Shown here piece by piece: positions 1 to 64,000 of a DNA stretch of 64,000 nt (position 1 is the stretch's first letter; the number at the start of each line of letters is the position of its first letter). The DNA lies in NCBI GenBank assembly GCA_944324405.1, contig CALUWF010000001.1, positions 1 through 64,000 on the forward strand. Direction: 5' to 3'. A program made the position numbers and the translations under genes. The notes under the pieces were generated by a model. That model was not told where the DNA came from. It was given only the letters and a program-made list of their open reading frames with translations, and did not search any database. The DNA comes from Candidatus Gastranaerophilales bacterium. GTDB lineage: Bacteria > Cyanobacteriota > Vampirovibrionia > Gastranaerophilales > Gastranaerophilaceae.

Positions 1-896
1 ATTACATAATGATTTGTCAAAATAAAAAATATGATCCTATTTGAATCGTATTTTTTAAGCAAATCATCAATCGTTAAAAAGTTATTCAAAGACTTCGACA
101 TTTTTTCTTTGTTAATTGTTACAAAGCCGTTATGAAGCCAATAGTTTACAAACTTGCAGCCGTTTGCGCATTCGCTCTGGGCAAGCTCATTTTCATGGTG
201 AGGAAATTTTAAATCCGCCCCGCCCGCGTGAATATCAATACTTTCGCCCAAAAATTTTCTGCTCATTGCCGAGCACTCTATGTGCCAGCCCGGACGACCA
301 AGCCCCCATGGGCTTTTATAGCCGTGCTTTTCATCTTTTTTCCAAAGGGCAAAGTCAAGCGGAGATTTTTTCTTATCATCGGTATCAACTCTTGCTCCCG
401 CCATTAAATCATCAAGAGGCTGTTTGGACAGCTGTCCGTATTTTTTGTATTTATCAACTTCAAAATAAACATCACCGTCTGCGACATAGGCAAAACCCTT
501 GTCAATAAGCCCTTTAACCATTGCTATCATCTCGCCTATTGTTTTTGTGGCACGCGGCTCAATATCAGGCTTTAAGCAATTTAAACCCTTCATGGAATTT
601 TCAAAAGACTCATAGTATTCTTTTGTTATAACCTCGGGCAAAACCCCTTGCGTGTCTGCTTTTTTCAGTATTTTATCGTCAACATCGGTTATATTTCTGC
701 AATATGTGGTATTATAACCTAAGAACCTTAAATACCTGTAAAGAACATCCCAAGTTATATAACACCTTGCATGCCCTAAGTGCGCCTTATCATAAACAGT
801 AGGCCCGCAAACGTACATTTTAACCTTATTTTGTTCTAAGGGCACAAACTCTTCCAATTTATTTGATAATGAATTATAAAATTTAAGCATAGACAT
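1..896 (-). CDS. cysS: Cysteinyl-tRNA synthetase, 3' end outside window
   Basis: Charges tRNA-Cys with cysteine in the cytoplasm. The reverse strand reads MSMLKFYNS, then the class I signature CGPTVYDKAHLGHAR (HIGH-type, here HLGH), zinc-site segments including GWHIECSAM and HHENELAQSE, and KMSKSLNNF, the KMSKS loop. The order and spacing match CysRS. The gene runs off the left edge, so only about 298 N-terminal residues are present. ATG at 896 or 890 are both possible; neither has a clear Shine-Dalgarno, and an AT-rich -10-like TATATT lies directly upstream. It diverges from purA. Confidence 0.95.
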   Translation of the reverse strand, partial: MSMLKFYNSLSNKLEEFVPLEQNKVKMYVCGPTVYDKAHLGHARCYITWDVLYRYLRFLGYNTTYCRNITDVDDKILKKADTQGVLPEVITKEYYESFENSMKGLNCLKPDIEPRATKTIGEMIAMVKGLIDKGFAYVADGDVYFEVDKYKKYGQLSKQPLDDLMAGARVDTDDKKKSPLDFALWKKDEKHGYKSPWGLGRPGWHIECSAMSRKFLGESIDIHAGGADLKFPHHENELAQSECANGCKFVNYWLHNGFVTINKEKMSKSLNNFLTIDDLLKKYDSNRIIFFILTNHYV

Positions 897-957
897 ATTC
901 TAATATAAACAATTTTATATTAAAATAGCAAGTGAGATTATAGTTTTTGGAGTAAGT

Positions 958-2247
958 ATGAAAAACACCGTTATTGTTGGAGCACAATTCGGCGATGAAG
1001 GAAAGGCAAAAATTACCGACCTTCTTGCGCACGAAGCTGATTTTATCATCCGATATCAGGGTGGTTCAAATGCCGGACACACAGTTGTCGTAAATGACAA
1101 AAAATACAAATTTCATTTAATTCCATCAGGCATTTTATACCCCGGCAAAATATGTTTTATGGGTGCAGGAGTAGTTATTTGCCCTGAGGACTTTAAAAAA
1201 GAAGTGGATGAGATTATATCCCAGGGTGTAAGCTTTGATCAAATAAGAAAAAGCTTAAGAATAAGCCCGCTGGCGCACATTACTATGCCTTACCACCGAG
1301 CAATTGACGGCTGGAGTGAAAATGATTTAGGCGAAAAGAAAATCGGAACTACAAAAAAAGGTATAGGCCCGACATATACAGATAAATATGCGCGCTGCGG
1401 GATAAGAGTGGAAGATTTATTCGACGAAAATCTTCTCTCGGATAAGCTTGATATAATTCTTCCCAAGAAAAACCGCGAATTACAGTATGTGTACGGATTA
1501 AGAACGTATAGCAAAGAGGAAATTCTAAAAATTTGCAAAGAGTATAAAGAAATTTTCACCCCTTATGTTTGTTTTAACTGGCAAGAAGTCATAGCCGATG
1601 CCAAAAAAAATAAAACAGTGCTTTTTGAAGGGGCGCAAGGCGTTATGCTTGATATAGATTACGGTACCTATCCTTTTGTTACAAGTTCAAATCCTGTTGC
1701 AGGCGGCGCTGCAATCGGCGGCTCAATGGGGCCTTTGGCAATTGAAGAGGTAATAGGGGTATTTAAAGCCTATACGACACGTGTGGGCGAAGGGCCCTTT
1801 GTTACGGAATTAACCGATGAAATCGGAAAACTAATCCAGGAAGTGGGCGTTGAATACGGTACAACAACAGGCAGAGCAAGACGCTGCGGCTGGTTTGACG
1901 CCGTATTTGCAAAATACAGCGTGCTTGTCGGCGGTATAAGTGCTGCGGCGATTACAAAGCTTGATGTCTTTGATAAATTTGATGAAATTAAAATCTGCAC
2001 GGGTTACAAAAACAAAAAAACCTGCGAAATTGTAAAACAGTATCCTACAAAAGTAGCCGCACATTACAATTACGAGCCTGTTTATGAAAGATTCAGAGGC
2101 TGGAAATGCGATATTTCAAACATCAGAAAGTTTGAAGATCTTCCGGAAGCAGCTCGGGTCTACATTAACAAAATAGAATCACTGCTTGATGTGCCCGTAA
2201 AAATAATAAGCGTCGGGCCCAGAAGAGAACAGACGATTTTTAAATAA
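958..2247 (+). CDS. purA: Adenylosuccinate synthetase
   Basis: Catalyses the GTP-dependent joining of IMP and aspartate, the first committed step to AMP. The 429-aa product has family length. The N-terminal nucleotide loop is GDEGKAK (residues 12-18), where the usual motif is GDEGKGK, so one glycine is replaced by alanine. The catalytic Asp13 and His41 (NAGHTVV) are present, as are the central IGTTKKGIGPTYTDK segment and the C-terminal GTTTGRARRCGW loop. The start ATG follows GGAG at a good distance. It diverges from cysS and its last 8 bases overlap the convergent TPR gene. Confidence 0.96.
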   Translation: MKNTVIVGAQFGDEGKAKITDLLAHEADFIIRYQGGSNAGHTVVVNDKKYKFHLIPSGILYPGKICFMGAGVVICPEDFKKEVDEIISQGVSFDQIRKSLRISPLAHITMPYHRAIDGWSENDLGEKKIGTTKKGIGPTYTDKYARCGIRVEDLFDENLLSDKLDIILPKKNRELQYVYGLRTYSKEEILKICKEYKEIFTPYVCFNWQEVIADAKKNKTVLFEGAQGVMLDIDYGTYPFVTSSNPVAGGAAIGGSMGPLAIEEVIGVFKAYTTRVGEGPFVTELTDEIGKLIQEVGVEYGTTTGRARRCGWFDAVFAKYSVLVGGISAAAITKLDVFDKFDEIKICTGYKNKKTCEIVKQYPTKVAAHYNYEPVYERFRGWKCDISNIRKFEDLPEAARVYINKIESLLDVPVKIISVGPRREQTIFK

Positions 2248-2833
2248 ATTCATAATCCGCCATAAGGCGCTTTATATCTGATGTAATAACCAAATCGGGG
2301 TTCTGTGCACAAAAATTATCAAGTATGGTAATTGCAGCCCCGATTTTATTTTGCTTTAAATAAATCAGTCCGACAACAATAGCACTGTAGGGGTTTTTAT
2401 CTTTTTGCGCAAGGTGATAAGAAACTTTTGAATTCATATTTCCCCGCGCCTCGTACGCCGCCACAAGATTTTTATAATAAACAAGATTCATGCAATCACC
2501 TATAAGCGCCTGTTCAAAACAACTTTGCGCCCAAACCGGCAAAAGGCGGTTTTTATTAAATGCATATATTTTCATATATGCCTGGCCGAGATTGTTGTAA
2601 TAAACACTCGTAGACTGTGTATTCGGATTAATGCCTATTGCAATTTTAAACTCTTTAATTGCCGCAAGGTAATCCCCCTCGCGCATAAAAATTACACCCT
2701 GATTGTTATGTTCTTTTGCGTTTCTTGCCGCATCAACAGGAGTAAGCTCACATTTTGCACAGTTAACACCCAGCAAAAGAACAAAAAAGAAAATGAATAT
2801 TTTAGAGTATAATTTCCATGCCTTCTTTAGCAA
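2240..2833 (-). CDS. TPR-repeat exported protein or lipoprotein
   Basis: A 197-aa protein of unknown specific role. The N-terminus has a basic stretch and a hydrophobic helix ending in LLGVNC, which could be a lipobox or a normal signal peptide. Two to three tetratricopeptide repeats follow, with GDYLAAIKEFKIAIGINPN as a typical unit. TPRs mediate protein-protein contacts. The only start that keeps the signal helix is TTG at 2833, which lies 32 bases inside the upstream MBL gene, so translation may be coupled. It is the last gene of a leftward cluster and overlaps purA tail to tail. Confidence 0.75.
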   Translation of the reverse strand: MLKKAWKLYSKIFIFFFVLLLGVNCAKCELTPVDAARNAKEHNNQGVIFMREGDYLAAIKEFKIAIGINPNTQSTSVYYNNLGQAYMKIYAFNKNRLLPVWAQSCFEQALIGDCMNLVYYKNLVAAYEARGNMNSKVSYHLAQKDKNPYSAIVVGLIYLKQNKIGAAITILDNFCAQNPDLVITSDIKRLMADYEFI

Positions 2834-3734
2834 AATCTATACCATCCGCAGGGTTTGAAAATTCTTTTTCAAGCATTTCCAGTGTTCTATCGTCGTAATT
2901 AGGGTCATAGTGGAAAAACAGCACCCTTTTTGCTTTTGCAAGTTTAGCACTCTCAAGAGCCATTTGGTAGGTAGAGTGCCCGTACCCTTGTTTTGGTGCA
3001 ACCGGCGAAACGTAGTCCTGATGGGTATATTGAGCGTCATGGATTAATATATCGCACCCGTGGGCAAACTCTATAAATCGCTTGTCGGAGCCTACATAAC
3101 TTTCCTTATCAGTAGCATACACCAACACTTTATTATTATAAGAAATTTTTATACAAAGGCAACCGTTTTTTGGATGTGCCTGGGTTTTGTGAAAAGTAAT
3201 TACAACATCCCCGCTTGTATAATCGCCCGGCACAAAGTCTACCGCATCAAGAATTCTTGCCTTGTCACCTTGTTTTATTACAACAACTTTTGAATCATTT
3301 AAATTTTCTATGTTAAAAGTGCACTTAACATCGTCTATGCCAAGGGGGAAAACCCTGTCAAACAAGACATCCTGCAAAGTATCTTTTAAATCTTCATTGC
3401 TGATATTTAACCCAAAGACATTAATTTTTGACCCCCTGATAAAAACGGGTTTAAAAAATTGCAATCCTTGAATATGATCCTGATGTACATGGCTTAAGAG
3501 AATTGTTGCCTCGATTGTTTTTCTCTCCGGCGGATTTGGGGAGCTTAAAATATGCTCCCTTACAAGCTCGTTACCTAAATCAACAATCCCTGTGCCGGCA
3601 TCAAGCACCACAAGATTTCCGCCCAAATTTACTTCAACACAGGAAGTATTGCCGCCAAATTTTAAAAAATTTGCCTTCGGGGTAGGGTAAGAGCCGCGCA
3701 CACCTCTGAATTTAATTTTAAATTTGTTGTCCAT
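2802..3734 (-). CDS. MBL-fold metallo-hydrolase
   Basis: A 310-aa metallo-beta-lactamase-fold hydrolase. It has the metal motif SHVHQDH (residues 81-87, HxHxDH), the early VRGSYPTP and FGGNTSC segments typical of the RNase Z/PhnP-like group, a metal-bridging Asp region at YATDKE, and a late histidine in FFHYDP. The substrate cannot be told; relatives act on phosphodiesters, including cyclic nucleotides. The start overlaps the upstream metallophosphoesterase by 17 bases and the end overlaps the TPR gene by 32, so the three genes are probably translated together. Confidence 0.85.
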   Translation of the reverse strand: MDNKFKIKFRGVRGSYPTPKANFLKFGGNTSCVEVNLGGNLVVLDAGTGIVDLGNELVREHILSSPNPPERKTIEATILLSHVHQDHIQGLQFFKPVFIRGSKINVFGLNISNEDLKDTLQDVLFDRVFPLGIDDVKCTFNIENLNDSKVVVIKQGDKARILDAVDFVPGDYTSGDVVITFHKTQAHPKNGCLCIKISYNNKVLVYATDKESYVGSDKRFIEFAHGCDILIHDAQYTHQDYVSPVAPKQGYGHSTYQMALESAKLAKAKRVLFFHYDPNYDDRTLEMLEKEFSNPADGIDFAKEGMEIIL

Positions 3735-5001
3735 TTTGAATCATATCCCCTTGAAAATCCTGCGCATTTTCCTGCAAAATTTCATTTGTTATATCATCGG
3801 CACTGCTTGGGTCAAAGTCCTCTTGTATTTGAGGATTATCTTGAATGCTCTCGATTTGTTCTTGACTGTAATCATCCGGCATGTAGTTATTATCCTGATA
3901 ATTTTGTTCTTGAGAGGTTTCTTCTTTTTTATTTCTTCGCCACCAGCTTTTTTTCTTTGCCTTTTTAACTTTCTCTTCTTTTACCTTTTCTTTTTTCACC
4001 TTTTCCTGCTTAAGGGGTTTAACATATGGTTTTCTAAGAGTAAAAGTTAAATCTCTGTCTTTATGTGTGCCGTAAAATGTTGTTGCCGCAATGGTACTTG
4101 CCTTTGCCCTGTCTATGACATCAGTCAAATTAGACTGATAAAAAGTAAATTTAAAATCCGTCCTGTCTCTGTAATTTGTAATTTTAATTAAACGAAAAGC
4201 GTCCGGATAGCTCACAAGGGAAGGGGTGTTTACAAATATAAGATTTTTCTCTCTTATTATTTTTGTTGCATGGTAGTGCCCCGAGAGAACAATTATCGGA
4301 TTTTTGTATTTTTTTAAGATGTCAAGGTACGCCTGCGCATTTATAATGCTGTGATCATCACTCTTAAAAGGTTCAAGCGGCGGATGGTGTTGAAAAATAA
4401 CAACAACTTTGTCCTGGTTTTGATTAAGCTCATTATCCAAAAATTGAAGCTGTTCATCACTCATATAGCCGTTTGCCGTCACTTCATCCCTTACAACGGC
4501 GTCCAATACCACAATTCTGTAATCCGTTTTTGGGGTAAAAGCGTAATATGTCGTATCAAATACGTAATTGCGGTTACACTTTTTAACAAACTCCAAAACT
4601 TCATATATTCTCATGCCCTGCGAACATTCATCGCTTCCCGCAAGACACACCGCGCTGTCATGGTTTCCGAAAGTAACAAGCGACGGGTAATTAAGCTCGG
4701 ATAAAATCGTAAAAAAGCTTTTGTAATTATCCAAAGTCGGCGTATCAACCATATCACCGGTAAACATAACAAAATCAACACCCGGAATTTGATTAACCGT
4801 AGCAATTGCATCTTCTAAAAGCTCTTTTGAAGAAGACAACATTTTATAAGATGTGTCTTCCCTGTCCGTAATATGCGTATCGCTTATTTGAACAACATTA
4901 AGCGTCATATTTCTGAACGAAAATGCGCTTGAGGGCATAACGTTCAGAAATATTAAAAATACGGTTGTTAAAAAAATCCTGACAGTTAATTTTGAATTCA
5001 T
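3718..5001 (-). CDS. Exported calcineurin-like metallophosphoesterase
   Basis: A 427-aa phosphoesterase with a signal peptide (about residues 1-26). The dinuclear metal motifs appear in order: DTH (41-43), GD (82-83), GNHD (112-115), a later HH pair and GHYH. This resembles the CpdA/Icc phosphodiesterase family, but a signal peptide implies action outside the cytoplasm. After about residue 320 the sequence becomes low-complexity and strongly basic (repeated KEKVK), followed by an acidic Gln/Asn-rich tail, which is unusual for the family and may bind a polyanion. It starts 1 base after malQ. Confidence 0.85.
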   Translation of the reverse strand: MNSKLTVRIFLTTVFLIFLNVMPSSAFSFRNMTLNVVQISDTHITDREDTSYKMLSSSKELLEDAIATVNQIPGVDFVMFTGDMVDTPTLDNYKSFFTILSELNYPSLVTFGNHDSAVCLAGSDECSQGMRIYEVLEFVKKCNRNYVFDTTYYAFTPKTDYRIVVLDAVVRDEVTANGYMSDEQLQFLDNELNQNQDKVVVIFQHHPPLEPFKSDDHSIINAQAYLDILKKYKNPIIVLSGHYHATKIIREKNLIFVNTPSLVSYPDAFRLIKITNYRDRTDFKFTFYQSNLTDVIDRAKASTIAATTFYGTHKDRDLTFTLRKPYVKPLKQEKVKKEKVKEEKVKKAKKKSWWRRNKKEETSQEQNYQDNNYMPDDYSQEQIESIQDNPQIQEDFDPSSADDITNEILQENAQDFQGDMIQNGQQI

Positions 5002-5002
5002 T

Positions 5003-6889
5003 TTAAATTAATTTTTCAAGCCTTTCGATTAAATCTGCATTTTTCGCTGCAAATTCCCTGCCGCGTGCTTTTATCGCATACACAAGCGCAAGCGGCAGAT
5101 TTAGCGCATCGCCCGATTTTACTTTTTCAAGATAAAATTCTTCAAAATTATCAGGCAGCCTCAGCGTCCAATTTGGATCTCCGGAGGTACCCGGCACATT
5201 GTACACTTCATTTATTCCAAAGAAATCCGTAAAGAATATTTGAAGATTTTGCGCTTTTGAAGCAAAAATTTCAACAAGCTTTGAAAAAGCGAGAAATTTT
5301 TCATCAGTATAGAGCTTATGCCTTATCATATCCTGTCCGTCAAATTCGCTGTATAAATCTTCCATTAAATTGCGCACATGCGGGTGCATTTTATCGGTGT
5401 TAACCATTTTTGAAGCCCACATTCTGATAGGTTCATTATCATGCGTTCCCACCATAGCCCAGGAGTTTGGAACAATATTTTTACAGCGGTAAGGATGGTC
5501 TTCTTCCTCTGCAACCACAAACTGCACAAGCTTCATACCCTGCAAGCCGTATTTTTCCATAACCTTTTCAACAGGATAGGTAAGCGTACCCAAATCCTCA
5601 GCCACGATTGCATCTTTATCAAGACCGCACTCGCGGGCTGCCGCTATTACGATTTTTTCAATCATTGCGCCGTAGCGTTTAATTTGCTCTTCGCTTAACT
5701 GCTTAATCCATTTTTCTTCATCAGGCTCAAACTCTTCATCAATATCATCAAGTGTCGCAATAGAATACTTTTTCAGCTCCTCATGCTGCGGAGAAGAATA
5801 AAGCCTTCCCGCCCCTTCTTCAATTTTTGGCAGAGCGCCTTTTTTATACACCCAGGGGTCAATAAGACCGACCGTGTGGTCAATCCTTACCCCGCCGGGG
5901 TTTTCTTTAAACATTTTTAAGTACAATTTGTACAAAAGCTGACCCGCAGGGCCGAGAGAACCGTTGGCGTTAAAAAGTTTTTCGGGATCCACAACGCTAA
6001 AGCCCCATGCCTGTCCGTCTTTTGAGAAGTAATCGGGAGGACAGCCAAGCGACCAGCCTTCTTTAAATAAAGCCTGATATGCCCAGTTATCCCTGTCTGA
6101 AAAGGCAACCTGCCTGTCGGCAATCAGTTTTATTCCCTTGCTTTTTGCGTATTCAAGAGTCTGCTCGCCTTGAAGCGCAACTATAAACTGCTCAAGTTTA
6201 TATTTTTCGATTACATCTTTATATTTTTTTGAAATTTCTTCAATTCTTTTTTTGGCATCTTTAGAATTTGCGGCAAGAGCAACTCTGTCAAGTTCATTTT
6301 GCCATTGAGGCCAATAGTCCGAATTATTTTCTATTGAAAAAGCTTCATAAAGCGCGTCATTGTCAAGCCAAAAAGCATTTTCTTTTTTGAATTTATCAAA
6401 TTTTTTCTTTAAATTCCAAGACGCTTTTTTTGTGAAATTTTTATAAACTTCATCCATGGCAGCATCATTTCGCTCGATTGCATAAGCGTATGAAGCTCTG
6501 TTTGTGCCTTTTGAAGGGTTATTTTCAACAATATTATTGAGTGTTTGTTTGCTTAAAAGCCCCTCCCATTCATCCGTTGTAAGTGCTTCAAGGTTTATAA
6601 ACAAAGGATTTTTTGAAAATACCGTGCCGCAGTATGGGGAAGGATCCGACATTTTTGTTTTACCGGCAGGGCCTAATTGCAGTGCGTTAAATACTCCGCT
6701 CATAAAATCAAACACACGCCTTGCGCCTTTTGAATTATATGTGCCAAAGCCCGTATTTTCGCCTTGCGAAGAAGGAAAACTTACACCATGCAAAATAAGG
6801 GCGAGATTTTTCTTATCAAGTACCTTTAGCGCTTCGCTGATTGTTTCTTTATATTCCTTTGGCAGTACGGGATTTTCTTTACACAACAT
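5003..6889 (-). CDS. malQ: 4-alpha-glucanotransferase (GH77)
   Basis: Transfers maltodextrin segments between alpha-1,4-glucans. It fits with glgA elsewhere in the window as part of glycogen metabolism. The protein is 628 aa, longer than the common 500-aa form. The GH77 catalytic motifs are visible: RIDH (335-338, nucleophile Asp337), AEDLG (Glu431, acid/base) and GTHDNEP (481-487, transition-state Asp484). The N-terminal HGVSFPSSQGENTGFG segment matches the usual start of the barrel. The ATG follows AAAGG. It lies 29 bases after the sigma-factor gene and 1 base before the phosphoesterase gene. Confidence 0.92.
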   Translation of the reverse strand: MLCKENPVLPKEYKETISEALKVLDKKNLALILHGVSFPSSQGENTGFGTYNSKGARRVFDFMSGVFNALQLGPAGKTKMSDPSPYCGTVFSKNPLFINLEALTTDEWEGLLSKQTLNNIVENNPSKGTNRASYAYAIERNDAAMDEVYKNFTKKASWNLKKKFDKFKKENAFWLDNDALYEAFSIENNSDYWPQWQNELDRVALAANSKDAKKRIEEISKKYKDVIEKYKLEQFIVALQGEQTLEYAKSKGIKLIADRQVAFSDRDNWAYQALFKEGWSLGCPPDYFSKDGQAWGFSVVDPEKLFNANGSLGPAGQLLYKLYLKMFKENPGGVRIDHTVGLIDPWVYKKGALPKIEEGAGRLYSSPQHEELKKYSIATLDDIDEEFEPDEEKWIKQLSEEQIKRYGAMIEKIVIAAARECGLDKDAIVAEDLGTLTYPVEKVMEKYGLQGMKLVQFVVAEEEDHPYRCKNIVPNSWAMVGTHDNEPIRMWASKMVNTDKMHPHVRNLMEDLYSEFDGQDMIRHKLYTDEKFLAFSKLVEIFASKAQNLQIFFTDFFGINEVYNVPGTSGDPNWTLRLPDNFEEFYLEKVKSGDALNLPLALVYAIKARGREFAAKNADLIERLEKLI

Positions 6890-6918
6890 TCTTTAACCTT
6901 TCATCTGATAATTTACTT

Positions 6919-7593
6919 TTAATAACTCGTTAAGCCTCGTTTTTGCAAATATTCCCTTACCGTATTTAGGGAATTTTGCACAATGCGGGTAATCCTTGAA
7001 CTTGATAAACCAACCTGTGCCGCTATCTGCTTTACCTGCATATTGCGGTAAAATCTGTATTCCACAATCGTTCTGTCTTTTTGCGGAAGGGTTGCAATTG
7101 CCTCTCTTATGATTTTTCCAAGCTCGGAAATTTCCGCTTTCTCGTCAGGCGTCGCGGAATTATCCTTTATGAAATCAAAAGGAGAATCATTATCCGAAGA
7201 TGCCGCAGCGATTGAATCGATTGATAAAATTGTTTCATATATTGCTTCGCGAACTTTTGAAGGGGAGACATCAAGGCTCGAATTATCATTTGTGTAATCT
7301 TCGCCTTCTTCTTCGCCTTCTTCACGCTTGTGTTTTAATGTATACCATTTATAACGGTTTCTGAGTTCATTTCTGATAGCCCAACGCACAGCCGTTGCGA
7401 TATAGGATGTATTATATCTTTGAAGCTGCTCGGGTGTTTTATTTTTAATTAGAGCCTGAATAGCAATAATGCCAATAGATACAAGCTCCTCGCACTCCAC
7501 CATATGCGATGGTATCCGCCTGTATTCTACCCGTGCTACTTTTTGAATAATATCTATATAGTCATTAAGATTTGATTGCAATGTTAAAGCCAT
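6919..7593 (-). CDS. FliA/WhiG-type sigma factor (sigma-70 family)
   Basis: A 224-aa alternative sigma factor. Region 2 is recognisable from RRIPSHMVECEELVSIG, matching the sigma-28 VxxxDLxxxG start, to the TAVRWAIRNELR helix. Region 4 is at the C-terminus, with LPQKDRTIVEYRFY and an HTH around VGLSSSRITRIVQNSL. A low-complexity acidic linker follows region 2. The serine-rich recognition helix resembles FliA. It directly follows flhB, a flagellar/type III export gene, which supports a role in motility or secretion, though no other flagellar gene is in the window. Confidence 0.85.
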   Translation of the reverse strand: MALTLQSNLNDYIDIIQKVARVEYRRIPSHMVECEELVSIGIIAIQALIKNKTPEQLQRYNTSYIATAVRWAIRNELRNRYKWYTLKHKREEGEEEGEDYTNDNSSLDVSPSKVREAIYETILSIDSIAAASSDNDSPFDFIKDNSATPDEKAEISELGKIIREAIATLPQKDRTIVEYRFYRNMQVKQIAAQVGLSSSRITRIVQNSLNTVREYLQKRGLTSY

Positions 7594-7652
7594 TTTCTCT
7601 AATTACAATTTTATAAAAAAATTTTACTATCTTTTGGCTTTAAATGCAAACT

Positions 7653-8756
7653 CTATATGTTATCCTCAGGATTAGTATTTTCAAGCACCGGATTTTGAGA
7701 TTTTTTCTTTTTGAGGTTGTAAACAAAAATGAGAATTTCTGCGACAGCCTTGTATAAATCAGGCGGTATCTCATGGTCTATTTCAACAAAACGAAATATT
7801 GCGCGCGCAACGGGCGGATTTTCAATGACCGGCACACCATGATGCTGCGCGATTTCTTTTATTCTTTTTGCAAAAAGCTCGCTTCCCTTTGCAACAAGTT
7901 TTGGCGAGCGCATGGTTTTTTGGTCATATTTTAAGGCACAGGCAATATGTGTCGGGTTTGTAACAACAAAATCCGAATCAGGTACCGCATCCATCATTTT
8001 CTTTTGTAAAAGCTGCTGACGCCTTTGTCTGAGTGCAGCTTTTACATGCGGGTCGCCTTCAGTATTTTTATACTCGTCTTTGACCTCTTTAAAAGACATT
8101 TTTTGATCTTGCAAAAATTTCCACTTTGTAACCCCGTAATCCGCCGCCGCTATTATCAAAAAGGCGATACTTGCTTTTATGACAAAGTCCACAACCAACT
8201 TACCAAACTCTATAAGCACTGCAAATTGGTTATCAATAGCGGCAAGCATAATAATTGCTTCAAAGTGATCCATATAAACCACATAGCCGACAATGCCAAG
8301 AATTGCAACTTTTACAATATTTTTCACCAGTTCAAATAAAGTCTTCGGGCTGAGGAGATTTTTAAAATATTTCGTCGGATTTAACTTGTCAAATTTAGGC
8401 GAGAGCGGAGTCATGGTAAACAAAGGCCCCACCTGAATTAAATCCCCCATAATCCCGACAAACCATGCAAGAATTAATATCGGCACAATTATCAAAACTG
8501 CCGGCATGGCAGTTATAAAAAACAAATAAGCATAGCCGACTTCTTCAATATGCGCAACCGGAATTTGTTCATATATAAGAGTAAAAAGCCCTGAAATTTG
8601 CGACCAGATAAAAGGTGCCAGAGCGTAAATTCCGCTGAACATCACAATGAGAGAGATGGCAACCGAAAAATCTTTAGACTTTACCACCTGTCCTTCTTTT
8701 CTTGCTTTATTCAGCTTCTGCTGCGAAGCCTCAAACTGCTTATCTTCATCAGCCAT
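7653..8756 (-). CDS. flhB: FlhB/EscU-family type III export switch protein
   Basis: A 367-aa inner-membrane export-gate protein. The N-terminus (FEASQQKLNKARKEGQV) is diagnostic for the FlhB/YscU/HrcU family. Four hydrophobic segments follow (about 30-55, 75-105, 140-165, 185-205). The cytoplasmic domain carries the autocleavage motif NPTH at 267-270, so the switch is predicted to be functional. The family sets substrate specificity of flagellar or virulence type III export. The only companion here is a FliA-like sigma gene 59 bases downstream. A TATAAT sits exactly six bases before the ATG. Confidence 0.93.
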   Translation of the reverse strand: MADEDKQFEASQQKLNKARKEGQVVKSKDFSVAISLIVMFSGIYALAPFIWSQISGLFTLIYEQIPVAHIEEVGYAYLFFITAMPAVLIIVPILILAWFVGIMGDLIQVGPLFTMTPLSPKFDKLNPTKYFKNLLSPKTLFELVKNIVKVAILGIVGYVVYMDHFEAIIMLAAIDNQFAVLIEFGKLVVDFVIKASIAFLIIAAADYGVTKWKFLQDQKMSFKEVKDEYKNTEGDPHVKAALRQRRQQLLQKKMMDAVPDSDFVVTNPTHIACALKYDQKTMRSPKLVAKGSELFAKRIKEIAQHHGVPVIENPPVARAIFRFVEIDHEIPPDLYKAVAEILIFVYNLKKKKSQNPVLENTNPEDNI

Positions 8757-8762
8757 ATTTTA

Positions 8763-8768
8763 ATTATA
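8763..8768 (-). promoter_or_regulatory. -10 box for a leaderless flhB transcript
   Basis: On the minus strand TATAAT is followed by six bases (TAAAAT) and then the flhB ATG. No Shine-Dalgarno is present. With normal spacing, transcription would begin at or next to the start codon. Prediction from sequence only. Confidence 0.55.
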
Positions 8769-8788
8769 CCCTATGATTTTTAAAGGGT

Positions 8789-9304
8789 TTAATATTTTAC
8801 AAGGGATGTAACTTTTACGTCTTTGGGGAGTTTTTCCCTGCCGTTTAAGTCCGTAAGCTCTATTACAAAGGCAATGCCTGCAACGTCAGCCGCACTTTGC
8901 ACGAGTTTAACCGCAGCCGCAGCCGTTCCTCCCGTTGCAAGAAGATCATCCACAATGAGCACTCTGTCGCCTTTTTTAAGGGCATCTTCGTGCATTTCGA
9001 TTTTATCCGTACCGTATTCAAGAGAATACTCCTGAGATATTGTTTTTGCGGGAAGTTTGCCCGGCTTTCTGATGGGTATAAAGCCGCAGTTTAATTTATA
9101 GGCAATCGGCATGCCAAAAATAAAACCTCGCGACTCAATGCCCGCAACATAGTCAATTTTTTCGTTTTCGTATTCTTTTGCCATTAAATCAACAATTTTA
9201 TGCATTGTTTTTGCGTCTTTAACGGCTGTTGTAATGTCCCTGAAAATTATTCCTTTTTTAGGAAAATCGGGAACATCTCTTATCATCTTTTTTATATCGT
9301 CCAT
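8789..9304 (-). CDS. apt: Adenine phosphoribosyltransferase
   Basis: Salvages adenine to AMP using PRPP. The 171-aa length is typical. The PRPP-binding signature [13 protein letters not shown] is intact, the N-terminus [18 protein letters not shown] is diagnostic for Apt, and [10 protein letters not shown] is present. The ATG follows AAGGAG. It is the first gene of the leftward cluster that continues with flhB 32 bases later, and it diverges from prfB. With purA it covers salvage and synthesis of AMP. Confidence 0.96.
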
Positions 9305-9354
9305 TGCGTCTTAACTCCTTTTTGAACCATTTTTTATTTTAACAAAAACATTTT

Positions 9355-9371
9355 TATAGTAAAATAATTTT
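9355..9371 (+). promoter_or_regulatory. -10 region for a leaderless prfB transcript
   Basis: TAAAAT at 9360-9365 is followed by six bases and the prfB ATG at 9372, with no Shine-Dalgarno. The wider string ATAGTAAAATA recurs upstream of hisS (11985-11995), and ATAGTAAAAT occurs upstream of the sigma gene (7621-7630, minus strand). Confidence 0.5.
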
Positions 9372-10476
9372 ATGTCGGAAACAAAAGAAGAACTGAAACA
9401 AATAACCACCACCCTAAAGCCGCGGCTTGAAGCGGCGGGAAGGTGTCTTTGACCTTGACGGTCTTAAAAATTCCCTAAAAAATCTTGATGAAAAACTGCG
9501 TGATGAAAATATATGGAATAATCAGGAAGAAGCCTCAAAGCTTTTAAAAGAACAAAAAGAGGTAAAATCTTCTCTTGAAAAATTTGAAAAGTGGACAGGT
9601 ATTTTGGAAGATGCGCTTTTAAGCCTTGAACTTGATGATGAGGGGCTTATGTGCGAAGCGCTGGCAGGCGTTAAAAATCTTGAAAAAGAGCTTGATAAAT
9701 TTGATTTAGAGCAGATGTTAAGCGGCGAGTATGATAAAAACGACGCCATTTTAACCGTTAACTCGGGCGCGGGCGGCACAGATGCGCAAGACTGGGCGCA
9801 AATGCTTTTAAGGATGTATATGCGCTGGGCACAGCTGCACAATTACGCCTTAGAACTTTTGGATAAATCAGACGGCGAAGAAGCGGGGATTAAATCCGCA
9901 ACCATTAAAATCTCGGGCAAATGGGCGTACGGGTATGCAAAAGCCGAAAAAGGAGTGCACAGGCTTGTTAGAATTTCGCCCTTTAACGCCAACGGCAAAA
10001 GACAGACAAGCTTTGCTTCGGTTGAAGTTACGCCCGTTATAGAAGATTTTGAAAAGAAAATAACAATACCGCCCGATGAAATTGAAATTGAAACAATGCG
10101 CTCGGGCGGCGCGGGCGGACAAAACGTAAATAAAGTAGAAACGGCGGTAAGGATTTATCACAAACCGACCGGAATTGTCGTAAAGTGCCAACAGGAGCGC
10201 TCCCAGCTTCAAAACAGGGAAACCGCCATGCAAATGCTTGCTTCAAAACTTTTAGCCATAAAACAAATGGAGCATGAACAAAAGCTTGCAGGGTTAAAGG
10301 GCGAAGTTATGGATGTAAACTTTGGCTCACAAATCCGCTCTTACGTTTTTCACCCCTATAAACTTGTAAAAGACCACAGAACAGGATTTGAGATGGGTAA
10401 TGTCGACGCTGTTATGAACGGAGAAATAGACGGGTTTATTGAAGAGTATTTAAGATTTGGGGAAAAGAAGAATTAA
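9372..10476 (+). CDS. prfB: Peptide chain release factor 2, with programmed +1 frameshift
   Basis: Releases peptides at UGA and UAA. Reading starts at ATG 9372 and runs 26 codons to an in-frame TGA at 9450-9452. The remainder lies in the +1 frame from GAC at 9451, giving 367 aa in total, the normal RF2 length. The slip site is CTT TGA C (9447-9453), preceded by a purine-rich internal SD-like GGGAAGG. This is the known RF2 autoregulation: low RF2 makes the ribosome pause on UGA and slip. The RF2 anticodon-like motif SPF (RISPFN) and the catalytic GGQ ([11 protein letters not shown]) are both in the second frame. Confidence 0.96.
9447..9453 (+). promoter_or_regulatory. Programmed +1 ribosomal frameshift site of prfB
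   Basis: CTTTGAC, with the UGA stop at codon 27, is the conserved RF2 recoding site. The purine tract GGGAAGG ends three bases upstream, matching the internal Shine-Dalgarno that stimulates slippage in E. coli prfB. Confidence 0.92.
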
Positions 10477-10504
10477 AAAAGCGGGCATAAAGCCCGCTTT
10501 TTTA
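10475..10504 (+). terminator. Rho-independent terminator after prfB (bidirectional)
   Basis: Perfect stem GCGGGC (10481-10486) / GCCCGC (10492-10497) with loop ATAAA, preceded by an A-run and followed by a T-run. The symmetry lets it serve both prfB and the convergent gene. Confidence 0.9.
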
Positions 10505-11497
10505 AAGACTAATAAACCTATGTCCTATTTCACTTTCTTTTCTAGTACCATCTTTTGCAATATCAATAATTTTTTTGTAGCCCTCACTGCCTTTGTCAAG
10601 GTACTCAACAATTATTTGCCTTGAACCGTCATCAGCTATTTTTGTTGTTTGCTTTGCAAATGGTTTACCATTTTTCAAAGTTTCAACCACTTGATTTCCG
10701 TCTTTATCGGTATATTTTTCTACCCGTTTTATAAATGTTTCACCTGAACTAAAAGCAGGTTTACGAGTATAAACAGGTTTTTTTGCTATTACATTTCCTG
10801 CTTCATCTTTTGTTAAAATGTAGTGCCTAAAAAAGTTTTTATTTTTAAAAGTTACATCCTTCGGTGCATCCACCTCTTGGAACGTCTTTTTCCAAGTACC
10901 GTCTTGTTGCTTTTCCACAACATCTTGCAGAGTATCACCAAGTATATTTTTGTATTCATTAACAATTTTTTTATCAGTTATTATTGTTTTTCGTCCGCTT
11001 GGAAGCCATACTTCTGCAACTTTTTGAGAGTAATCGCGGTAGAAATTTTCCACAGTCCTTACACCGTCTTTTTCTGTGTAAACTTTTTTACTATAGGGTT
11101 GAAGCCCAAATTTATAACCTTTAAATTCTCCTCCGTCAACATATTTTGTTGATGACTTTAGCACACCGTTTGCATATTCAAGTGCATATTTGTCTTTTTT
11201 ATTTGTAACATTAATCACGCCGCTATAAGGTTTACCCTTAACAGTAGCTACGCCTTTATCAAACTTGCCTATTTTCCTAAAATCGTCAATGCTTAACTCT
11301 GAAGGAGCCTTCTTACCTCTTGAAATAGCAACAGCCGCAATTCCGACTGCCGCAAGTGCGCTAAGGCCGAGTGCAATTTTACCTTTATTATCTTTTATAA
11401 CTTCTTTGATATCTTTTTTATCATTAGGAGCTGTTACTGCAGATGTTTCTTGAGCACCTTTAAATGTAGCAGCATTTGACACTGAACCAATTTTCAT
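10502..11497 (-). CDS. Uncharacterised membrane-anchored protein with F-K-G N-terminal motif
   Basis: A 331-aa protein of unknown function. The N-terminus carries ATFKGAQ at about residues 12-18. One hydrophobic helix follows (about 42-62, IALGLSALAAVGIAAVAI), capped by SRGKK. The rest is soluble and contains repeated short strands such as GKPYSGVINVTNKKDK-YALEY and GKPFAKQTTKI that resemble MORN-type or antitoxin-like beta repeats. The ATG at 11497 is chosen over a TTG at 11503 because GAAGG lies six bases upstream. The same N-terminal layout (F-x-G, then an Ala/Gly helix ending in AI-x-x-GK) recurs in the gene at 63535. Confidence 0.75.
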   Translation of the reverse strand: MKIGSVSNAATFKGAQETSAVTAPNDKKDIKEVIKDNKGKIALGLSALAAVGIAAVAISRGKKAPSELSIDDFRKIGKFDKGVATVKGKPYSGVINVTNKKDKYALEYANGVLKSSTKYVDGGEFKGYKFGLQPYSKKVYTEKDGVRTVENFYRDYSQKVAEVWLPSGRKTIITDKKIVNEYKNILGDTLQDVVEKQQDGTWKKTFQEVDAPKDVTFKNKNFFRHYILTKDEAGNVIAKKPVYTRKPAFSSGETFIKRVEKYTDKDGNQVVETLKNGKPFAKQTTKIADDGSRQIIVEYLDKGSEGYKKIIDIAKDGTRKESEIGHRFISL

Positions 11498-11656
11498 TTT
11501 CAACCTTCTTTTTTATTAAACACTTTATATACCATGAAAAAAATATAAATAATTTTTTTTGCCATTTTTACTTAATTTTTTAATATTTTGTTACATTATT
11601 TAGCCATATTTATAAATAATTAATTTATTAAACCATTTAACTATTTATTATAAGTT

Positions 11657-11980
11657 ATGATAATGAAATATCAAGAATTAATTAACAGCGGCATAAAAAA
11701 TCTCAGAAAAAGTCACAATTTAACACAGGAAGAATTTGCGGAAAAAATAGGCATAAGTATACAAGGGCTCTCTAACATTGAAAGAAACCGTTACCAGCCG
11801 ACATCGGATACGGTGGATAAAATATGCAGTGTCTTTAAAATAACGCCTTATGAACTGATTTTGCCAAAGTCGGACGATTGCGAAGACTTGATTAAAAATA
11901 TCACCCTTATGCTCAAACGCTGTACAAAAAGGCAGTTGAAAAAGATATATAAAATTATTGATATACTGATTAAATTTTAG
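11657..11980 (+). CDS. XRE-family HTH transcriptional regulator
   Basis: A 107-aa DNA-binding protein. The N-terminal Cro/C1 helix-turn-helix reads IRKSHNLTQEEFAEKIGIS-like, with IQGLSNIERNRYQPTSDTVDKIC as the recognition and scaffold helices. A short C-terminal extension rich in Lys and Cys follows, with no clear effector domain. A TATTAT lies five bases before the ATG and no Shine-Dalgarno is obvious. It stands alone between a divergent membrane-protein gene and hisS, so its target is unknown. An internal ATG at 11663 is an alternative start. Confidence 0.85.
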   Translation: MIMKYQELINSGIKNLRKSHNLTQEEFAEKIGISIQGLSNIERNRYQPTSDTVDKICSVFKITPYELILPKSDDCEDLIKNITLMLKRCTKRQLKKIYKIIDILIKF

Positions 11981-11984
11981 TTTT

Positions 11985-12014
11985 ATAGTAAAATATTCCT
12001 TGGAAATTAAGGAA
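11985..12014 (+). promoter_or_regulatory. hisS promoter element and small hairpin over its SD
   Basis: ATAGTAAAATA (11985-11995) resembles the -10 region seen at prfB. Immediately downstream, TTCCTT (11996-12001) can pair with AAGGAA (12009-12014), which is the likely ribosome-binding site of hisS. This could tune translation; the stem is only six pairs. Confidence 0.4.
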
Positions 12015-12021
12015 AGAGAAA

Positions 12022-13245
12022 ATGATTAAAGCACAGCGCGGAACAAAGGATATAATCGGACAAGACACGCTCAGTTGGCAAAAAATACAACAAAACGCAA
12101 AAGAGATTTTTCAAAATGCAAACTATAGCGAAATAAGGACACCCATTTTTGAAGCAACGGAACTCTTTAAACGCGGGGTGGGCGATTCAACGGATATTGT
12201 CAATAAAGAGATGTATACTTTTTGTATAGGCGGCGCAGATAAAAACGAAAATTCCATAACTCTTCGCCCTGAAAACACCGCAGGGGTAGTAAGAGCGTAC
12301 ATTGAACACAACATTTCAAGGCAATCTCCGCCGCAAAAATTTTGGTACTTTGGCCCGATGTTTCGCTATGAACGCCCGCAGGCCGGACGCCAAAGACAAT
12401 TTCATCAAATCGGAATTGAACTTTTCGGCGCAAAAGAGGCTTCGGCAGATGCGGAAGCAATCCTTATCGCGCAAGAGTTTTTAGGCTCATTGGGACTTAA
12501 TAATCTTGAAGTTGAAATCAATACTCTCGGCTGTCAAAAATGCCGTGAAAGCTATAAAAAGGCAATTAAGGAAGTCCTTAAGCCTTATATTGGCGAACTT
12601 TGCGAAGATTGCTCGGTAAGGTTTGAAAAAAATCCTCTAAGAATGCTTGATTGCAAAAACGAAAACTGTCAAAAGGTTTTTGAGCGCGATGAAATCAAAA
12701 AAGTGGTGCTTGGAGATTTTGTATGCGATGAGTGCAAAGCTCATTTTGATGAAGTTTTGGGATATCTTGATGTGCTCGGCGTCAAATACAACCGCAATAA
12801 AATGCTTGTAAGGGGGCTTGATTATTACAACCGCACGGTTTTTGAAATAAAAAGCTCCGCTTTAGGCTCACAAAGTGCGGTTTGCGGCGGAGGAAGATAT
12901 GACGGACTTGTTGAAATGCTCGGCGGCACGCCGACCCCTGCCGTTGGCTGGGCAATGGGCGTTGAAAGACTTTTTGAACTTATTAAAAAAGTTGAGCCAA
13001 AAAAGCTTGATTACTTTGTGGTTTCAAAATTTCCCAAAGAAGCCCTAAAGTTGTGCCAAAAATTAAGACGCAAAGGCCTTAGCTGTGATTTTGACATGCA
13101 AAACAGAAAATTTGCAAAACAGCTTGAAAAAGCTGCAAAAATTGCAAACTATGCAATAATTATAGGCGAAGAAGAGCTTGAAAAAGGCTTCTATACCGTT
13201 AAAGACCTCTCTTGCGGCACGCAGGAACAAAGAAGCGAAATTTAG
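12022..13245 (+). CDS. hisS: Histidyl-tRNA synthetase
   Basis: Charges tRNA-His. The 407-aa protein is slightly shorter than the usual 420-430. The class II motifs are present: RGTKDI at the N-terminus, motif 2 FRYERPQAGRQRQFHQ, the histidine-specific VRGLDYYNRTVFE, and motif 3 around PAVGWAMGVERL. The C-terminal anticodon-binding domain (KAALKLC-like, then NYAIIIGEEELEKG) is short. The gene is preceded by AAGGAAAG. Confidence 0.96.
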   Translation: MIKAQRGTKDIIGQDTLSWQKIQQNAKEIFQNANYSEIRTPIFEATELFKRGVGDSTDIVNKEMYTFCIGGADKNENSITLRPENTAGVVRAYIEHNISRQSPPQKFWYFGPMFRYERPQAGRQRQFHQIGIELFGAKEASADAEAILIAQEFLGSLGLNNLEVEINTLGCQKCRESYKKAIKEVLKPYIGELCEDCSVRFEKNPLRMLDCKNENCQKVFERDEIKKVVLGDFVCDECKAHFDEVLGYLDVLGVKYNRNKMLVRGLDYYNRTVFEIKSSALGSQSAVCGGGRYDGLVEMLGGTPTPAVGWAMGVERLFELIKKVEPKKLDYFVVSKFPKEALKLCQKLRRKGLSCDFDMQNRKFAKQLEKAAKIANYAIIIGEEELEKGFYTVKDLSCGTQEQRSEI

Positions 13246-13312
13246 ATTTTCAAAAAACTTTCCTTATAAAATAAATATGTCATAATATTTTTACACGAGG
13301 AGTTTTTTAAGG

Positions 13313-13984
13313 ATGAGTATTATGAAAAAGTTTAAATTAACACTTTTGGGCACTTTTTTGGCATTAAGCCTTGTATTCCCAAACAGTGCAAACGCACAGC
13401 AGGAAGTGCAAAAAGGGCAAGTTTCGCTACCCGGCGAAGAGCTGATGAAAACATATAAGAAATGTACAAAAGACTACAATGTTATTGAGGCGCTGGAGCT
13501 TTTAAAACAAACAACCGGCGAGTATTCAAGAAAGGCAATTTTGGGCGAAAACCTTACCCAAAAACCGGTTAAAATAGAGTTTAGAAATCTTTCCGAAATA
13601 AATCCTGCTTATGCAAATTTTGACGCCTTGGGATGGAAAAAATCAAATAAACTCTATATCTACATTAACAAAAAACACCAGGACGCACCAAAAGAGGCAC
13701 TTGCGGCACTTTTGGCGCATGAGGCCATCCATCAAGATGAACTTAACTCTCTAAATGAAGAAACGTACGCCTGGACGCTTGAGGCCGCTGTTTGGACGCA
13801 ATTGAGCGAAGAAAAACCGGAATTGCAAAAAATTTCCCACCCGCTTGTCGAAAGGGAAAGAGTTATTAAAAAGCTTTTTGAAAAAGGCAACTACACAAGC
13901 GCGTACATAAGAAAATTTGTTATTTCAAACAAAGGATATCAAAATCTGCCGGAACGCTCACCCGGGTTTGAAGAAAATTTATAA
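13313..13984 (+). CDS. Exported HExxH zinc-metallopeptidase-like protein
   Basis: A 223-aa protein with a clear signal peptide (about residues 1-28, ending in ANA). The motif HEAIH at 136-140 fits the zincin consensus HExxH, and a downstream acidic helix (NEETYAWTLEA) could give the third ligand. The protein is small and no known peptidase family was recognised; the central part includes a strand-rich LYIYIN segment. Predicted substrate and location are cell envelope or outside; this is inference. A GAGGAG lies upstream; ATG 13322 is an alternative start. It is terminated by a hairpin inside the convergent gene. Confidence 0.7.
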   Translation: MSIMKKFKLTLLGTFLALSLVFPNSANAQQEVQKGQVSLPGEELMKTYKKCTKDYNVIEALELLKQTTGEYSRKAILGENLTQKPVKIEFRNLSEINPAYANFDALGWKKSNKLYIYINKKHQDAPKEALAALLAHEAIHQDELNSLNEETYAWTLEAAVWTQLSEEKPELQKISHPLVERERVIKKLFEKGNYTSAYIRKFVISNKGYQNLPERSPGFEENL

Positions 13985-13986
13985 TT

Positions 13987-14370
13987 TTACGCACTGCCCG
14001 TTAAAAACTTAACGGGCTTTGTTTTTTCACCCTCAACCCAAATTTGCGCACTTGCAAGCTCGTCCTGAACCGGCGTAATTTGTTCTTTTGTGTGAATTGC
14101 ATAGGGGATATCTATAAAGCTTATGACTTCAAGCTTTTCAACATAAAATTCTTTTGCGCCGCAGTTTGTGCAAAATTTTTCTTTTGGCATTACTTCGCCA
14201 AAATACATCTTGGCTTCTCTTTTTACCTCACAGCAGGCACAGCGCACAATGTAGAAATATTTTTTTAAATAAGCGCCGCAGTCCGGGCAATAGCCCTCAT
14301 TTGTATTAATTAGCGCGTGGGTGTGATTACAGGATGACTTTTTTAAAAACAAATCAATTAAATTAATCAT
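13987..14370 (-). CDS. Zinc-ribbon protein of unknown function
   Basis: A 127-aa cytoplasmic protein with CxxC pairs CPDC, CACC and CTNC plus an early CNHTH, enough for two zinc ribbons. The C-terminal 50 residues have no recognisable motif. Zinc ribbons of this kind bind nucleic acids or proteins. Its last codons overlap the terminator of the convergent gene, so that hairpin is under coding constraint as well. Confidence 0.7.
   Translation of the reverse strand: MINLIDLFLKKSSCNHTHALINTNEGYCPDCGAYLKKYFYIVRCACCEVKREAKMYFGEVMPKEKFCTNCGAKEFYVEKLEVISFIDIPYAIHTKEQITPVQDELASAQIWVEGEKTKPVKFLTGSA
13996..14027 (+). terminator. Rho-independent terminator inside the convergent gene's 3' end
   Basis: Stem GCCCGTTAA (13996-14004) / TTAACGGGC (14009-14017) with loop AAAC, followed by TTTGTTTTTT. 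It serves the plus-strand gene ending at 13984 and lies within the final codons of the minus-strand zinc-ribbon gene. Confidence 0.85.
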
Positions 14371-14400
14371 AGCTTGTTTTTAAGGCTAAAAATACTAAAG

Positions 14401-14715
14401 TCAACTGTTTTTTACAAATTCGTCTTTAATTTTTCCTTTTTTCTTTTTAATAAACAGTCTTACAATTGTTATACGCAGTTTTCTAAAAAAACGTTTTATC
14501 TTATCAAATAAATCAAAAGAAAACTCAGGAGCCTCTTCGCTAAGATCAGAAGATTTTTCAAAACTGTCTTCTTCATTGTTATTGTTAAATTTAATTGCCT
14601 CATCAGACTCTTCGCGCATAAAATAACCGAGGTTTCCGCCGCCTCCGTTATTCATCATACTCTGCGCTTCCTGTATTGAAGGGATATTTGAAGGGCCGTT
14701 GATATTAAATGACAT
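14401..14715 (-). CDS. Small protein with acidic middle and basic C-terminal helix
   Basis: A 104-aa protein that was not recognised. The N-terminus is Asn/Ser/Gly-rich (MNNGGGGN), the middle is acidic, and the C-terminus (IKRFFRKLRITIVRLFIKKKK region) is a strongly basic amphipathic stretch that could lie on a membrane. A TATAAT lies about 28 bases upstream of the start codon on the minus strand. No partner gene is evident. Confidence 0.6.
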   Translation of the reverse strand: MSFNINGPSNIPSIQEAQSMMNNGGGGNLGYFMREESDEAIKFNNNNEEDSFEKSSDLSEEAPEFSFDLFDKIKRFFRKLRITIVRLFIKKKKGKIKDEFVKNS

Positions 14716-14795
14716 ATTTGCTCATTCTTAATTAAACTTTACAATTTTATTATACCTCATTTTTTACAATTGTAGTATATTTTTATTAAGAATTA

Positions 14796-15683
14796 TTAAG
14801 CATTAGAACTTAGTTTGTACGCCGTTTTTATTGCCTCGACCATACTTGTTTCATCAGCAATCCCCTTGCCCGCAATGTCATACGCCGTTCCGCAGGAAGG
14901 AGAAGTGCGAATTACCTTAAGTCCTATTGTTGTATTTACCGTTTTATCAAAGCAAAGCGCTTTTACCGGGCAAAGACCCTGGTCATGATAACAGGCAACT
15001 ATTGCATCATAATCTTGCTTTTGCCCTGTTAAATATTTTTTTCCCACACGTGCAAAAAGAGCGTCTGCGCTTTTTGGCTCGGTGATTTCAATTCCTTCCT
15101 CGTTTAATTTTTTTATTGCGGGTGTAATTATTTCAATTTCTTCCCTTCCGAGCATTCCGCCTTCGCCTGCATGCGGATTTAGCGCGCACATCGCAATTTT
15201 AGGGTTTTCAATCTTGCAGTATTTCTTTAAAAAAGTGTTTAGCCTTGTGATTTTATCTGTAATCATGTCTTTGGTGATTTTAACATCTTTAAGTGCAAGA
15301 TGGCGCGTTAACAGCATGACGCGAAAATCATCCGCTATAAAAAGCATCTCCGCATCAGCCCCGAGAAGTTTTTGCAAAACTTCAGTCTGGCCGGAAAAAT
15401 TATATCCCGCCTGCAAAAGGGCGTATTTTGAAACAGGAGCGGTAACAATTGCCGAAATTTTATTTTCAAGTGCCAAATTTGCCGCACATTCAAGAGTTTT
15501 ATAGCAAAATTCTCCGTTATTTGAATCATCTATTTTTATTGTATCGTAGCGTTTATCGACTTCATGTCCGATAATTAAAATTTCGTTTGTCGGTAAATTA
15601 AGCTTATGAAGGGCTTTTTGCGTGATTTCATCTCCAATACCCTTGATATCACCCGTTGTAATTGCAATTTTATACATTTTCAT
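14796..15683 (-). CDS. pdxA: PdxA-family 4-phospho-hydroxy-acid dehydrogenase
   Basis: A 295-aa NAD-dependent, metal-dependent dehydrogenase. TTGDIKGIGDEI at the N-terminus, NPHAGEGGMLGREE and CYHDQGLCPVKAL near the end are PdxA signatures, including metal-ligand histidines. Two roles are possible: 4-hydroxythreonine-4-phosphate oxidation in vitamin B6 synthesis, or (as PdxA2) oxidation of D-threonate/erythronate 4-phosphate. The short overlap with a DUF1537 kinase favours the second role, because that pair is the known four-carbon acid sugar pathway. ATG 15683 is preferred over an upstream TTG; 15677 is also possible. Confidence 0.85.
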   Translation of the reverse strand: MKMYKIAITTGDIKGIGDEITQKALHKLNLPTNEILIIGHEVDKRYDTIKIDDSNNGEFCYKTLECAANLALENKISAIVTAPVSKYALLQAGYNFSGQTEVLQKLLGADAEMLFIADDFRVMLLTRHLALKDVKITKDMITDKITRLNTFLKKYCKIENPKIAMCALNPHAGEGGMLGREEIEIITPAIKKLNEEGIEITEPKSADALFARVGKKYLTGQKQDYDAIVACYHDQGLCPVKALCFDKTVNTTIGLKVIRTSPSCGTAYDIAGKGIADETSMVEAIKTAYKLSSNA

Positions 15684-16989
15684 GATGCTCAAAATATTGA
15701 ATTATTTCCACCAGTGTCGTGGCAGTGCCCAGATTTCCGGATTTTGTAACGATTAACTGCGCACTTGAATCTATACATAAAGGAATAGCAGGCAAAATCG
15801 CGTCTGCAACCTGCAAATATTTTGACTCAATTGCTTCACAGCAGGCACGGGAAGTTTCTCCGCCGATTGTAATTAAAATAAAATCCGAACGTTTTTTAAT
15901 TTCGCGTGCAAGTTCGGCCAAATAACCCGTAATTCTTTTTGAAAGTGCCTCTTTTGTTATGCCTTCGTCAATCAAAAGGTTTTTTGCCTCGTCTGTTTTT
16001 ACTTCCTCTAAAACATTGCACACATGAACCGCTACAATATTATCCTGTACAAGATTATCGCAAATCCGCTTGATTACGTTTTCGTTTATACCCTCTATAA
16101 TATCCTTCAGAGTAAGACATAAAAAATAAGATTTATTTGAATAGTCTTCTTCATTTTCAAGTTTTTGTATTTGCAGGGCGCTTATATTTGAAGCCGAACC
16201 CGAGAGGATAAGTTTAGGAAGCCTTGGCACCATGCGTGTAGCCTTATTTACTTTCATATCCCCAAGCCAAAAAGGTGCAAGCGCCTGCGCAAGCCCTGCC
16301 GAGCCGCAGGGTAGAATATCGTACTGTGATTTTTGCATTGCAAGAACAATTTGTTCAAAGTCAATGGTTGAAACACAATCCGCGACTATAATCTTTTTTC
16401 CCGCGGCGATAATTTCATTGAGCTTTTGCGCTATGGGGCCGGCGCCTTTTGCGATAACATTAAGCTCTATCGAATCGACCATAGATTTTGCGTTTTCGCC
16501 GAGCGGTTTTTTTAAAATATCCGGGACATAAGACTCATAAATCGGCGCGCCGGGATCGCGTGCGGCGTCCGTACGCTCAATCGGTACACCCTTTAAAAGC
16601 TGATAACCGCCGATTGTAATTCTGCCCTCCTGTACATAAGCAGGTGCAACAACCGCAGCATCTTTGCCCGTTGCCTCAAGGGCGGCAAAAATTTCATAGG
16701 TTATATTACCTCTTAGTGTTGAGTCAATTTTTTTATAAAAATGTTCAACGTTTAAATTGTCCCTCAAAACGCTTGCCGTATCGTAGACCACTTTTGCGGC
16801 ATCGTTTTTATCAATATTTCGCGTTTCGGTTGAAATTGCCCATGTGCCGACATTTACATGGTTTTGAAGTTCATCATTATATCCCAAGAGTATTTCCGTA
16901 TTTGAACCCTTGAGAAAAAATTGCAAGGCTGTATCGTTTGCGCCCGTTAAATCATCAGCAATTATGCCGATTGAACTCGATAAAATCAT
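15670..16989 (-). CDS. Four-carbon acid sugar kinase family (DUF1537, DtnK/OtnK-like)
   Basis: A 439-aa ATP-dependent kinase. The N-terminal IIADDLTGANDTALQF is the hallmark of the family (substrate-binding domain). The C-terminal nucleotide-binding domain includes ITIGGETSRAC and a late SGNLGTATTLVEI. Known members phosphorylate D-threonate, D-erythronate or 3-oxo-tetronate at position 4. The downstream PdxA homologue would oxidise the product, giving dihydroxyacetone phosphate after decarboxylation. The exact substrate is not determined by sequence. It starts 3 bases after ssb ends. Confidence 0.85.
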   Translation of the reverse strand: MILSSSIGIIADDLTGANDTALQFFLKGSNTEILLGYNDELQNHVNVGTWAISTETRNIDKNDAAKVVYDTASVLRDNLNVEHFYKKIDSTLRGNITYEIFAALEATGKDAAVVAPAYVQEGRITIGGYQLLKGVPIERTDAARDPGAPIYESYVPDILKKPLGENAKSMVDSIELNVIAKGAGPIAQKLNEIIAAGKKIIVADCVSTIDFEQIVLAMQKSQYDILPCGSAGLAQALAPFWLGDMKVNKATRMVPRLPKLILSGSASNISALQIQKLENEEDYSNKSYFLCLTLKDIIEGINENVIKRICDNLVQDNIVAVHVCNVLEEVKTDEAKNLLIDEGITKEALSKRITGYLAELAREIKKRSDFILITIGGETSRACCEAIESKYLQVADAILPAIPLCIDSSAQLIVTKSGNLGTATTLVEIIQYFEHHENV

Positions 16990-16992
16990 ATT

Positions 16993-17322
16993 CTAATTCT
17001 CGTCTTTTTTAGAGCCCATTAAACGTACATTTGTGCCGCGGATTAAATATCTTTCCGCCATTTCGCCATCCGGCGTCTGCCACTTATTCACGGCAAGCCT
17101 GCCCTCAATACCGACGAGCCTGCCTTTTTTGACCCATTCGCCTGCGACTTCTGCCTGTTTATCCCAGACTTCAACATTAAACCAGTCGGTTGTTTCTTCT
17201 TTTGTGCGCGGATTCCAACGGTTTACCGCAACAGAAAAACTTGTGCGCACCTTTCCGCTGTCAAAATATTTCATCTCGGGGTCTTGGCCTACTCTGCCAA
17301 CTATCACAACCGAATTTACCAT
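16993..17322 (-). CDS. ssb: Single-stranded DNA-binding protein, short form
   Basis: A 109-aa OB-fold SSB (MVNSVVIVGRVGQDPE, then WFNVEVWDKQAE and GRLAVNKW). It binds ssDNA in replication and repair. Unlike most bacterial SSBs (about 150-180 aa) it lacks the Gly/Pro-rich linker and the DDxPF tip that recruits partner proteins; it ends GSKKDEN. Short SSBs also occur in cyanobacteria. PriA, a usual partner of the SSB tip, is encoded in this window. A longer paralogue may exist elsewhere. The ATG follows GAAAGG. Confidence 0.9.
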   Translation of the reverse strand: MVNSVVIVGRVGQDPEMKYFDSGKVRTSFSVAVNRWNPRTKEETTDWFNVEVWDKQAEVAGEWVKKGRLVGIEGRLAVNKWQTPDGEMAERYLIRGTNVRLMGSKKDEN

Positions 17323-17386
17323 TATTACAACCTTTCAAATTCTTTTGAAAAAATTATAATACGAATAAAAATCATGCGCAAATCAG

Positions 17387-17563
17387 TTATTTTGCTTTGG
17401 TTATTTTTATACAGGAAGTATTAACATTAATTTCAAGGTCAAGTTTATCTTTATCCGGATTAACATCAAGCAGGGCAAACCAATCAGAAGGAATAATAAC
17501 ACCCCTGCTTGTACCACCAATGTTAACTATGCGTTTAGATAATTTCAATTTGCCTTTTGCCAT
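17387..17563 (-). CDS. AbrB/SpoVT/MazE-type DNA-binding protein, 58 aa
   Basis: A small protein. Its sequence has the swapped-hairpin layout: SKRIVNIGGTSRGVIIPSDW, then a short helix, then LDLEINVNTSCIKITKAK. The IPSDW segment matches the IPxxl core of AbrB-like domains. Members are transition-state regulators or antitoxins. GATAAT lies exactly six bases before the ATG. It diverges from an unknown 77-aa gene across a region with a perfect inverted repeat. Antitoxin function would need an adjacent toxin; the 77-aa protein does not look like MazF or PIN. Confidence 0.7.
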   Translation of the reverse strand: MAKGKLKLSKRIVNIGGTSRGVIIPSDWFALLDVNPDKDKLDLEINVNTSCIKITKAK

Positions 17564-17569
17564 ACAAAA

Positions 17570-17575
17570 ATTATC
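17570..17575 (-). promoter_or_regulatory. -10 box for the AbrB-like gene
   Basis: Minus-strand TGAGATAAT (extended -10) ends six bases before the ATG at 17563. There is no Shine-Dalgarno, so the transcript is probably leaderless. Confidence 0.5.
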
Positions 17576-17643
17576 TCAACAATGGATACAAAATATCATC
17601 TCTTATCTGATGAAAAAATTAATTATTTACAATAAGAATAGTT

Positions 17644-17671
17644 TATACTATAGTAAAAACTATAGTATAAT
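17644..17671 (+). promoter_or_regulatory. Perfect 11-bp inverted repeat overlapping a -10 box (operator)
   Basis: TATACTATAGT (17644-17654) and ACTATAGTATA (17659-17669) are perfect inverted copies separated by AAAA. The right arm overlaps TATAAT (17666-17671), the likely -10 of the gene at 17691. This is the arrangement of a repressor-binding site; the AbrB-like protein next door is a candidate binder. Confidence 0.6.
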
Positions 17672-17690
17672 TATACAAAAGAAAAAGTTT

Positions 17691-17924
17691 ATGACCCCCG
17701 AGGAACAAATAGAAATAATAGACAAACAGATAGAAATGGCGCTAAATTGCCTAAAAAGACCCAATGCTCTTTGGGAAGTGCAGATAATTTTAATAAATAT
17801 GGCTTTTGTGATTAATAAAAAAATAAATCTCGGCGATAATGTAACAACAATTAGTAAAAATTTTACAAGTTTTGTTAAGAATTATATAGAAGAAATCAAC
17901 AAAAGCGAACGGCAAGAGCCTTAA
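17691..17924 (+). CDS. Small protein of unknown function, 77 aa
   Basis: Begins MTPEEQIEIIDKQIEMAL and is predicted largely helical; no family was recognised. The frame stays open further upstream, but the ATG at 17691 is preferred because the promoter and inverted repeat lie upstream of it. It diverges from the AbrB-like gene, and its final four bases overlap the convergent CHASE2-GGDEF gene. Confidence 0.55.
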   Translation: MTPEEQIEIIDKQIEMALNCLKRPNALWEVQIILINMAFVINKKINLGDNVTTISKNFTSFVKNYIEEINKSERQEP

Positions 17925-19717
17925 ATTTCGCTCTCTACTCTGTCCCTGCCGTTTTGTTTTGCCTTATACAGGCATTTATCCGCAAATTCAATAAGTTCTT
18001 GCGGTGTTTTACCGTTGTCGGGCATGCTTGCAACGCCGACGCTTATTGTAACATTTGCCCAGCTTCCGTCCGCAAGTTCAAATTTTCTCTCTCTTATAGC
18101 ACTCCAGACTTTTTTGGCAGTTGTTATCGCGTCTTCTTTTTTTGTATTTGTAAGAATTATGGACATTTCCTCTCCGCCGTAGCGGCAAGGGATATCGCTT
18201 GTTCTTATATTTTTCTTAATTGTTTGTGCAACTTGCCTTAAAACAGCATCCCCGCTCTGGTGTCCGTGAGTATCGTTGAATTTTTTAAAGAAATCAATAT
18301 CTATTAAAATCAGCGAAAAACTTCCGCCGTAGCGCGCAACGCTGCCCACATTCATAATCATCTGTTCCTGAAAATATCTGTGGTTATAAAGTTCTGTAAG
18401 TCCGTCAGTCACGGCAAGTTTATATGTATGTTCATAATCCCTTGATTTAAAAAGATATTTTGCAATATAGCTTACAATCAGTATTAATGTCGCAGAATAC
18501 ACGGGCAAAACTATACCGAGCCACAAATTGAAAAATGTCATCGCAAGAACGGTAATAATCAGATATATAATTATTAACTGAATGACGCACAAAAGCGAAT
18601 AAGGCACCGATTCAAACTTCAAAACACAGTATCCGATTAAAAAACATATTAAAACGGAAATTATTAAATCAGCCTTAAAACTCAGGTGTTTTATAAAATT
18701 ATTATCCAAAATGTTGTTTAAAAAAGTGGCATGCGTTTCAACACCGGGATACATAAAAGAAACCGGCGTACTTTTAATATCCGCAAGTGCAGTGACTGTT
18801 GTACCTATGTAGATGATTTTATTTTCAAATTTCTGTTTTAAATATTCCGTGTCGCCTCGGTTTATGGCGTCATCAACCTCCCACAGGCTTATGTGTTCAT
18901 AGGTGCCTTCTTTGCCATACCAATTAAAAATTGCCCTGCCGTCGGGATTAAGCGGAATTTTATGTTTATTATCAAGCACAAGATTGTTATTTTTATCAAC
19001 ATAAATGGACTCGGGCTGAATATTTAGATATTTAAGCGCAATGAGTGTGGTTAAATTCGGATAATATGCGCCGTTATAGTAAAAAATAGGAGCAATGTAT
19101 CTTATAATCCCGTCCTCGTCGCGCGTTACGTTAATAAAACCAAAATTTGAAGTCACTTTCAAAAGCTCGTCCATGGCGTTTCTGCAATTGCTGAAATGAA
19201 GATAAGGGCTGTTTTTTATAACATCACCGTTTTTAATATCAAAACCGAGCCTCTGAGGAAGTATGGGAGGCTTTCTTATTTGCGGCGGATAATTATCAAA
19301 ATTCATCGAAAGATAAACATTTTTATTATTTTTAACCGCTTCAATAAGTTCCAAATCGCCTTTATCCGGAGTATCCAGACGTTTTGTAAACAACAAATCA
19401 AAAGCTATAAACTTAGGATTTGCCTTTTCCAGACCTTTTATAAGTTTTGCCCAAAAGCTTCTGGGCACAGGCCATGTACCGAAATTTTCCGTAATGTATT
19501 CATAACTTGGGTCATCAACCGCAATTATTACTATGTCGTTGTTATTTTTTTTATGCGGAAGCATAAAATTTTGCCTGATATCAAAGGTCTTGTTTTCAAT
19601 ACCTGATATAAATTTGCCAAAAGCGTTAAATCTGCCGGCGTAAATGACAAATCCGAAAACAAGTATAAACGCCAGAAAATAAATTATAATATTAAAAAAT
19701 TTCTTTTTTTTATTCAT
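17921..19717 (-). CDS. CHASE2-domain diguanylate cyclase
   Basis: A 598-aa sensor that makes cyclic di-GMP. There is one N-terminal membrane helix, then an extracytoplasmic CHASE2 domain (about 40-340; IVIIAVDDPSYEYI and AFDLLFTKR are typical), three further membrane helices (about 345-430), and a C-terminal GGDEF domain. The active-site loop is GGEEM (final Phe replaced by Met), and an inhibitory RxxD site, RTSD, lies five residues upstream, so product feedback is likely. No c-di-GMP effector was seen nearby. The start overlaps the 61-aa gene upstream by 8 bases. Confidence 0.92.
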   Translation of the reverse strand: MNKKKKFFNIIIYFLAFILVFGFVIYAGRFNAFGKFISGIENKTFDIRQNFMLPHKKNNNDIVIIAVDDPSYEYITENFGTWPVPRSFWAKLIKGLEKANPKFIAFDLLFTKRLDTPDKGDLELIEAVKNNKNVYLSMNFDNYPPQIRKPPILPQRLGFDIKNGDVIKNSPYLHFSNCRNAMDELLKVTSNFGFINVTRDEDGIIRYIAPIFYYNGAYYPNLTTLIALKYLNIQPESIYVDKNNNLVLDNKHKIPLNPDGRAIFNWYGKEGTYEHISLWEVDDAINRGDTEYLKQKFENKIIYIGTTVTALADIKSTPVSFMYPGVETHATFLNNILDNNFIKHLSFKADLIISVLICFLIGYCVLKFESVPYSLLCVIQLIIIYLIITVLAMTFFNLWLGIVLPVYSATLILIVSYIAKYLFKSRDYEHTYKLAVTDGLTELYNHRYFQEQMIMNVGSVARYGGSFSLILIDIDFFKKFNDTHGHQSGDAVLRQVAQTIKKNIRTSDIPCRYGGEEMSIILTNTKKEDAITTAKKVWSAIRERKFELADGSWANVTISVGVASMPDNGKTPQELIEFADKCLYKAKQNGRDRVESEI

Positions 19718-19895
19718 AAAAAATTCCGCAGTATTCCATTTTATTTATTATGTCATAAACGGGGCTTTCCTCCCGGAATTCAAGCTTTATACCGAAATTA
19801 CAAAGCAGTTTTATAAGAGGGCAGTTCTCATCTGCCGCAAAATCCGCGGATGAAATAAACTTTAACAGGTATTTTTCATTTAAATCGGACAACAT
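19710..19895 (-). CDS. Small hypothetical protein upstream of the diguanylate cyclase
   Basis: 61 aa, two cysteines in the middle (ENCPLIKLLCNFG), no known domain. It overlaps the start of the CHASE2-GGDEF gene by 8 bases, which suggests translational coupling. The evidence that it is real is its position and an ATG start; no clear Shine-Dalgarno was seen. Confidence 0.45.
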   Translation of the reverse strand: MLSDLNEKYLLKFISSADFAADENCPLIKLLCNFGIKLEFREESPVYDIINKMEYCGIFYE

Positions 19896-19990
19896 ACAAA
19901 AATTCTCTTACACGGCAGGGGAAATTAAATCAATCATAAGAATAATATTGACGGGTTGAAATTCAACCTTATATAGGATTTTTAAGGATT

Positions 19991-21286
19991 TTAGGAGCCT
20001 GCAAGTATGACTGTAAAATCTTTTGCAGCTTTATTAAATCCCACCGGGTCATAAACCGTTTGTTTTTCCTGCATTTCAGGAATTGTCTTTTTAAGCGAGT
20101 CTATTACATCGCTTGAAACATCAAGATTATGAACCGCTATATGATCATGAGTCAATTTAGACCTGTTTTGCATTTTTACAATCGCACCGTTTTGCTCAAG
20201 GTGCATTTTTAAATCCCGCGCAACAGCTTCTTTAGAAGGAGTGTAAAGTATTCCGACACTGAGTGCTTCATTTAAAGGAGCCGATTTATCTCTGTAGACG
20301 AGTTTATTTATTATTTCCTGGGTTTTATCGGGGTCTAAAATCCAATAGCTGATAATTCCTTTTGTAGAAGGAGTTCCCGGAAGCGTAGCTACCTGAATTG
20401 AAGATATATCAATAGCTTTAACCATAGCAGCATACTGAGAAAGCTCATACACGGACAAATCCGTTTGAATGTATTTTGGCATTACTTTTAATACTTCGGG
20501 AATTTTAACAAGTACCGAAGGTTCTTTTAATCTTGCCATAAGAGCATTAAAGAACCACTGCTGGCGTCTTATGCGGCCGATATCACCAAGGGCATCTTTT
20601 CTAAATCTCAAATACCCTTCGGTTTGTTCGCCGTTTAAAACATGCTGGCCTTGTGTTAAATCTATATGCAAATTGCCCGAATTGTCATGGTAGTGCATAT
20701 CTTTTTCAATATATATGGGCAAGCCGCCTATTGTGTCGATAAATTTTATAAGCCCTATGTTGCTCAAGGCTATATAATGGTCAATTCGTACCCCGAAAGT
20801 TTCTTCAACCGTTTTTACCGCTAAATCCGCTCCGCCGAAGGCAAAAGCATGGTTAATTTTATCCGGTTTATTTCTATCGGCAATATAAACTTTTGAATCC
20901 CTTGGAATTGAGATAATATTTATATCTTTACCGTAAGGTGCAATGCTTATTAAAAGCATGGCATCGGAACGATTGCCCTTAAAAGGATCAGCGGTATTTG
21001 AGGCAACATCTACTCCCATAAATAAAATGTTTTGGCGTCTTGGCGAAAAGGGAAGATTAAACTCGACTCTGCCTTTATTTGAACCCGTAGCAGCCGCAAC
21101 AAGCTCGCTAATTGCATTTGTCACATCCGAACGATAGGCAAAAACCGCAACAGCACTCAAAAGCACAAGGGTAATTAGAAAAGAGCGCAAAAAGCTGCTT
21201 GCTCCGCTTTGTCTTCTTTTTCTTCTGTACATTTGGGGCAACGGCTTGTATTGTGTTTTAACGGGTTTTTCTAACATTTTATTCAT
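19991..21286 (-). CDS. LytR-CpsA-Psr (LCP) family protein with LytR_C domain
   Basis: A 431-aa membrane-anchored enzyme that transfers glycopolymers from a lipid carrier to the cell wall or a similar acceptor. A basic cytoplasmic N-terminus and one membrane helix (about 28-48) precede the LCP domain (NILFMGVD, RSDAMLLISI, SIPRDSKVYI, INHAFAFGG, GQHVLNGEQTEGYLRFRKD). The catalytic Arg/Asp residues are in these motifs. A C-terminal LytR_C domain (about 330-430) follows. The gene is preceded by a 120-base AT-rich region and stands alone. Confidence 0.92.
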   Translation of the reverse strand: MNKMLEKPVKTQYKPLPQMYRRKRRQSGASSFLRSFLITLVLLSAVAVFAYRSDVTNAISELVAAATGSNKGRVEFNLPFSPRRQNILFMGVDVASNTADPFKGNRSDAMLLISIAPYGKDINIISIPRDSKVYIADRNKPDKINHAFAFGGADLAVKTVEETFGVRIDHYIALSNIGLIKFIDTIGGLPIYIEKDMHYHDNSGNLHIDLTQGQHVLNGEQTEGYLRFRKDALGDIGRIRRQQWFFNALMARLKEPSVLVKIPEVLKVMPKYIQTDLSVYELSQYAAMVKAIDISSIQVATLPGTPSTKGIISYWILDPDKTQEIINKLVYRDKSAPLNEALSVGILYTPSKEAVARDLKMHLEQNGAIVKMQNRSKLTHDHIAVHNLDVSSDVIDSLKKTIPEMQEKQTVYDPVGFNKAAKDFTVILAGS

Positions 21287-21410
21287 GACTTGTTTCTTTT
21301 GTATTTTCTGTAATTGTACTTTAAAAAAAATAAAAAATTAATTTTGTTGCAAATAAAACTAAATAAATGTTAACATTTTATTGAGTTTATTTCCAACGGG
21401 GAAAGTATAT

Positions 21411-22037
21411 ATGTCAAGTTTAATAAAAAATAAAACATTAAAATCATCCATTAATTTGATTCTTATATTATTTTTATGCTTTTTTTGCAATTTTGCGCTC
21501 GCAAGCGAGGTTTTGAGCGATAAAGAAATTTTGGACATTAAAAACGAGGCCTTTGCGCTTTACTCCACAAACAACAAAGAAGAAGCACTCAAAATACTGG
21601 AGCGGATACCGCAAAACAGGCGTGATGAAGATGTTTTTGTCATAATAGGAAATATATGCGATGATAACGGCAAAAGAGGCGAAGCCATTGAAAATTACAA
21701 CAAAGCCGCAGCGGTGAGCGAGAAAGCTTATAAAGCTTATTACAATATAGGCTGCATACTTTTAAAGAAAAAATCATATGAACTGGCAGAAAAAAACTTT
21801 AAAATGAGCATAAAATGCAACAAAGAATTCCCTTATGCCCACTACAACCTTGCAAGCTGCTATATGGCACAGGAAAATTATTCAAAAGCCAAAAAACAAC
21901 TTATTAAGGCAATTTCGCTAAAGGCGGATGACAAAGATTTTTATATTAATCTTGCATATTGTTACAAAATGCTCGGAAATCAAAAAGCGGCGGAAAAAAT
22001 CGTGAATTCGCTAAATCAAATTAAGAGCGCGACTTAA
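21411..22037 (+). CDS. Exported TPR-repeat protein
   Basis: A 208-aa protein with a signal peptide or anchor (about 10-32) and then four to five tetratricopeptide repeats (typical unit YKAYYNIGCILLKKKSYELA). The ATG at 21411 is chosen because GGGGAAAG lies just upstream; a TTG at 21381 would be in frame. A scaffold or assembly role is likely, partner unknown. It converges on another TPR gene, overlapping it by 17 bases. Confidence 0.75.
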   Translation: MSSLIKNKTLKSSINLILILFLCFFCNFALASEVLSDKEILDIKNEAFALYSTNNKEEALKILERIPQNRRDEDVFVIIGNICDDNGKRGEAIENYNKAAAVSEKAYKAYYNIGCILLKKKSYELAEKNFKMSIKCNKEFPYAHYNLASCYMAQENYSKAKKQLIKAISLKADDKDFYINLAYCYKMLGNQKAAEKIVNSLNQIKSAT

Positions 22038-22713
22038 TTTCAAAAGTCATCTTCATAAAGTCCAGACCGTTGTAATCGGGAAATTTTTTCTTAATTTTAT
22101 TATAAATGCGCACGGCGTCTTCCCTTTTGCCCGTTTTATCATAAGTCAGGGCAAGATTTGAATAGTATTTCGGGAACTGTGTGGGGTTTAATTTTATTGC
22201 TTTTTTAAAATATTTAATCGCATTATCCCAATCTTCAACCGAATAACAGATAAGCCCCATTTGATTATTCGCCCTATGCGAGCGCTCTTGCAGTTTTAGT
22301 GCTTCCTCGCAATATTTTTGCGAATTTTCCCACTGCGCAAGGCTGGCATAACAAATAGATAAGGCATAATTTGCATCGTAGCTTTTTTCATCTTTTTCAA
22401 GAACACCGTTAAACATTTTTATGGCTTGTTCAATTTGATTTTTTGAAAAATAAATACAGCCCATATTATATATGGTATCTAAATCTTCAGGGTTTAGCGC
22501 ATTTGCTTTTTTATACAATTCAAGGGCCTGTAAATCTTCCCCGGAATTCGAATAACAAAGCGCCATGTTATAATAAATTTTATAATTTTTCGGCTCGAGG
22601 CTTCTTGCCTTTTCAAACAGCTCAAGCGCCTGCGCATAATTTTTTTTCTTATAAAAATCAAGTGCGCTGTTATAGTATTTTGCCCAGTTGTTTAACAATT
22701 TAATCTTGAACAT
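22021..22713 (-). CDS. TPR-repeat protein
   Basis: A 230-aa cytoplasmic TPR protein with about five repeats (YNSALDFYKKKNYAQALELFEKA is the first). No signal peptide is seen from the ATG at 22713; longer in-frame starts would run into bioB. TACAAT lies exactly six bases before this ATG. It is divergent from bioB with only 22 bases between the two start codons. Confidence 0.75.
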   Translation of the reverse strand: MFKIKLLNNWAKYYNSALDFYKKKNYAQALELFEKARSLEPKNYKIYYNMALCYSNSGEDLQALELYKKANALNPEDLDTIYNMGCIYFSKNQIEQAIKMFNGVLEKDEKSYDANYALSICYASLAQWENSQKYCEEALKLQERSHRANNQMGLICYSVEDWDNAIKYFKKAIKLNPTQFPKYYSNLALTYDKTGKREDAVRIYNKIKKKFPDYNGLDFMKMTFEIKSRS

Positions 22714-22735
22714 ATTTTTATTGTATAATACTTTT
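22714..22735. promoter_or_regulatory. 22-bp divergent promoter region with two overlapping -10 boxes
   Basis: Plus strand: TATAAT (22724-22729), six bases, then bioB ATG. Minus strand: TACAAT (22725-22720), six bases, then the TPR gene ATG. The two hexamers overlap by two bases, so the polymerases should exclude each other, and both mRNAs would be leaderless. Confidence 0.6.
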
Positions 22736-23650
22736 ATGAATAAAAAAACACTGTTGGAATTATATTCTCTGGAATTAGATAAACTCCTTGCCCTGGCTAA
22801 GGAAAAGACAAAAAACAAAGTGGAGTTTTGCTCTATCATAAGCGCGCGCACCGGAAAATGCGGCGAAGGCTGCAAATACTGCGCGCAAAGCTCCTATTAT
22901 ATGACTAATATTCCCACTCATCCGCTTATTGAAACAAAAAAAGTTATAGAAGTTGCAAAAGAGGCAAAAGCAAACGGCGCAACACGCTTTGCAATTGTCA
23001 CATCCGGCAGAGGGCCCTTGGATGAGGATATGCCGCACTTTTGCGAAATGATATCCGAAATTAATAAACTCGGACTTAAAAGCTGTGCTTCAATAGGCAT
23101 TTTAAAAGACGGACAGGCGCAAATGCTTAAAAAAGCAGGACTTTCGCGCTATCATCATAATATTAACACCTGCCGCTCTTACCACCCCTCAATTACCCAC
23201 ACTCACACCTATGACGACAGATTAGACACAATCAAAAAAGTTAAAGAGGCAGGTCTTGAGCTTTGCTGCGGGGTAATTGTCGGCATGGGCGAAACCGTTG
23301 AACAAAGGGTTGAAATGGCACTTGAACTGGCTCAAATTCAGCCCGAATCAATTCCTTTTAATATCCTGACGCCCATTAAAGGCACACCCTTTGAAAATTA
23401 CGGCGATAAAATCGATGAAGAAAATATTTTAAGAACGGCAGCAATTTTTAAAATCGCAAATCCAAATTCGATTATAAGGCTTGCGGGCGGCAGGAAAGCC
23501 CGTCTTTCAAAAGAAAACATGGAACTTGCCCTCAAAAACTGCATAGAAGGCATTCTCATCGGCAATTACCTTACGACTCTGGGCATAACGCCGGATGAGG
23601 ACAAAAAAACCCTCGATAAATTAGGAAAAACCCTATGTACGACTACATAA
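22736..23650 (+). CDS. bioB: Biotin synthase (radical SAM)
   Basis: Inserts sulfur into dethiobiotin. The radical-SAM cluster motif CGEGCKYC (CxxxCxxC) is near residue 43, with the BioB-typical CAQSSYY following. Other signatures include SRYHHNINTCRSY, GVIVGMGET and IRLAGGR. The 304-aa length from ATG 22736 is close to the family's usual 310-350. The reading frame extends further upstream but would overlap the divergent gene. The gene overlaps ruvA by 16 bases. No other bio gene is in the window. Confidence 0.93.
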   Translation: MNKKTLLELYSLELDKLLALAKEKTKNKVEFCSIISARTGKCGEGCKYCAQSSYYMTNIPTHPLIETKKVIEVAKEAKANGATRFAIVTSGRGPLDEDMPHFCEMISEINKLGLKSCASIGILKDGQAQMLKKAGLSRYHHNINTCRSYHPSITHTHTYDDRLDTIKKVKEAGLELCCGVIVGMGETVEQRVEMALELAQIQPESIPFNILTPIKGTPFENYGDKIDEENILRTAAIFKIANPNSIIRLAGGRKARLSKENMELALKNCIEGILIGNYLTTLGITPDEDKKTLDKLGKTLCTTT

Positions 23651-24246
23651 AAGGCATTTTAATATCCAAAAATCACCCTTATGCCGTTGTTGAAAATAAC
23701 GGCATCGGCTACTCAATCCTCTGCAACGCAAGGACTCTCGGTCTTTTGGGCGATTGCGAAAAAGAAATAAAAATCTACACAAAACTAATCCACAAAGAAG
23801 ACTCCATGACCCTTTGCGGCTTTTGTCACAGAGAGGACAGAACAATTTTTGATATTTTAACATCAGTTTCGGGCATCGGCACAAAAGTCGCCCTTTGCCT
23901 TTTGGACGAATTTTCAGGCTCCGAGCTTATAGACGCCGTCATCGATGAAGATTACAAACTAATCTCGCGCACAAAAGGCGTAGGCGCAAAAATGGCTCAG
24001 AAAATAATTTTAGAACTGAAAGACAAACTCACAAGCCTGAATGTCACATCCGAAGTGACCGCAGGCAAGATAAACGCTGATAACATCTCAAAAGACACAA
24101 TTCTTGAAGTGCAAACAGTGCTTCAATCCCTTGGCTACAGCCAGAGCGAATACCAGAGCGCCCTTGAAATTAGCGCCAAAAAAACTCAAAAAGACGACCC
24201 TCAGGAAATTTTAAGGCAAACCCTGCAAATATTATCAAATCAATAA
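23635..24246 (+). CDS. ruvA: Holliday junction branch-migration protein RuvA
   Basis: Binds four-way DNA junctions and loads the RuvB motor. The 203-aa protein has the N-terminal OB domain (MYDYIKGILISK, GIGYSILC), tandem helix-hairpin-helix motifs (VSGIGTKVAL and TKGVGAKMAQKIILELKDK), and a C-terminal RuvB-contact domain (LGYSQSEYQSAL). It starts inside the end of bioB. ruvB is not in the window. Confidence 0.95.
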   Translation: MYDYIKGILISKNHPYAVVENNGIGYSILCNARTLGLLGDCEKEIKIYTKLIHKEDSMTLCGFCHREDRTIFDILTSVSGIGTKVALCLLDEFSGSELIDAVIDEDYKLISRTKGVGAKMAQKIILELKDKLTSLNVTSEVTAGKINADNISKDTILEVQTVLQSLGYSQSEYQSALEISAKKTQKDDPQEILRQTLQILSNQ

Positions 24247-24256
24247 GGATGGAATT

Positions 24257-25690
24257 ATGGCAGAAAAAAAACTCAGAGTGCTTTTTGCAAGCGCAGAAGT
24301 CGCACCGTTTTCAAAAGTCGGCGGACTTGCCGACGTTGTGGGAGAACTTCCCCCTCACCTTGAAAAAGAAAATTGCGAAATAGCGATTTTTACCCCGCTT
24401 TACGGCTGCATAGACCAAAACAGGTGGGGCATAAAAGAGCTTGAAAACTCCGAACTTCAAATTGACATGGGTCACACCCGCCACATTTTTAAACTGAAAA
24501 TGTGCAAACTGCCAAAGTCAAAAAACGTAAACGTATTTTTTGTGGACAACCCGAAATACTTTTCCTGCTTTAACGTTGTCTACCCCCAATGGGTCGATGA
24601 AATGTATGAACAACAGCGCTATGTCGCCTTTTCGCTTGCCGTTTTGGAATATGCAAAAATGCTGAACTTCCGCCCCGACATAATCCACGCCAACGACTGG
24701 CACACGGCGATGATACCCGTCTACATCAAACACAACTACAAATTCGACGAATTTTACAGCGGCACAAAGACCGTTTTTGCAATACATAACCTTGCCTATC
24801 AGGGAAGCTGCGACAAATCAATTATCGATTTTGCAAACATGCGCTGGGATTGCGTTTACAATGACCAGTGCGTCGAGCACTACGGCAGGGTAAACTGGGT
24901 AAAAGGCGCGATATACTGCGCAGATAAAATCGTCACCGTATCCCCGCGCTACGCGCAGGAAATCTTGGGCGGCGAATTCGGCGAAGGCATGGACTACACG
25001 CTGAGGGGGCAAACCTACAAGCTCTGCGGCATTTTAAACGGCACGGACTACGACAAAAAAGACTTTGACCCCAAAGTAAAACCGGAATTTAAAACACAGG
25101 TTCAAAAAATGTTCTCCCTTCCGCAAAATCCCGACAGACCTCTTATAGCGATGATTTCAAGGCTCGTTTACCAAAAAGGTCTTTCCCTTGTTGACTTTGC
25201 AAAATTCGACCTTATGAACCAGCCCGCCGACTTTGTATTTTTGGGAACGGGCGAGCACGGTTTTGAAAATATGTTAATCTGGGTTTCTAATAACTCGCCC
25301 AATATGCGCGCCTGGATTGATTTTAAACCCGAATTATCCGAAACAATTTACAAAGGCGCCGATATGTTCCTAATGCCCTCACTCTTTGAGCCCTGCGGCA
25401 TTTCACAAATGATAGCAATGAAATACGGCACCCCTCCGATTGTTCGGGCGGTCGGCGGGCTGGATGACACGGTAATTTCCTACCCCAACGAACACGCCAA
25501 CGGCTTTAAATTCCTCACCTACGACGCACGCTCAATGGTGGATGAAATCAAAAAAGCCATCTGGACATACATAGACAGGCGCGATGAATTTAATAAAATC
25601 GCCAAAAACGCCATAGCCTCAAAGTTTACTTGGAAAGACAGCGCAATAAAATACAAACTCCTCTACCTTGACGCTCTGGGCAGAAAATAG
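24257..25690 (+). CDS. glgA: Glycogen synthase (ADP-glucose type)
   Basis: Elongates alpha-1,4-glucan from ADP-glucose. The 477-aa GT5 enzyme has the KVGGLADVVGELP motif near residue 20 (Lys that binds ADP-glucose), HANDWHT, and the C-terminal PSLFEPCGISQMIAMKYGT motif with the conserved Glu. It ends in YLDALGRK. Codon choice is visibly more C-rich than in neighbours. With malQ it suggests a glycogen cycle. Confidence 0.95.
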   Translation: MAEKKLRVLFASAEVAPFSKVGGLADVVGELPPHLEKENCEIAIFTPLYGCIDQNRWGIKELENSELQIDMGHTRHIFKLKMCKLPKSKNVNVFFVDNPKYFSCFNVVYPQWVDEMYEQQRYVAFSLAVLEYAKMLNFRPDIIHANDWHTAMIPVYIKHNYKFDEFYSGTKTVFAIHNLAYQGSCDKSIIDFANMRWDCVYNDQCVEHYGRVNWVKGAIYCADKIVTVSPRYAQEILGGEFGEGMDYTLRGQTYKLCGILNGTDYDKKDFDPKVKPEFKTQVQKMFSLPQNPDRPLIAMISRLVYQKGLSLVDFAKFDLMNQPADFVFLGTGEHGFENMLIWVSNNSPNMRAWIDFKPELSETIYKGADMFLMPSLFEPCGISQMIAMKYGTPPIVRAVGGLDDTVISYPNEHANGFKFLTYDARSMVDEIKKAIWTYIDRRDEFNKIAKNAIASKFTWKDSAIKYKLLYLDALGRK

Positions 25691-25773
25691 CGGCAAATAG
25701 CACAAAAGTCTAAAACACAATTGCACTTTTATCGGATAACAAAAAAATTTATTACATATAAACTAAAGGCATT

Positions 25774-27237
25774 ATGTACGAATTTTTAAAAAACTTATCC
25801 GATAAATCTCCCTGCCAGAGTATGGGTATCTGCTCTATCGACCCTACGGTAAGCGCCATAGAAGAACTTATCCTCTCGCAAATCAGAGAAACGAGTTTTT
25901 ATGTTATAAAACTTCGCGAGCTCGGGCATACAAACTCTTCTATTGAAGAGCGTATAATAAAAGCTCTTTCCATAATTATGATAAATACAAGCTTTGACCA
26001 TGGGGACTTTATAAATTTTTTAAATAAACTCTGCGAAGACAAAAAATGTGCAAAGGAAAAATATATTGAAATCTGTCGCAAAAACCATTTGTCCTGCGAG
26101 CTTATCGGGCTTGATGAAGACTCCTGTACACACAAAAGCGTAAACTCTTTAATTAATATAGGCGAAATAAAAATACAAAACAAATACCGCGGAACAACCG
26201 AGGAAAAACAACGCCTTTTTGAGCTTATCACCCTTTTTGCAAAAACAAGTGCCATAACGCTTGAACTCCTCAAAAAAATCCAAACGGATACTTCTTTTTA
26301 TACATTTGAAATAATTCGCTTTTTCTCGCTCACAAATTCCCTCTCTACCCGCTGTGAAAAGCTAAAAAGACGCATCCTGGAATTCTCAAAAATTTCTTTT
26401 GAGCTTCAAAGCGAAACAAATTCCGCCTACGAAGAACTCTTTGGCAAAAGGCAAAGCGCAAAAATCCTTCTGACTCCGCAGAGCGGCAAAGCTATACTTG
26501 TAAGCGGCCCCGACCTTTTCGAACTTGAAAAGCTGCTTGAAACAATAGGCGAGCGCGAAATAAACGTTTATACAAACTCCCTTATGTTTATAGCGCATAC
26601 CTACCCCGGCCTTGCACGTTTTAAAAATCTTAAAGGCACACTCGGTACTTCAAATGCGCAGATTGATTTTGCAAATTTCCCCGGCGCAATTCTTATTACA
26701 CAAAACTTTATCCAAAAAATAGACACACTGCTTCGCGGCACGGTTTATTCAAATAAAATAATTGCCCCAAATCGTGTTTTTAAAATAAAAAACGGAGACT
26801 ATGAACCGCTTATCCAAGCCGCTCTTAATCTTGAAGGTTTTGATAAGACACAAAACGCACAATATCTTGAAATCTCTCACGATTTTTCAAAAATTGAAAA
26901 CACCCTTACAGAACTTCAAAATCAAAGTGTCGTTATTGTCGTTGGCGAAAACTCCTTAAAAGATCCGATCCTTGACTTTGGCGGCAAAAAGATAATTAAT
27001 CTCGACTGCCCTATTGAAACAGACCTTCTTATTCAAACTCTTAACAAATGTAAAAATTTAAATATAAAAACCGACCTATTTTTCACATCCTGCACCCTTG
27101 GCAGCATAAATACACTTATGTCCGTGCTTTTTATGGATTTAGCCGGCATTTATCTGACGGACTGCTCATCAGCACTTGTAAATCCGCACGTGCTTGAGGC
27201 ACTTGAAAAAGATTTTAATGTAAAAATTATTCGCTGA
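25774..27237 (+). CDS. Hybrid-cluster protein (Hcp/prismane) homologue lacking active-site ligands
   Basis: A 487-aa protein that follows the Hcp fold along its whole length. The N-terminal SPCQSMGICSIDP keeps two of the four cluster cysteines (Cys14, Cys20); the middle is helical; from about 236 it tracks Hcp closely (GKAILVSGPDL, INVYTNSLMFIAHTYPGL, NFPGAILITQNFIQ, NGDYEPLIQAAL). The residues that hold the hybrid Fe-S-O cluster are changed: His in SGHDL is Pro246, Glu in YTHGEM is Leu270, Cys in TNC is Phe312, and the later GCDG, GQCND and WxEQK motifs are gone. Hydroxylamine or NO reduction is therefore unlikely; a structural or regulatory role is inferred. Confidence 0.75.
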   Translation: MYEFLKNLSDKSPCQSMGICSIDPTVSAIEELILSQIRETSFYVIKLRELGHTNSSIEERIIKALSIIMINTSFDHGDFINFLNKLCEDKKCAKEKYIEICRKNHLSCELIGLDEDSCTHKSVNSLINIGEIKIQNKYRGTTEEKQRLFELITLFAKTSAITLELLKKIQTDTSFYTFEIIRFFSLTNSLSTRCEKLKRRILEFSKISFELQSETNSAYEELFGKRQSAKILLTPQSGKAILVSGPDLFELEKLLETIGEREINVYTNSLMFIAHTYPGLARFKNLKGTLGTSNAQIDFANFPGAILITQNFIQKIDTLLRGTVYSNKIIAPNRVFKIKNGDYEPLIQAALNLEGFDKTQNAQYLEISHDFSKIENTLTELQNQSVVIVVGENSLKDPILDFGGKKIINLDCPIETDLLIQTLNKCKNLNIKTDLFFTSCTLGSINTLMSVLFMDLAGIYLTDCSSALVNPHVLEALEKDFNVKIIR

Positions 27238-27242
27238 CTTTT

Positions 27243-27458
27243 TTATCCTTTTTTCTCGGCTATTAAAAGTTCATAGCCTAAAAAGTCCAAAACTTGCTGC
27301 ACCGTTTCAAAACGTATTCTTTTCCTGCTTAGCATGACGGAAAAATTGCTCGACGCAGGCATGTCAAAGCCTTCATTTCTCATTTTGAGCAATAATTTCC
27401 TCATTGATAATCCACGCTTTAACAGTAATATTTGAATTTCTTGTTTGATATTTAACAT
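27243..27458 (-). CDS. Small helix-turn-helix protein
   Basis: A 71-aa protein (MLNIKQEIQILLLKRGLSM start) resembling a compact XRE-like HTH: a first helix, LSMRKLLLKM, a turn, FSVMLSRKRIRFETVQQVLDFLG. ATG 27458 is chosen over an upstream TTG at 27494. It ends 5 bases from the Hcp-like gene (convergent) and diverges from the prepilin cluster across a 128-base region, so it is a candidate regulator of that cluster; this is inference. Confidence 0.65.
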   Translation of the reverse strand: MLNIKQEIQILLLKRGLSMRKLLLKMRNEGFDMPASSNFSVMLSRKRIRFETVQQVLDFLGYELLIAEKKG

Positions 27459-27527
27459 AATACCAATGCTACATATATTTATAACAATTGACAATTTTAC
27501 AAATCATTGCTATGTATGTTATACTAA

Positions 27528-27536
27528 TGCTATAAT
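27528..27536 (+). promoter_or_regulatory. Extended -10 promoter of the prepilin cluster
   Basis: TGCTATAAT, an extended -10 with a perfect TATAAT (27531-27536), lies about 50 bases upstream of the first prepilin gene. The surrounding sequence (TATGTATGTTATACTAATGC) is AT-rich with short repeats. A TTGACA at 27488-27493 is too far away to be its -35. Confidence 0.5.
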
Positions 27537-27586
27537 ATAAATAACAAATATTAAGTAGATACGAACTGCCTACCTGGAGGTAAATT

Positions 27587-30013
27587 TTGCAAACAAGAAT
27601 TAAAAAAGGCTATAAAGCCAATACTGCACGCGGTTTTACCCTTGCCGAACTGCTTGTAATCTTACTCATCTCATCCATAATTATGGTCGTGCTCGCACCT
27701 GTTGTAAGAAAAAAACAAAATTCAAACACAGGCTCCAATTCTTCGGCTCGCTCCCAGGTTCAAAGTGTTACATATACCTATAATTCAACAAATGCGGAGT
27801 GTTCCCGCTCTGCTTCGGATAATACTTTAAAATGCAATTTTAAAGTTCCGCAAGGCGTAAAATTTCTTAACATTCATATGGTAGCAGGCGGAGGCGGGGG
27901 CGGCGGAGCTTCAACTCCTACAATAAAAAGCGGCAATTCTTTAACTCACGGCGCATCTTCTCAAAAAAACTTAACAATTAGCGAAGGTATGCGAAATGTT
28001 AAAATAGCCTTCCTTACAGGCGGAGGCGGCGGCGGAGGCGGCGGAGCATGGGCACAAACAACTGGAGATACCCTATCTCAGACTTACTGTGATAAATTTA
28101 GCGCTAAGTATTTAACGGCGGAGCAAAACGGCGGAAAAGCCGTGTGCGTTACAAAGTATAACATTGGGGATATTCCGGCAACTGCCGAAGATGGCACCCC
28201 TGGGCCCGCAAATGGCGGAAGGGCGCCATCTGTAAAGTGGATGTCTACCAGTAAATGGTGCTCCGAAGATAAACCTTTATGCTGCTGGGGCGGCAAAGAC
28301 GGGGGCGGAAGAACTGGACAAGCCACAAACTGCGGTCCCGGGCCAAAAGATTACGGCGGATGTTACAGAACATTATGCACTTGGCATGCTGCGGATGTTT
28401 CTTGTAAAAATTTAGCATACGGAGGAACAAAAGCAGGCGATTGGAGATTACCGACAATTGAAGAACTTAAGGCTTGGTCACTCCATATTGACGAAATTAA
28501 TAATAGTACCAATGTAACTATACGTAATAACGGCTTATTGCTTTGCCACTGGTCAAAAGGATTGGGAGCTATTCAGTGTGAAAACACAGAGTGCTGTTCG
28601 TATTGGGGAGCAAAACCGTATAATGTATGGTCATCAAAAATTGATGAATCACTTGGCTATGGATACAATTACCACCTTGTAACCGGAGATTTTATAGGGC
28701 CGAACGGAAATGCGTACGGGCACCCAAATTCAACACGCTGTGTACTTGAGGTAAAAAATCCGTTTTCATCATACGCAGGCGGCGGAGGCGGAGCAGCTCC
28801 TTATCTTAAAAACTATACCATCCCTCAAGATATCATTGAGCAATGCACAGGCGGTAAAATAGTCCTCTATGCGGGTGCAGGCGGAAACGGCAGCGCAAGC
28901 GGCGCATCCTCCGGCAGCTCCGGCACCGCGGGCAACGCAGGCGGCACATCCTATATATATGTCTACAATAGCTCAAATCAACTTAAATGGGGTTTCCAAG
29001 TGCCCGGCGGAAACGGCGGAGGCAGAGCAACTTCTGCATCAGCAGGTGCGGCAGGTGCACAAAAAGCCATAAATACTTGCAAAATCTATAACGGCTCCTC
29101 TTGGCAGGATACAAATTGTACAAGCGCAGGACTTGCAGGAGAAGCCGGCACTTCAGCAACTAATATAATCGGCACGGGTGGTGCAAACGGAGGCAGGGGC
29201 GGACATTCATACTACAATACTTCCACTGCCTCAGGCGGCGGCGCAGGAGCCAATTCCCCTAACCAAAACGGTACCGATGCATCCAGAAACGGTGCCGGCG
29301 GGGGCGGCGGGGGCGTCTTAATGATAGATGATGTAATCTACAAAGGTACGGGCGGCAAAGGCTCTGTTGGTGTTGCTCAAATAACGTATGATATTGCTTA
29401 TCAGGCAGCCGCAGGCGGCGGCGGGGGCGGCGGAGCCTATGCTTATGTTGAAAACGTACCCGTAACCCCCGAAAAAACCTACACAGTTAAAGTAGGCGGC
29501 GGCGGAAACGGCGGAAGCGTTAACAATGACGGCATAGCAGGCGGCGCAACATCGGTAATGTATGATGGCGGAACATACATTCTAAATGGCGGCAGCGGAG
29601 GCAAAAAAGGCACCTCGGCAACCCAAAGCGCCACAGCAATACAGGGCAGCGCAGGTGCTGCGGGCACAACAAATATCCCTTCAAAATTCACAAAAGCCGC
29701 TCAAGCAGGCACAAATGCCACTGTTTCAAATAATGTCAGTATAGGCGGGAACGGCGGCAAATCAGGTATCAGCACCCCCGGGGGCTGCGGCGGCTTTATA
29801 AGCACAAGCAGTTGCTCTAATGCTTCTTCAAACGGAAGTTCTCCGGCCTATGTTGCTCCGGGTGACTTATACAATTCTAAAAACTATGGAAAAGCAGGCT
29901 CCGGCGGCGGTGGGGGCGGCTGGAAAATGACAACTTCATCTGATTCCGGCCCCGGGGGCGGTGCCGTTGGAATTCCGGGCTATGTTTACATTTATTGGAT
30001 AAAGTATGAATAA
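27587..30013 (+). CDS. Prepilin-like glycine-rich surface protein, copy 1 (type A)
   Basis: An 808-aa protein. It starts at TTG 27587, supported by GGAGG six bases upstream. A type IV prepilin signal (ARG/FTLAELLVILLISS) gives an N-terminal membrane helix. Then follows a strand-rich segment of phage tail-tip type (FKVPQGVKFLNIHMVAGGGGGG), a Cys-rich module (about 165-390) with CVTKYN, CCW, WRLPTIEELKAWS and STRCVLEV between two poly-Gly runs, and a long Gly-rich C-terminal half (YTVKVGGGGNGG) ending in GYVYIYWIKYE. The module resembles FISUMP/DUF1566 domains. It is predicted to be a minor pilin or surface adhesin. A terminator-like hairpin separates it from copy 2. Confidence 0.8.
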   Translation: MQTRIKKGYKANTARGFTLAELLVILLISSIIMVVLAPVVRKKQNSNTGSNSSARSQVQSVTYTYNSTNAECSRSASDNTLKCNFKVPQGVKFLNIHMVAGGGGGGGASTPTIKSGNSLTHGASSQKNLTISEGMRNVKIAFLTGGGGGGGGGAWAQTTGDTLSQTYCDKFSAKYLTAEQNGGKAVCVTKYNIGDIPATAEDGTPGPANGGRAPSVKWMSTSKWCSEDKPLCCWGGKDGGGRTGQATNCGPGPKDYGGCYRTLCTWHAADVSCKNLAYGGTKAGDWRLPTIEELKAWSLHIDEINNSTNVTIRNNGLLLCHWSKGLGAIQCENTECCSYWGAKPYNVWSSKIDESLGYGYNYHLVTGDFIGPNGNAYGHPNSTRCVLEVKNPFSSYAGGGGGAAPYLKNYTIPQDIIEQCTGGKIVLYAGAGGNGSASGASSGSSGTAGNAGGTSYIYVYNSSNQLKWGFQVPGGNGGGRATSASAGAAGAQKAINTCKIYNGSSWQDTNCTSAGLAGEAGTSATNIIGTGGANGGRGGHSYYNTSTASGGGAGANSPNQNGTDASRNGAGGGGGGVLMIDDVIYKGTGGKGSVGVAQITYDIAYQAAAGGGGGGGAYAYVENVPVTPEKTYTVKVGGGGNGGSVNNDGIAGGATSVMYDGGTYILNGGSGGKKGTSATQSATAIQGSAGAAGTTNIPSKFTKAAQAGTNATVSNNVSIGGNGGKSGISTPGGCGGFISTSSCSNASSNGSSPAYVAPGDLYNSKNYGKAGSGGGGGGWKMTTSSDSGPGGGAVGIPGYVYIYWIKYE

Positions 30014-30038
30014 TTTTCGTTTTTTCGTATCTTAATTC

Positions 30039-30083
30039 GGGGCGCACTCCAGTTAATACCAAAACACAAGCGCCCCTTTCTTT
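30039..30083 (+). terminator. Possible intercistronic terminator between copies 1 and 2
   Basis: GGGGCGC (30039-30045) and GCGCCCC (30070-30076) pair perfectly around a 24-base loop, followed by TTTCTTT. The large loop makes it a moderate prediction; it may only attenuate read-through. Confidence 0.5.
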
Positions 30084-30102
30084 AAAACAACAGGGAGTTT
30101 AT

Positions 30103-32502
30103 ATGGAAAATCACAAACAAAAAGCATTTACTCTGGCAGAGCTGACTTTGGCAATTGTCATAATTTCAATACTGATCGTCGGTTTTGCGCCGGTGATTAC
30201 AAAAAGACTTCAGGATAATATAAAAGTCAACGCAAATACACAGGGTGAATATAAACTCTATCTTTTTAGCGAATGCGAAGAAACAGAGGGCTGTACACTC
30301 GCCACCGGTGTTAATGCGTGCGACTGCAAGTTTAGCGCCCCACAGGACGCTAAAATACTCAATGCCGTAATTGTGTCGGGAGGCGGCGCAGGCGGAAATG
30401 CAACCGAGTCATGGGCAAAAAGTATTTCAGAGTCCCACGCCTCTGAAAACGCAAACAGTCGTAAAAACTTGCCGATTGTACAAGGCATGCATGATGTTAA
30501 AATAACCTACATCTCAGGCTCCGGAGGAGGAGGGGGAGGAGGAAGCTGGGATGAAATATGGAGTGATACTCCGCCGGCTTCTCAGGCAGATTGTGATCCG
30601 TATGATGCAAAGTTTTTAACTGCAGAACAAAATGGCGGATATGCGGCATGTGTTACAAAATATAATGTCGGGGATATATCAAAGGCACAAAATTGGGGTG
30701 TTGCACCTACTGTTGTTTTAAATAAGACAGGGGTAAAGTGTACAGGTGATAATTGTTGTTGGCATGGAAGAAACGGAAGAACATCCGCAACTTGCACAAA
30801 TGAAAACGGAAGTTATGGCGGATGTAACAGGTCTGTGTGCAAATATTATGCCGCAAAAGAATCATGTGAAACACTTACTTTTCCGTCTGCTGCAAAACAG
30901 AGGGAATGGAGGCTTCCGACGGTTAAAGAAATGACTGCCTGGAGTGCTGTGTTTAATACAATAAGCGCTTATCAAAAAGATAACGGTATAATGATATGCG
31001 GAGGTATGTCAGGTTTTGGTGTTGCACAATGCCATCACCAGTATTCTTGTCCGGGTACACAGGCGGGATATTGCACACCTGATCATACATGGTCTGAAGA
31101 TTACGATGCATCGGTCGGAGAATTTGGGTATTCTTCATTTGATTGCAATAATGGTAATTTCTATCTTGAATTGAGAAGTAAACAATATGCGCAGTCAACC
31201 AGATGTATTTTTGCACCTGAGGTTGTACGTCCTTCTCTCTCCGGAGGAGGGGGCGGGGGTGCACCGTTTATTAAAAACTATACAATTCCGGATGATGTAA
31301 TTAAAAGTAATGTAGGGGGTACGATTATACTTTATTCGGCACCGGGAGGTAAAGGCGGGGCAAGTGCTTCATCTCAGGGCGCAAAAGGCTCAGATGGCTC
31401 CGATGGCAAAGAAGCCCTTATCGAAGTGAAAGACAAAAACAACAAAACAATCTGGGCGCTTAAGGTCCTCGGCGGCAAAGGCGGCAAGGGCGCAACAAAC
31501 AGCTCAGGCGGCACAGGCGGCGCACAAAGCGCACAGAATAACTCCTGTCAAATTTACGAGAATAACGCATGGAAAAACGTCAATTGCACAGGCTACGGAC
31601 AAAAGGGCTCAAGCGGCGCAAAAGTAAGCAGTGCCGATGAAACAACCGCGGCACAGGGGGGTAGCGGCGGCGGGAGCGCATATAATTCCGACAGCTACAG
31701 CGGCGGCGGACGCGGCGGCAGCGCAAGCGTTCCCTCAGGCGGCGCAGGCACAATCTACGGTGCCGGCGGCGGAGGCGGAACAGTAGGCTTTGACTCCTCA
31801 GGAAACCCGAAAAAAGGCGGCGGTGCCAAAGGCTATATGGGCGCAATCACAATTGAATACAAAATATGGGAAAAATCAGCCGCAGGCGGAGGCGGCGGAG
31901 GCGGTGCTTTTGCAAAAGTCCGCGACATAAATATTACGCCCGGCGGCACATATGACATCAGAATAGGCGGCGGAGGCACGCCGAGCGGATATTTTGGCAA
32001 TGACGGAAACAACGGCGGCGATTCATTTATTAAATTCGGCACGCTCTCATACATCCTTAGCGGCGGAAAAGGCGGTAAGGGCGGCAAAATCGACCCTACA
32101 GGCACAACACTGACCCATGGCGGCGGAGGTGCAGGCGCAACAACAACGCTCAGCAGCGCAAATAAAGCCGATAGCGAATATCACAACGGCAAAGCAGGCA
32201 GTGCGGGCGCAAATGTATCTAATGTTGCAAATCGCGGCGGACGCGGCGGCGAATCGGGTATAAAAACCCAGGGCGGCTGCGGCGGAATGTTTTCAGACCC
32301 TGCAATATGCACAAATCCAAATGCAAATGGGATTTCCATACCCTTTGTTGCCCCGGATAATATTACACAAAATGTAGACTACGGTACTGCGGGCGCAGGC
32401 GGCGGGGGCGGAGGCTGGAATTATGACGGCAGCCGCGGCATTTCAGGCTGGGGTGCAAAAGGACAGGACGGCTACGTTTATATATACTGGTCAAAAAATT
32501 AA
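30103..32502 (+). CDS. Prepilin-like glycine-rich surface protein, copy 2 (type B)
   Basis: A 799-aa protein with the same architecture as copy 1. The prepilin motif is KA/FTLAELTLAIVIIS, with Ala instead of Gly before the cleavage point. FSAPQDAKILNAVIVSGGG starts the glycine-rich part. A Cys-rich module (about 136-386) carries CVTKYNVGDI, CCWHGRNG, WRLPTVKEMTAWS and STRCIF. The C-terminal half contains KADSEYHNGKAG and ISIPFVAPDN, which it shares with copy 4, and ends GYVYIYWSKN. The DNA encoding the Cys module is an apparently identical copy of that in gene 3. A GGGAG ribosome site precedes the ATG. Confidence 0.8.
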   Translation: MENHKQKAFTLAELTLAIVIISILIVGFAPVITKRLQDNIKVNANTQGEYKLYLFSECEETEGCTLATGVNACDCKFSAPQDAKILNAVIVSGGGAGGNATESWAKSISESHASENANSRKNLPIVQGMHDVKITYISGSGGGGGGGSWDEIWSDTPPASQADCDPYDAKFLTAEQNGGYAACVTKYNVGDISKAQNWGVAPTVVLNKTGVKCTGDNCCWHGRNGRTSATCTNENGSYGGCNRSVCKYYAAKESCETLTFPSAAKQREWRLPTVKEMTAWSAVFNTISAYQKDNGIMICGGMSGFGVAQCHHQYSCPGTQAGYCTPDHTWSEDYDASVGEFGYSSFDCNNGNFYLELRSKQYAQSTRCIFAPEVVRPSLSGGGGGGAPFIKNYTIPDDVIKSNVGGTIILYSAPGGKGGASASSQGAKGSDGSDGKEALIEVKDKNNKTIWALKVLGGKGGKGATNSSGGTGGAQSAQNNSCQIYENNAWKNVNCTGYGQKGSSGAKVSSADETTAAQGGSGGGSAYNSDSYSGGGRGGSASVPSGGAGTIYGAGGGGGTVGFDSSGNPKKGGGAKGYMGAITIEYKIWEKSAAGGGGGGGAFAKVRDINITPGGTYDIRIGGGGTPSGYFGNDGNNGGDSFIKFGTLSYILSGGKGGKGGKIDPTGTTLTHGGGGAGATTTLSSANKADSEYHNGKAGSAGANVSNVANRGGRGGESGIKTQGGCGGMFSDPAICTNPNANGISIPFVAPDNITQNVDYGTAGAGGGGGGWNYDGSRGISGWGAKGQDGYVYIYWSKN
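30508..31259 (+). repeat. 752-bp direct repeat, copy 1 (Cys-rich module of gene 2)
   Basis: Apparently identical to 32935-33686 (offset 2427 bp). It begins in the TACATCTCAGG before the first poly-Gly run and ends in the second G-rich run. The flanks diverge at once on both sides. The segment uses more GGA/GGG glycine codons, while the flanking repeats prefer GGC. Confidence 0.92.
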
Positions 32503-32511
32503 GGAGAAATT

Positions 32512-34941
32512 ATGCACGCAAAATTCAGTGCGCATACAACAAAAGCGCGCAAAGGCTGGACACTTAGTGAACTTCTTGTAAGCACGGTGATTGTAGGAAT
32601 TATTCTTGTTGTACTTGCACCTGTGCTATCCCGAAGATTTGAAGAAGACATCAGAACCGGCGCCGCACAAAATGATACTCGGCTGTTCATATACGATGAA
32701 AATGATCCTGACTGTACAAGTACTCAAAATAATTCGCTTGTGTGCAAATTTGTTCCTCCCGCAGGCGTAAAGATGATTAATGCCGTCATTGTTTCAGGCG
32801 GTGGAGGCGGTGCGGGCGCAACGGTACCCACAGTTGTCAGTGATAAAATTGTTACCGTCGCAAACACAAGCACAACGGGAAGCCTAAAGAAAACAATTAA
32901 AATTACAAGAGGAATGAAGAATGTAAGAGTCAATTACATCTCAGGCTCCGGAGGAGGAGGGGGAGGAGGAAGCTGGGATGAAATATGGAGTGATACTCCG
33001 CCGGCTTCTCAGGCAGATTGTGATCCGTATGATGCAAAGTTTTTAACTGCAGAACAAAATGGCGGATATGCGGCATGTGTTACAAAATATAATGTCGGGG
33101 ATATATCAAAGGCACAAAATTGGGGTGTTGCACCTACTGTTGTTTTAAATAAGACAGGGGTAAAGTGTACAGGTGATAATTGTTGTTGGCATGGAAGAAA
33201 CGGAAGAACATCCGCAACTTGCACAAATGAAAACGGAAGTTATGGCGGATGTAACAGGTCTGTGTGCAAATATTATGCCGCAAAAGAATCATGTGAAACA
33301 CTTACTTTTCCGTCTGCTGCAAAACAGAGGGAATGGAGGCTTCCGACGGTTAAAGAAATGACTGCCTGGAGTGCTGTGTTTAATACAATAAGCGCTTATC
33401 AAAAAGATAACGGTATAATGATATGCGGAGGTATGTCAGGTTTTGGTGTTGCACAATGCCATCACCAGTATTCTTGTCCGGGTACACAGGCGGGATATTG
33501 CACACCTGATCATACATGGTCTGAAGATTACGATGCATCGGTCGGAGAATTTGGGTATTCTTCATTTGATTGCAATAATGGTAATTTCTATCTTGAATTG
33601 AGAAGTAAACAATATGCGCAGTCAACCAGATGTATTTTTGCACCTGAGGTTGTACGTCCTTCTCTCTCCGGAGGAGGGGGCGGGGGAGCGCCGTTTGTTA
33701 AAAATTACTCTATCCCTGATGACATAATAAAAAACAATATTGACGGCACAATTAAACTCTACGCTGCCGCAGGCGGCACAGGCGGCGCAAGTGCTTCATC
33801 TCAGGCAGGCAAAGGCTCTGACGGACAGCCGGGCAAAGAATCTTATATAGAAGTCAGAAACAAAAGCGGCGCGCTTGTCTGGGGATTAAAAGTACAGGGT
33901 GCAAACGCCGGTAAAGGCGCGACAAGCACATCGGCAGGCAGCGGTGCCGCACAAAAAAGCGCCGCATCATGTCAGGTTTATGAAGGCAGCTGGAAAAACA
34001 TCAGCTGCTCGGGTGCCGGCGCAAGAGGCACAGACGGAACAACTCTTGAAAATTCAAACGAAACATCTGTCGCGCAGGGCGGCACAGGCGGCGGTGCAGC
34101 CTACAGTAATGACGGTTATCAAGGCGGCGGCATAGGCGCGGATGCAGCAAATGTAAACGGTACAAAAGGCTCGCTCTGGGGTGCAGGCGGAGGCGGCGGC
34201 ACAGTGGGCTTTGATGCTGATAATAACCCAAAAAAGGGTAAAGGTGCAAACGGAGCAAACGGCGCCGTTGAAATTAAATACGACATTACCTATGAAGCCG
34301 CAGCCGGCGGCGGAGGAGGCGGAGGCACTTTTGCAAAAATTTCAAATATCGAAGTAATAGGACTTAGGGAATATACAATCAAAGTCGGTGCAGGCGGAAA
34401 CGGGGGCACAATTTCAGCCCCCGGAAGCGCAGGCGGTGATTCATCCATAGAATTTGAAGGCTCGACGCACACTGTCTATGGCGGTAAAGGAGGAAATATC
34501 GGTACATCGCAAACCGAAACACAAAATGCAATACAAGGCAAGGGCGGCACAGCAGGCACATTTTCAAATGGCATTAACAGCTCTGATGTACAAAAGGGCG
34601 AAAACGGCGAGGATGCAAGCGCGATTACTCCTGATGAAGCCGCAGGAATTTACGCGGGTTACGCAGGAGGCACGGGCGGTAAATCCGGCACCGGGACTAA
34701 AGGCGGCTGCGGCGGGTTGTTTATAAATACTTCAATCTGTACAAATAACAATATAAACGGAGCGAATGCACCGAATTTTGAAGCACCGTCAGGTATATTT
34801 AAAAGCGTAAGCTACGGCTCGGCAGGTGCTGCCGGTGCCGGAGGAGGTTGGAGTTGGAATTCAACAACATACCCAAATCCCGGCTCCGGCGGCAAAGGCC
34901 AAAACGGATATGTGTATTTATATTGGACAAAACAGGAGTGA
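32512..34941 (+). CDS. Prepilin-like glycine-rich surface protein, copy 3 (type A')
   Basis: An 809-aa protein starting 9 bases after copy 2. The prepilin signal RKG/WTLSELLVSTVIVG resembles copy 1 (LLV...VVLAPV). FVPPAGVKMINAVIVSGGGGG begins the tail-tip-like region. Its Cys-rich module is the same as in copy 2, while its C-terminal half (GTSQTETQNAIQGKGG) resembles copy 1. It ends GYVYLYWTKQE. The mix of type A ends with a type B centre points to gene conversion. Predicted surface or pilus-tip protein. Confidence 0.8.
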   Translation: MHAKFSAHTTKARKGWTLSELLVSTVIVGIILVVLAPVLSRRFEEDIRTGAAQNDTRLFIYDENDPDCTSTQNNSLVCKFVPPAGVKMINAVIVSGGGGGAGATVPTVVSDKIVTVANTSTTGSLKKTIKITRGMKNVRVNYISGSGGGGGGGSWDEIWSDTPPASQADCDPYDAKFLTAEQNGGYAACVTKYNVGDISKAQNWGVAPTVVLNKTGVKCTGDNCCWHGRNGRTSATCTNENGSYGGCNRSVCKYYAAKESCETLTFPSAAKQREWRLPTVKEMTAWSAVFNTISAYQKDNGIMICGGMSGFGVAQCHHQYSCPGTQAGYCTPDHTWSEDYDASVGEFGYSSFDCNNGNFYLELRSKQYAQSTRCIFAPEVVRPSLSGGGGGGAPFVKNYSIPDDIIKNNIDGTIKLYAAAGGTGGASASSQAGKGSDGQPGKESYIEVRNKSGALVWGLKVQGANAGKGATSTSAGSGAAQKSAASCQVYEGSWKNISCSGAGARGTDGTTLENSNETSVAQGGTGGGAAYSNDGYQGGGIGADAANVNGTKGSLWGAGGGGGTVGFDADNNPKKGKGANGANGAVEIKYDITYEAAAGGGGGGGTFAKISNIEVIGLREYTIKVGAGGNGGTISAPGSAGGDSSIEFEGSTHTVYGGKGGNIGTSQTETQNAIQGKGGTAGTFSNGINSSDVQKGENGEDASAITPDEAAGIYAGYAGGTGGKSGTGTKGGCGGLFINTSICTNNNINGANAPNFEAPSGIFKSVSYGSAGAAGAGGGWSWNSTTYPNPGSGGKGQNGYVYLYWTKQE
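32935..33686 (+). repeat. 752-bp direct repeat, copy 2 (Cys-rich module of gene 3)
   Basis: Second copy of the segment at 30508-31259. Both ends lie in or next to DNA coding for poly-glycine, so G-rich tracts bracket the exchanged cassette. Confidence 0.92.
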
Positions 34942-34944
34942 TAA

Positions 34945-37328
34945 ATGATATTAGTCAAAATCAAAACACAAAGGGGTTTTACTCTTGCAGAACTTACACT
35001 TGCAGTTTTTATAATTTCAATTTTAATTGTCGGCTTTGCACCAATTCTGACAAAAAGAATTCAGGATAACATAAAGGTATCAAACGCACTTTCAGCCGAA
35101 GGGGTTATGTATCTTTACGAAGAATGTGCGGACAAAAGCGAGTGTATGCCGGCAGCCGACGGATCGCGTACATATGATTGCAAATTCAGCGCTCCGGCAA
35201 ATGCAAAAACTATAAGCGCAGTGCTTGTTTCGGGCGGAGGAGGCGGTGCGGGTGCAACTGAAGCTGTTGTTACGCCTTATAACAAAACTGTTGCAAATAC
35301 AACAAACGGACAAAGTCAAAAACAAGAAATAAACATCGTCACAGGGATGGCTGACGTGACTGTGGAGCACATTAGCGGCTCCGGAGGAGGCGGCGGAGGG
35401 GGAAGCTGGGCTCAAAAAGCAGGGGGGCACCCACATCCCAAGCTGACTGTGATCCTTACAATGCAAAGTTCTTAACTGCCGCGCAGAATGGAGGCAGGGC
35501 GGTTTGCGTAACGAAATATAATATCGGAGATATTCCCAATGCGCCAAACGGCGGAATTGCAAACGGGGTAAATGTAGCAAGTGCAGGACAATCCTGCACA
35601 AGCGGAAATTGCTGTTGGAAAGGCAGAACCTCGGACAGCTGTGACAGAGATGGCTGCAATAGAACAGTATGTAACTGGAGGGCGGGGAACACTTCATGTA
35701 ACAATTTGGCATATTCTGGCTCAAATCCCGGTGATTGGCGCTATCCAAAAGAAAGCGAGATGAATGCTTGGAAAAATTATTTTGGAAGTATTAATGTAAA
35801 TTTATACACTAATGGACTTAACTTGTGCGGCAGCTCCAGAAACCAAGGTATGCCGCAGTGTGCAGGCTCATATAAATGTTGGGCTACCGCACAAGAAACC
35901 AAATGTCTGCCAGAATATTATTGGGTGCAAAGTGGCGGTTGGCAAGGCAAAATACCGGTATTTCAGATTGGCGGATGGCTTAACGGCCCCTATCATTATT
36001 ACAATCCGCAACCGTTTTCTGCGCGTTGCGTAACCGAAAAAGCGGCCGAAAAAAATTCGTCCTACTCCGGCGGCGGGGGCGGAGGAGCGCCATTTATTAA
36101 GAACTACATCATCCCTCAGGCTTTAATTCAGAGCGCTATTGGCGGAAAAATTATTCTCCACTCGGCAGCAGGGGCAAAAGGAGGAGATGCGGCAGATAAC
36201 TACGGTAAAAAGGCAGGTAATGGTGAAAACGGAGGTGAATCCTACATTGAAATAAGAGATAAATCAAATCAACTCATCTGGGGATTAAAAGTTCCCGGCG
36301 GAAACGGCGGCGCAGGTGCCGGAGAAAACGCATTCGGAGAAGGCGGAGCACAAAAAGTACAAAATTCTTGTCAAATTTATGAAAACAACTCTTGGAAAAG
36401 TACAAACTGTACAGGATACGGACAAAAAGGTGCAAACGGCAGCAGCATAAGCGGTGCGGATGAAAATACCTGTGCCGCAGGAGGAAACGGCGGCGGCGCA
36501 ATGTATAACGCGCAAAACTACACAGGCGGAGGCAGCGGGGGAAGCAACGGAGCTGTAAACGGCTCAACAGGCACGCTATTTGGTGCAGGCGGAGGAGGAG
36601 GTACCGTCAGTTTTAATTCAAATGGGAATGCGCTTAAAGGCAAGGGCGGCAACGGTGCAAACGGAGTTGTTGAAATAAAATACAATATTAACTCTCAGGC
36701 TGCGGCAGGCGGAGGAGGCGGCGGGGGAAGCTTTGCCAAAGTGAGAAATGTTATAGTCACCCCCGGAAGCACGTATACAATCCGCGTCGGCGGCGGGGGG
36801 CAGGGCGCAAGCGCCTCTTTTAACGGAGGTGACGGCGGTGATTCTTCAATTACCTTTGGCACACTAAACTATACCCTTAAAGGCGGCAAAGGCGGAAATG
36901 TCGGCACGTCCAGCACAACAAACGTGAGCCACGGCGCGGGAGGTGCGGGCGGAAATGTTATTCTAAGTAGCAGTTACAAAGCAGACAGTGAATATCACAA
37001 TGGAGAAGCAGGCTTTAAGGGAACAAATGCCGCAGATGGAAGCAAAAACTCCTGGGGCGGTAGAGGCGGAGAATCCGCAATAAAAATCAAAGGAGGATGC
37101 GGCGGGCTTTACTCAAATTCATCCGTTTGTACAAACCCAAATACAGACGGAATTTCCATTCCTTTTGAGGCACCTGTTGATGTTATTCAATATGTCGAAT
37201 ACGGCTCGGCAGGCGCAGGCGGCGGGGGCGGAGGATGGCACAGCGATATAAGCTTATATCCAAATCCCGGACGAGGCGGAAACGGACAGGATGGCTATGT
37301 TTACATTTACTGGGCAAAACAAAATTAA
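34945..37328 (+). pseudogene. Prepilin-like glycine-rich surface protein, copy 4 (type B'), frameshifted in a G6 tract
   Basis: Starts 3 bases after copy 3. The first frame (34945-35475) encodes the prepilin signal QRG/FTLAELTLAVFIIS, the glycine-rich start and SGSGGGGGGGSWAQKAGG, then stops. The homologous continuation (APTSQADCDPYNAKF onward) is in the -1 frame from base 35427 and stays open to 37328, ending GYVYIYWAKQN. The switch falls in GGGGGG (35422-35427); one more G would restore a 794-aa protein. No other lesion is seen, so a recent slip, phase variation, a -1 ribosomal shift or a sequencing error are all possible. N- and C-termini match copy 2. Confidence 0.8.
35422..35427 (+). other. 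G6 homopolymer at the frameshift of copy 4
   Basis: GCA GGG GGG CAC in the first frame; homology to copies 1-3 resumes in the -1 frame immediately after. A G7 tract would give an uninterrupted gene. Such tracts are classic sites of slipped-strand phase variation and of sequencing errors. Confidence 0.75.
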
Positions 37329-37335
37329 AAATTTT

Positions 37336-37370
37336 GCGCCATGACACAAATTTGCATGGCGCTTTTTTTT
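37336..37370 (+). terminator. Rho-independent terminator ending the prepilin cluster
   Basis: GCGCCATG (37336-37343) pairs with CATGGCGC (37355-37362), 11-base loop, followed by eight T. It separates the cluster from pnp. Confidence 0.92.
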
Positions 37371-37424
37371 ATTATAAAATTTTATTGAGATATAGAAGTG
37401 TAAAACATAGAAAGAAAAAAGAAG

Positions 37425-39575
37425 ATGACAATGATGACAGAAAAACCGGAAGTAAAAAAGATGGAAGTTACAGTCGGAGACAAGGTTGTAACTGTTGAAA
37501 CGGGCAAATACGCAAAGCAGGCGACATCCTCCGTAACTGTAAGATGTGAAGATACAATGCTTTTTATCCACGCGGTAGTAAGCAAAGAGCCGCGCGTGGG
37601 CATAGACTTTTTCCCGTTATTAATAGATTATGAAGAAAGAATGTCTGCAATAGGCAGAATCCCCGGCGGATACACAAGAACGGAAGGTCGCTCCAGTGAA
37701 AAGGCGATTTTGGTTTCAAGACTTATCGACAGACCCATTAGACCCTTGTGGCCCAAAGGTTACAGAAATGACGTACAAATTGTTTCGCAATTATTTAGCT
37801 ATGACCAAAAAAATCAGCCCGATGTATTATCAATCCTCGGCGCATCTGCCGCACTTATGCTCTCCGGCGCACCTTTTGAAGGACCCGTCGGCGCGATAAG
37901 AGTCGGCAGAATTGACGGCAAAATGATTGCAAACCCGACACATCAGGAGTGCGAAAAATCCGACATGGATATAGTTATCGCAGGAACGCACGACAGTGTC
38001 ATTATGGTTGAAGCGGGCTGCAAATTTGTAACGGAAGATGACATTATGGCGGCTGTTGAATTTGCACAGGTCGAAATAAGAAAACAGTGCGATGCACAGC
38101 TTGAATTTGCACGTGCTTGCGGCGTTGAGAGGGAAAACTTTGTAAATCCTTATGATACGTCGGAAATCGCACAGATTATAAAAGATAATACTTATGATAT
38201 GATTGTCGATGCTTATCACAATTTTGACAGAGAATACAGACAAAACAAACTTGAAGAAGCAAAAAACATCGTAAAAGAAAAAATCGAAGCGCTTGACGAT
38301 GAGCACCCGATTAAAAAAATGATGGAAGAAACGGGCATTGACTTTGTCGCAGAAGAGTTTAAGGCATTAGAAAAGAAAATAATGCGTGCAATGATTAAAG
38401 ACGAAGGTGTACGCGCAGACGGCAGAAAAGTAACCGACGTAAGACCCATTTGGTGTGAAGTCGGAGTCATTCCGCGCGCTCACGGTTCGGCAGTGTTTAC
38501 AAGAGGTCAAACACAAATATTATCCTGCGCAACTCTTGCAGGCCCCAATATGGCGCAAGAGCTTGACGGAGTTGACCCGCTGCTTAAGAAATCTTATATG
38601 CACAAATACATTTTCCCCGGGTTCTCTGTCGGTGAAGTAAAACCCCTGAGAGGCCCCGGGCGCCGCGAAGTCGGACACGGCAATCTGGCTGAGCGCGCTA
38701 ACGTTCCCGCACTGCCTGATGAAAAAAATTTCCCTTACGCAATTCGCGTAACGTCAGATGTGCTTGAATCCAACGGTTCAACCTCTATGGGTTCAACCTG
38801 CGCAAGTTCAATGGCGCTTATGGACGCTGGCGTTCCCGTAAAATGTATGATTTCAGGCGTTGCAATGGGTCTTATTAAAGAAGGCGACACGGATATTGTC
38901 CTTACCGATATTCAAGGCATTGAGGACTTTTTGGGCGATATGGACTTTAAAGTTACGGGCAATACGGAAGGTATCACGGCACTTCAAATGGATATGAAAA
39001 TCAAAGGCATATCTAACGAAACACTAAGACGCGCGCTGCATCAGGCAAAAGACGGCAGATTGCACATTATGGAATGTATGAAAGAAGCAATCAGCGCTCC
39101 AAGAGAAGATTTATCACCGTTTGCGCCAAGATTATACATGCTGACCATCCCGCAAGATGACATAGGAACGGTAATCGGGCCCGGCGGAAAAATGATAAGA
39201 AGCATAATTGACGCGTCAGGCGCTGAAATCGACATTCAGGACGACGGCACCGTAACCGTTACATCTAACGACAAAGAAGGTGCGGATATTGCAATTAAGA
39301 TGATTAAAGACCTCACCTTTAAGCCTGAAGTCGGCATGGTAATTAAAGGCAAAGTGGTAAGGATTATACCAATCGGGGCTTTTGTTGAACTTGCGCCCGG
39401 AAAAGACGGCATGGTGCACATTTCGCAAATTTGCCATGAACGCATTGACGCAATAGAGCCGCATTTGACCATCGGACAAGAAGTAATTGTCAAAGTCATT
39501 AAAATTGATGACAAAGGCAGAGTTAACCTTACAATTAAAGGAGTAAGCGAAGATGAGAAAGCTAATTGTCAATAA
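37425..39575 (+). CDS. pnp: Polyribonucleotide nucleotidyltransferase (PNPase)
   Basis: A 3'-5' phosphorolytic exoribonuclease in mRNA decay. The 716-aa protein has two RNase PH domains (second with VIPRAHGSAVFTRGQTQ and the active-site GDMDFKVTG region), a KH domain (IGTVIGPGGKMIRSII, about 565-580) and an S1 domain (GKVVRIIPIGAFVEL, about 640-705). It ends shortly after the S1 domain. The following lipoprotein gene starts inside its last 23 bases, so translation may be coupled. An ATG at 37434 is also possible. Confidence 0.96.
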   Translation: MTMMTEKPEVKKMEVTVGDKVVTVETGKYAKQATSSVTVRCEDTMLFIHAVVSKEPRVGIDFFPLLIDYEERMSAIGRIPGGYTRTEGRSSEKAILVSRLIDRPIRPLWPKGYRNDVQIVSQLFSYDQKNQPDVLSILGASAALMLSGAPFEGPVGAIRVGRIDGKMIANPTHQECEKSDMDIVIAGTHDSVIMVEAGCKFVTEDDIMAAVEFAQVEIRKQCDAQLEFARACGVERENFVNPYDTSEIAQIIKDNTYDMIVDAYHNFDREYRQNKLEEAKNIVKEKIEALDDEHPIKKMMEETGIDFVAEEFKALEKKIMRAMIKDEGVRADGRKVTDVRPIWCEVGVIPRAHGSAVFTRGQTQILSCATLAGPNMAQELDGVDPLLKKSYMHKYIFPGFSVGEVKPLRGPGRREVGHGNLAERANVPALPDEKNFPYAIRVTSDVLESNGSTSMGSTCASSMALMDAGVPVKCMISGVAMGLIKEGDTDIVLTDIQGIEDFLGDMDFKVTGNTEGITALQMDMKIKGISNETLRRALHQAKDGRLHIMECMKEAISAPREDLSPFAPRLYMLTIPQDDIGTVIGPGGKMIRSIIDASGAEIDIQDDGTVTVTSNDKEGADIAIKMIKDLTFKPEVGMVIKGKVVRIIPIGAFVELAPGKDGMVHISQICHERIDAIEPHLTIGQEVIVKVIKIDDKGRVNLTIKGVSEDEKANCQ

Positions 39576-40272
39576 AATTAAAAAAACATCTTTAATGTTA
39601 TGTGCACTGACGCTGGGCATACTCACACTTTCCGGCTGTTCAACATTGTCTTATGTCGGAGAAGATTACAATGCCAAAAACAGTGCATTAATCCAAACCG
39701 ATGAGATGTTTTATTTTTCAACATATAATAAAACTTCGCAAAGCGAAGAGATTTCAATGCGCGTAGGCATTTCAAAAACTCCGGTGCCTGACATGCTTGC
39801 AACATATGTTCAAATTAACAACAACTCAAAGACAACCGATTATGTCTTCTATACAAAAGACTTCAATATGAGCGCAAATGATATACCTGTTGATTTGATT
39901 TCTTCTTCAAATTACCTTGGCGCTTATCAAAGCTCCCAGGCAGGCGCTCTTGCCTCAATGTCGCAGACTTCAGGCGCGCTCAATAATATCGCAAATATCG
40001 CTAACACCTATCAGCGCTTAAACCAGACAAGCCCGATTGCCGAAACAACAAATGTTTCAACAAATGACGGAGCATACAAGCAAATAAGCGCGGTTGTAGA
40101 TGGCATAAGCCAGCACACAATCAACACTGCGGCTGTTGTTAAACCCGGTGAAAATAAATTTTTCTACCTCTTTATGAGAGATCCCGGTGTTTACCCCATA
40201 AATGTAACCTATAAAGATTTATCATACAGCTTTATGGTTAAGGGCAACGGTGTTCAGGAAGACGACGAATAA
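39553..40272 (+). CDS. Predicted lipoprotein
   Basis: A 239-aa protein with a lipoprotein signal peptide ending in LTLSGC (lipobox, Cys about residue 29). The mature part is Ser/Thr/Asn-rich with a helical middle (SSQAGALASMSQTSGALNN) and a beta-rich C-terminus. No family was recognised. It overlaps pnp upstream and the TadE-like gene downstream, which suggests it belongs to the same envelope assembly as the TadE/TadG-like proteins. Confidence 0.75.
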   Translation: MRKLIVNKIKKTSLMLCALTLGILTLSGCSTLSYVGEDYNAKNSALIQTDEMFYFSTYNKTSQSEEISMRVGISKTPVPDMLATYVQINNNSKTTDYVFYTKDFNMSANDIPVDLISSSNYLGAYQSSQAGALASMSQTSGALNNIANIANTYQRLNQTSPIAETTNVSTNDGAYKQISAVVDGISQHTINTAAVVKPGENKFFYLFMRDPGVYPINVTYKDLSYSFMVKGNGVQEDDE

Positions 40273-40789
40273 TAAAAAACAAAACTTTCGAGCCTTTGGG
40301 CAAAAACGCTCAAAGGCTCAACATCTTGTGGAATTTGTGCTATTTTTTCCTTTTTTAATAGGAATTATAGGGTTTTTGACGGAAATCGGCTACGGATTAA
40401 ATACCGGCATTGAATTGAACACTGCCTTAAATCGTGCCGTGAGTGCAACTTCGGCAGTCCAAAGAGATGAGAGTAATTCATCAATTCAAACAATTAATTC
40501 CGAAATCCAAACAAATGCATATAACATTCTTGTTTCAAGAAAAGTACCCTACGCAGACACTTTGAAAGTTGAAACACTTGAAACAGATGAATTTATAATA
40601 AGCATTGCGACATATTCCTACACTTACGCTTTTAAGCTTGTAAATTTATTTTTCAATGCAATACCTGAAGAATTTCACTTCAAATGCATTGCAATAAGCC
40701 ATAAGGCTCTTTTTATGCCAAATGATTTCAGTATTCAAAACTCAACTCTTAATGACGATTTTTACGGTTATTACGCACAAAATCCATAA
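40250..40789 (+). CDS. TadE-like pilus-assembly protein
   Basis: A 179-aa protein. After a basic N-terminus comes QHLVEFVLFFPFLIGIIGFL, matching the TadE membrane helix with its conserved Glu, then a soluble outer part. TadE/TadF pseudopilins act in Flp/tight-adherence systems. The start is GTG 40250, inside the lipoprotein gene, with AAGGG upstream. No tad ATPase or Flp pilin gene is nearby. Confidence 0.7.
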   Translation: MFRKTTNNKKQNFRAFGQKRSKAQHLVEFVLFFPFLIGIIGFLTEIGYGLNTGIELNTALNRAVSATSAVQRDESNSSIQTINSEIQTNAYNILVSRKVPYADTLKVETLETDEFIISIATYSYTYAFKLVNLFFNAIPEEFHFKCIAISHKALFMPNDFSIQNSTLNDDFYGYYAQNP

Positions 40790-40802
40790 AAGAAGGCGGG
40801 AT

Positions 40803-41645
40803 ATGAAACAAACAGGAAAAAGCAAAAATAAAAAACGCGCAAATGTTTCAATTATGGTGGCGGTATTTTGTTTTGCCTTTCTTGCTTTTTGCGCATTTTC
40901 AACCGATATGGCTTTTATAACAATGAACCGGGCAAAACTGCAAAGAGCAGTTGAAACTACTGCGCTTGCAAGTATTGCAAGATACGCATATGACGGCTAT
41001 GACAACAGCGAAGATTATTTTAATATGTACAAATCCGAACTTGACACCATAAAAGATGCACAGCTTGTAAAAGCGGACTACAAGACGGACGCAACAGGAG
41101 AACAAAAGGTAAAAATAAGTGCGCAGCTTGTTAACCCGACATATTTTCTAAAGTTTGCAGGCATTTTAAACATAAGAATAGAGGCAAATTCCTACGCTGC
41201 TTCCGCACGGCAAAGCGAAACGGAAATACACTCCGAGGACATAATAAGTTCAGACTATTTAATAACAGATAAAAAAGGCAGCGAAATAAAAATAAAGACA
41301 AATCCAAACACAAGCGGGTATTTTGTTTTTGCAGGGATAAAAGATGAAAATAATACATATATTTGGCAAGATATCGGCTGCAAGGCAGACGAACAGACTT
41401 ATTTAACAAATGTAGGCTCAAATACCTATAATATGATTTGCTCGCCTGAAGTTGAATTTGATTTTTCAAAAAACTGCACACCAAAAACAGATGTAAATGT
41501 TGCAAAATACATAAAAATTTACAAAGCAAACAACGGTGAATGCCAAAACGCCACAGGCACCCAGGAGCCGCCATATAATGGTGATGAAAATTACGAAATT
41601 GCGATTTTAAATAATGTAAAGCTGATTACAAAGGACGATTTTTAG
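40803..41645 (+). CDS. TadG-like (Flp pilus-assembly TadE/G-like) protein
   Basis: A 280-aa protein. RANVSIMVAVFCFAFLAFCAFSTDMA followed by NRAKLQRAVETTALA is the TadE/G-like N-terminal helix and its conserved amphipathic continuation. The rest is soluble, with few cysteines. ATG 40803 is preferred because AAGGCGGG precedes it; an upstream in-frame ATG would overlap the TadE-like gene. Predicted to work with the TadE-like protein in the envelope. Confidence 0.75.
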   Translation: MKQTGKSKNKKRANVSIMVAVFCFAFLAFCAFSTDMAFITMNRAKLQRAVETTALASIARYAYDGYDNSEDYFNMYKSELDTIKDAQLVKADYKTDATGEQKVKISAQLVNPTYFLKFAGILNIRIEANSYAASARQSETEIHSEDIISSDYLITDKKGSEIKIKTNPNTSGYFVFAGIKDENNTYIWQDIGCKADEQTYLTNVGSNTYNMICSPEVEFDFSKNCTPKTDVNVAKYIKIYKANNGECQNATGTQEPPYNGDENYEIAILNNVKLITKDDF

Positions 41646-41672
41646 GGTAAAATATAACTAAGGGGCAGGTTT

Positions 41673-44342
41673 ATGAGGAGTGAGGATAAAAAAACTTTAA
41701 TTTTAATTGACGGGCATGCGCTCGCGTTTCGGATGTTTTTTGCGCTTGAGCGCACCAATATGCAAACAACCGAACATGAGCCGACCTGGGCAATTTACGG
41801 TTTTTTTAAATCAATTTTCGACCTTTTATCCTCAAAATCCAAAGGCGGAGCAGATATTAAACCAAACTCAATTGCAGTTGCTTTTGATGTTTCAAGACAC
41901 ACCTTCAGACTTGAGAAATACGAGGATTATAAGGCAAACAGGCAAACCATGCCGGATACCCTGCGCTCGCAGCTTTCGCTGATTATGGACGGGCTAAAGG
42001 CTCTAAACATTCCGATTTACACAAAAGAAGGCTTTGAAGGCGACGATATTATAGGCACAATTTCAAAAAAAGCAAAAGATTTGGGGCATAAAACATATAT
42101 TTTAACAGGCGATAAAGACAGCTTTCAGCTTATAGATAAAGAAGGCGACATAAATGTTTTAATTCCTCAAAAAGGCGCTCTAAACTGCTATGGCTGGGAT
42201 GAAGTTATTGAAAATATGGGGGTAGAACCCTCGCAAGTTATTGACTACAAGGCTCTTTGCGGAGATACCTCAGATAATATCCCGGGAGTCAAAGGAATAG
42301 GTGCAAAGACAGCTTGTTGGCTTTTAGGGGAATACAAAACTCTTGACGGTGTTTATGAAAATATTGAAAACATTACTAAAAAAGCCATAAAAGAAAAATT
42401 AAAAGAACAAAAAGAAGCGGCTTATTTGTCACAATTTCTTGCAACCATTAAAAAAGATGTGGACATTAATTTTGATTTTTCGCGCACTTGCCTTGAAATA
42501 CCAAACAAGCAAGCAGTTGTGGACTTTTTCCAAAGTGTTCAATTTTTCAGCTTTGTAAAAAATATTGATAAATTGCTCGCCCCTTTTGAAACCTGCACTT
42601 CGGAAGATAAAGAAAAAAGCTTTGCAACCATAAAAGAAGAAGCCCCAAATGAACAGGTGCAGCTTGGGCTTTTTCAAACCGAAGAAAAAAAAGACGATGA
42701 AGAGATAAAAAAAATAACCGAGCAAGATGATATAGATACATTCTTGGAACAGATTAAAGAAGGGGATATAATAGCGCTAAGCGCGGCTTTGGCACAAATG
42801 CCTAATTCGATTTATCTTGCGCACAACAACTCCTGCGCGCTTTTAAGGAAAGATGACGAGCCGGTTTTAAAAATCCTTGAAAATGAAAATATTAAAAAAA
42901 TCGTCTGTGATATTAAAAACGAACTAAATTATATCAACCCAAAAGGCGTAATTGAAGATGTAATGCTCACAAGCTACATAAAAGACTCTTCAAGAAAACA
43001 CGATTTAATTTCACAAATACAGAACTATTTAAACTTCATGCCTGATGAAAACGACGGTTTTAAGCTAACCGGAAACATTTTAAAATTACACGATTTTTAC
43101 AAAACAGCTCTTGATAAAAAAGAAACAAAACTGCTAAATGAGGTTGAACTTCCTCTGGCCTACGTTTTAAAAGACATTGAGGACACAGGCGTAAGCCTTG
43201 ATGTTGCTTATTTAAAAACGCTGAGCGTAGAGATTGATAAAAAAATTCTTGATTATGAAGAAAAAATTTTTTCTCAGGCCGGCACAACCTTCAATATAAA
43301 TTCACCAAAACAAGTGTCGGATGTGCTTTTTAATGTTCTTAAAATTAAACCGGGCAAAAAAAATAAGACCGGCTTTTCAACATCGGCTAAAATTCTTGAC
43401 GAGCTTGCCTTGGAACATCAAATTGCAAGAGATATATTGGAACACAGACAGCTTATGAAGCTTAAAACCACATACATTGACAACCTGCCCAGACTCACAA
43501 AAGAAGACGGCAAAATCCATACCCATTTTAATCAAATAGTAACAACAACAGGCAGGCTTTCAAGTTCTGACCCAAATTTGCAAAATATCCCGGTAAGAAC
43601 GGATTTTTCAAACCGTATTCGTGCGGCTTTTGTACCTTCGGACAGAGAAAATTCCAGAATTTTCTCCGCTGACTACTCCCAGATTGAACTTCGGCTGCTT
43701 GCGCATTTTTCAGGCGACGAGGTTCTTATAAATGCGTTTTGTAACAACGAAGATATTCACCTTATAACCGCATCTAAAATTTTTGAAGTCGATAAAAAAG
43801 ACGTCACAAAAGAAATGCGAAGAAAGGCAAAAGCTGTCAACTTCGGGCTTATCTACGGGCAAACGCGCTATGGACTTGCTTCCGCTCTTAATATTACACC
43901 CATTGAGGCCCAGGAATTTATAGATAAATACTTTGCAACCTATCCGAAAATTAACACTTATATTAATAATACTCTTATTCAAGCGCATCAGGAAGGTTAC
44001 GTTGAAACACTCTATGGCAGAAAGCGCTATTTGGGCGCGGAATTAAACTCAAGGAATGCAAAAATAAGAGAATTTGCGCAGCGTGCCGCCGTAAATGCGC
44101 CATTGCAGGGCACAAGCGCGGATTTGATTAAAATGGCAATGGTAAAACTGCACGAAGATTTGAAAAACTACAAATCAAAAATCATTCTCCAGGTGCACGA
44201 CGAACTTGTGCTTGAAGTTCCGCTTGACGAACTTGAAGAGATTAAAAATCTCACAATAAAAGCAATGGAGCTAAATCAGCCCTTAAAAGTTCCGCTTAGG
44301 GTTGACACAAAATACGCAAAAACCTGGAGGGAAGGAGAATAA
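41673..44342 (+). CDS. polA: DNA polymerase I, with degenerate proofreading domain
   Basis: An 889-aa repair and Okazaki-fragment polymerase. The N-terminal 5' nuclease is intact (LIDGHALAFR, EGFEGDDIIGT, TGDKDSFQL, GDTSDNIPGVKGIG). The polymerase domain has motif A SADYSQIELRLLAH, motif B RRKAKAVNFGLIYG and motif C LQVHDELVLE. The 3'-5' exonuclease domain (about 350-500) is present as a fold but the DxE motif reads ALSAAL and other metal ligands are missing, so proofreading is probably lost, as in several other bacterial PolA proteins. Its stop overlaps the next start (TAATG). Confidence 0.95.
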   Translation: MRSEDKKTLILIDGHALAFRMFFALERTNMQTTEHEPTWAIYGFFKSIFDLLSSKSKGGADIKPNSIAVAFDVSRHTFRLEKYEDYKANRQTMPDTLRSQLSLIMDGLKALNIPIYTKEGFEGDDIIGTISKKAKDLGHKTYILTGDKDSFQLIDKEGDINVLIPQKGALNCYGWDEVIENMGVEPSQVIDYKALCGDTSDNIPGVKGIGAKTACWLLGEYKTLDGVYENIENITKKAIKEKLKEQKEAAYLSQFLATIKKDVDINFDFSRTCLEIPNKQAVVDFFQSVQFFSFVKNIDKLLAPFETCTSEDKEKSFATIKEEAPNEQVQLGLFQTEEKKDDEEIKKITEQDDIDTFLEQIKEGDIIALSAALAQMPNSIYLAHNNSCALLRKDDEPVLKILENENIKKIVCDIKNELNYINPKGVIEDVMLTSYIKDSSRKHDLISQIQNYLNFMPDENDGFKLTGNILKLHDFYKTALDKKETKLLNEVELPLAYVLKDIEDTGVSLDVAYLKTLSVEIDKKILDYEEKIFSQAGTTFNINSPKQVSDVLFNVLKIKPGKKNKTGFSTSAKILDELALEHQIARDILEHRQLMKLKTTYIDNLPRLTKEDGKIHTHFNQIVTTTGRLSSSDPNLQNIPVRTDFSNRIRAAFVPSDRENSRIFSADYSQIELRLLAHFSGDEVLINAFCNNEDIHLITASKIFEVDKKDVTKEMRRKAKAVNFGLIYGQTRYGLASALNITPIEAQEFIDKYFATYPKINTYINNTLIQAHQEGYVETLYGRKRYLGAELNSRNAKIREFAQRAAVNAPLQGTSADLIKMAMVKLHEDLKNYKSKIILQVHDELVLEVPLDELEEIKNLTIKAMELNQPLKVPLRVDTKYAKTWREGE

Positions 44343-44722
44343 TGAAAAAGATTTCAGTGCTTTTTAGTTTATTTATATTTACACTTATTGCAAACACAAG
44401 CGTAAGTGCAAATGAGTCGCTGCTTGCCTCCTGCAACAAGAATTACCCCATAAGTGCGGATAATTTATACTTGCTGACCCTAAGCGCAATAAATTCCACA
44501 GGGCAATATGAAGTAATAGAACTACAGTCAAAAAGCGGCTATATAATGTTTAAAATACTAAATAAAAGTTATATTGCGACAATTTCAAAAGAAGGTGCAA
44601 ATACTTCAAGCATTAAAATTCTGCCCGCCAACAGTGATTTTTCATCCGGCACAAGCATTCAAAAAGCAATTTTTGATACAATTGACCTAAATATTAATAA
44701 TATCCCGCAAAAGGTGCTCTAG
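44342..44722 (+). CDS. Small exported protein of unknown function
   Basis: A 126-aa protein with a signal peptide (about 1-23, ending SVSA). The mature part has two cysteine-free strand-rich halves and one Cys near its start; no domain was recognised. Its ATG overlaps the polA stop and its TAG is directly followed by the priA ATG, so it sits in the polA-priA transcript. Confidence 0.7.
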   Translation: MKKISVLFSLFIFTLIANTSVSANESLLASCNKNYPISADNLYLLTLSAINSTGQYEVIELQSKSGYIMFKILNKSYIATISKEGANTSSIKILPANSDFSSGTSIQKAIFDTIDLNINNIPQKVL

Positions 44723-46738
44723 ATGTATAAATATGCCCTTGTTCTCGTTGATGTCGCCGCCCTTGGCACAAAAACTTTCAGCTATTTAATTCCCGATGAA
44801 TTTAAAGACAAAATTAAAATCGGGCAGGCACTCAGCGTGCCATTCGGGCCAAAAAGAAAGGTAAAAGGCTATCTTGTCGGTTTTTCAAATTATCTTGAAG
44901 AGGGGATAAAAGCCAAATACATAGATGATATTTTGGAAAGCGAGCCGCTGTTTGATATAAATTACTTAAGGCTGCTTGAATGGGTCGCAAACTATTATTT
45001 TTGCGACATTGCGACGGTTTTAAAAACCGCGCTTCCGCAAAAGTTTTTTGAAAAAAACGTAAAAAATTACAGAAAGCCAAAAAAAGAAAACATTGCACTT
45101 ATAGAAGATAAGCGCCTTGAACACAAGCTCAGCCCCGAGCAGCAAAAAGTCTATGAGGAAATAAAACATGTAAATGCGCAAAACTCGCTTCTGTATGGCA
45201 TTACAGGCTCGGGCAAAACGGAGGTTTATTTTAAACTCATTGAGGACGCTATAAAAGAAAATAAAAATGTGCTTTTTTTGGCGCCTGAAATAGCTCTTGT
45301 ATCGCAGCTTACAATGCGTACAATATCTCGTTTTGGGACGGACAGCGTGGCCATTTGGCACTCTTCAATTTCAGAAGCCGAAAAGTACAAAGTCTGGCAA
45401 AAATTAAAAAACAATGAAATAAAAATCCTCTTTGGTGCGCGCTCCGCTGTTTTTGCACCGATTTCAAACCTGGGACTTATAATAATCGATGAAGAACACG
45501 ACACAAGCTACAAACAGACAATGCCAAACCCGAGATACCATGCAAAACTCGTTGCAAGAAAGCTTGCGCAGCTCTACGGAGCAAAAATAATCTCAGGCAG
45601 TGCCACCCCGGACATTGAAAGCTTTTGGGAAGCACAAAATACAAACTCGCTTTTTGAACTAAAAAACAGGTACAACAACGCCAAGCTGCCCGATGTCAGC
45701 ATAATAGATATGAAAAGCGAAAGACAGGACGGGAATTTAGGTATATTTTCGCGCACGCTTATAGAAAAAACAAAACAAACGGTTGAGCGCGGAGAACAGG
45801 TGATTTTCTTAATCAACAGACGCGGTTTTTCAACCTATACGCAATGTATGGAGTGCGGCGAGGTGCTGGAGTGTAAAAAATGTGCAATTCCTTTAATTTA
45901 CCACTCTCAGACAAACTCTTGGCGCTGCCACTACTGCGGATATGAAACAAAAATCGCAAAGTGTGAAAAATGCGGCAGCGAGGAACTTGAAAACTTCGGC
46001 ACGGGTTCTCAAAGGGTTGAAGAAATAGCAAAAAAGATATTTGAAAATTTAAGAATAGCACGCCTTGACAGCGACAGTTTAAACAAAAAAAACGAACATA
46101 TAGAAATTCTGCAAAAATTTCAACAGGGGCAAATAGACATTCTTATTGGCACCCAGATGATAGCTAAAGGACTTGATAACCCCAATGTCACTCTTGTCGG
46201 GGTGATTAATGCGGATTTGAGTTTTAATCTTCCCGACTACAGAAGCTCCGAGCGCGGATTTTCCCTTTTAACACAGGTTGCGGGGCGCTCGGGCAGAGGC
46301 GAGCACAAAGGAAAAGTCATTTTTCAAACATACAACCCCGATAATTTATTTCTGCAAAAGGCAAAAGAACAGGATTATTTAAGCTTTTTTGAAAAAGAAA
46401 AAGAATTACGCCAAGAGTACGACTATCCGCCTTATTCAAAATTAATAAGAATAATTATAAGTTCAAGCGAAAACTACATGGCCGAACATGCCGGAGTAGA
46501 AATCGCACTTCACCTTGAAAACTACATTAAAAAACTCTCGCTTGACGAAAGAATAATAACCCTTGGCCCGGTACCCTGCGTAATAGGCAAGATAAGAGGC
46601 GAATACCGCTATAATATTCTTATTAAAAACAAACTTGAACAAAAAGGGCACGATATTGTCCTTGGTTTTTTAAGGCGCATAAGCCTCAACAATAACATAA
46701 AAATGACGGTGGACGTCGATCCGAGCGACATACTATGA
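44723..46738 (+). CDS. priA: Primosomal helicase PriA
   Basis: Restarts collapsed replication forks. The 671-aa superfamily 2 helicase has motif I GITGSGKTEVYF, motif II DEEHDTSYKQ, and the zinc region with CMEC, CKKC, CHYC and CEKC. Later helicase motifs (GTQMIAKGLDNPNV, QVAGRSGRG) are intact. It begins immediately after the preceding gene and overlaps the next by ATGA. Confidence 0.96.
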   Translation: MYKYALVLVDVAALGTKTFSYLIPDEFKDKIKIGQALSVPFGPKRKVKGYLVGFSNYLEEGIKAKYIDDILESEPLFDINYLRLLEWVANYYFCDIATVLKTALPQKFFEKNVKNYRKPKKENIALIEDKRLEHKLSPEQQKVYEEIKHVNAQNSLLYGITGSGKTEVYFKLIEDAIKENKNVLFLAPEIALVSQLTMRTISRFGTDSVAIWHSSISEAEKYKVWQKLKNNEIKILFGARSAVFAPISNLGLIIIDEEHDTSYKQTMPNPRYHAKLVARKLAQLYGAKIISGSATPDIESFWEAQNTNSLFELKNRYNNAKLPDVSIIDMKSERQDGNLGIFSRTLIEKTKQTVERGEQVIFLINRRGFSTYTQCMECGEVLECKKCAIPLIYHSQTNSWRCHYCGYETKIAKCEKCGSEELENFGTGSQRVEEIAKKIFENLRIARLDSDSLNKKNEHIEILQKFQQGQIDILIGTQMIAKGLDNPNVTLVGVINADLSFNLPDYRSSERGFSLLTQVAGRSGRGEHKGKVIFQTYNPDNLFLQKAKEQDYLSFFEKEKELRQEYDYPPYSKLIRIIISSSENYMAEHAGVEIALHLENYIKKLSLDERIITLGPVPCVIGKIRGEYRYNILIKNKLEQKGHDIVLGFLRRISLNNNIKMTVDVDPSDIL

Positions 46739-49700
46739 TATTTTATTCGACAATAAATTCAAACAAAACCGATATTTTAATCGAAAAATATTTTGAACTT
46801 GTGAAATCGGGAGTTAAGCCCGAAGAAATACTTGTGCTTGTGCAGAACGGAAGAAAAAAGAAAAAATTTGTTGAAAAATTAAAAAATAAAGCCCCGGTTG
46901 GAAATATCGGGAATATTAATGTTTTTAGCTTTTTTGCCCTTGCAAGAAATTTCCTTGAAAGGAATTTTGTATCGGCCGAGAATATGATAAAAGACCCAAA
47001 CTCGCCCGTTTTTGCGCACCTGTGCGGGCTTGAGGTTTCTCAATACATTTTTAAAAACTGTATAAAAGAAATTGAATTCAAAGGTTATAATTCAAAGGTA
47101 AACCTGCTTCACCAGCTTTTAAGACGCTATTCGCTTATTGTGCAAAATGCGCTTTGCAATGATGAGATAAAAAAACGCGAGAAAATACTTAAAGAGGCTT
47201 ATGCTAAAGAAGCGCGCGATGCGATAAAACTCTATAAATTAAAAACTCTTGAATACCGTGCTTTTGACTATTTAAGGCAGGTAAATATTTTTGAATATTT
47301 GTATAAAAACATAAAAAATCCTTACCGCTACATAATTTTAGACGATGCAGACGAAATTACGCCCGCCGTTTTTGAATATTTAAAATACATCAAAAGCGAC
47401 ATAAAAGAATTTATTGTTGCTCAAGACCCGCTTGGCTCATCGCGTCTTGGATATTTAAGCGCGGCAATTGTAGATTTTGAAAAGTTCTTAGGGCAAAAAC
47501 CCCTTGATTTAAGAGAGGATAGCGAAAAATCAAAAAGAGCGTTTAAAATTTTTAATGCAGTTAAAAATAACTTGCAGCTGAGTGATGAAAATATCATTGT
47601 AAAAAGCTTTATTCGCCGGGACGAAATGATTTTTGATACCGTTGAAGAAATCAAAAAATTAATCGATAACGGCACAAAACCTTCTCAAATAGCTGTTGTA
47701 ACGCCTATAACCGATGATTATCTCCGTTTTTGTTTTAAAAAAATAAAACAAGACGTCTTTTTTCTTTCAGGCAGCGAAAAACTCAATCAAAACCCGCTTG
47801 TGGGAGCAATAATTGAAATTTTAAAGCTTGCAAATATTGATGATATGTTTTTAAGCCCTTTTATTTTAAAATCCCTTGCGCTTGAAATATTAAAACTTTC
47901 GCCGGATGAGGCAATAACGCTAACCCAAAAATACACGGAGGCAAATTACTGCCGGAAAAAATTAATAAAAGAATTTCTTTTGGAATTTGATAACGATAAG
48001 GCAAAAGACTTTTTACACTTCATTGAGGCAATAAAAAATGAACCCCTTAGCGTGCAGCTTTTTGAAATTTGCACAAAATACATCAAAAAAACACCGCAAA
48101 ATCAAAATTCTATTTTAAAGTTAAACAAACTCGCAAAGCAGATTAATGACTTTGAAGAAGTTTTTACCTCGCATTTTAAAAAATTGCAGCTCATAGAACA
48201 GCTTGAAAATACAATAATTTCAGAAAACCCGCTAAGTGAGGATGAAATTCCGGAAAGCTCAATTATCGTTGCGAGCGCACAAAAACTGATAGACAGCGAA
48301 ATAGATACAAAATACTTATTTTTGCTTGACTGCTCAAGCTCCGAACATATAAAACAAGACATAGGTATGCTCTATAACTCTTGGGTTTTTCAAAAAAGCT
48401 GGAACAAAAGCGAATTTGAACCTGATGATAATATTAAACTTACACAAGACAGAACCGCAAGAATTCTCTACAAGCTTGCTCTTTGTGCGAGTGAGAAAAT
48501 TTATATAAATTCAAGCATTTACGATACACTGGGCATTGAAAACTACGGCGGAATTGACAAATATTTTAAAAGTGCAAAAAGTTTAAATACATCTGCGCCA
48601 AAGAAAATAATCCCAAGAGATGACCAAAAACCCGTGCTTGATTACAAGTCGGGAAAAATGGCTGTAAGCGCGGTTGCAGGATCGGGCAAAACAACAATTA
48701 TGCTCGCACTTATCCTTAAATTACTTGAAGGAAGCGTTATTGAAAACATAAAAAGCGAGAATATATTCGTTTTAACTTTTATGGAATCCGCGGCAAGAAA
48801 TTTCAGAGAAAGAATTAAACAAAATTATCCCGACATGGTTGAGCTGCCCCAAATTTCAACAATCCACGGACTTGCGCTTAAAATTTTAAAAGAAAACAAC
48901 AACTACACTTTTGTAAATCTTGATAACGATTTTGAAATAACGGATGAAAACAAAAGACGCGAAATTATAGCATCGGCGGTTGTAAATGCGGGCCTTGAAT
49001 ATGATAAAACCGAACTTTACGAGCGAGCTATAAGTGATTTTAAAAATTCGTCCTGTACTGACATTAAAAAAGTCAAAAGTCCAAGCTTTAAAAGGATTTT
49101 TAGCTCATATGACGCTGTTATGAAAGAAAACAATCTGCTTGATTACGATGATCTTTTAATTTTCGCACTAAGACTGCTCAAAACCAATCGCGAAGTACGT
49201 TTACACTATCAAAACCTTGCAAAAATAATAATCGAGGACGAAGCGCAGGACTCCTCCCCAAAACAGCAAGAACTCATCACAATTTTAGGCGAAAAACACG
49301 GCAATATAATACGCTGCGGCGATGTTAACCAGGCAATAACCGCAACCTTTTCAAATTCTGACGTCAAGGGCTTCAAGAAATTTATCCGCGAGAACAAAAA
49401 TGTTGAAATGAACAAATCGCAGCGCTGCGGCGTAAAAATCATTGATTTTGCAAACAAAACAATTGATGAGGCTTTCTCTTTTGCTCCCGAAGCATTTTTA
49501 AATATTAAAATGCATCCTGTTGAAGGCAAAAACCCGTCAAACTCTGACGGCGTAGAGCTTAAACTTTTTGAAAAACAAATTGAGGAAAAGAAATTTATAG
49601 CGGAAACAATTCGAAAAATCAAAGCGCAAAACAGAGAAAAATCAATAGGAATATTGCTTCGGAGCAATTGGCAGATAACACAGTGGGCAAACTTTTTTGA

Positions 49701-50514
49701 AGAAGAAAATATAAAAGTGGAAAAAAATATAGATACACTCAACAATAATGTCGTCTTTAAGACAGTACTTGCAATTTTTAACTTTATAAACGATACAAAA
49801 AATATAAAAAATATCAAAAATACTCTTGAAGTACTTCTTGAAATGCCGCGCTACAAAAGCGAAATAGCCATTTTAAGCGAAATAGAACAAAATGATTTTA
49901 TGTCTGATAATTTTTCAAAATACTCTCTTTGGTGGGATTTAAGGTATTTTCTGCTAAAGAGTACTACAAACCCGCTTGAACTCATTTTTGAAATCGGCGA
50001 CTATTATTTTAAAAATACCCTGGAATTTGCAAATGTTTCAATGGTTTATTCAATTGCGCAAAAAATTTACCAAACCCAAAAAACATTTGAGGATATGCTT
50101 TTTAGGATGAATGAAATCGCAAACAGATTAAATAAAAGCACGAAATTTTTCACCAAAGAAGACAGCACGGCGGGTGCTGTGAGAATAATGACTCTGCACA
50201 AAGCAAAAGGCGACGAATTTGACTTTGTTTTCATTCCGGAGCTGACAAGCGAAAATATGGGTCTTAAAATTGAAGATATAAAATTAAAGAAAAATACCGA
50301 ATTTATTGAAAATCTAAAGCCCGAGCCCAAAGACGCGCAAACCCTGAAACAAGAAATCCTTGAAGAAAACTACAGACTTTTATACGTTGGCATTACAAGG
50401 GCAAAAACAAAGCTGTATTTAAGCTGTGCCAAAACATATAAAATGTACAAAAAAGAAAAATCTTATAAACCCTGTGAAATTTTTGTCAAGGAGGGCTCAT
50501 ATGAACACATTTAG
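46735..50514 (+). CDS. Double UvrD-like helicase (inactive N-half, active C-half), AddAB/RecBCD-like
   Basis: A 1259-aa superfamily 1 helicase. The C-terminal half has a full set of motifs: I AGSGKTT (648-654, Lys652), II EDEAQD (834-839), III CGDVNQAI, IV ILLRSNWQ, V MTLHKAKGDEFD and VI YRLLYVGITRAK. The N-terminal half looks like a second, decayed copy: SNKT (9-12) at the P-loop position, LDDADEI (203-207) at motif II, AQDPLG at motif III. Paired active and inactive helicases are typical of AddAB and RecBCD, but here they appear fused in one chain. The nuclease is a separate overlapping gene downstream. Confidence 0.85.
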   Translation: MIFYSTINSNKTDILIEKYFELVKSGVKPEEILVLVQNGRKKKKFVEKLKNKAPVGNIGNINVFSFFALARNFLERNFVSAENMIKDPNSPVFAHLCGLEVSQYIFKNCIKEIEFKGYNSKVNLLHQLLRRYSLIVQNALCNDEIKKREKILKEAYAKEARDAIKLYKLKTLEYRAFDYLRQVNIFEYLYKNIKNPYRYIILDDADEITPAVFEYLKYIKSDIKEFIVAQDPLGSSRLGYLSAAIVDFEKFLGQKPLDLREDSEKSKRAFKIFNAVKNNLQLSDENIIVKSFIRRDEMIFDTVEEIKKLIDNGTKPSQIAVVTPITDDYLRFCFKKIKQDVFFLSGSEKLNQNPLVGAIIEILKLANIDDMFLSPFILKSLALEILKLSPDEAITLTQKYTEANYCRKKLIKEFLLEFDNDKAKDFLHFIEAIKNEPLSVQLFEICTKYIKKTPQNQNSILKLNKLAKQINDFEEVFTSHFKKLQLIEQLENTIISENPLSEDEIPESSIIVASAQKLIDSEIDTKYLFLLDCSSSEHIKQDIGMLYNSWVFQKSWNKSEFEPDDNIKLTQDRTARILYKLALCASEKIYINSSIYDTLGIENYGGIDKYFKSAKSLNTSAPKKIIPRDDQKPVLDYKSGKMAVSAVAGSGKTTIMLALILKLLEGSVIENIKSENIFVLTFMESAARNFRERIKQNYPDMVELPQISTIHGLALKILKENNNYTFVNLDNDFEITDENKRREIIASAVVNAGLEYDKTELYERAISDFKNSSCTDIKKVKSPSFKRIFSSYDAVMKENNLLDYDDLLIFALRLLKTNREVRLHYQNLAKIIIEDEAQDSSPKQQELITILGEKHGNIIRCGDVNQAITATFSNSDVKGFKKFIRENKNVEMNKSQRCGVKIIDFANKTIDEAFSFAPEAFLNIKMHPVEGKNPSNSDGVELKLFEKQIEEKKFIAETIRKIKAQNREKSIGILLRSNWQITQWANFFEEENIKVEKNIDTLNNNVVFKTVLAIFNFINDTKNIKNIKNTLEVLLEMPRYKSEIAILSEIEQNDFMSDNFSKYSLWWDLRYFLLKSTTNPLELIFEIGDYYFKNTLEFANVSMVYSIAQKIYQTQKTFEDMLFRMNEIANRLNKSTKFFTKEDSTAGAVRIMTLHKAKGDEFDFVFIPELTSENMGLKIEDIKLKKNTEFIENLKPEPKDAQTLKQEILEENYRLLYVGITRAKTKLYLSCAKTYKMYKKEKSYKPCEIFVKEGSYEHI

Positions 50515-51139
50515 TGTAAACACTCTTAAATCACTGGATGGAAACACGGACGAATTTATAAATAAATACATTTTAAAACTTGATTTTCTAAACGCAAAAA
50601 ATCAAAGCACCCGCCGCGGCGAAAGGCTGCACGGTATGATTTCATACTATATTCGCGGTTTTGATATTGAAAAAATAAAAAATGCAATGGCAAGCGATGA
50701 AAAAGAAATCCTTGAAAAAACTCTTTCACTTGAAATTTTTAAAAACAGGGCCAATTTTATAAAATCAGAAGAACCTTTTCTTGTAAAATGCAGCTCCTAT
50801 AATACCAATGGCACCACGGCACAAAAAACACAACAGCATACCGGCGCGAATTTTAATTTTTATTTAACCGGAAGATTTGACGCGATATATTTTGATAAAG
50901 GCGAATATATAATTTACGATTGGAAGTCAAAAAACATCCCGAAAGACCCGGAAAACGACTTGCAAAGCGTAGTTTACCTTTATTGCGGCTCAAAAATTTT
51001 CTCCGCAAAAAATATTTCAATATGCTATCTTTCGCTTGAAAAAGGTCAAAGTACAAAAGTGCATTTTAGTGATGAAAAGCTTTATTTTGAAAGAATTTTA
51101 AACATAATTAAAAAATTGCCGTCAAAATACTTAACTTAG
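50501..51139 (+). CDS. RecB/Cas4-type PD-(D/E)XK nuclease
   Basis: A 212-aa nuclease. Motifs are in the right order: RRGERLHG with His44, LTGRFDAI with Asp127, YDWKSKN (Asp140-x-Lys142) and QSVVYLY (Gln155, Tyr159). No iron-sulfur cysteine set is visible. ATG 50501 is chosen because AAGGAGGG lies five bases upstream; it overlaps the helicase end by 14 bases. Together they would form an end-resection helicase-nuclease. It converges on map with a 9-base overlap. Confidence 0.85.
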   Translation: MNTFSVNTLKSLDGNTDEFINKYILKLDFLNAKNQSTRRGERLHGMISYYIRGFDIEKIKNAMASDEKEILEKTLSLEIFKNRANFIKSEEPFLVKCSSYNTNGTTAQKTQQHTGANFNFYLTGRFDAIYFDKGEYIIYDWKSKNIPKDPENDLQSVVYLYCGSKIFSAKNISICYLSLEKGQSTKVHFSDEKLYFERILNIIKKLPSKYLT

Positions 51140-51880
51140 CTTTGTTAAAATTTCAGGCCCGTCCTCACCCACGCAAACAGTGTGTTCAAAATGTGCAGAC
51201 GCTTTATTATCAGCCGTCACAACAGTCCAATTGTCTTCAAGGACATATACATCATCTGTTCCAAGGTTTAACATCGGCTCAATTGCAATTGTCATGCCTT
51301 CTTTAAGCACTAACTTATTTCCGGTGCGATAGTTAAACACAAAAGGATCTTCATGCATATTTCTGCCCACACCATGCCCGCCATACTGACGTACAATTCC
51401 AAGACCCTTTGAAAGCGCAACATCCTCAACCGCAGCAGAGGCTTCTTCGAGCAAATTGCCGCTAATCATCCTTGAAATCCCCGCCATCAGAGCTTTTTCG
51501 GTTGTTTCAAGCAGCATTTTTTTATCATCCGAAATTTCACCCACCGGATATGTCCAGGCACTATCACCCACAAGTCCGCGATATGTGGCTCCGACGTCAA
51601 TTGAAATTATATCGCCCGCATGAAGAATAACATCTTTTGAAGGGATACCGTGCACCACCTGCTCATTAACCGATGTACAGATAGAAGCGGGAAAGCCGTT
51701 ATAATTAAGAAAAGTAGGTATTGCTTTATTATCCTTAATTATTTTTGTTGCAATTTTATCAAGCTCATAAGTTGAAATACCTTCGCACACGGCCTTTTTC
51801 ATTTCCTGATGCACAAGCGCAACAATTGAACCTGCATGGCGCATAAGTTTTAATTCTTCACGGGATTTTCTTTTAATCAA
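51131..51880 (-). CDS. map: Methionine aminopeptidase, type I
   Basis: Removes the initiator methionine. The 249-aa enzyme shows its five metal ligands: Asp in SIDVGA, Asp in VGDSAW, His in GGHGVGR, Glu in AIEPM and Glu in HFEHTV. It has no N-terminal zinc extension. It lies after adk in the common secY-adk-map order and is the last gene of that leftward operon here. Confidence 0.96.
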   Translation of the reverse strand: MIKRKSREELKLMRHAGSIVALVHQEMKKAVCEGISTYELDKIATKIIKDNKAIPTFLNYNGFPASICTSVNEQVVHGIPSKDVILHAGDIISIDVGATYRGLVGDSAWTYPVGEISDDKKMLLETTEKALMAGISRMISGNLLEEASAAVEDVALSKGLGIVRQYGGHGVGRNMHEDPFVFNYRTGNKLVLKEGMTIAIEPMLNLGTDDVYVLEDNWTVVTADNKASAHFEHTVCVGEDGPEILTKLS

Positions 51881-51889
51881 TTTATTTAC

Positions 51890-52561
51890 CTACTCATCTT
51901 CATCAAAAATTACGTTTTTAAGATTTTGCCAGACATCACTAATGGGTGCATCTGCGTTTATTTCTTCCAAAATGCCTTCATCTTCAAAGTAATTTAAAAG
52001 CGGCTTTGTTTGTTTCTCATAAGTTTCAAATCTTGCACGCGCCGTTTCCTCGTTGTCGTCCTTTCTCTGAACAAGCTGTGTATCGCAAATATCGCAGTAA
52101 TTCATAATTTTAGGCGGGGAGCTTATAAGATTATATATCATGCCGCATTTAGGGCAAGAACGCCTGTTTACAAGCCTTTGAATTAAAACATCGTTATTTA
52201 TATCAAAATAAATTGCAACCGCGTCATCTTTCAAATTGAAAGATGTTACTTCGGATAAAATATCCTTTAGTGCATCCGCCTGTTCCACTGAGCGCGGAAA
52301 ACCGTCCAGAATAAAGCCTTGTTTGCAATCATCCCTTTTTACGCGATCTTTAATGACGCTCTCAACCACTTCTATAGGTACAAGAAGCCCTTTGTCTATA
52401 TATTTTTTCGCTTCCGCACCCAAGGGTGTGTTATCCTGAATATTTTTCCTTAAAAGCGAGCCGGTATCAATATGCGGAATGTCAAGCTTTTGAGATAATC
52501 TTGCAGTCTGAGTACCCTTTCCGCACCCGGGAGGTCCTAAAAAGATAAAGACTTTTTTCAT
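51890..52561 (-). CDS. adk: Adenylate kinase, zinc-lid form
   Basis: Interconverts AMP, ADP and ATP. The 223-aa protein has the P-loop GPPGCGKGT and the AMP-binding GFPRSVEQADAL. The lid carries CPKC and CDIC, a four-Cys structural zinc site typical of Gram-positive-type long Adk. AAAGGAT precedes the ATG. It sits between secY and map. Confidence 0.96.
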   Translation of the reverse strand: MKKVFIFLGPPGCGKGTQTARLSQKLDIPHIDTGSLLRKNIQDNTPLGAEAKKYIDKGLLVPIEVVESVIKDRVKRDDCKQGFILDGFPRSVEQADALKDILSEVTSFNLKDDAVAIYFDINNDVLIQRLVNRRSCPKCGMIYNLISSPPKIMNYCDICDTQLVQRKDDNEETARARFETYEKQTKPLLNYFEDEGILEEINADAPISDVWQNLKNVIFDEDE

Positions 52562-52573
52562 ATTATCTATCCT

Positions 52574-53914
52574 TTACTGTTGCAAAAAACTTTCGTAATT
52601 TTTTGCCAGCATATGCGTTTTGATTTGATTAATAAAATCAAGCGCAACGCCGACCATAATTATAAGCGATGTAGCGCCAAGCCCTTGCAAGGTGGTAATG
52701 TTTGTAATTTTACTTGCAATTGTCGGTATAAGCGCAATTATACCGAGCGATATCGCTCCAATAAATATTGTTCTGCTCAAAATTTCATCAAGCTTATCCG
52801 CGGTCGGTTTACCGGGCTTAACACCGGGGATTGCGGAGCCGTACTTTTTAAGGTTATTTGCAATTTCCTTAGGCTGCATAGAGGGAATAATTGAAGCGTA
52901 AAAGAAAGTAAGCGCCACAATTAAAAGGAAATAAATCACATAATAACTTATTGACGACGGGCTTAAAAAGAGGCTCATCTGTTCAAGTACGTTTTTCACA
53001 ATACCGTCAGGCAGCTTCATTTGCTGAACAAAGCTCAATATGGTTGCGGGGAACAAAAGAATTGCAACCGCAAAGATGATAGGCATAACGCCGCCGGGAT
53101 TGAGTTTAAAAGGAATATTCGTATTTGCGCCGCCATAAACTTTATTGCCGACCTGACGTCTGGCGCTTACAATCGGCACTTTTCTGACAGCGTCATGGAA
53201 TACGATAATAAATATAATTGTTGCGACAAATATTAAAAGCAGACCCAAAAGACCCAATTGCAGAGCCGTATCTTGCGATACAAGCGTTGCAGTCCTTGAA
53301 GCATAAAGCGGAATACCCGAAATGATACCTATAAAGATAATGAGCGAACCGCCGTTGCCGACACCTTTTTCGGTTATTAACTCGGCAAGCCACATTACAA
53401 AAACAGAGCCCGCCGTAAGTGCCGCCATGGATCCTATGAAAAATAGAGGAGTGCTCACTGTATGAATAATTGAATTCGGGAGTTTTGTAAGTATTGTTAC
53501 AAAAACAAAAGACTGAAACAGCGCAAGGATAACCGTAAATTGCCTTGTAAGCTGCTGAATTTTGCGTCTTCCCGCTTCTCCTTCTTCTTTTTGAAGCTTT
53601 TCAAGATAGGGAATAATTACGGCCAAAAGCTGCATGATAATTGACGCCGTGATGTAGGGGCCGATACCAAGCGCAAAGATTGAAACCTTGCCAAGCGCCC
53701 CGCCCGAAAACAGGTCTAAAAATCCTATCATATTGTTTCCGGCTGCCATAGCCTGAAAAACTTCATTATTGATTCCGTAAATCGGTAACTGTGTACCAAA
53801 CCTGAACAAAGCGATTATAGCAAAAGTAAAAATCAACTTTTGCTTTAAACCGCTTGCTCTTAAGTTTGCCATTAAACTATCCAGCATCTGCCGGTTGTTT
53901 ATTTGTTGTTGCAT
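52574..53914 (-). CDS. secY: Protein translocase subunit SecY
   Basis: Central channel of the Sec translocon. The 446-aa protein has ten predicted membrane helices and recognisable parts: the plug region with GGALGKVSIFALGIGPYITASI, ITEKGVGNGGSLIIF, and the cytoplasmic loop NTNIPFKLNPGGVMP. Its start overlaps the end of rplO by 1 base. Confidence 0.97.
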   Translation of the reverse strand: MQQQINNRQMLDSLMANLRASGLKQKLIFTFAIIALFRFGTQLPIYGINNEVFQAMAAGNNMIGFLDLFSGGALGKVSIFALGIGPYITASIIMQLLAVIIPYLEKLQKEEGEAGRRKIQQLTRQFTVILALFQSFVFVTILTKLPNSIIHTVSTPLFFIGSMAALTAGSVFVMWLAELITEKGVGNGGSLIIFIGIISGIPLYASRTATLVSQDTALQLGLLGLLLIFVATIIFIIVFHDAVRKVPIVSARRQVGNKVYGGANTNIPFKLNPGGVMPIIFAVAILLFPATILSFVQQMKLPDGIVKNVLEQMSLFLSPSSISYYVIYFLLIVALTFFYASIIPSMQPKEIANNLKKYGSAIPGVKPGKPTADKLDEILSRTIFIGAISLGIIALIPTIASKITNITTLQGLGATSLIIMVGVALDFINQIKTHMLAKNYESFLQQ

Positions 53915-54357
53915 TAAACTAATTCAACCTTTCCGCCTGCTTTTTCAATTTTTTCTTTTGCCGATGGTGTAACGTAAGTAGCTTTTACACTAACAGCTTT
54001 TTTAACTTCGCCGTTACCCAACACACGCAACACAACGCAAGAAGGGTGAGCTTTTTTATTTTCAATTAAATAAGTTAAATCAACGCTGTCAACGTCAAGC
54101 TCATTTAAGTCACTTACGTTAATTTCAGCCGTTTTTAGCGCAAATCTGTTTTTGAAGCCTTTTAATTTAGGCATTTGACGGTATGAGGGCATTTGTCCGC
54201 CTTCAAAGCCGCGTTTTGCGCTTCTTCCAGACCTTTGGCCTTCACCGTTGTGACCGCGGCAAGATGTTTTACCATGACCTGAAGAGCGGCCCCTGCCTAC
54301 TCTTTTAGATTTTGATACCGAACCCTCTGCCGGCTTTAAATCTTCTAATGTTATCAT
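53914..54357 (-). CDS. rplO: 50S ribosomal protein L15
   Basis: 147 aa. The GRGRSSGHGKTSCRGHNGEGQRSG region is the L15 signature and contacts 23S rRNA; the C-terminal VKATYVTPSAKEKIEKAGG is also typical. Gene order rpmD-rplO-secY is the standard spc operon. Confidence 0.97.
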   Translation of the reverse strand: MITLEDLKPAEGSVSKSKRVGRGRSSGHGKTSCRGHNGEGQRSGRSAKRGFEGGQMPSYRQMPKLKGFKNRFALKTAEINVSDLNELDVDSVDLTYLIENKKAHPSCVVLRVLGNGEVKKAVSVKATYVTPSAKEKIEKAGGKVELV

Positions 54358-54373
54358 TATATACCTTTACTTT

Positions 54374-54562
54374 CTATTCTACTACCTGTACCAAGTGGGG
54401 GATTTTATTTACCATGCCCATAATTGTAGCTGAGGGCAGGTGTTCAACGATTTGATTTGTTTTTGTAAGCCCGAGCGCACGAACAATTTTGATATGTTTT
54501 TCGGGTGCGCCGATTGTGCTTTTAACCAATTTTATTTTTACTTTTTCTTCTTTTTTAGCCAT
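54374..54562 (-). CDS. rpmD: 50S ribosomal protein L30
   Basis: 62 aa. VKIKLVKSTIGAPEKHIKIV, then ALGLTKTNQIVEH, is the L30 core. It lies between rpsE and rplO as expected. Confidence 0.96.
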   Translation of the reverse strand: MAKKEEKVKIKLVKSTIGAPEKHIKIVRALGLTKTNQIVEHLPSATIMGMVNKIPHLVQVVE

Positions 54563-54576
54563 TTTTTACCTGCTTC

Positions 54577-55236
54577 CTAGCCTAACATTTTCTTCATATC
54601 AATACCGCGCGCGCGAGCAACGTCAGAGAATGTTCTCAAACTTTTAAGCGCCGCAAGAGTAGCATTTGCCGCATTAAGCGGAGATTTTGAACCGAGTGAT
54701 TTTGACAAGATGTTTTCAATACCCGATAATTCAAGCACCGCACGAACAGCGCCGCCTGCAATTACACCAGTACCTTGTGAAGCGGGTTTTAAAACAACGG
54801 AACCCGCACCGGAGCGTCCGGTTACCATATGCGGTATTGTAGTTTTAAAGATAGGTACGCTGATAAGATTTTTTCTCGCATCAGCCACGGCTTTTTGAAT
54901 TGCAATAATAACTTCAGCAGCCTTTGCAACGCCCATGCCTACCTGGCCTTTTTTGTTGCCGACAATAACAATTGCTCTGAAGCTTAGCTTTTTACCGCCC
55001 TTAACAACTTTTGTTACACGGCGGATTTGAACAACTTGTTCTTTCCATTCGGATTCAACGGGCTCAACCGTTTCAATTTTTCTTCTTCTTCCCGTGCGTC
55101 TTTGCGGTTTAAGCTGTTGAACTTCAGCTTCTGTTTCTTTTTCTTCCACAACAGTTTCTTCGGTTTCTACTTGCACATCTGCACTTTCAACAACTTCTTC
55201 AACTGTTTCGTTTTGAATTGTTTCTTTTTCTTCCAC
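54577..55236 (-). CDS. rpsE: 30S ribosomal protein S5 with acidic N-terminal extension
   Basis: The S5 core begins near [19 protein letters not shown] and includes [15 protein letters not shown] and the [15 protein letters not shown] loop important for decoding accuracy. About 60 extra N-terminal residues precede it, very rich in Glu and Val, then a basic RRTGRRRK patch. GTG 55236 is preferred since AAAGGT lies six bases upstream; a TTG at 55251 would add five residues. rplR, its usual upstream neighbour, is absent; a 160-base region with possible promoter motifs precedes it. Confidence 0.95.
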
Positions 55237-55395
55237 GTTTATACCTTTCAATTTATTATATATACCTTTGCTAATTTCCCTTTAAAAATAAAAAACAGCA
55301 AAATAAACCTTCTTTAAAAGGAATATTTTTACTATTGAGATGTCGGGAATTTTTCTGACATATATAATAATACATGCTCATATTTTTTTTGCAAG

Positions 55396-56049
55396 CTACC
55401 TCACTTTATTTTCATTTCCCGCAAGCAGTCTTTTTATGTTTTCCCTGTGCAGATAAACTATGTATACGGCCGCTATTGCACAATATGCAACATATGCCAA
55501 GGGAGCGTTTAAAAAATACATTACAAACGGCGAGAGAACAAGCGCAACAATCGAGCCCAATGAAACATATTTGCTGATGTATGTTACAAGACTCCAAATA
55601 ACGGCAATTACAAGTCCCGCAAGGGGTGATAACGCCAAAATTGTGCCAACACCCGAGGCAACCGACTTTCCTCCCCGAAAGCCCAAAAACAACGGCTTTG
55701 AGTGTCCCACAATAACAAAAATCGCGCAGGCAACGGCATAAATTCCGTAAGGGTCAAGAAGCAAGCCCGCCTTTAGCGACGCTTTGGCTAAAATTACCGG
55801 CAGCGCGCCTTTTAAGGCATCCAAGAGCATAACAATAAAAAACCATTTCTTGCCGAGCACTCTTTTAACGTTAGTGGCGCCGGTTGAGCCCGAGCCTACC
55901 TGTCTTATGTCTTTGCCTGTTTTTAGTTTTACAATTATATAACCTGTCGGAATTGAACCTATTAAATAGGCAATAATACAAAATCCCGCTAAAAATTTAA
56001 GAGATTCCGTTGAATAAAACGATAAAAAAGTATTAAATATAAACTCCAT
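55396..56049 (-). CDS. plsY: Glycerol-3-phosphate acyltransferase PlsY
   Basis: Acylates glycerol-3-phosphate from acyl-phosphate in phospholipid synthesis. The 217-aa membrane protein has five to six helices and three PlsY motifs: GSGSTGATN, GHSKPLFLGFRGGKSVA, and a late YLHRENIKRLLAGNE. Its ATG overlaps the der stop by 1 base. Confidence 0.95.
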   Translation of the reverse strand: MEFIFNTFLSFYSTESLKFLAGFCIIAYLIGSIPTGYIIVKLKTGKDIRQVGSGSTGATNVKRVLGKKWFFIVMLLDALKGALPVILAKASLKAGLLLDPYGIYAVACAIFVIVGHSKPLFLGFRGGKSVASGVGTILALSPLAGLVIAVIWSLVTYISKYVSLGSIVALVLSPFVMYFLNAPLAYVAYCAIAAVYIVYLHRENIKRLLAGNENKVR

Positions 56050-57365
56050 TACTTGTCCCCTTTTTCTCTGAAAGAAATTCTCACGGGCACCCCGAAAAAT
56101 CCAAAGGCGTCCCTTAATTTTTTAAGTAAATATCTTTTATAAGAATCTTTTACCAAATCTTTATTGTTAATAAACAAAACAAACATCGGCGGTTTTGTTT
56201 TGGGCTGGGTAGTATAATAGACTCTTAGCATTTTTCCCTTAATTGCAACCGGCGGATTAAGCGCAAAAGCTTCATTTACAACTTTATTTAAAAGTCCCGT
56301 CGAAATTCTTTTTGCGCGCTCAGATGCAACTTCATACGAACAATCAAAAATTTGCTCCAACCTTTGCCCCGTTTTTGCACTTACAAAAAGTTTTTTTGCA
56401 TAGTTTAAAAAAGGCGCCTCTTTTTCAATTTCTTTTTCGTAAATATGCGTTTGAACACCTTTTTTTAAATCCCATTTATTAAAAACAAGAATTAAACCGC
56501 TTCCGGCTTCTTCCGCTATTTGAGCGATTTTCTTGTCCTGATCGGTCAAGCCTTCCACGCAATCTATCACAAGAAGCGTAACATCGGCTTCCCTTATTGC
56601 GCGTATTGCTCTGTCAACCGCAAAAGCCTCAACACCGTAGTCAACTTTTGATTTTTTACGTATACCCGCCGTGTCAATTAAAATATACTCTCTGTTCTGG
56701 TATGTAATGCGTGAATTAATACTGTCGCGCGTAGTGCCCGAAACGTCGCTCACAATAGCGCGCTGCTCATTTAAAAGATTATTTAAAATTGAACTTTTAC
56801 CAGCATTGGGCTTGCCTGCAATTGCTACTTTTATTACATCCTGCTCATCAAGCGGACTTTTTGAGGGTTCAATATCTTTTACAATTTTATCAAGCAAATC
56901 TCCGACCCCGCCCGAGCCGTGAAGCGCGCTTAGCGGATGGGCTTCACCAAAACCCAAAGCATAAAACTCTGCTGCGGCGTCCTTTTGAAGATTTGAATCC
57001 ACTTTATTTGCCACAAGAATTACTTCTTTTTTTGATTTTCTTAAAATATTTGCAATATCGTAATCATAAGGACTTAAACCCGTTTTTGCATCCACAAGAA
57101 AAATAATCGTATCCGCTTCATCAACGGCGAGTTTTGCCTGAGACAAAATATTATTTACAAATTCATCGTCATCATTTGTTATAATACCGCCCGTATCAAT
57201 AATTACAAAATCCCGCCCCTGCCAGGATGCGTCAAAATAAATCCTGTCGCGGGTGACACCGGGCATATCATCAACAATTGATTTTCTCTCGCCCACAATA
57301 CGATTGACAAGTGTTGACTTGCCCACATTCGGTCGTCCGACTATTGCTACGATTTTATCTTTCAT
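56049..57365 (-). CDS. der: Ribosome-assembly GTPase Der (EngA)
   Basis: Assembles the 50S subunit. The 438-aa protein has two GTPase domains (GRPNVGKST and GKPNAGKSS; NKVD and NKWD) and a C-terminal KH-like domain. ATG 57365 is chosen over an upstream in-frame ATG because the protein then begins MKDKIVAIVGRPN as in relatives, and TATAAT lies exactly six bases before it. Confidence 0.96.
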   Translation of the reverse strand: MKDKIVAIVGRPNVGKSTLVNRIVGERKSIVDDMPGVTRDRIYFDASWQGRDFVIIDTGGIITNDDDEFVNNILSQAKLAVDEADTIIFLVDAKTGLSPYDYDIANILRKSKKEVILVANKVDSNLQKDAAAEFYALGFGEAHPLSALHGSGGVGDLLDKIVKDIEPSKSPLDEQDVIKVAIAGKPNAGKSSILNNLLNEQRAIVSDVSGTTRDSINSRITYQNREYILIDTAGIRKKSKVDYGVEAFAVDRAIRAIREADVTLLVIDCVEGLTDQDKKIAQIAEEAGSGLILVFNKWDLKKGVQTHIYEKEIEKEAPFLNYAKKLFVSAKTGQRLEQIFDCSYEVASERAKRISTGLLNKVVNEAFALNPPVAIKGKMLRVYYTTQPKTKPPMFVLFINNKDLVKDSYKRYLLKKLRDAFGFFGVPVRISFREKGDK

Positions 57366-57371
57366 AAAATA

Positions 57372-57377
57372 ATTATA
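57372..57377 (-). promoter_or_regulatory. -10 box for a leaderless der transcript
   Basis: Minus-strand TATAAT, six bases (TATTTT), then the der ATG; no Shine-Dalgarno. Confidence 0.55.
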
Positions 57378-57432
57378 AAACAAACAGTGCATAAAAAAAT
57401 ATAAAGATGATATTAAAATTTACAAAATACTC

Positions 57433-57461
57433 TTGACATGAAATTATCATGGTTATAAAAT
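57433..57461 (+). promoter_or_regulatory. Strong sigma-70-type promoter
   Basis: TTGACA (57433-57438), a 17-base spacer, TAAAAT (57456-57461). This is the best consensus promoter seen in the window. Transcription should start near 57468. Confidence 0.8.
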
Positions 57462-57466
57462 AAAAA

Positions 57467-57518
57467 TCCGTTGATAAAACGGCAGCCGAAGCAAAGACCG
57501 AGGCTGGGGAAGGGTAGG
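57467..57518 (+). other. Structured 5' leader of the 60-aa gene
   Basis: Two hairpins follow each other at the predicted 5' end: CCGTT/AACGG (57468-57472 with 57478-57482, loop GATAA) and CAGCC/GGCTG (57483-57487 with 57502-57506) around a 14-base loop. A purine-rich GGGGAAGGGTAGG ribosome site follows. It may stabilise the mRNA or act as a regulatory RNA; it did not match a riboswitch class I know. Confidence 0.5.
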
Positions 57519-57526
57519 AAAACAAA

Positions 57527-57709
57527 ATGATAAAACCTATTCAGGCAATCGCCGCAAGAACACAATGCGCAAAACCGGTTTCATTTGGTGCGGGACAAAA
57601 ATACCAAAGCGCTATGAACCGTTTTGAAAAAGGCGAAAAATTAAATATTAACTGCTGCGGAGGACGCGAACTTAGCGTCAACGGGCAAAAACTTGATGTA
57701 TTAGCCTAA
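57527..57709 (+). CDS. Small protein of unknown function with S-F-G N-terminal motif
   Basis: A 60-aa protein. The N-terminus contains PVSFGAGQ (about 17-24), similar to the F-x-G motif of the genes at 10502 and 63535, and the C-terminal half has NCCGGRELSVNGQKLDVLA. No membrane helix or known domain. It has its own strong promoter, structured leader, ribosome site and terminator, so it is probably a well-expressed single-gene unit. Confidence 0.65.
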   Translation: MIKPIQAIAARTQCAKPVSFGAGQKYQSAMNRFEKGEKLNINCCGGRELSVNGQKLDVLA

Positions 57710-57733
57710 ATCAGCACTAACAACACCCTAATG

Positions 57734-57775
57734 AACACAGAGCGAGCCAACCCCCTCTGTGTTTTTTATTTTTTT
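57734..57775 (+). terminator. Rho-independent terminator of the 60-aa gene
   Basis: AACACAGAG (57734-57742) pairs with CTCTGTGTT (57755-57763), followed by a long T-rich run. The end of the run overlaps the predicted -10 of ribE. Confidence 0.9.
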
Positions 57776-57783
57776 GTGATAAT
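57775..57783 (+). promoter_or_regulatory. Extended -10 of ribE
   Basis: TGTGATAAT ends eight bases before the ribE ATG, and there is no Shine-Dalgarno; leaderless or nearly so. Confidence 0.4.
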
Positions 57784-57791
57784 CTTTTTTT

Positions 57792-58421
57792 ATGTTCACC
57801 GGATTAATTGAGCAAATTGCTACAGTAAAAAATATAGAACACGCAAGCGGCGCAAAAATTTTTGAAATTTATGCCTCTTTTGCTTCTGATTTAAAAATCG
57901 GAGAATCGGTTGCGATAAACGGCGCATGTCAGTCTGTTATTAAAAAAACAAAAGATAGTTTCAGCGTTTTTTGTATGAAAGAAAGCTTAATGCGCACAAA
58001 TTTAGATTTTATAAAACGCGGGGATAAGGTAAATCTTGAACGTGCAATGCTCTTAGGTTCCAGGCTTGACGGACATATAGTGCAAGGGCACGTTGACGGT
58101 ATGGCAAAATTAAAAAACATATACCCGCAAGGCGAAGCAAAAGTATTTGAATTTGAATACGATACGAAATATATCGTACAAAAAGGTTCGGTGGCAATAA
58201 ACGGCATAAGCCTTACCATAAGCGGCGTTTCCGAGAATAGTTTTTACGTGAGCGTAATTCCCCAAACCCTTGAGAAGACAAACATGCAATTTTTAAAACA
58301 GGGGGATTTTGTAAACATTGAAAATGACATATTTGCCAAATATATTGAAAAATTTTTATCCTTAAATGATAATAAAAGTCAAAAGCTTGATGAAGCATTT
58401 TTAAGGGAAAATGGATTTTAA
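57792..58421 (+). CDS. ribE: Riboflavin synthase, alpha subunit
   Basis: Dismutates two 6,7-dimethyl-8-ribityllumazine molecules to riboflavin. The 209-aa protein has two lumazine-binding repeats (MFTGLIEQI, AINGACQS and LDGHIVQGHVDG; then INGISLTIS and IPQTLEKTN). It is followed 24 bases later by ribBA. ribD and ribH are not in the window. Confidence 0.95.
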   Translation: MFTGLIEQIATVKNIEHASGAKIFEIYASFASDLKIGESVAINGACQSVIKKTKDSFSVFCMKESLMRTNLDFIKRGDKVNLERAMLLGSRLDGHIVQGHVDGMAKLKNIYPQGEAKVFEFEYDTKYIVQKGSVAINGISLTISGVSENSFYVSVIPQTLEKTNMQFLKQGDFVNIENDIFAKYIEKFLSLNDNKSQKLDEAFLRENGF

Positions 58422-58445
58422 GCTGACACTAAGGGATATTTAAAA

Positions 58446-59702
58446 ATGAATGAAATAATTTTCAATACCATTGAAGAAGCAATTGAAGATTTTAAAGCAG
58501 GTAAAGGCGTCATTGTAGCGGATGACGAGGACAGAGAAAACGAAGGCGATTTGCTTTTCCCCGCCTCTTTTGCCAATTCGGATGTCGTTAATTTTATGGC
58601 AAAAGAATGCAGGGGGCTTATCTGTCTTGCGATAAGCGAAGAAATCGCACAAAATGTAGGCATAAATCCCATGGTTGAACACAACACCGATGTTAAAGGA
58701 ACAAATTTTACCCAGAGTGTTGATGCCGACCCAAAATATGGTGTTACAACAGGCATAAGCGCGCAAGACAGAGCAACGACGGCCAAAGTAATAATTGATG
58801 AAAATTCCAAACCCGAAGATTTAAGACGCCCCGGACATATTTTCCCTATAATTGCAAGAAAGGGCGGGGTTTTAAAAAGAAGCGGACACACCGAAACAGG
58901 GGTTGATTTAGCCCGGCTTGCAGGCCTGAAAGAAGCGGCGCTTATGTGCGAAATTATGAAAGAAGACGGCACGATGGCACGCCGCGACGACCTTTTTCAA
59001 TTCGCAAAAAAATACGGATTGAAATTTATAACCGTGGCACAACTTATAGAGTATCGGTTAAGAAGTGAAAAATTCGTACAACGCGAGATTAAAACCTCGC
59101 TGCCCACGGTTTTCGGAGAATTTGAAATTTACGGATATATCGACAAAATGACAAATAAAGAGCATGTTGCCCTTGTAAAGGATGACGGCTCAAATAAAAC
59201 TCCGCTTGTTCGCATGCACTCCTGCTGCCTTACCGGAGATGTTTTCCACAGCCTTAAATGCGACTGCAACCAACAGCTGCATTCATCTTTAAGCATGATT
59301 AACGAATACGGCAAAGGTGCTCTTGTGTATATCTTAGACCATGAAGGCCGAGGAATAGGGCTTATAAATAAACTCAAGGCCTATGCTCTTCAAGATAAGG
59401 GTCAGGACACCATTGAGGCAAACATTTCTCTCGGTTTTAAAAGTGATATGCGAAATTACGGTACTGGTGCGCAGATTTTGTATGATTTAGGATACAAAAA
59501 AATAAAACTCATAACCAATAACCCCACAAAAATTGTAGCGCTAAAGGGGTATGGAATAGAAATAGAACAAAGGGTGGAAATAGAGCCTGATATCAACAAA
59601 TTTAACGAACGCTACATTATGACAAAAAAAGAAAAAATGCACCATTTGATATCAAAGTGCCACTGTGATATAATAACCACAAATAAATTAAGGAAAGCTT
59701 AG
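58446..59702 (+). CDS. ribBA: Bifunctional DHBP synthase / GTP cyclohydrolase II
   Basis: Supplies both precursors of riboflavin. The N-terminal RibB domain (about 1-200) has DDEDRENEGDL and the catalytic RRPGHIFPI and HTETGVDLARL. The C-terminal RibA domain has MHSCCLTGDVF with zinc cysteines (CCLTGDVFHSLKCDC) and DHEGRGIG. The 418-aa length is normal. A short extra tail with HCDIITTNKL ends the protein. Confidence 0.96.
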   Translation: MNEIIFNTIEEAIEDFKAGKGVIVADDEDRENEGDLLFPASFANSDVVNFMAKECRGLICLAISEEIAQNVGINPMVEHNTDVKGTNFTQSVDADPKYGVTTGISAQDRATTAKVIIDENSKPEDLRRPGHIFPIIARKGGVLKRSGHTETGVDLARLAGLKEAALMCEIMKEDGTMARRDDLFQFAKKYGLKFITVAQLIEYRLRSEKFVQREIKTSLPTVFGEFEIYGYIDKMTNKEHVALVKDDGSNKTPLVRMHSCCLTGDVFHSLKCDCNQQLHSSLSMINEYGKGALVYILDHEGRGIGLINKLKAYALQDKGQDTIEANISLGFKSDMRNYGTGAQILYDLGYKKIKLITNNPTKIVALKGYGIEIEQRVEIEPDINKFNERYIMTKKEKMHHLISKCHCDIITTNKLRKA

Positions 59703-59704
59703 GG

Positions 59705-60700
59705 ATGTATCAAACTCAGGTTTTGAGCGAAAAATATTTTAAAATTTTTGCGGGCGTGTACAACGACTTCAGACTAAAATGCGCCGCAGATTACAAATTT
59801 GAGATTGAACCGCTCACTTATGATGAGTTTATTGAATATTTTGAAAAAAAACTTATAAGCTGCATTATTCTTCTTGAAGACGACATCCCCACGGGCTTTT
59901 TGGCTTATTCAAGCGCAAACGCCGGTGTTATTGAATTATTTTTAATTCATATCCTCGGCAGCGAAAATATAAAAGAAAAACGTGACGCGCTTATGGAAAA
60001 ATTTATGCTCGAAACTTGCAGATTAAGAAAACAATCGCTTGTAAGCTATCCTATGCTTGGCGTACAAACGGATTACAGAGAAGGTGCTGCGTCTTTCGGG
60101 TTTAAATTTGTAGATTTAGCCGTTATGGTGTTTGATATAAACAACAAAAGACTTATAAAAGAAATTGAACAGCTTAATTTATACTCTATCCCGATAGGCT
60201 ATAAAATAGTCCCCTACAGCGACATTTACGCTGATGAACTTGCCGGGATAATTCTAAAAAGCTTCAGCGACTCATCCGACATCAATTTTGACATAAGATT
60301 CGGCTCAATTGAAGGCTGCAGGGATATTGTGGATAAAATTACAAAATCCGTTTACGGAAGATTTTTGTCACATTCTTCAAAAGTTTTACTTCATGAAAAC
60401 AAACTTATCGGCTTTTGCCTATCAAATGTTACGGGCGAGAGCATAGGCAACATTCCGCTTGTGGGAATTCTCAAAGAGCACCGCGGTATGGGGCTTTCTA
60501 AACTGCTTTTAAAATCGGTGGTCGGCGATGTTATTAAGCTTAATCAATCGGGTCTTATAAACCTCAGCGAAATAAATGCTAGTGTTGACCTTGACAATTC
60601 TCATGCCGTTAAAATGTACGAAGATGCCGGGTTTACTCGATCGTACAGCTACCCGCAGGCTTATTTGCCAAAAAGTATTGACAGTAGTTTAGCTTTATAA
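59705..60700 (+). CDS. GNAT-family acetyltransferase, probably two tandem domains
   Basis: A 331-aa protein that starts 2 bases after ribBA. The C-terminal domain has the acetyl-CoA loop KEHRGMGLSKLLL and the strand/helix NASVDLDNSHAVKMYEDAGF. The N-terminal half (IPTGFLAYSSANAGVIELFL) looks like a second GNAT fold without a clear CoA loop. The substrate is unknown; its position does not settle whether it serves flavin or serine metabolism. Confidence 0.75.
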   Translation: MYQTQVLSEKYFKIFAGVYNDFRLKCAADYKFEIEPLTYDEFIEYFEKKLISCIILLEDDIPTGFLAYSSANAGVIELFLIHILGSENIKEKRDALMEKFMLETCRLRKQSLVSYPMLGVQTDYREGAASFGFKFVDLAVMVFDINNKRLIKEIEQLNLYSIPIGYKIVPYSDIYADELAGIILKSFSDSSDINFDIRFGSIEGCRDIVDKITKSVYGRFLSHSSKVLLHENKLIGFCLSNVTGESIGNIPLVGILKEHRGMGLSKLLLKSVVGDVIKLNQSGLINLSEINASVDLDNSHAVKMYEDAGFTRSYSYPQAYLPKSIDSSLAL

Positions 60701-60711
60701 AGGAAGAAAAA

Positions 60712-61812
60712 ATGAAAGACAAAGAATTTTTAATGATTCCGGGCCCTACACCGGTGCCTGAAAGCGTGCTTTTAGCCATGGCAAAACACCCCATCGGACA
60801 CAGAAGCGGCGAGTTTTCAAAAGTGGTAAGAAGGGTGGAAGAAGGCTTAAAATGGGCATTTCAAACAAAACATGACGTTCATATCTACACTTCGTCAGGT
60901 ACGGGCGCAATGGAATCAGCCATATCAAACCTTGTAAACGAAGGCGACAAAGTGCTTTCCCTTATTATTGGCAACTTTGGCGCACGCTGGGCAAAAATTG
61001 CCGCCATGCGCGGTGCGGAAGTTCAAAAGCTTGAAGTGCCATACGGCAAGGCTATTGACCCCAATGAACTCAAAAAGGTGCTTGACGCCGATAAAAATAA
61101 AGAAATAAAAGTTGTAACGCTGACCCACAACGAAACTTCAACCGGCGTAACAAACCCTGTTAAAGATCTCGTAAAAATAATACGCGAACACGGCGCAGTA
61201 TCCGTTGTGGACGGAATTACTTCCTTGGGCGCAATTGACTGCCAAATGGATGCCTGGGGCATTGATGTTTTAATTTCAGGTTCGCAAAAAGGCTTTATGA
61301 TTCCTCCGGGGCTTGCATTTTTAGCCGCAAACGAAAGAGCATGGGAGCTCCACAAGCAATGCAAACATCCGAGTTTTTACTTTAGCTGGGATGATTACAA
61401 GAAAAACCTTGAAAAAGATACAACCCCCTGGACTCCCGCGGTTAACCTTTTTGTGGCGCTGGATGCAGCACTTGAAATGATGAGGGAAGAAGGGCTTGAA
61501 AACATTTTTGCCCGCCACAAACACAATGCCAAACTTCTAAGGCAGGGTATCAAAGATATGGGGCTCAAGCTTTTTGTTGAAGACGAAGCAATAGCAAGCT
61601 ATGCCATCACTTCCGTACTTCCGCCCGAAGGCATAAGTGTTCCCGACATCAGAAAAACTCTTAAAGAAGATTACAACATCGTTGTTGCAAACGGTCAAAA
61701 CGACCTCAAAGACAAGATTTTCAGAATGGGCACCCTCGGTTTTGTTTCAGAGCGCGACGTGCTTGCGGCTCTTGCAAGCTTAAAGGCAACAATTGACAAA
61801 CTTAAAAAATAA
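60712..61812 (+). CDS. Class V aminotransferase (alanine-glyoxylate / serine type)
   Basis: A 366-aa PLP enzyme. The N-terminal MIPGPTPVPESVL and GHRSGEF are typical of the AGT/SPT group; YTSSGTGAMES binds the cofactor phosphate; SGSQKGFMIPPG holds the Schiff-base lysine. Family members use alanine, serine or glyoxylate. It is followed 13 bases later by serA, so here it may supply the transamination step of serine synthesis in place of SerC; this is inference. Confidence 0.9.
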   Translation: MKDKEFLMIPGPTPVPESVLLAMAKHPIGHRSGEFSKVVRRVEEGLKWAFQTKHDVHIYTSSGTGAMESAISNLVNEGDKVLSLIIGNFGARWAKIAAMRGAEVQKLEVPYGKAIDPNELKKVLDADKNKEIKVVTLTHNETSTGVTNPVKDLVKIIREHGAVSVVDGITSLGAIDCQMDAWGIDVLISGSQKGFMIPPGLAFLAANERAWELHKQCKHPSFYFSWDDYKKNLEKDTTPWTPAVNLFVALDAALEMMREEGLENIFARHKHNAKLLRQGIKDMGLKLFVEDEAIASYAITSVLPPEGISVPDIRKTLKEDYNIVVANGQNDLKDKIFRMGTLGFVSERDVLAALASLKATIDKLKK

Positions 61813-61825
61813 GGAATAAAAAACA

Positions 61826-63436
61826 ATGGCAAAAGTTTTAATTACGGATAAAATAAACGAAGCCGCGGTTAAAATCGTTGAAAAAGCGGCTCATGTTGAT
61901 AATCTTCCGACTATGGAGGAAGATGAATTATGCAAAATAATCGGCGAATACGACGCACTTTTGGTCAGAAGCCAGACAAAAGTCACCGCAAAAATAATCG
62001 AAGCGGGCAAAAACCTTAAAATCATAGGCAGAGCAGGGGTCGGGGTGGATAACATTGACCTTGACGCCGCAACTTCAAAAGGTATTATCGTTGTAAATTC
62101 GCCCGACGGCAATACAAATGCCGCAGCGGAACACACAATTGCAATGATGCTCTCTATGGCGCGAAACATCCCCGAAGCCGTAAAATCAGTTAAAGAAGGC
62201 AAATGGGAGCGCTCCAAGTTCACAGGTGTCGAAGTTTTCGGCAAAACTCTGGGTATTATAGGACTTGGTAAAATCGGGCACCATGTTGCAGAAGTTGCAC
62301 TTGCACTTGGCATGAAAATCATCGTTTTTGACCCCTACACCTCGCGCGAAGCGGTTGAGAGCATGGGTGCAAAATACATTGAACACCTTGATGATTTCTG
62401 GGGTCAGTGCGATTTTATTACAATTCACACCCCCAAAACAAAAGAAACGACATCACTTATAAACAGAAACACAATAAACAGAATGAAAAAAGGCGTAAGA
62501 ATAGTAAACTGCGCCCGCGGCGGAATAATAGACGAAACAGCGCTAAAAGAAGCTCTTGAGTCCGGCCAGGTCGCCTCATGCGCTCTTGATGTATACGAGG
62601 ATGAAAAAAATATACAAAATAACATTCTCCTGGGCTTTGGTAAAAATGTCGTTTTGACCCCGCACCTTGGCGCAAGTACGGATGAGGCTCAGATAAATGT
62701 AGCGCTTGATGTTGCAAATCAGGTCGTATCAGTACTGACAGGCGGTGATGCGACAAGTGCCGTTAACATTCCCTCGCTTAAACCGCAAAAGCTTGAACCC
62801 GTAAAGGATTATATGTCCCTTGCCGAAAATATCGCACAAATGGCGGCTCAGATTTCAAAAGGAAATTTAAAATCCGTTGAAATAGAGGTAAAAGGCACAC
62901 TGGCACAAGTAGACACTTCACCTCTTGAAACGGCAATTTTAAAAGGGGTGCTATCAAATAATATTACGGGCGTAAACTATGTAAACGCGCCGCTTTTAGC
63001 TAAAAAACGCGGAATTGAGATTTCAACCAAAAAATCTCAGCAATCAACAGACTACATAGGTTCAATAACCGTTAATTTGAGCACAGACAGCACCTGCACA
63101 AGCATTTCGGGCGCCCTGATTGCAAAACACATAAAAAGAATTGTTAAAATTAACGATTATAACACTTCAATTAAGCCTGAAAAACACATGCTCCTTGTAC
63201 CGCATGAAAACAAACCCGGTATGATTGCAGCCGTTGCAACGGTTTTAGGCGATGACGGCGTAAACATTTCACGCATGCAGGTAGCGCAAAAGTCTTATGC
63301 CAAAGGCGAAATCAGGCGCGATGAAAAAAGTATCATGATTATAAATACCGATGATACGGTAGAACAAAATACGCTTGATAAAATCGCAAAAATCAACGGT
63401 ATAGACCAAAGCTGCTATATAAAATTAAACGTGTAA
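61826..63436 (+). CDS. serA: D-3-phosphoglycerate dehydrogenase
   Basis: First step of serine synthesis. The 536-aa long form has the catalytic domain (GRAGVGVDNIDL), an NAD-binding motif GLGKIGHHVAE, catalytic residues in CARGGIIDE and the HLGAST site, then the ASB domain and a C-terminal ACT domain (KPGMIAAVATVLGDDGVNIS) for feedback control. The ATG follows a purine-rich stretch. A terminator lies just downstream. Confidence 0.96.
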   Translation: MAKVLITDKINEAAVKIVEKAAHVDNLPTMEEDELCKIIGEYDALLVRSQTKVTAKIIEAGKNLKIIGRAGVGVDNIDLDAATSKGIIVVNSPDGNTNAAAEHTIAMMLSMARNIPEAVKSVKEGKWERSKFTGVEVFGKTLGIIGLGKIGHHVAEVALALGMKIIVFDPYTSREAVESMGAKYIEHLDDFWGQCDFITIHTPKTKETTSLINRNTINRMKKGVRIVNCARGGIIDETALKEALESGQVASCALDVYEDEKNIQNNILLGFGKNVVLTPHLGASTDEAQINVALDVANQVVSVLTGGDATSAVNIPSLKPQKLEPVKDYMSLAENIAQMAAQISKGNLKSVEIEVKGTLAQVDTSPLETAILKGVLSNNITGVNYVNAPLLAKKRGIEISTKKSQQSTDYIGSITVNLSTDSTCTSISGALIAKHIKRIVKINDYNTSIKPEKHMLLVPHENKPGMIAAVATVLGDDGVNISRMQVAQKSYAKGEIRRDEKSIMIINTDDTVEQNTLDKIAKINGIDQSCYIKLNV

Positions 63437-63460
63437 GTTTACATAACTTAATAAAATATA

Positions 63461-63494
63461 AAATCCTGTCAATTTTTTGGGCAGGATTTTTTTT
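63461..63494 (+). terminator. Rho-independent terminator after serA
   Basis: AAATCCTGTC (63461-63470) pairs with GGCAGGATTT (63480-63489) with one G-T pair, followed by a T-run. Confidence 0.88.
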
Positions 63495-63534
63495 ATTAGA
63501 ATACAAGGTTAGAATACGGAAGGAAGGTTTACTT

Positions 63535-64000
63535 ATGTCATTAAACGGCATTACCGGATATTCTTATGGATACACAAATCCATATGCGGTAAGCAACGGA
63601 TATTACAATACTAATTTTCAAGGAATGACCATGCCTCAATCGCAGTATGTTGAAAGCGAAGAGAAAAACGGCAATACCGGGCTGATTGCAGCAGGCATAG
63701 GCATTCTTGCCGCAGCAGGCACGGCACTGTATGCAATTAAAAAAGGAAAAAGCGTAAACGGCGATGGCGCAAAACTTTTGGATAACCTAAAAACAGGTTT
63801 TCAGGAAATCGGCAAAACAATAACAAATACTGCAAAAAATGCCTTTAAAAATATTTCCGAAAAATTAGAATATGAAAAAACACTAAAACAAAAGGCAAAA
63901 GCGGTGGAAAATGCCGGAGTACCGCATTCAAACGAATACGTCGAAAAAGCTATGGAAGAATACCAGGAAGAATTGTTAAAACCATTCCAACAGGCTTATG
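63535..64000 (+). CDS. Membrane-anchored protein with F-x-G N-terminal motif, 5' part
   Basis: About 155 residues are present; the gene continues past the right edge. The N-terminus is Tyr/Asn/Gly-rich (SYGYTNPYAVSNGYYN) and contains NFQGM. Then follows an Ala/Gly membrane helix (LIAAGIGILAAAGTALYAI) capped by KKGK, and a charged helical part (QEIGKTITNTAKNAFKNIS). The layout matches the gene at 10502-11497. GGAAGG precedes the ATG. Function unknown. Confidence 0.75.
   Translation, partial: MSLNGITGYSYGYTNPYAVSNGYYNTNFQGMTMPQSQYVESEEKNGNTGLIAAGIGILAAAGTALYAIKKGKSVNGDGAKLLDNLKTGFQEIGKTITNTAKNAFKNISEKLEYEKTLKQKAKAVENAGVPHSNEYVEKAMEEYQEELLKPFQQAY

Follow-up and report, generated by a model that had tools for sequence, protein, structure and literature searches.

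A shared module in two diverged tandem paralogues

A recent homologous recombination event between two tandem paralogues, here called genes 2 and 3, very probably copied a whole central domain from one gene into the other. In the window (the whole 64-kb stretch of DNA that was analysed), positions 30508-31259 of gene 2 equal positions 32935-33686 of gene 3 at 752/752 positions, and the match ends precisely at those coordinates. The features concerned, in window coordinates, are:

27587-30013, + strand: gene 1, with a prepilin-type N-terminus, an Lcl_C-like centre and a Gly_rich_2 C-terminus; kin of a sister-species gene at the pnp locus
30103-32502, + strand: gene 2, architecture as gene 1; same type as gene 4; weakly favoured donor
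30508-31259, + strand: module copy 1, within gene 2, comprising the central domain and poly-Gly linkers; exact 752-bp match to 32935-33686
30523-30543, + strand: poly-Gly coding DNA at the left module edge of gene 2, with the edge 15 nt from the tract; gene 3 counterpart at 32950-32970
30799-31104, + strand: Lcl_C-like (C-type lectin fold) match in gene 2 (Pfam PF07603, E 7.8e-5, under the curated cut-off)
30994-31209, + strand: gene 2 segment equivalent to what is the DGR variable region in related genes, with conserved C...RC[VI] borders
31243-31259, + strand: poly-Gly coding DNA at the right module edge of gene 2, inside which identity stops; gene 3 counterpart at 33670-33686
32512-34941, + strand: gene 3, architecture as gene 1; same type as 96b, a gene of sister genome G007; weakly favoured recipient
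32935-33686, + strand: module copy 2, within gene 3; exact 752-bp match, no difference at 118 four-fold sites
33421-33636, + strand: segment of gene 3 equivalent to the DGR variable region, identical to that of gene 2, with conserved C...RC[VI] borders
34945-37328, + strand: gene 4, a family member whose frame is broken near 35415-35430 at a G6 run, giving two ORFs in different frames

Apart from the module pair, no exact repeat in the window reaches 60 bp; a comparison of nine genes or gene pieces of the family in the same genome gave 28 bp as the next longest exact match. Outside the module, genes 2 and 3 show about 35-75% identity per 60-75-nt window. An earlier note on this DNA had described the module as apparently identical at both sites and the sequence beside it as sharply diverged. 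The first claim holds at every position and with exact edges, and the sliding-window alignment that the note had proposed as a check bears out the second, with windows of 75 nt mostly 40-65% identical. None of the 118 four-fold degenerate sites within the module differs between the two genes, whereas 21/25 (84%) and 79/127 (62%) of the four-fold sites common to both genes differ in the flanks of the module. Constraint at the protein level therefore cannot account for the identity, and the contrast in silent sites indicates a recent event at the DNA level. Searching the whole genome with the module as query revealed no third copy, and a scan of named genomes with the same query returned no relative.

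Genes 1-4 probably encode prepilin-signal, lectin-like, glycine-rich proteins of a Candidatus Gastranaerophilales genus, the similarity of the centre to Lcl_C being weak. For the Pfam N_methyl profile (cut-off 21.2), genes 2 and 4 score above the cut-off (23.9 and 24.6) and genes 1 and 3 below it (20.3 and 17.0). The Lcl_C score is 25.2 bits against a curated cut-off of 34.9, and genes 1-3 are all below that cut-off; across the family, the profile matches 19/21 centres at E < 0.01. An AlphaFold2 model of the centre reached a pLDDT of 87.8. Foldseek returned nothing significant for this model, its top row being Legionella Lcl_C at E 0.22, and the VIA realignment rows (best Z 8.8) were mostly C-type-lectin-like proteins, including the DGR protein TvpA. 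Searching PDB sequences with a profile of the centre gave no match. The two ORFs of gene 4 lie at 34945-35475 and 35706-37328; the break between their frames (window 35395-35450, at the G6 run) is compatible with phase variation, decay or sequencing error alike.

Gene types and the probable direction of transfer

The genes were typed with trees of their N- and C-terminal parts that included the sister genomes G003 and G007. Genes 2 and 4 group together (49% amino-acid identity in the N-terminal and 58% in the C-terminal part), as the earlier note had proposed. Its pairing of genes 1 and 3 as a second type did not survive the analysis: they share only 35% (N) and 47% (C) identity, and each groups with different sister-species genes. 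Gene 1 clusters with its counterparts at the pnp locus of G003 and G007 (55-57% amino-acid identity), and gene 3 with gene 96b of G007 (66% N, 57% C).

As the identical centres of genes 2 and 3 sit in flanks of different lineages, one of the two centres has been overwritten. Gene 3 is 66% and 57% identical to 96b in its flanks and just 50% in its centre, whereas gene 2 compared with gene 96a of G007 (44, 50 and 56% for N-terminus, centre and C-terminus) shows no drop at the centre. This contrast weakly favours gene 2 as donor and gene 3 as recipient. The module is at most about 50-55% identical at the amino-acid level to every other centre compared.

Genes 2 and 3 are ancient, highly diverged tandem paralogues. 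We propose that one of them, probably gene 3, recently lost its own central domain and received that of its neighbour, so that gene 2 is the probable source. The route would be gene conversion, most likely dependent on RecA. The tract spans both the constant and the hypervariable part of the lectin-like domain and ends in poly-Gly-coding linkers on both sides, so that a presumed binding head would have been exchanged between two stalks, both presumably displayed at the cell surface. Direct support comes from the identity of the module, the silent-site contrast, the sharp edges, the lineage types and an independent chimera of the corresponding genes in a sister species. That a recent conversion moved a central cassette between gene types, as the earlier note had suggested, is thus the best reading of the identity, the silent sites and the different lineage types. 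Its further suggestion of a mechanism for surface variation is plausible, but the dedicated engine of the family is a DGR.

Poly-Gly DNA at the module edges and probable parallel events in sister species

Poly-Gly coding DNA lies within 15 nt of 5/5 edges, namely the two module edges and three edges scored in the tandem pair 96a/96b of G007. As a family-wide exchange border it is unsupported: in within-genome pairs across the family, 17/59 breakpoints fell at most 30 nt from poly-Gly, against 14.6 expected (P = 0.28). Poly-Gly DNA, put forward in the earlier note as the exchange border, thus does lie at both edges of the module but does not mark such borders as a general rule.

The tandem genes 96a and 96b of G007 have different centres and homogenised tracts near nt 312-463 and 1310-1790, with the scored tract edges at most 9 nt from poly-Gly tracts. 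At the syntenic locus of G003, where synteny with G007 is marked by 89% identity across 6.1 kb upstream, we found a single chimeric gene with an N-terminus and centre of 96a type and a C-terminus of 96b type (N 76% identical to 96a, C 93% to 96b). Such a gene is what a crossover between tandem copies would give. The G003 contig, from a short-read assembly, starts at the end of the chimeric gene, and misassembly there is therefore possible. Upstream of pnp, G003 also carries a 182-aa family remnant fused at poly-Gly joints. The contigs of eight sister genomes (G014, G001, G008, G011, G002, G013, G012 and G004) stop at pnp or within about 1.2 kb upstream of it, three of them inside a family gene, so the pnp locus is repeat-rich across the genus. 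The comparison set comprised one genome per species.

The family is the target of a DGR

About 300 kb from the module, at 336.7-350.0 kb of the same contig (C1), lies a DGR locus. It comprises an RT of DGR type, a gene resembling Avd, a family gene with a broken reading frame, and 31 cassettes. The Avd protein matches bAvd (PF22296) above its cut-off and the NCBIfam model DivGenRetAVD below its cut-off; the RT matches RVT_1 above cut-off, and its IGNLTSQ motif is invariant. A scan of named genomes with the RT returned genus mates that are Candidatus Gastranaerophilales MAGs.

The family is a DGR target, and sister species have ordinary template/variable pairs. G003 has a single template at the same site, from which the variable region differs at 21 positions, 20/21 of them at template adenines. 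In G007, the variable region of the RT-side gene derives from a second template (G007:C1:17075-17348; L153 about 12076-12349), which lies about 193 kb away from the RT; 14/14 mismatches fall at template adenines. In the genome that carries the module (G000), no classical single template was found upstream of avd, and an Rfam search of the DGR region returned only a tRNA. The variable segment of genes 2 and 3 has no template in the array of its own genome, where the best cassette is 60% identical and 11/81 mismatches are at A. As this segment matches no cassette and the tract is 3.5 times as long as a variable region, the DGR did not make the tract, and ordinary recombination accounts for the 752-bp event in this DGR-bearing family.

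Several observations concern the frames and the RTs themselves. At the 3' end of its variable region, the RT-side family gene goes out of frame in G000, G003, G012 and G005 (breaks at L030 about 11670-11680, L059 about 10365, L062 about 290 and the start of L063) but stays in frame in G007; the frame is also intact in the dispersed variable regions listed. For G000 and G003, a short stretch that follows the template site downstream has the same sequence as the -1 form of the RT-side gene. A second RT in G000 (C5; L008 1273-2406), beside a 202-aa ORF, resembles a type III-A retron RT (PADLOC 513.6 bits), and one distant RT relative was present among viral contigs.

An array of 31 cassettes at the template site

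The array at the template site (G000:C1:341283-349767; L044), which lies outside the window, consists of 31 complete tandem partial cassettes of 203-231 nt, all in the same orientation. The variable region of the adjacent gene is 98.6% identical to cassette 27 over 215 nt, the next-best cassette reaching 75%, and differs from it by one indel and by mismatches at two positions, each of them a cassette adenine. With 2/50 adenines of cassette 27 differing from the variable region, this is fewer than in the sister genomes. A single base (A/G) distinguishes cassette 18 from cassette 23. Around and within the array lie three copies of the conserved RNA-like element found beside the templates of G003 and G007; across seven copies of this element, 12/22 predicted pairs show two-sided changes.

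Mean A content is 19.4% in the cassettes compared with 24-29% in sister templates. At codon 5 of the cassettes, all four bases occur at positions 1 and 2, and position 3 is C in 31/31. If AAC codons have been diversified, a low A content and this pattern at codon 5 are to be expected, and the array accordingly resembles an archive of diversified variants that occupies a template site. At 20 RT-bearing loci in 19 genomes of other genera we found no tandem arrays. The array is a more novel part of this system than the 752-bp event: no template array of this size was reported in the literature searched, which is not proof of absence, and the search likewise found no DGR papers on Gastranaerophilales or Melainabacteria.

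Tentatively, and with a confidence that falls a little short of even, we propose that the DGR has here given up random adenine mutagenesis of a single template in favour of an inherited library. In this proposal, 31 pre-diversified cassettes, framed by covarying RNA elements, would provide the adjacent lectin gene with entire variable regions, and ordinary recombination would spread complete binding heads among paralogues.

Alternative explanations for the shared module

Exactly 77 nt are common to each of two contig-end pairs, which points to a short-read assembly with k = 77. As such k-mers cannot span a 752-bp repeat, one module copy, or its exact identity, could be an assembler artefact of repeat collapse, strain mixture or bubble removal, the more so as several contigs of the source genome end within family genes and in most sister genomes the contig is interrupted at pnp or a short way upstream, in some cases within a family gene. 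We consider this unlikely. From assembly-graph reasoning, a tandem A-M-B-M-C loop requires reads at all four junctions, so at least some cells must have the module in both gene contexts; the same assembly also got through an exact repeat of 213 bp within the cassette array; and a mixture of strains would still imply that the module moved between genes. Collapse of small differences might nevertheless have inflated the exact 752/752 identity. Marginally less probable again is that both genes received the module from elsewhere, be it a different strain or a paralogue missing from the assembly. Several family genes are assembled only in part, and the module has low similarity to all other compared centres, but two independent imports that happen to share their edges would be a less economical account than at most one import followed by one conversion between neighbours 1.7 kb apart.

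Retrohoming could have written the same sequence into genes 2 and 3 from a common template, since this family is targeted by DGRs and both RT and Avd are encoded in the genome. A tract of 752 bp compared with a variable region of about 215 bp, the distant best cassette without adenine excess and the lack of any further module copy in the whole-genome search make this highly improbable. Least credible of all is a recent whole-gene duplication followed by fast divergence of the ends, or with strong constraint on the centre: the genes are indeed tandem and co-directional, but silent sites are near saturation in the flanks with none differing in the centre, and the flanks group with different sister-species lineages. 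Recent recombination between genes 2 and 3 thus remains by far the most probable explanation.

Comparison with known systems

Gene conversion from silent cassettes among surface-protein loci is known from Neisseria pilE/pilS, Borrelia vlsE and Treponema tprK (review PMC4534519). As in these systems, a variable segment with conserved borders is transferred here between related loci; as in pilE/pilS and vlsE, an array of partial copies lies beside a full gene in this genome; and, as in pilins, the family has a prepilin-type N-terminus. Unlike in all three, the 752-bp event is an exchange between two full-length genes and does not draw on a silent store, the proteins are large, lectin-like and glycine-rich, and the host is an uncultured gut Gastranaerophilales. 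In such bacteria, two layers would vary large lectin-like pilin-signal proteins, with recombination swapping whole binding domains and a retroelement rewriting the variable part.

The C-terminal domain of Legionella Lcl (PF07603) resembles the centres in its profile match to most of them and in a fold match (VIA Z 8.1, PDB 8q4e). It differs in that genes 1-3 score below the curated cut-off and in that the domain here sits between poly-Gly linkers and Gly_rich_2.

DGRs with DUF1566 targets have been described, Stenotrophomonas sp. SKA14 having two templates (PMC6642488); as many as 6 unique templates are known for DGRs (PMC6642488), and remote DGR targets are also known in T. denticola (PMC4891356). 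Like the C-type-lectin DGRs of BPP-1 (Mtd) and Treponema denticola (TvpA), the system here combines an RT with IGNLTSQ, Avd and a lectin-fold target, its sister-genome template/variable pairs differ at template adenines, and targets lie far from the RT. Unlike in those DGRs, genes 2 and 3 have no template-derived variable region, and the template site holds 31 tandem, diversified, adenine-poor cassettes compared with at most 6 unique templates in the literature consulted (PMC6642488). If the archive reading is true, a DGR template turned tandem archive would connect DGRs with cassette systems of the vls and pilin type, and would make it testable whether the RT or plain recombination moves the cassettes.
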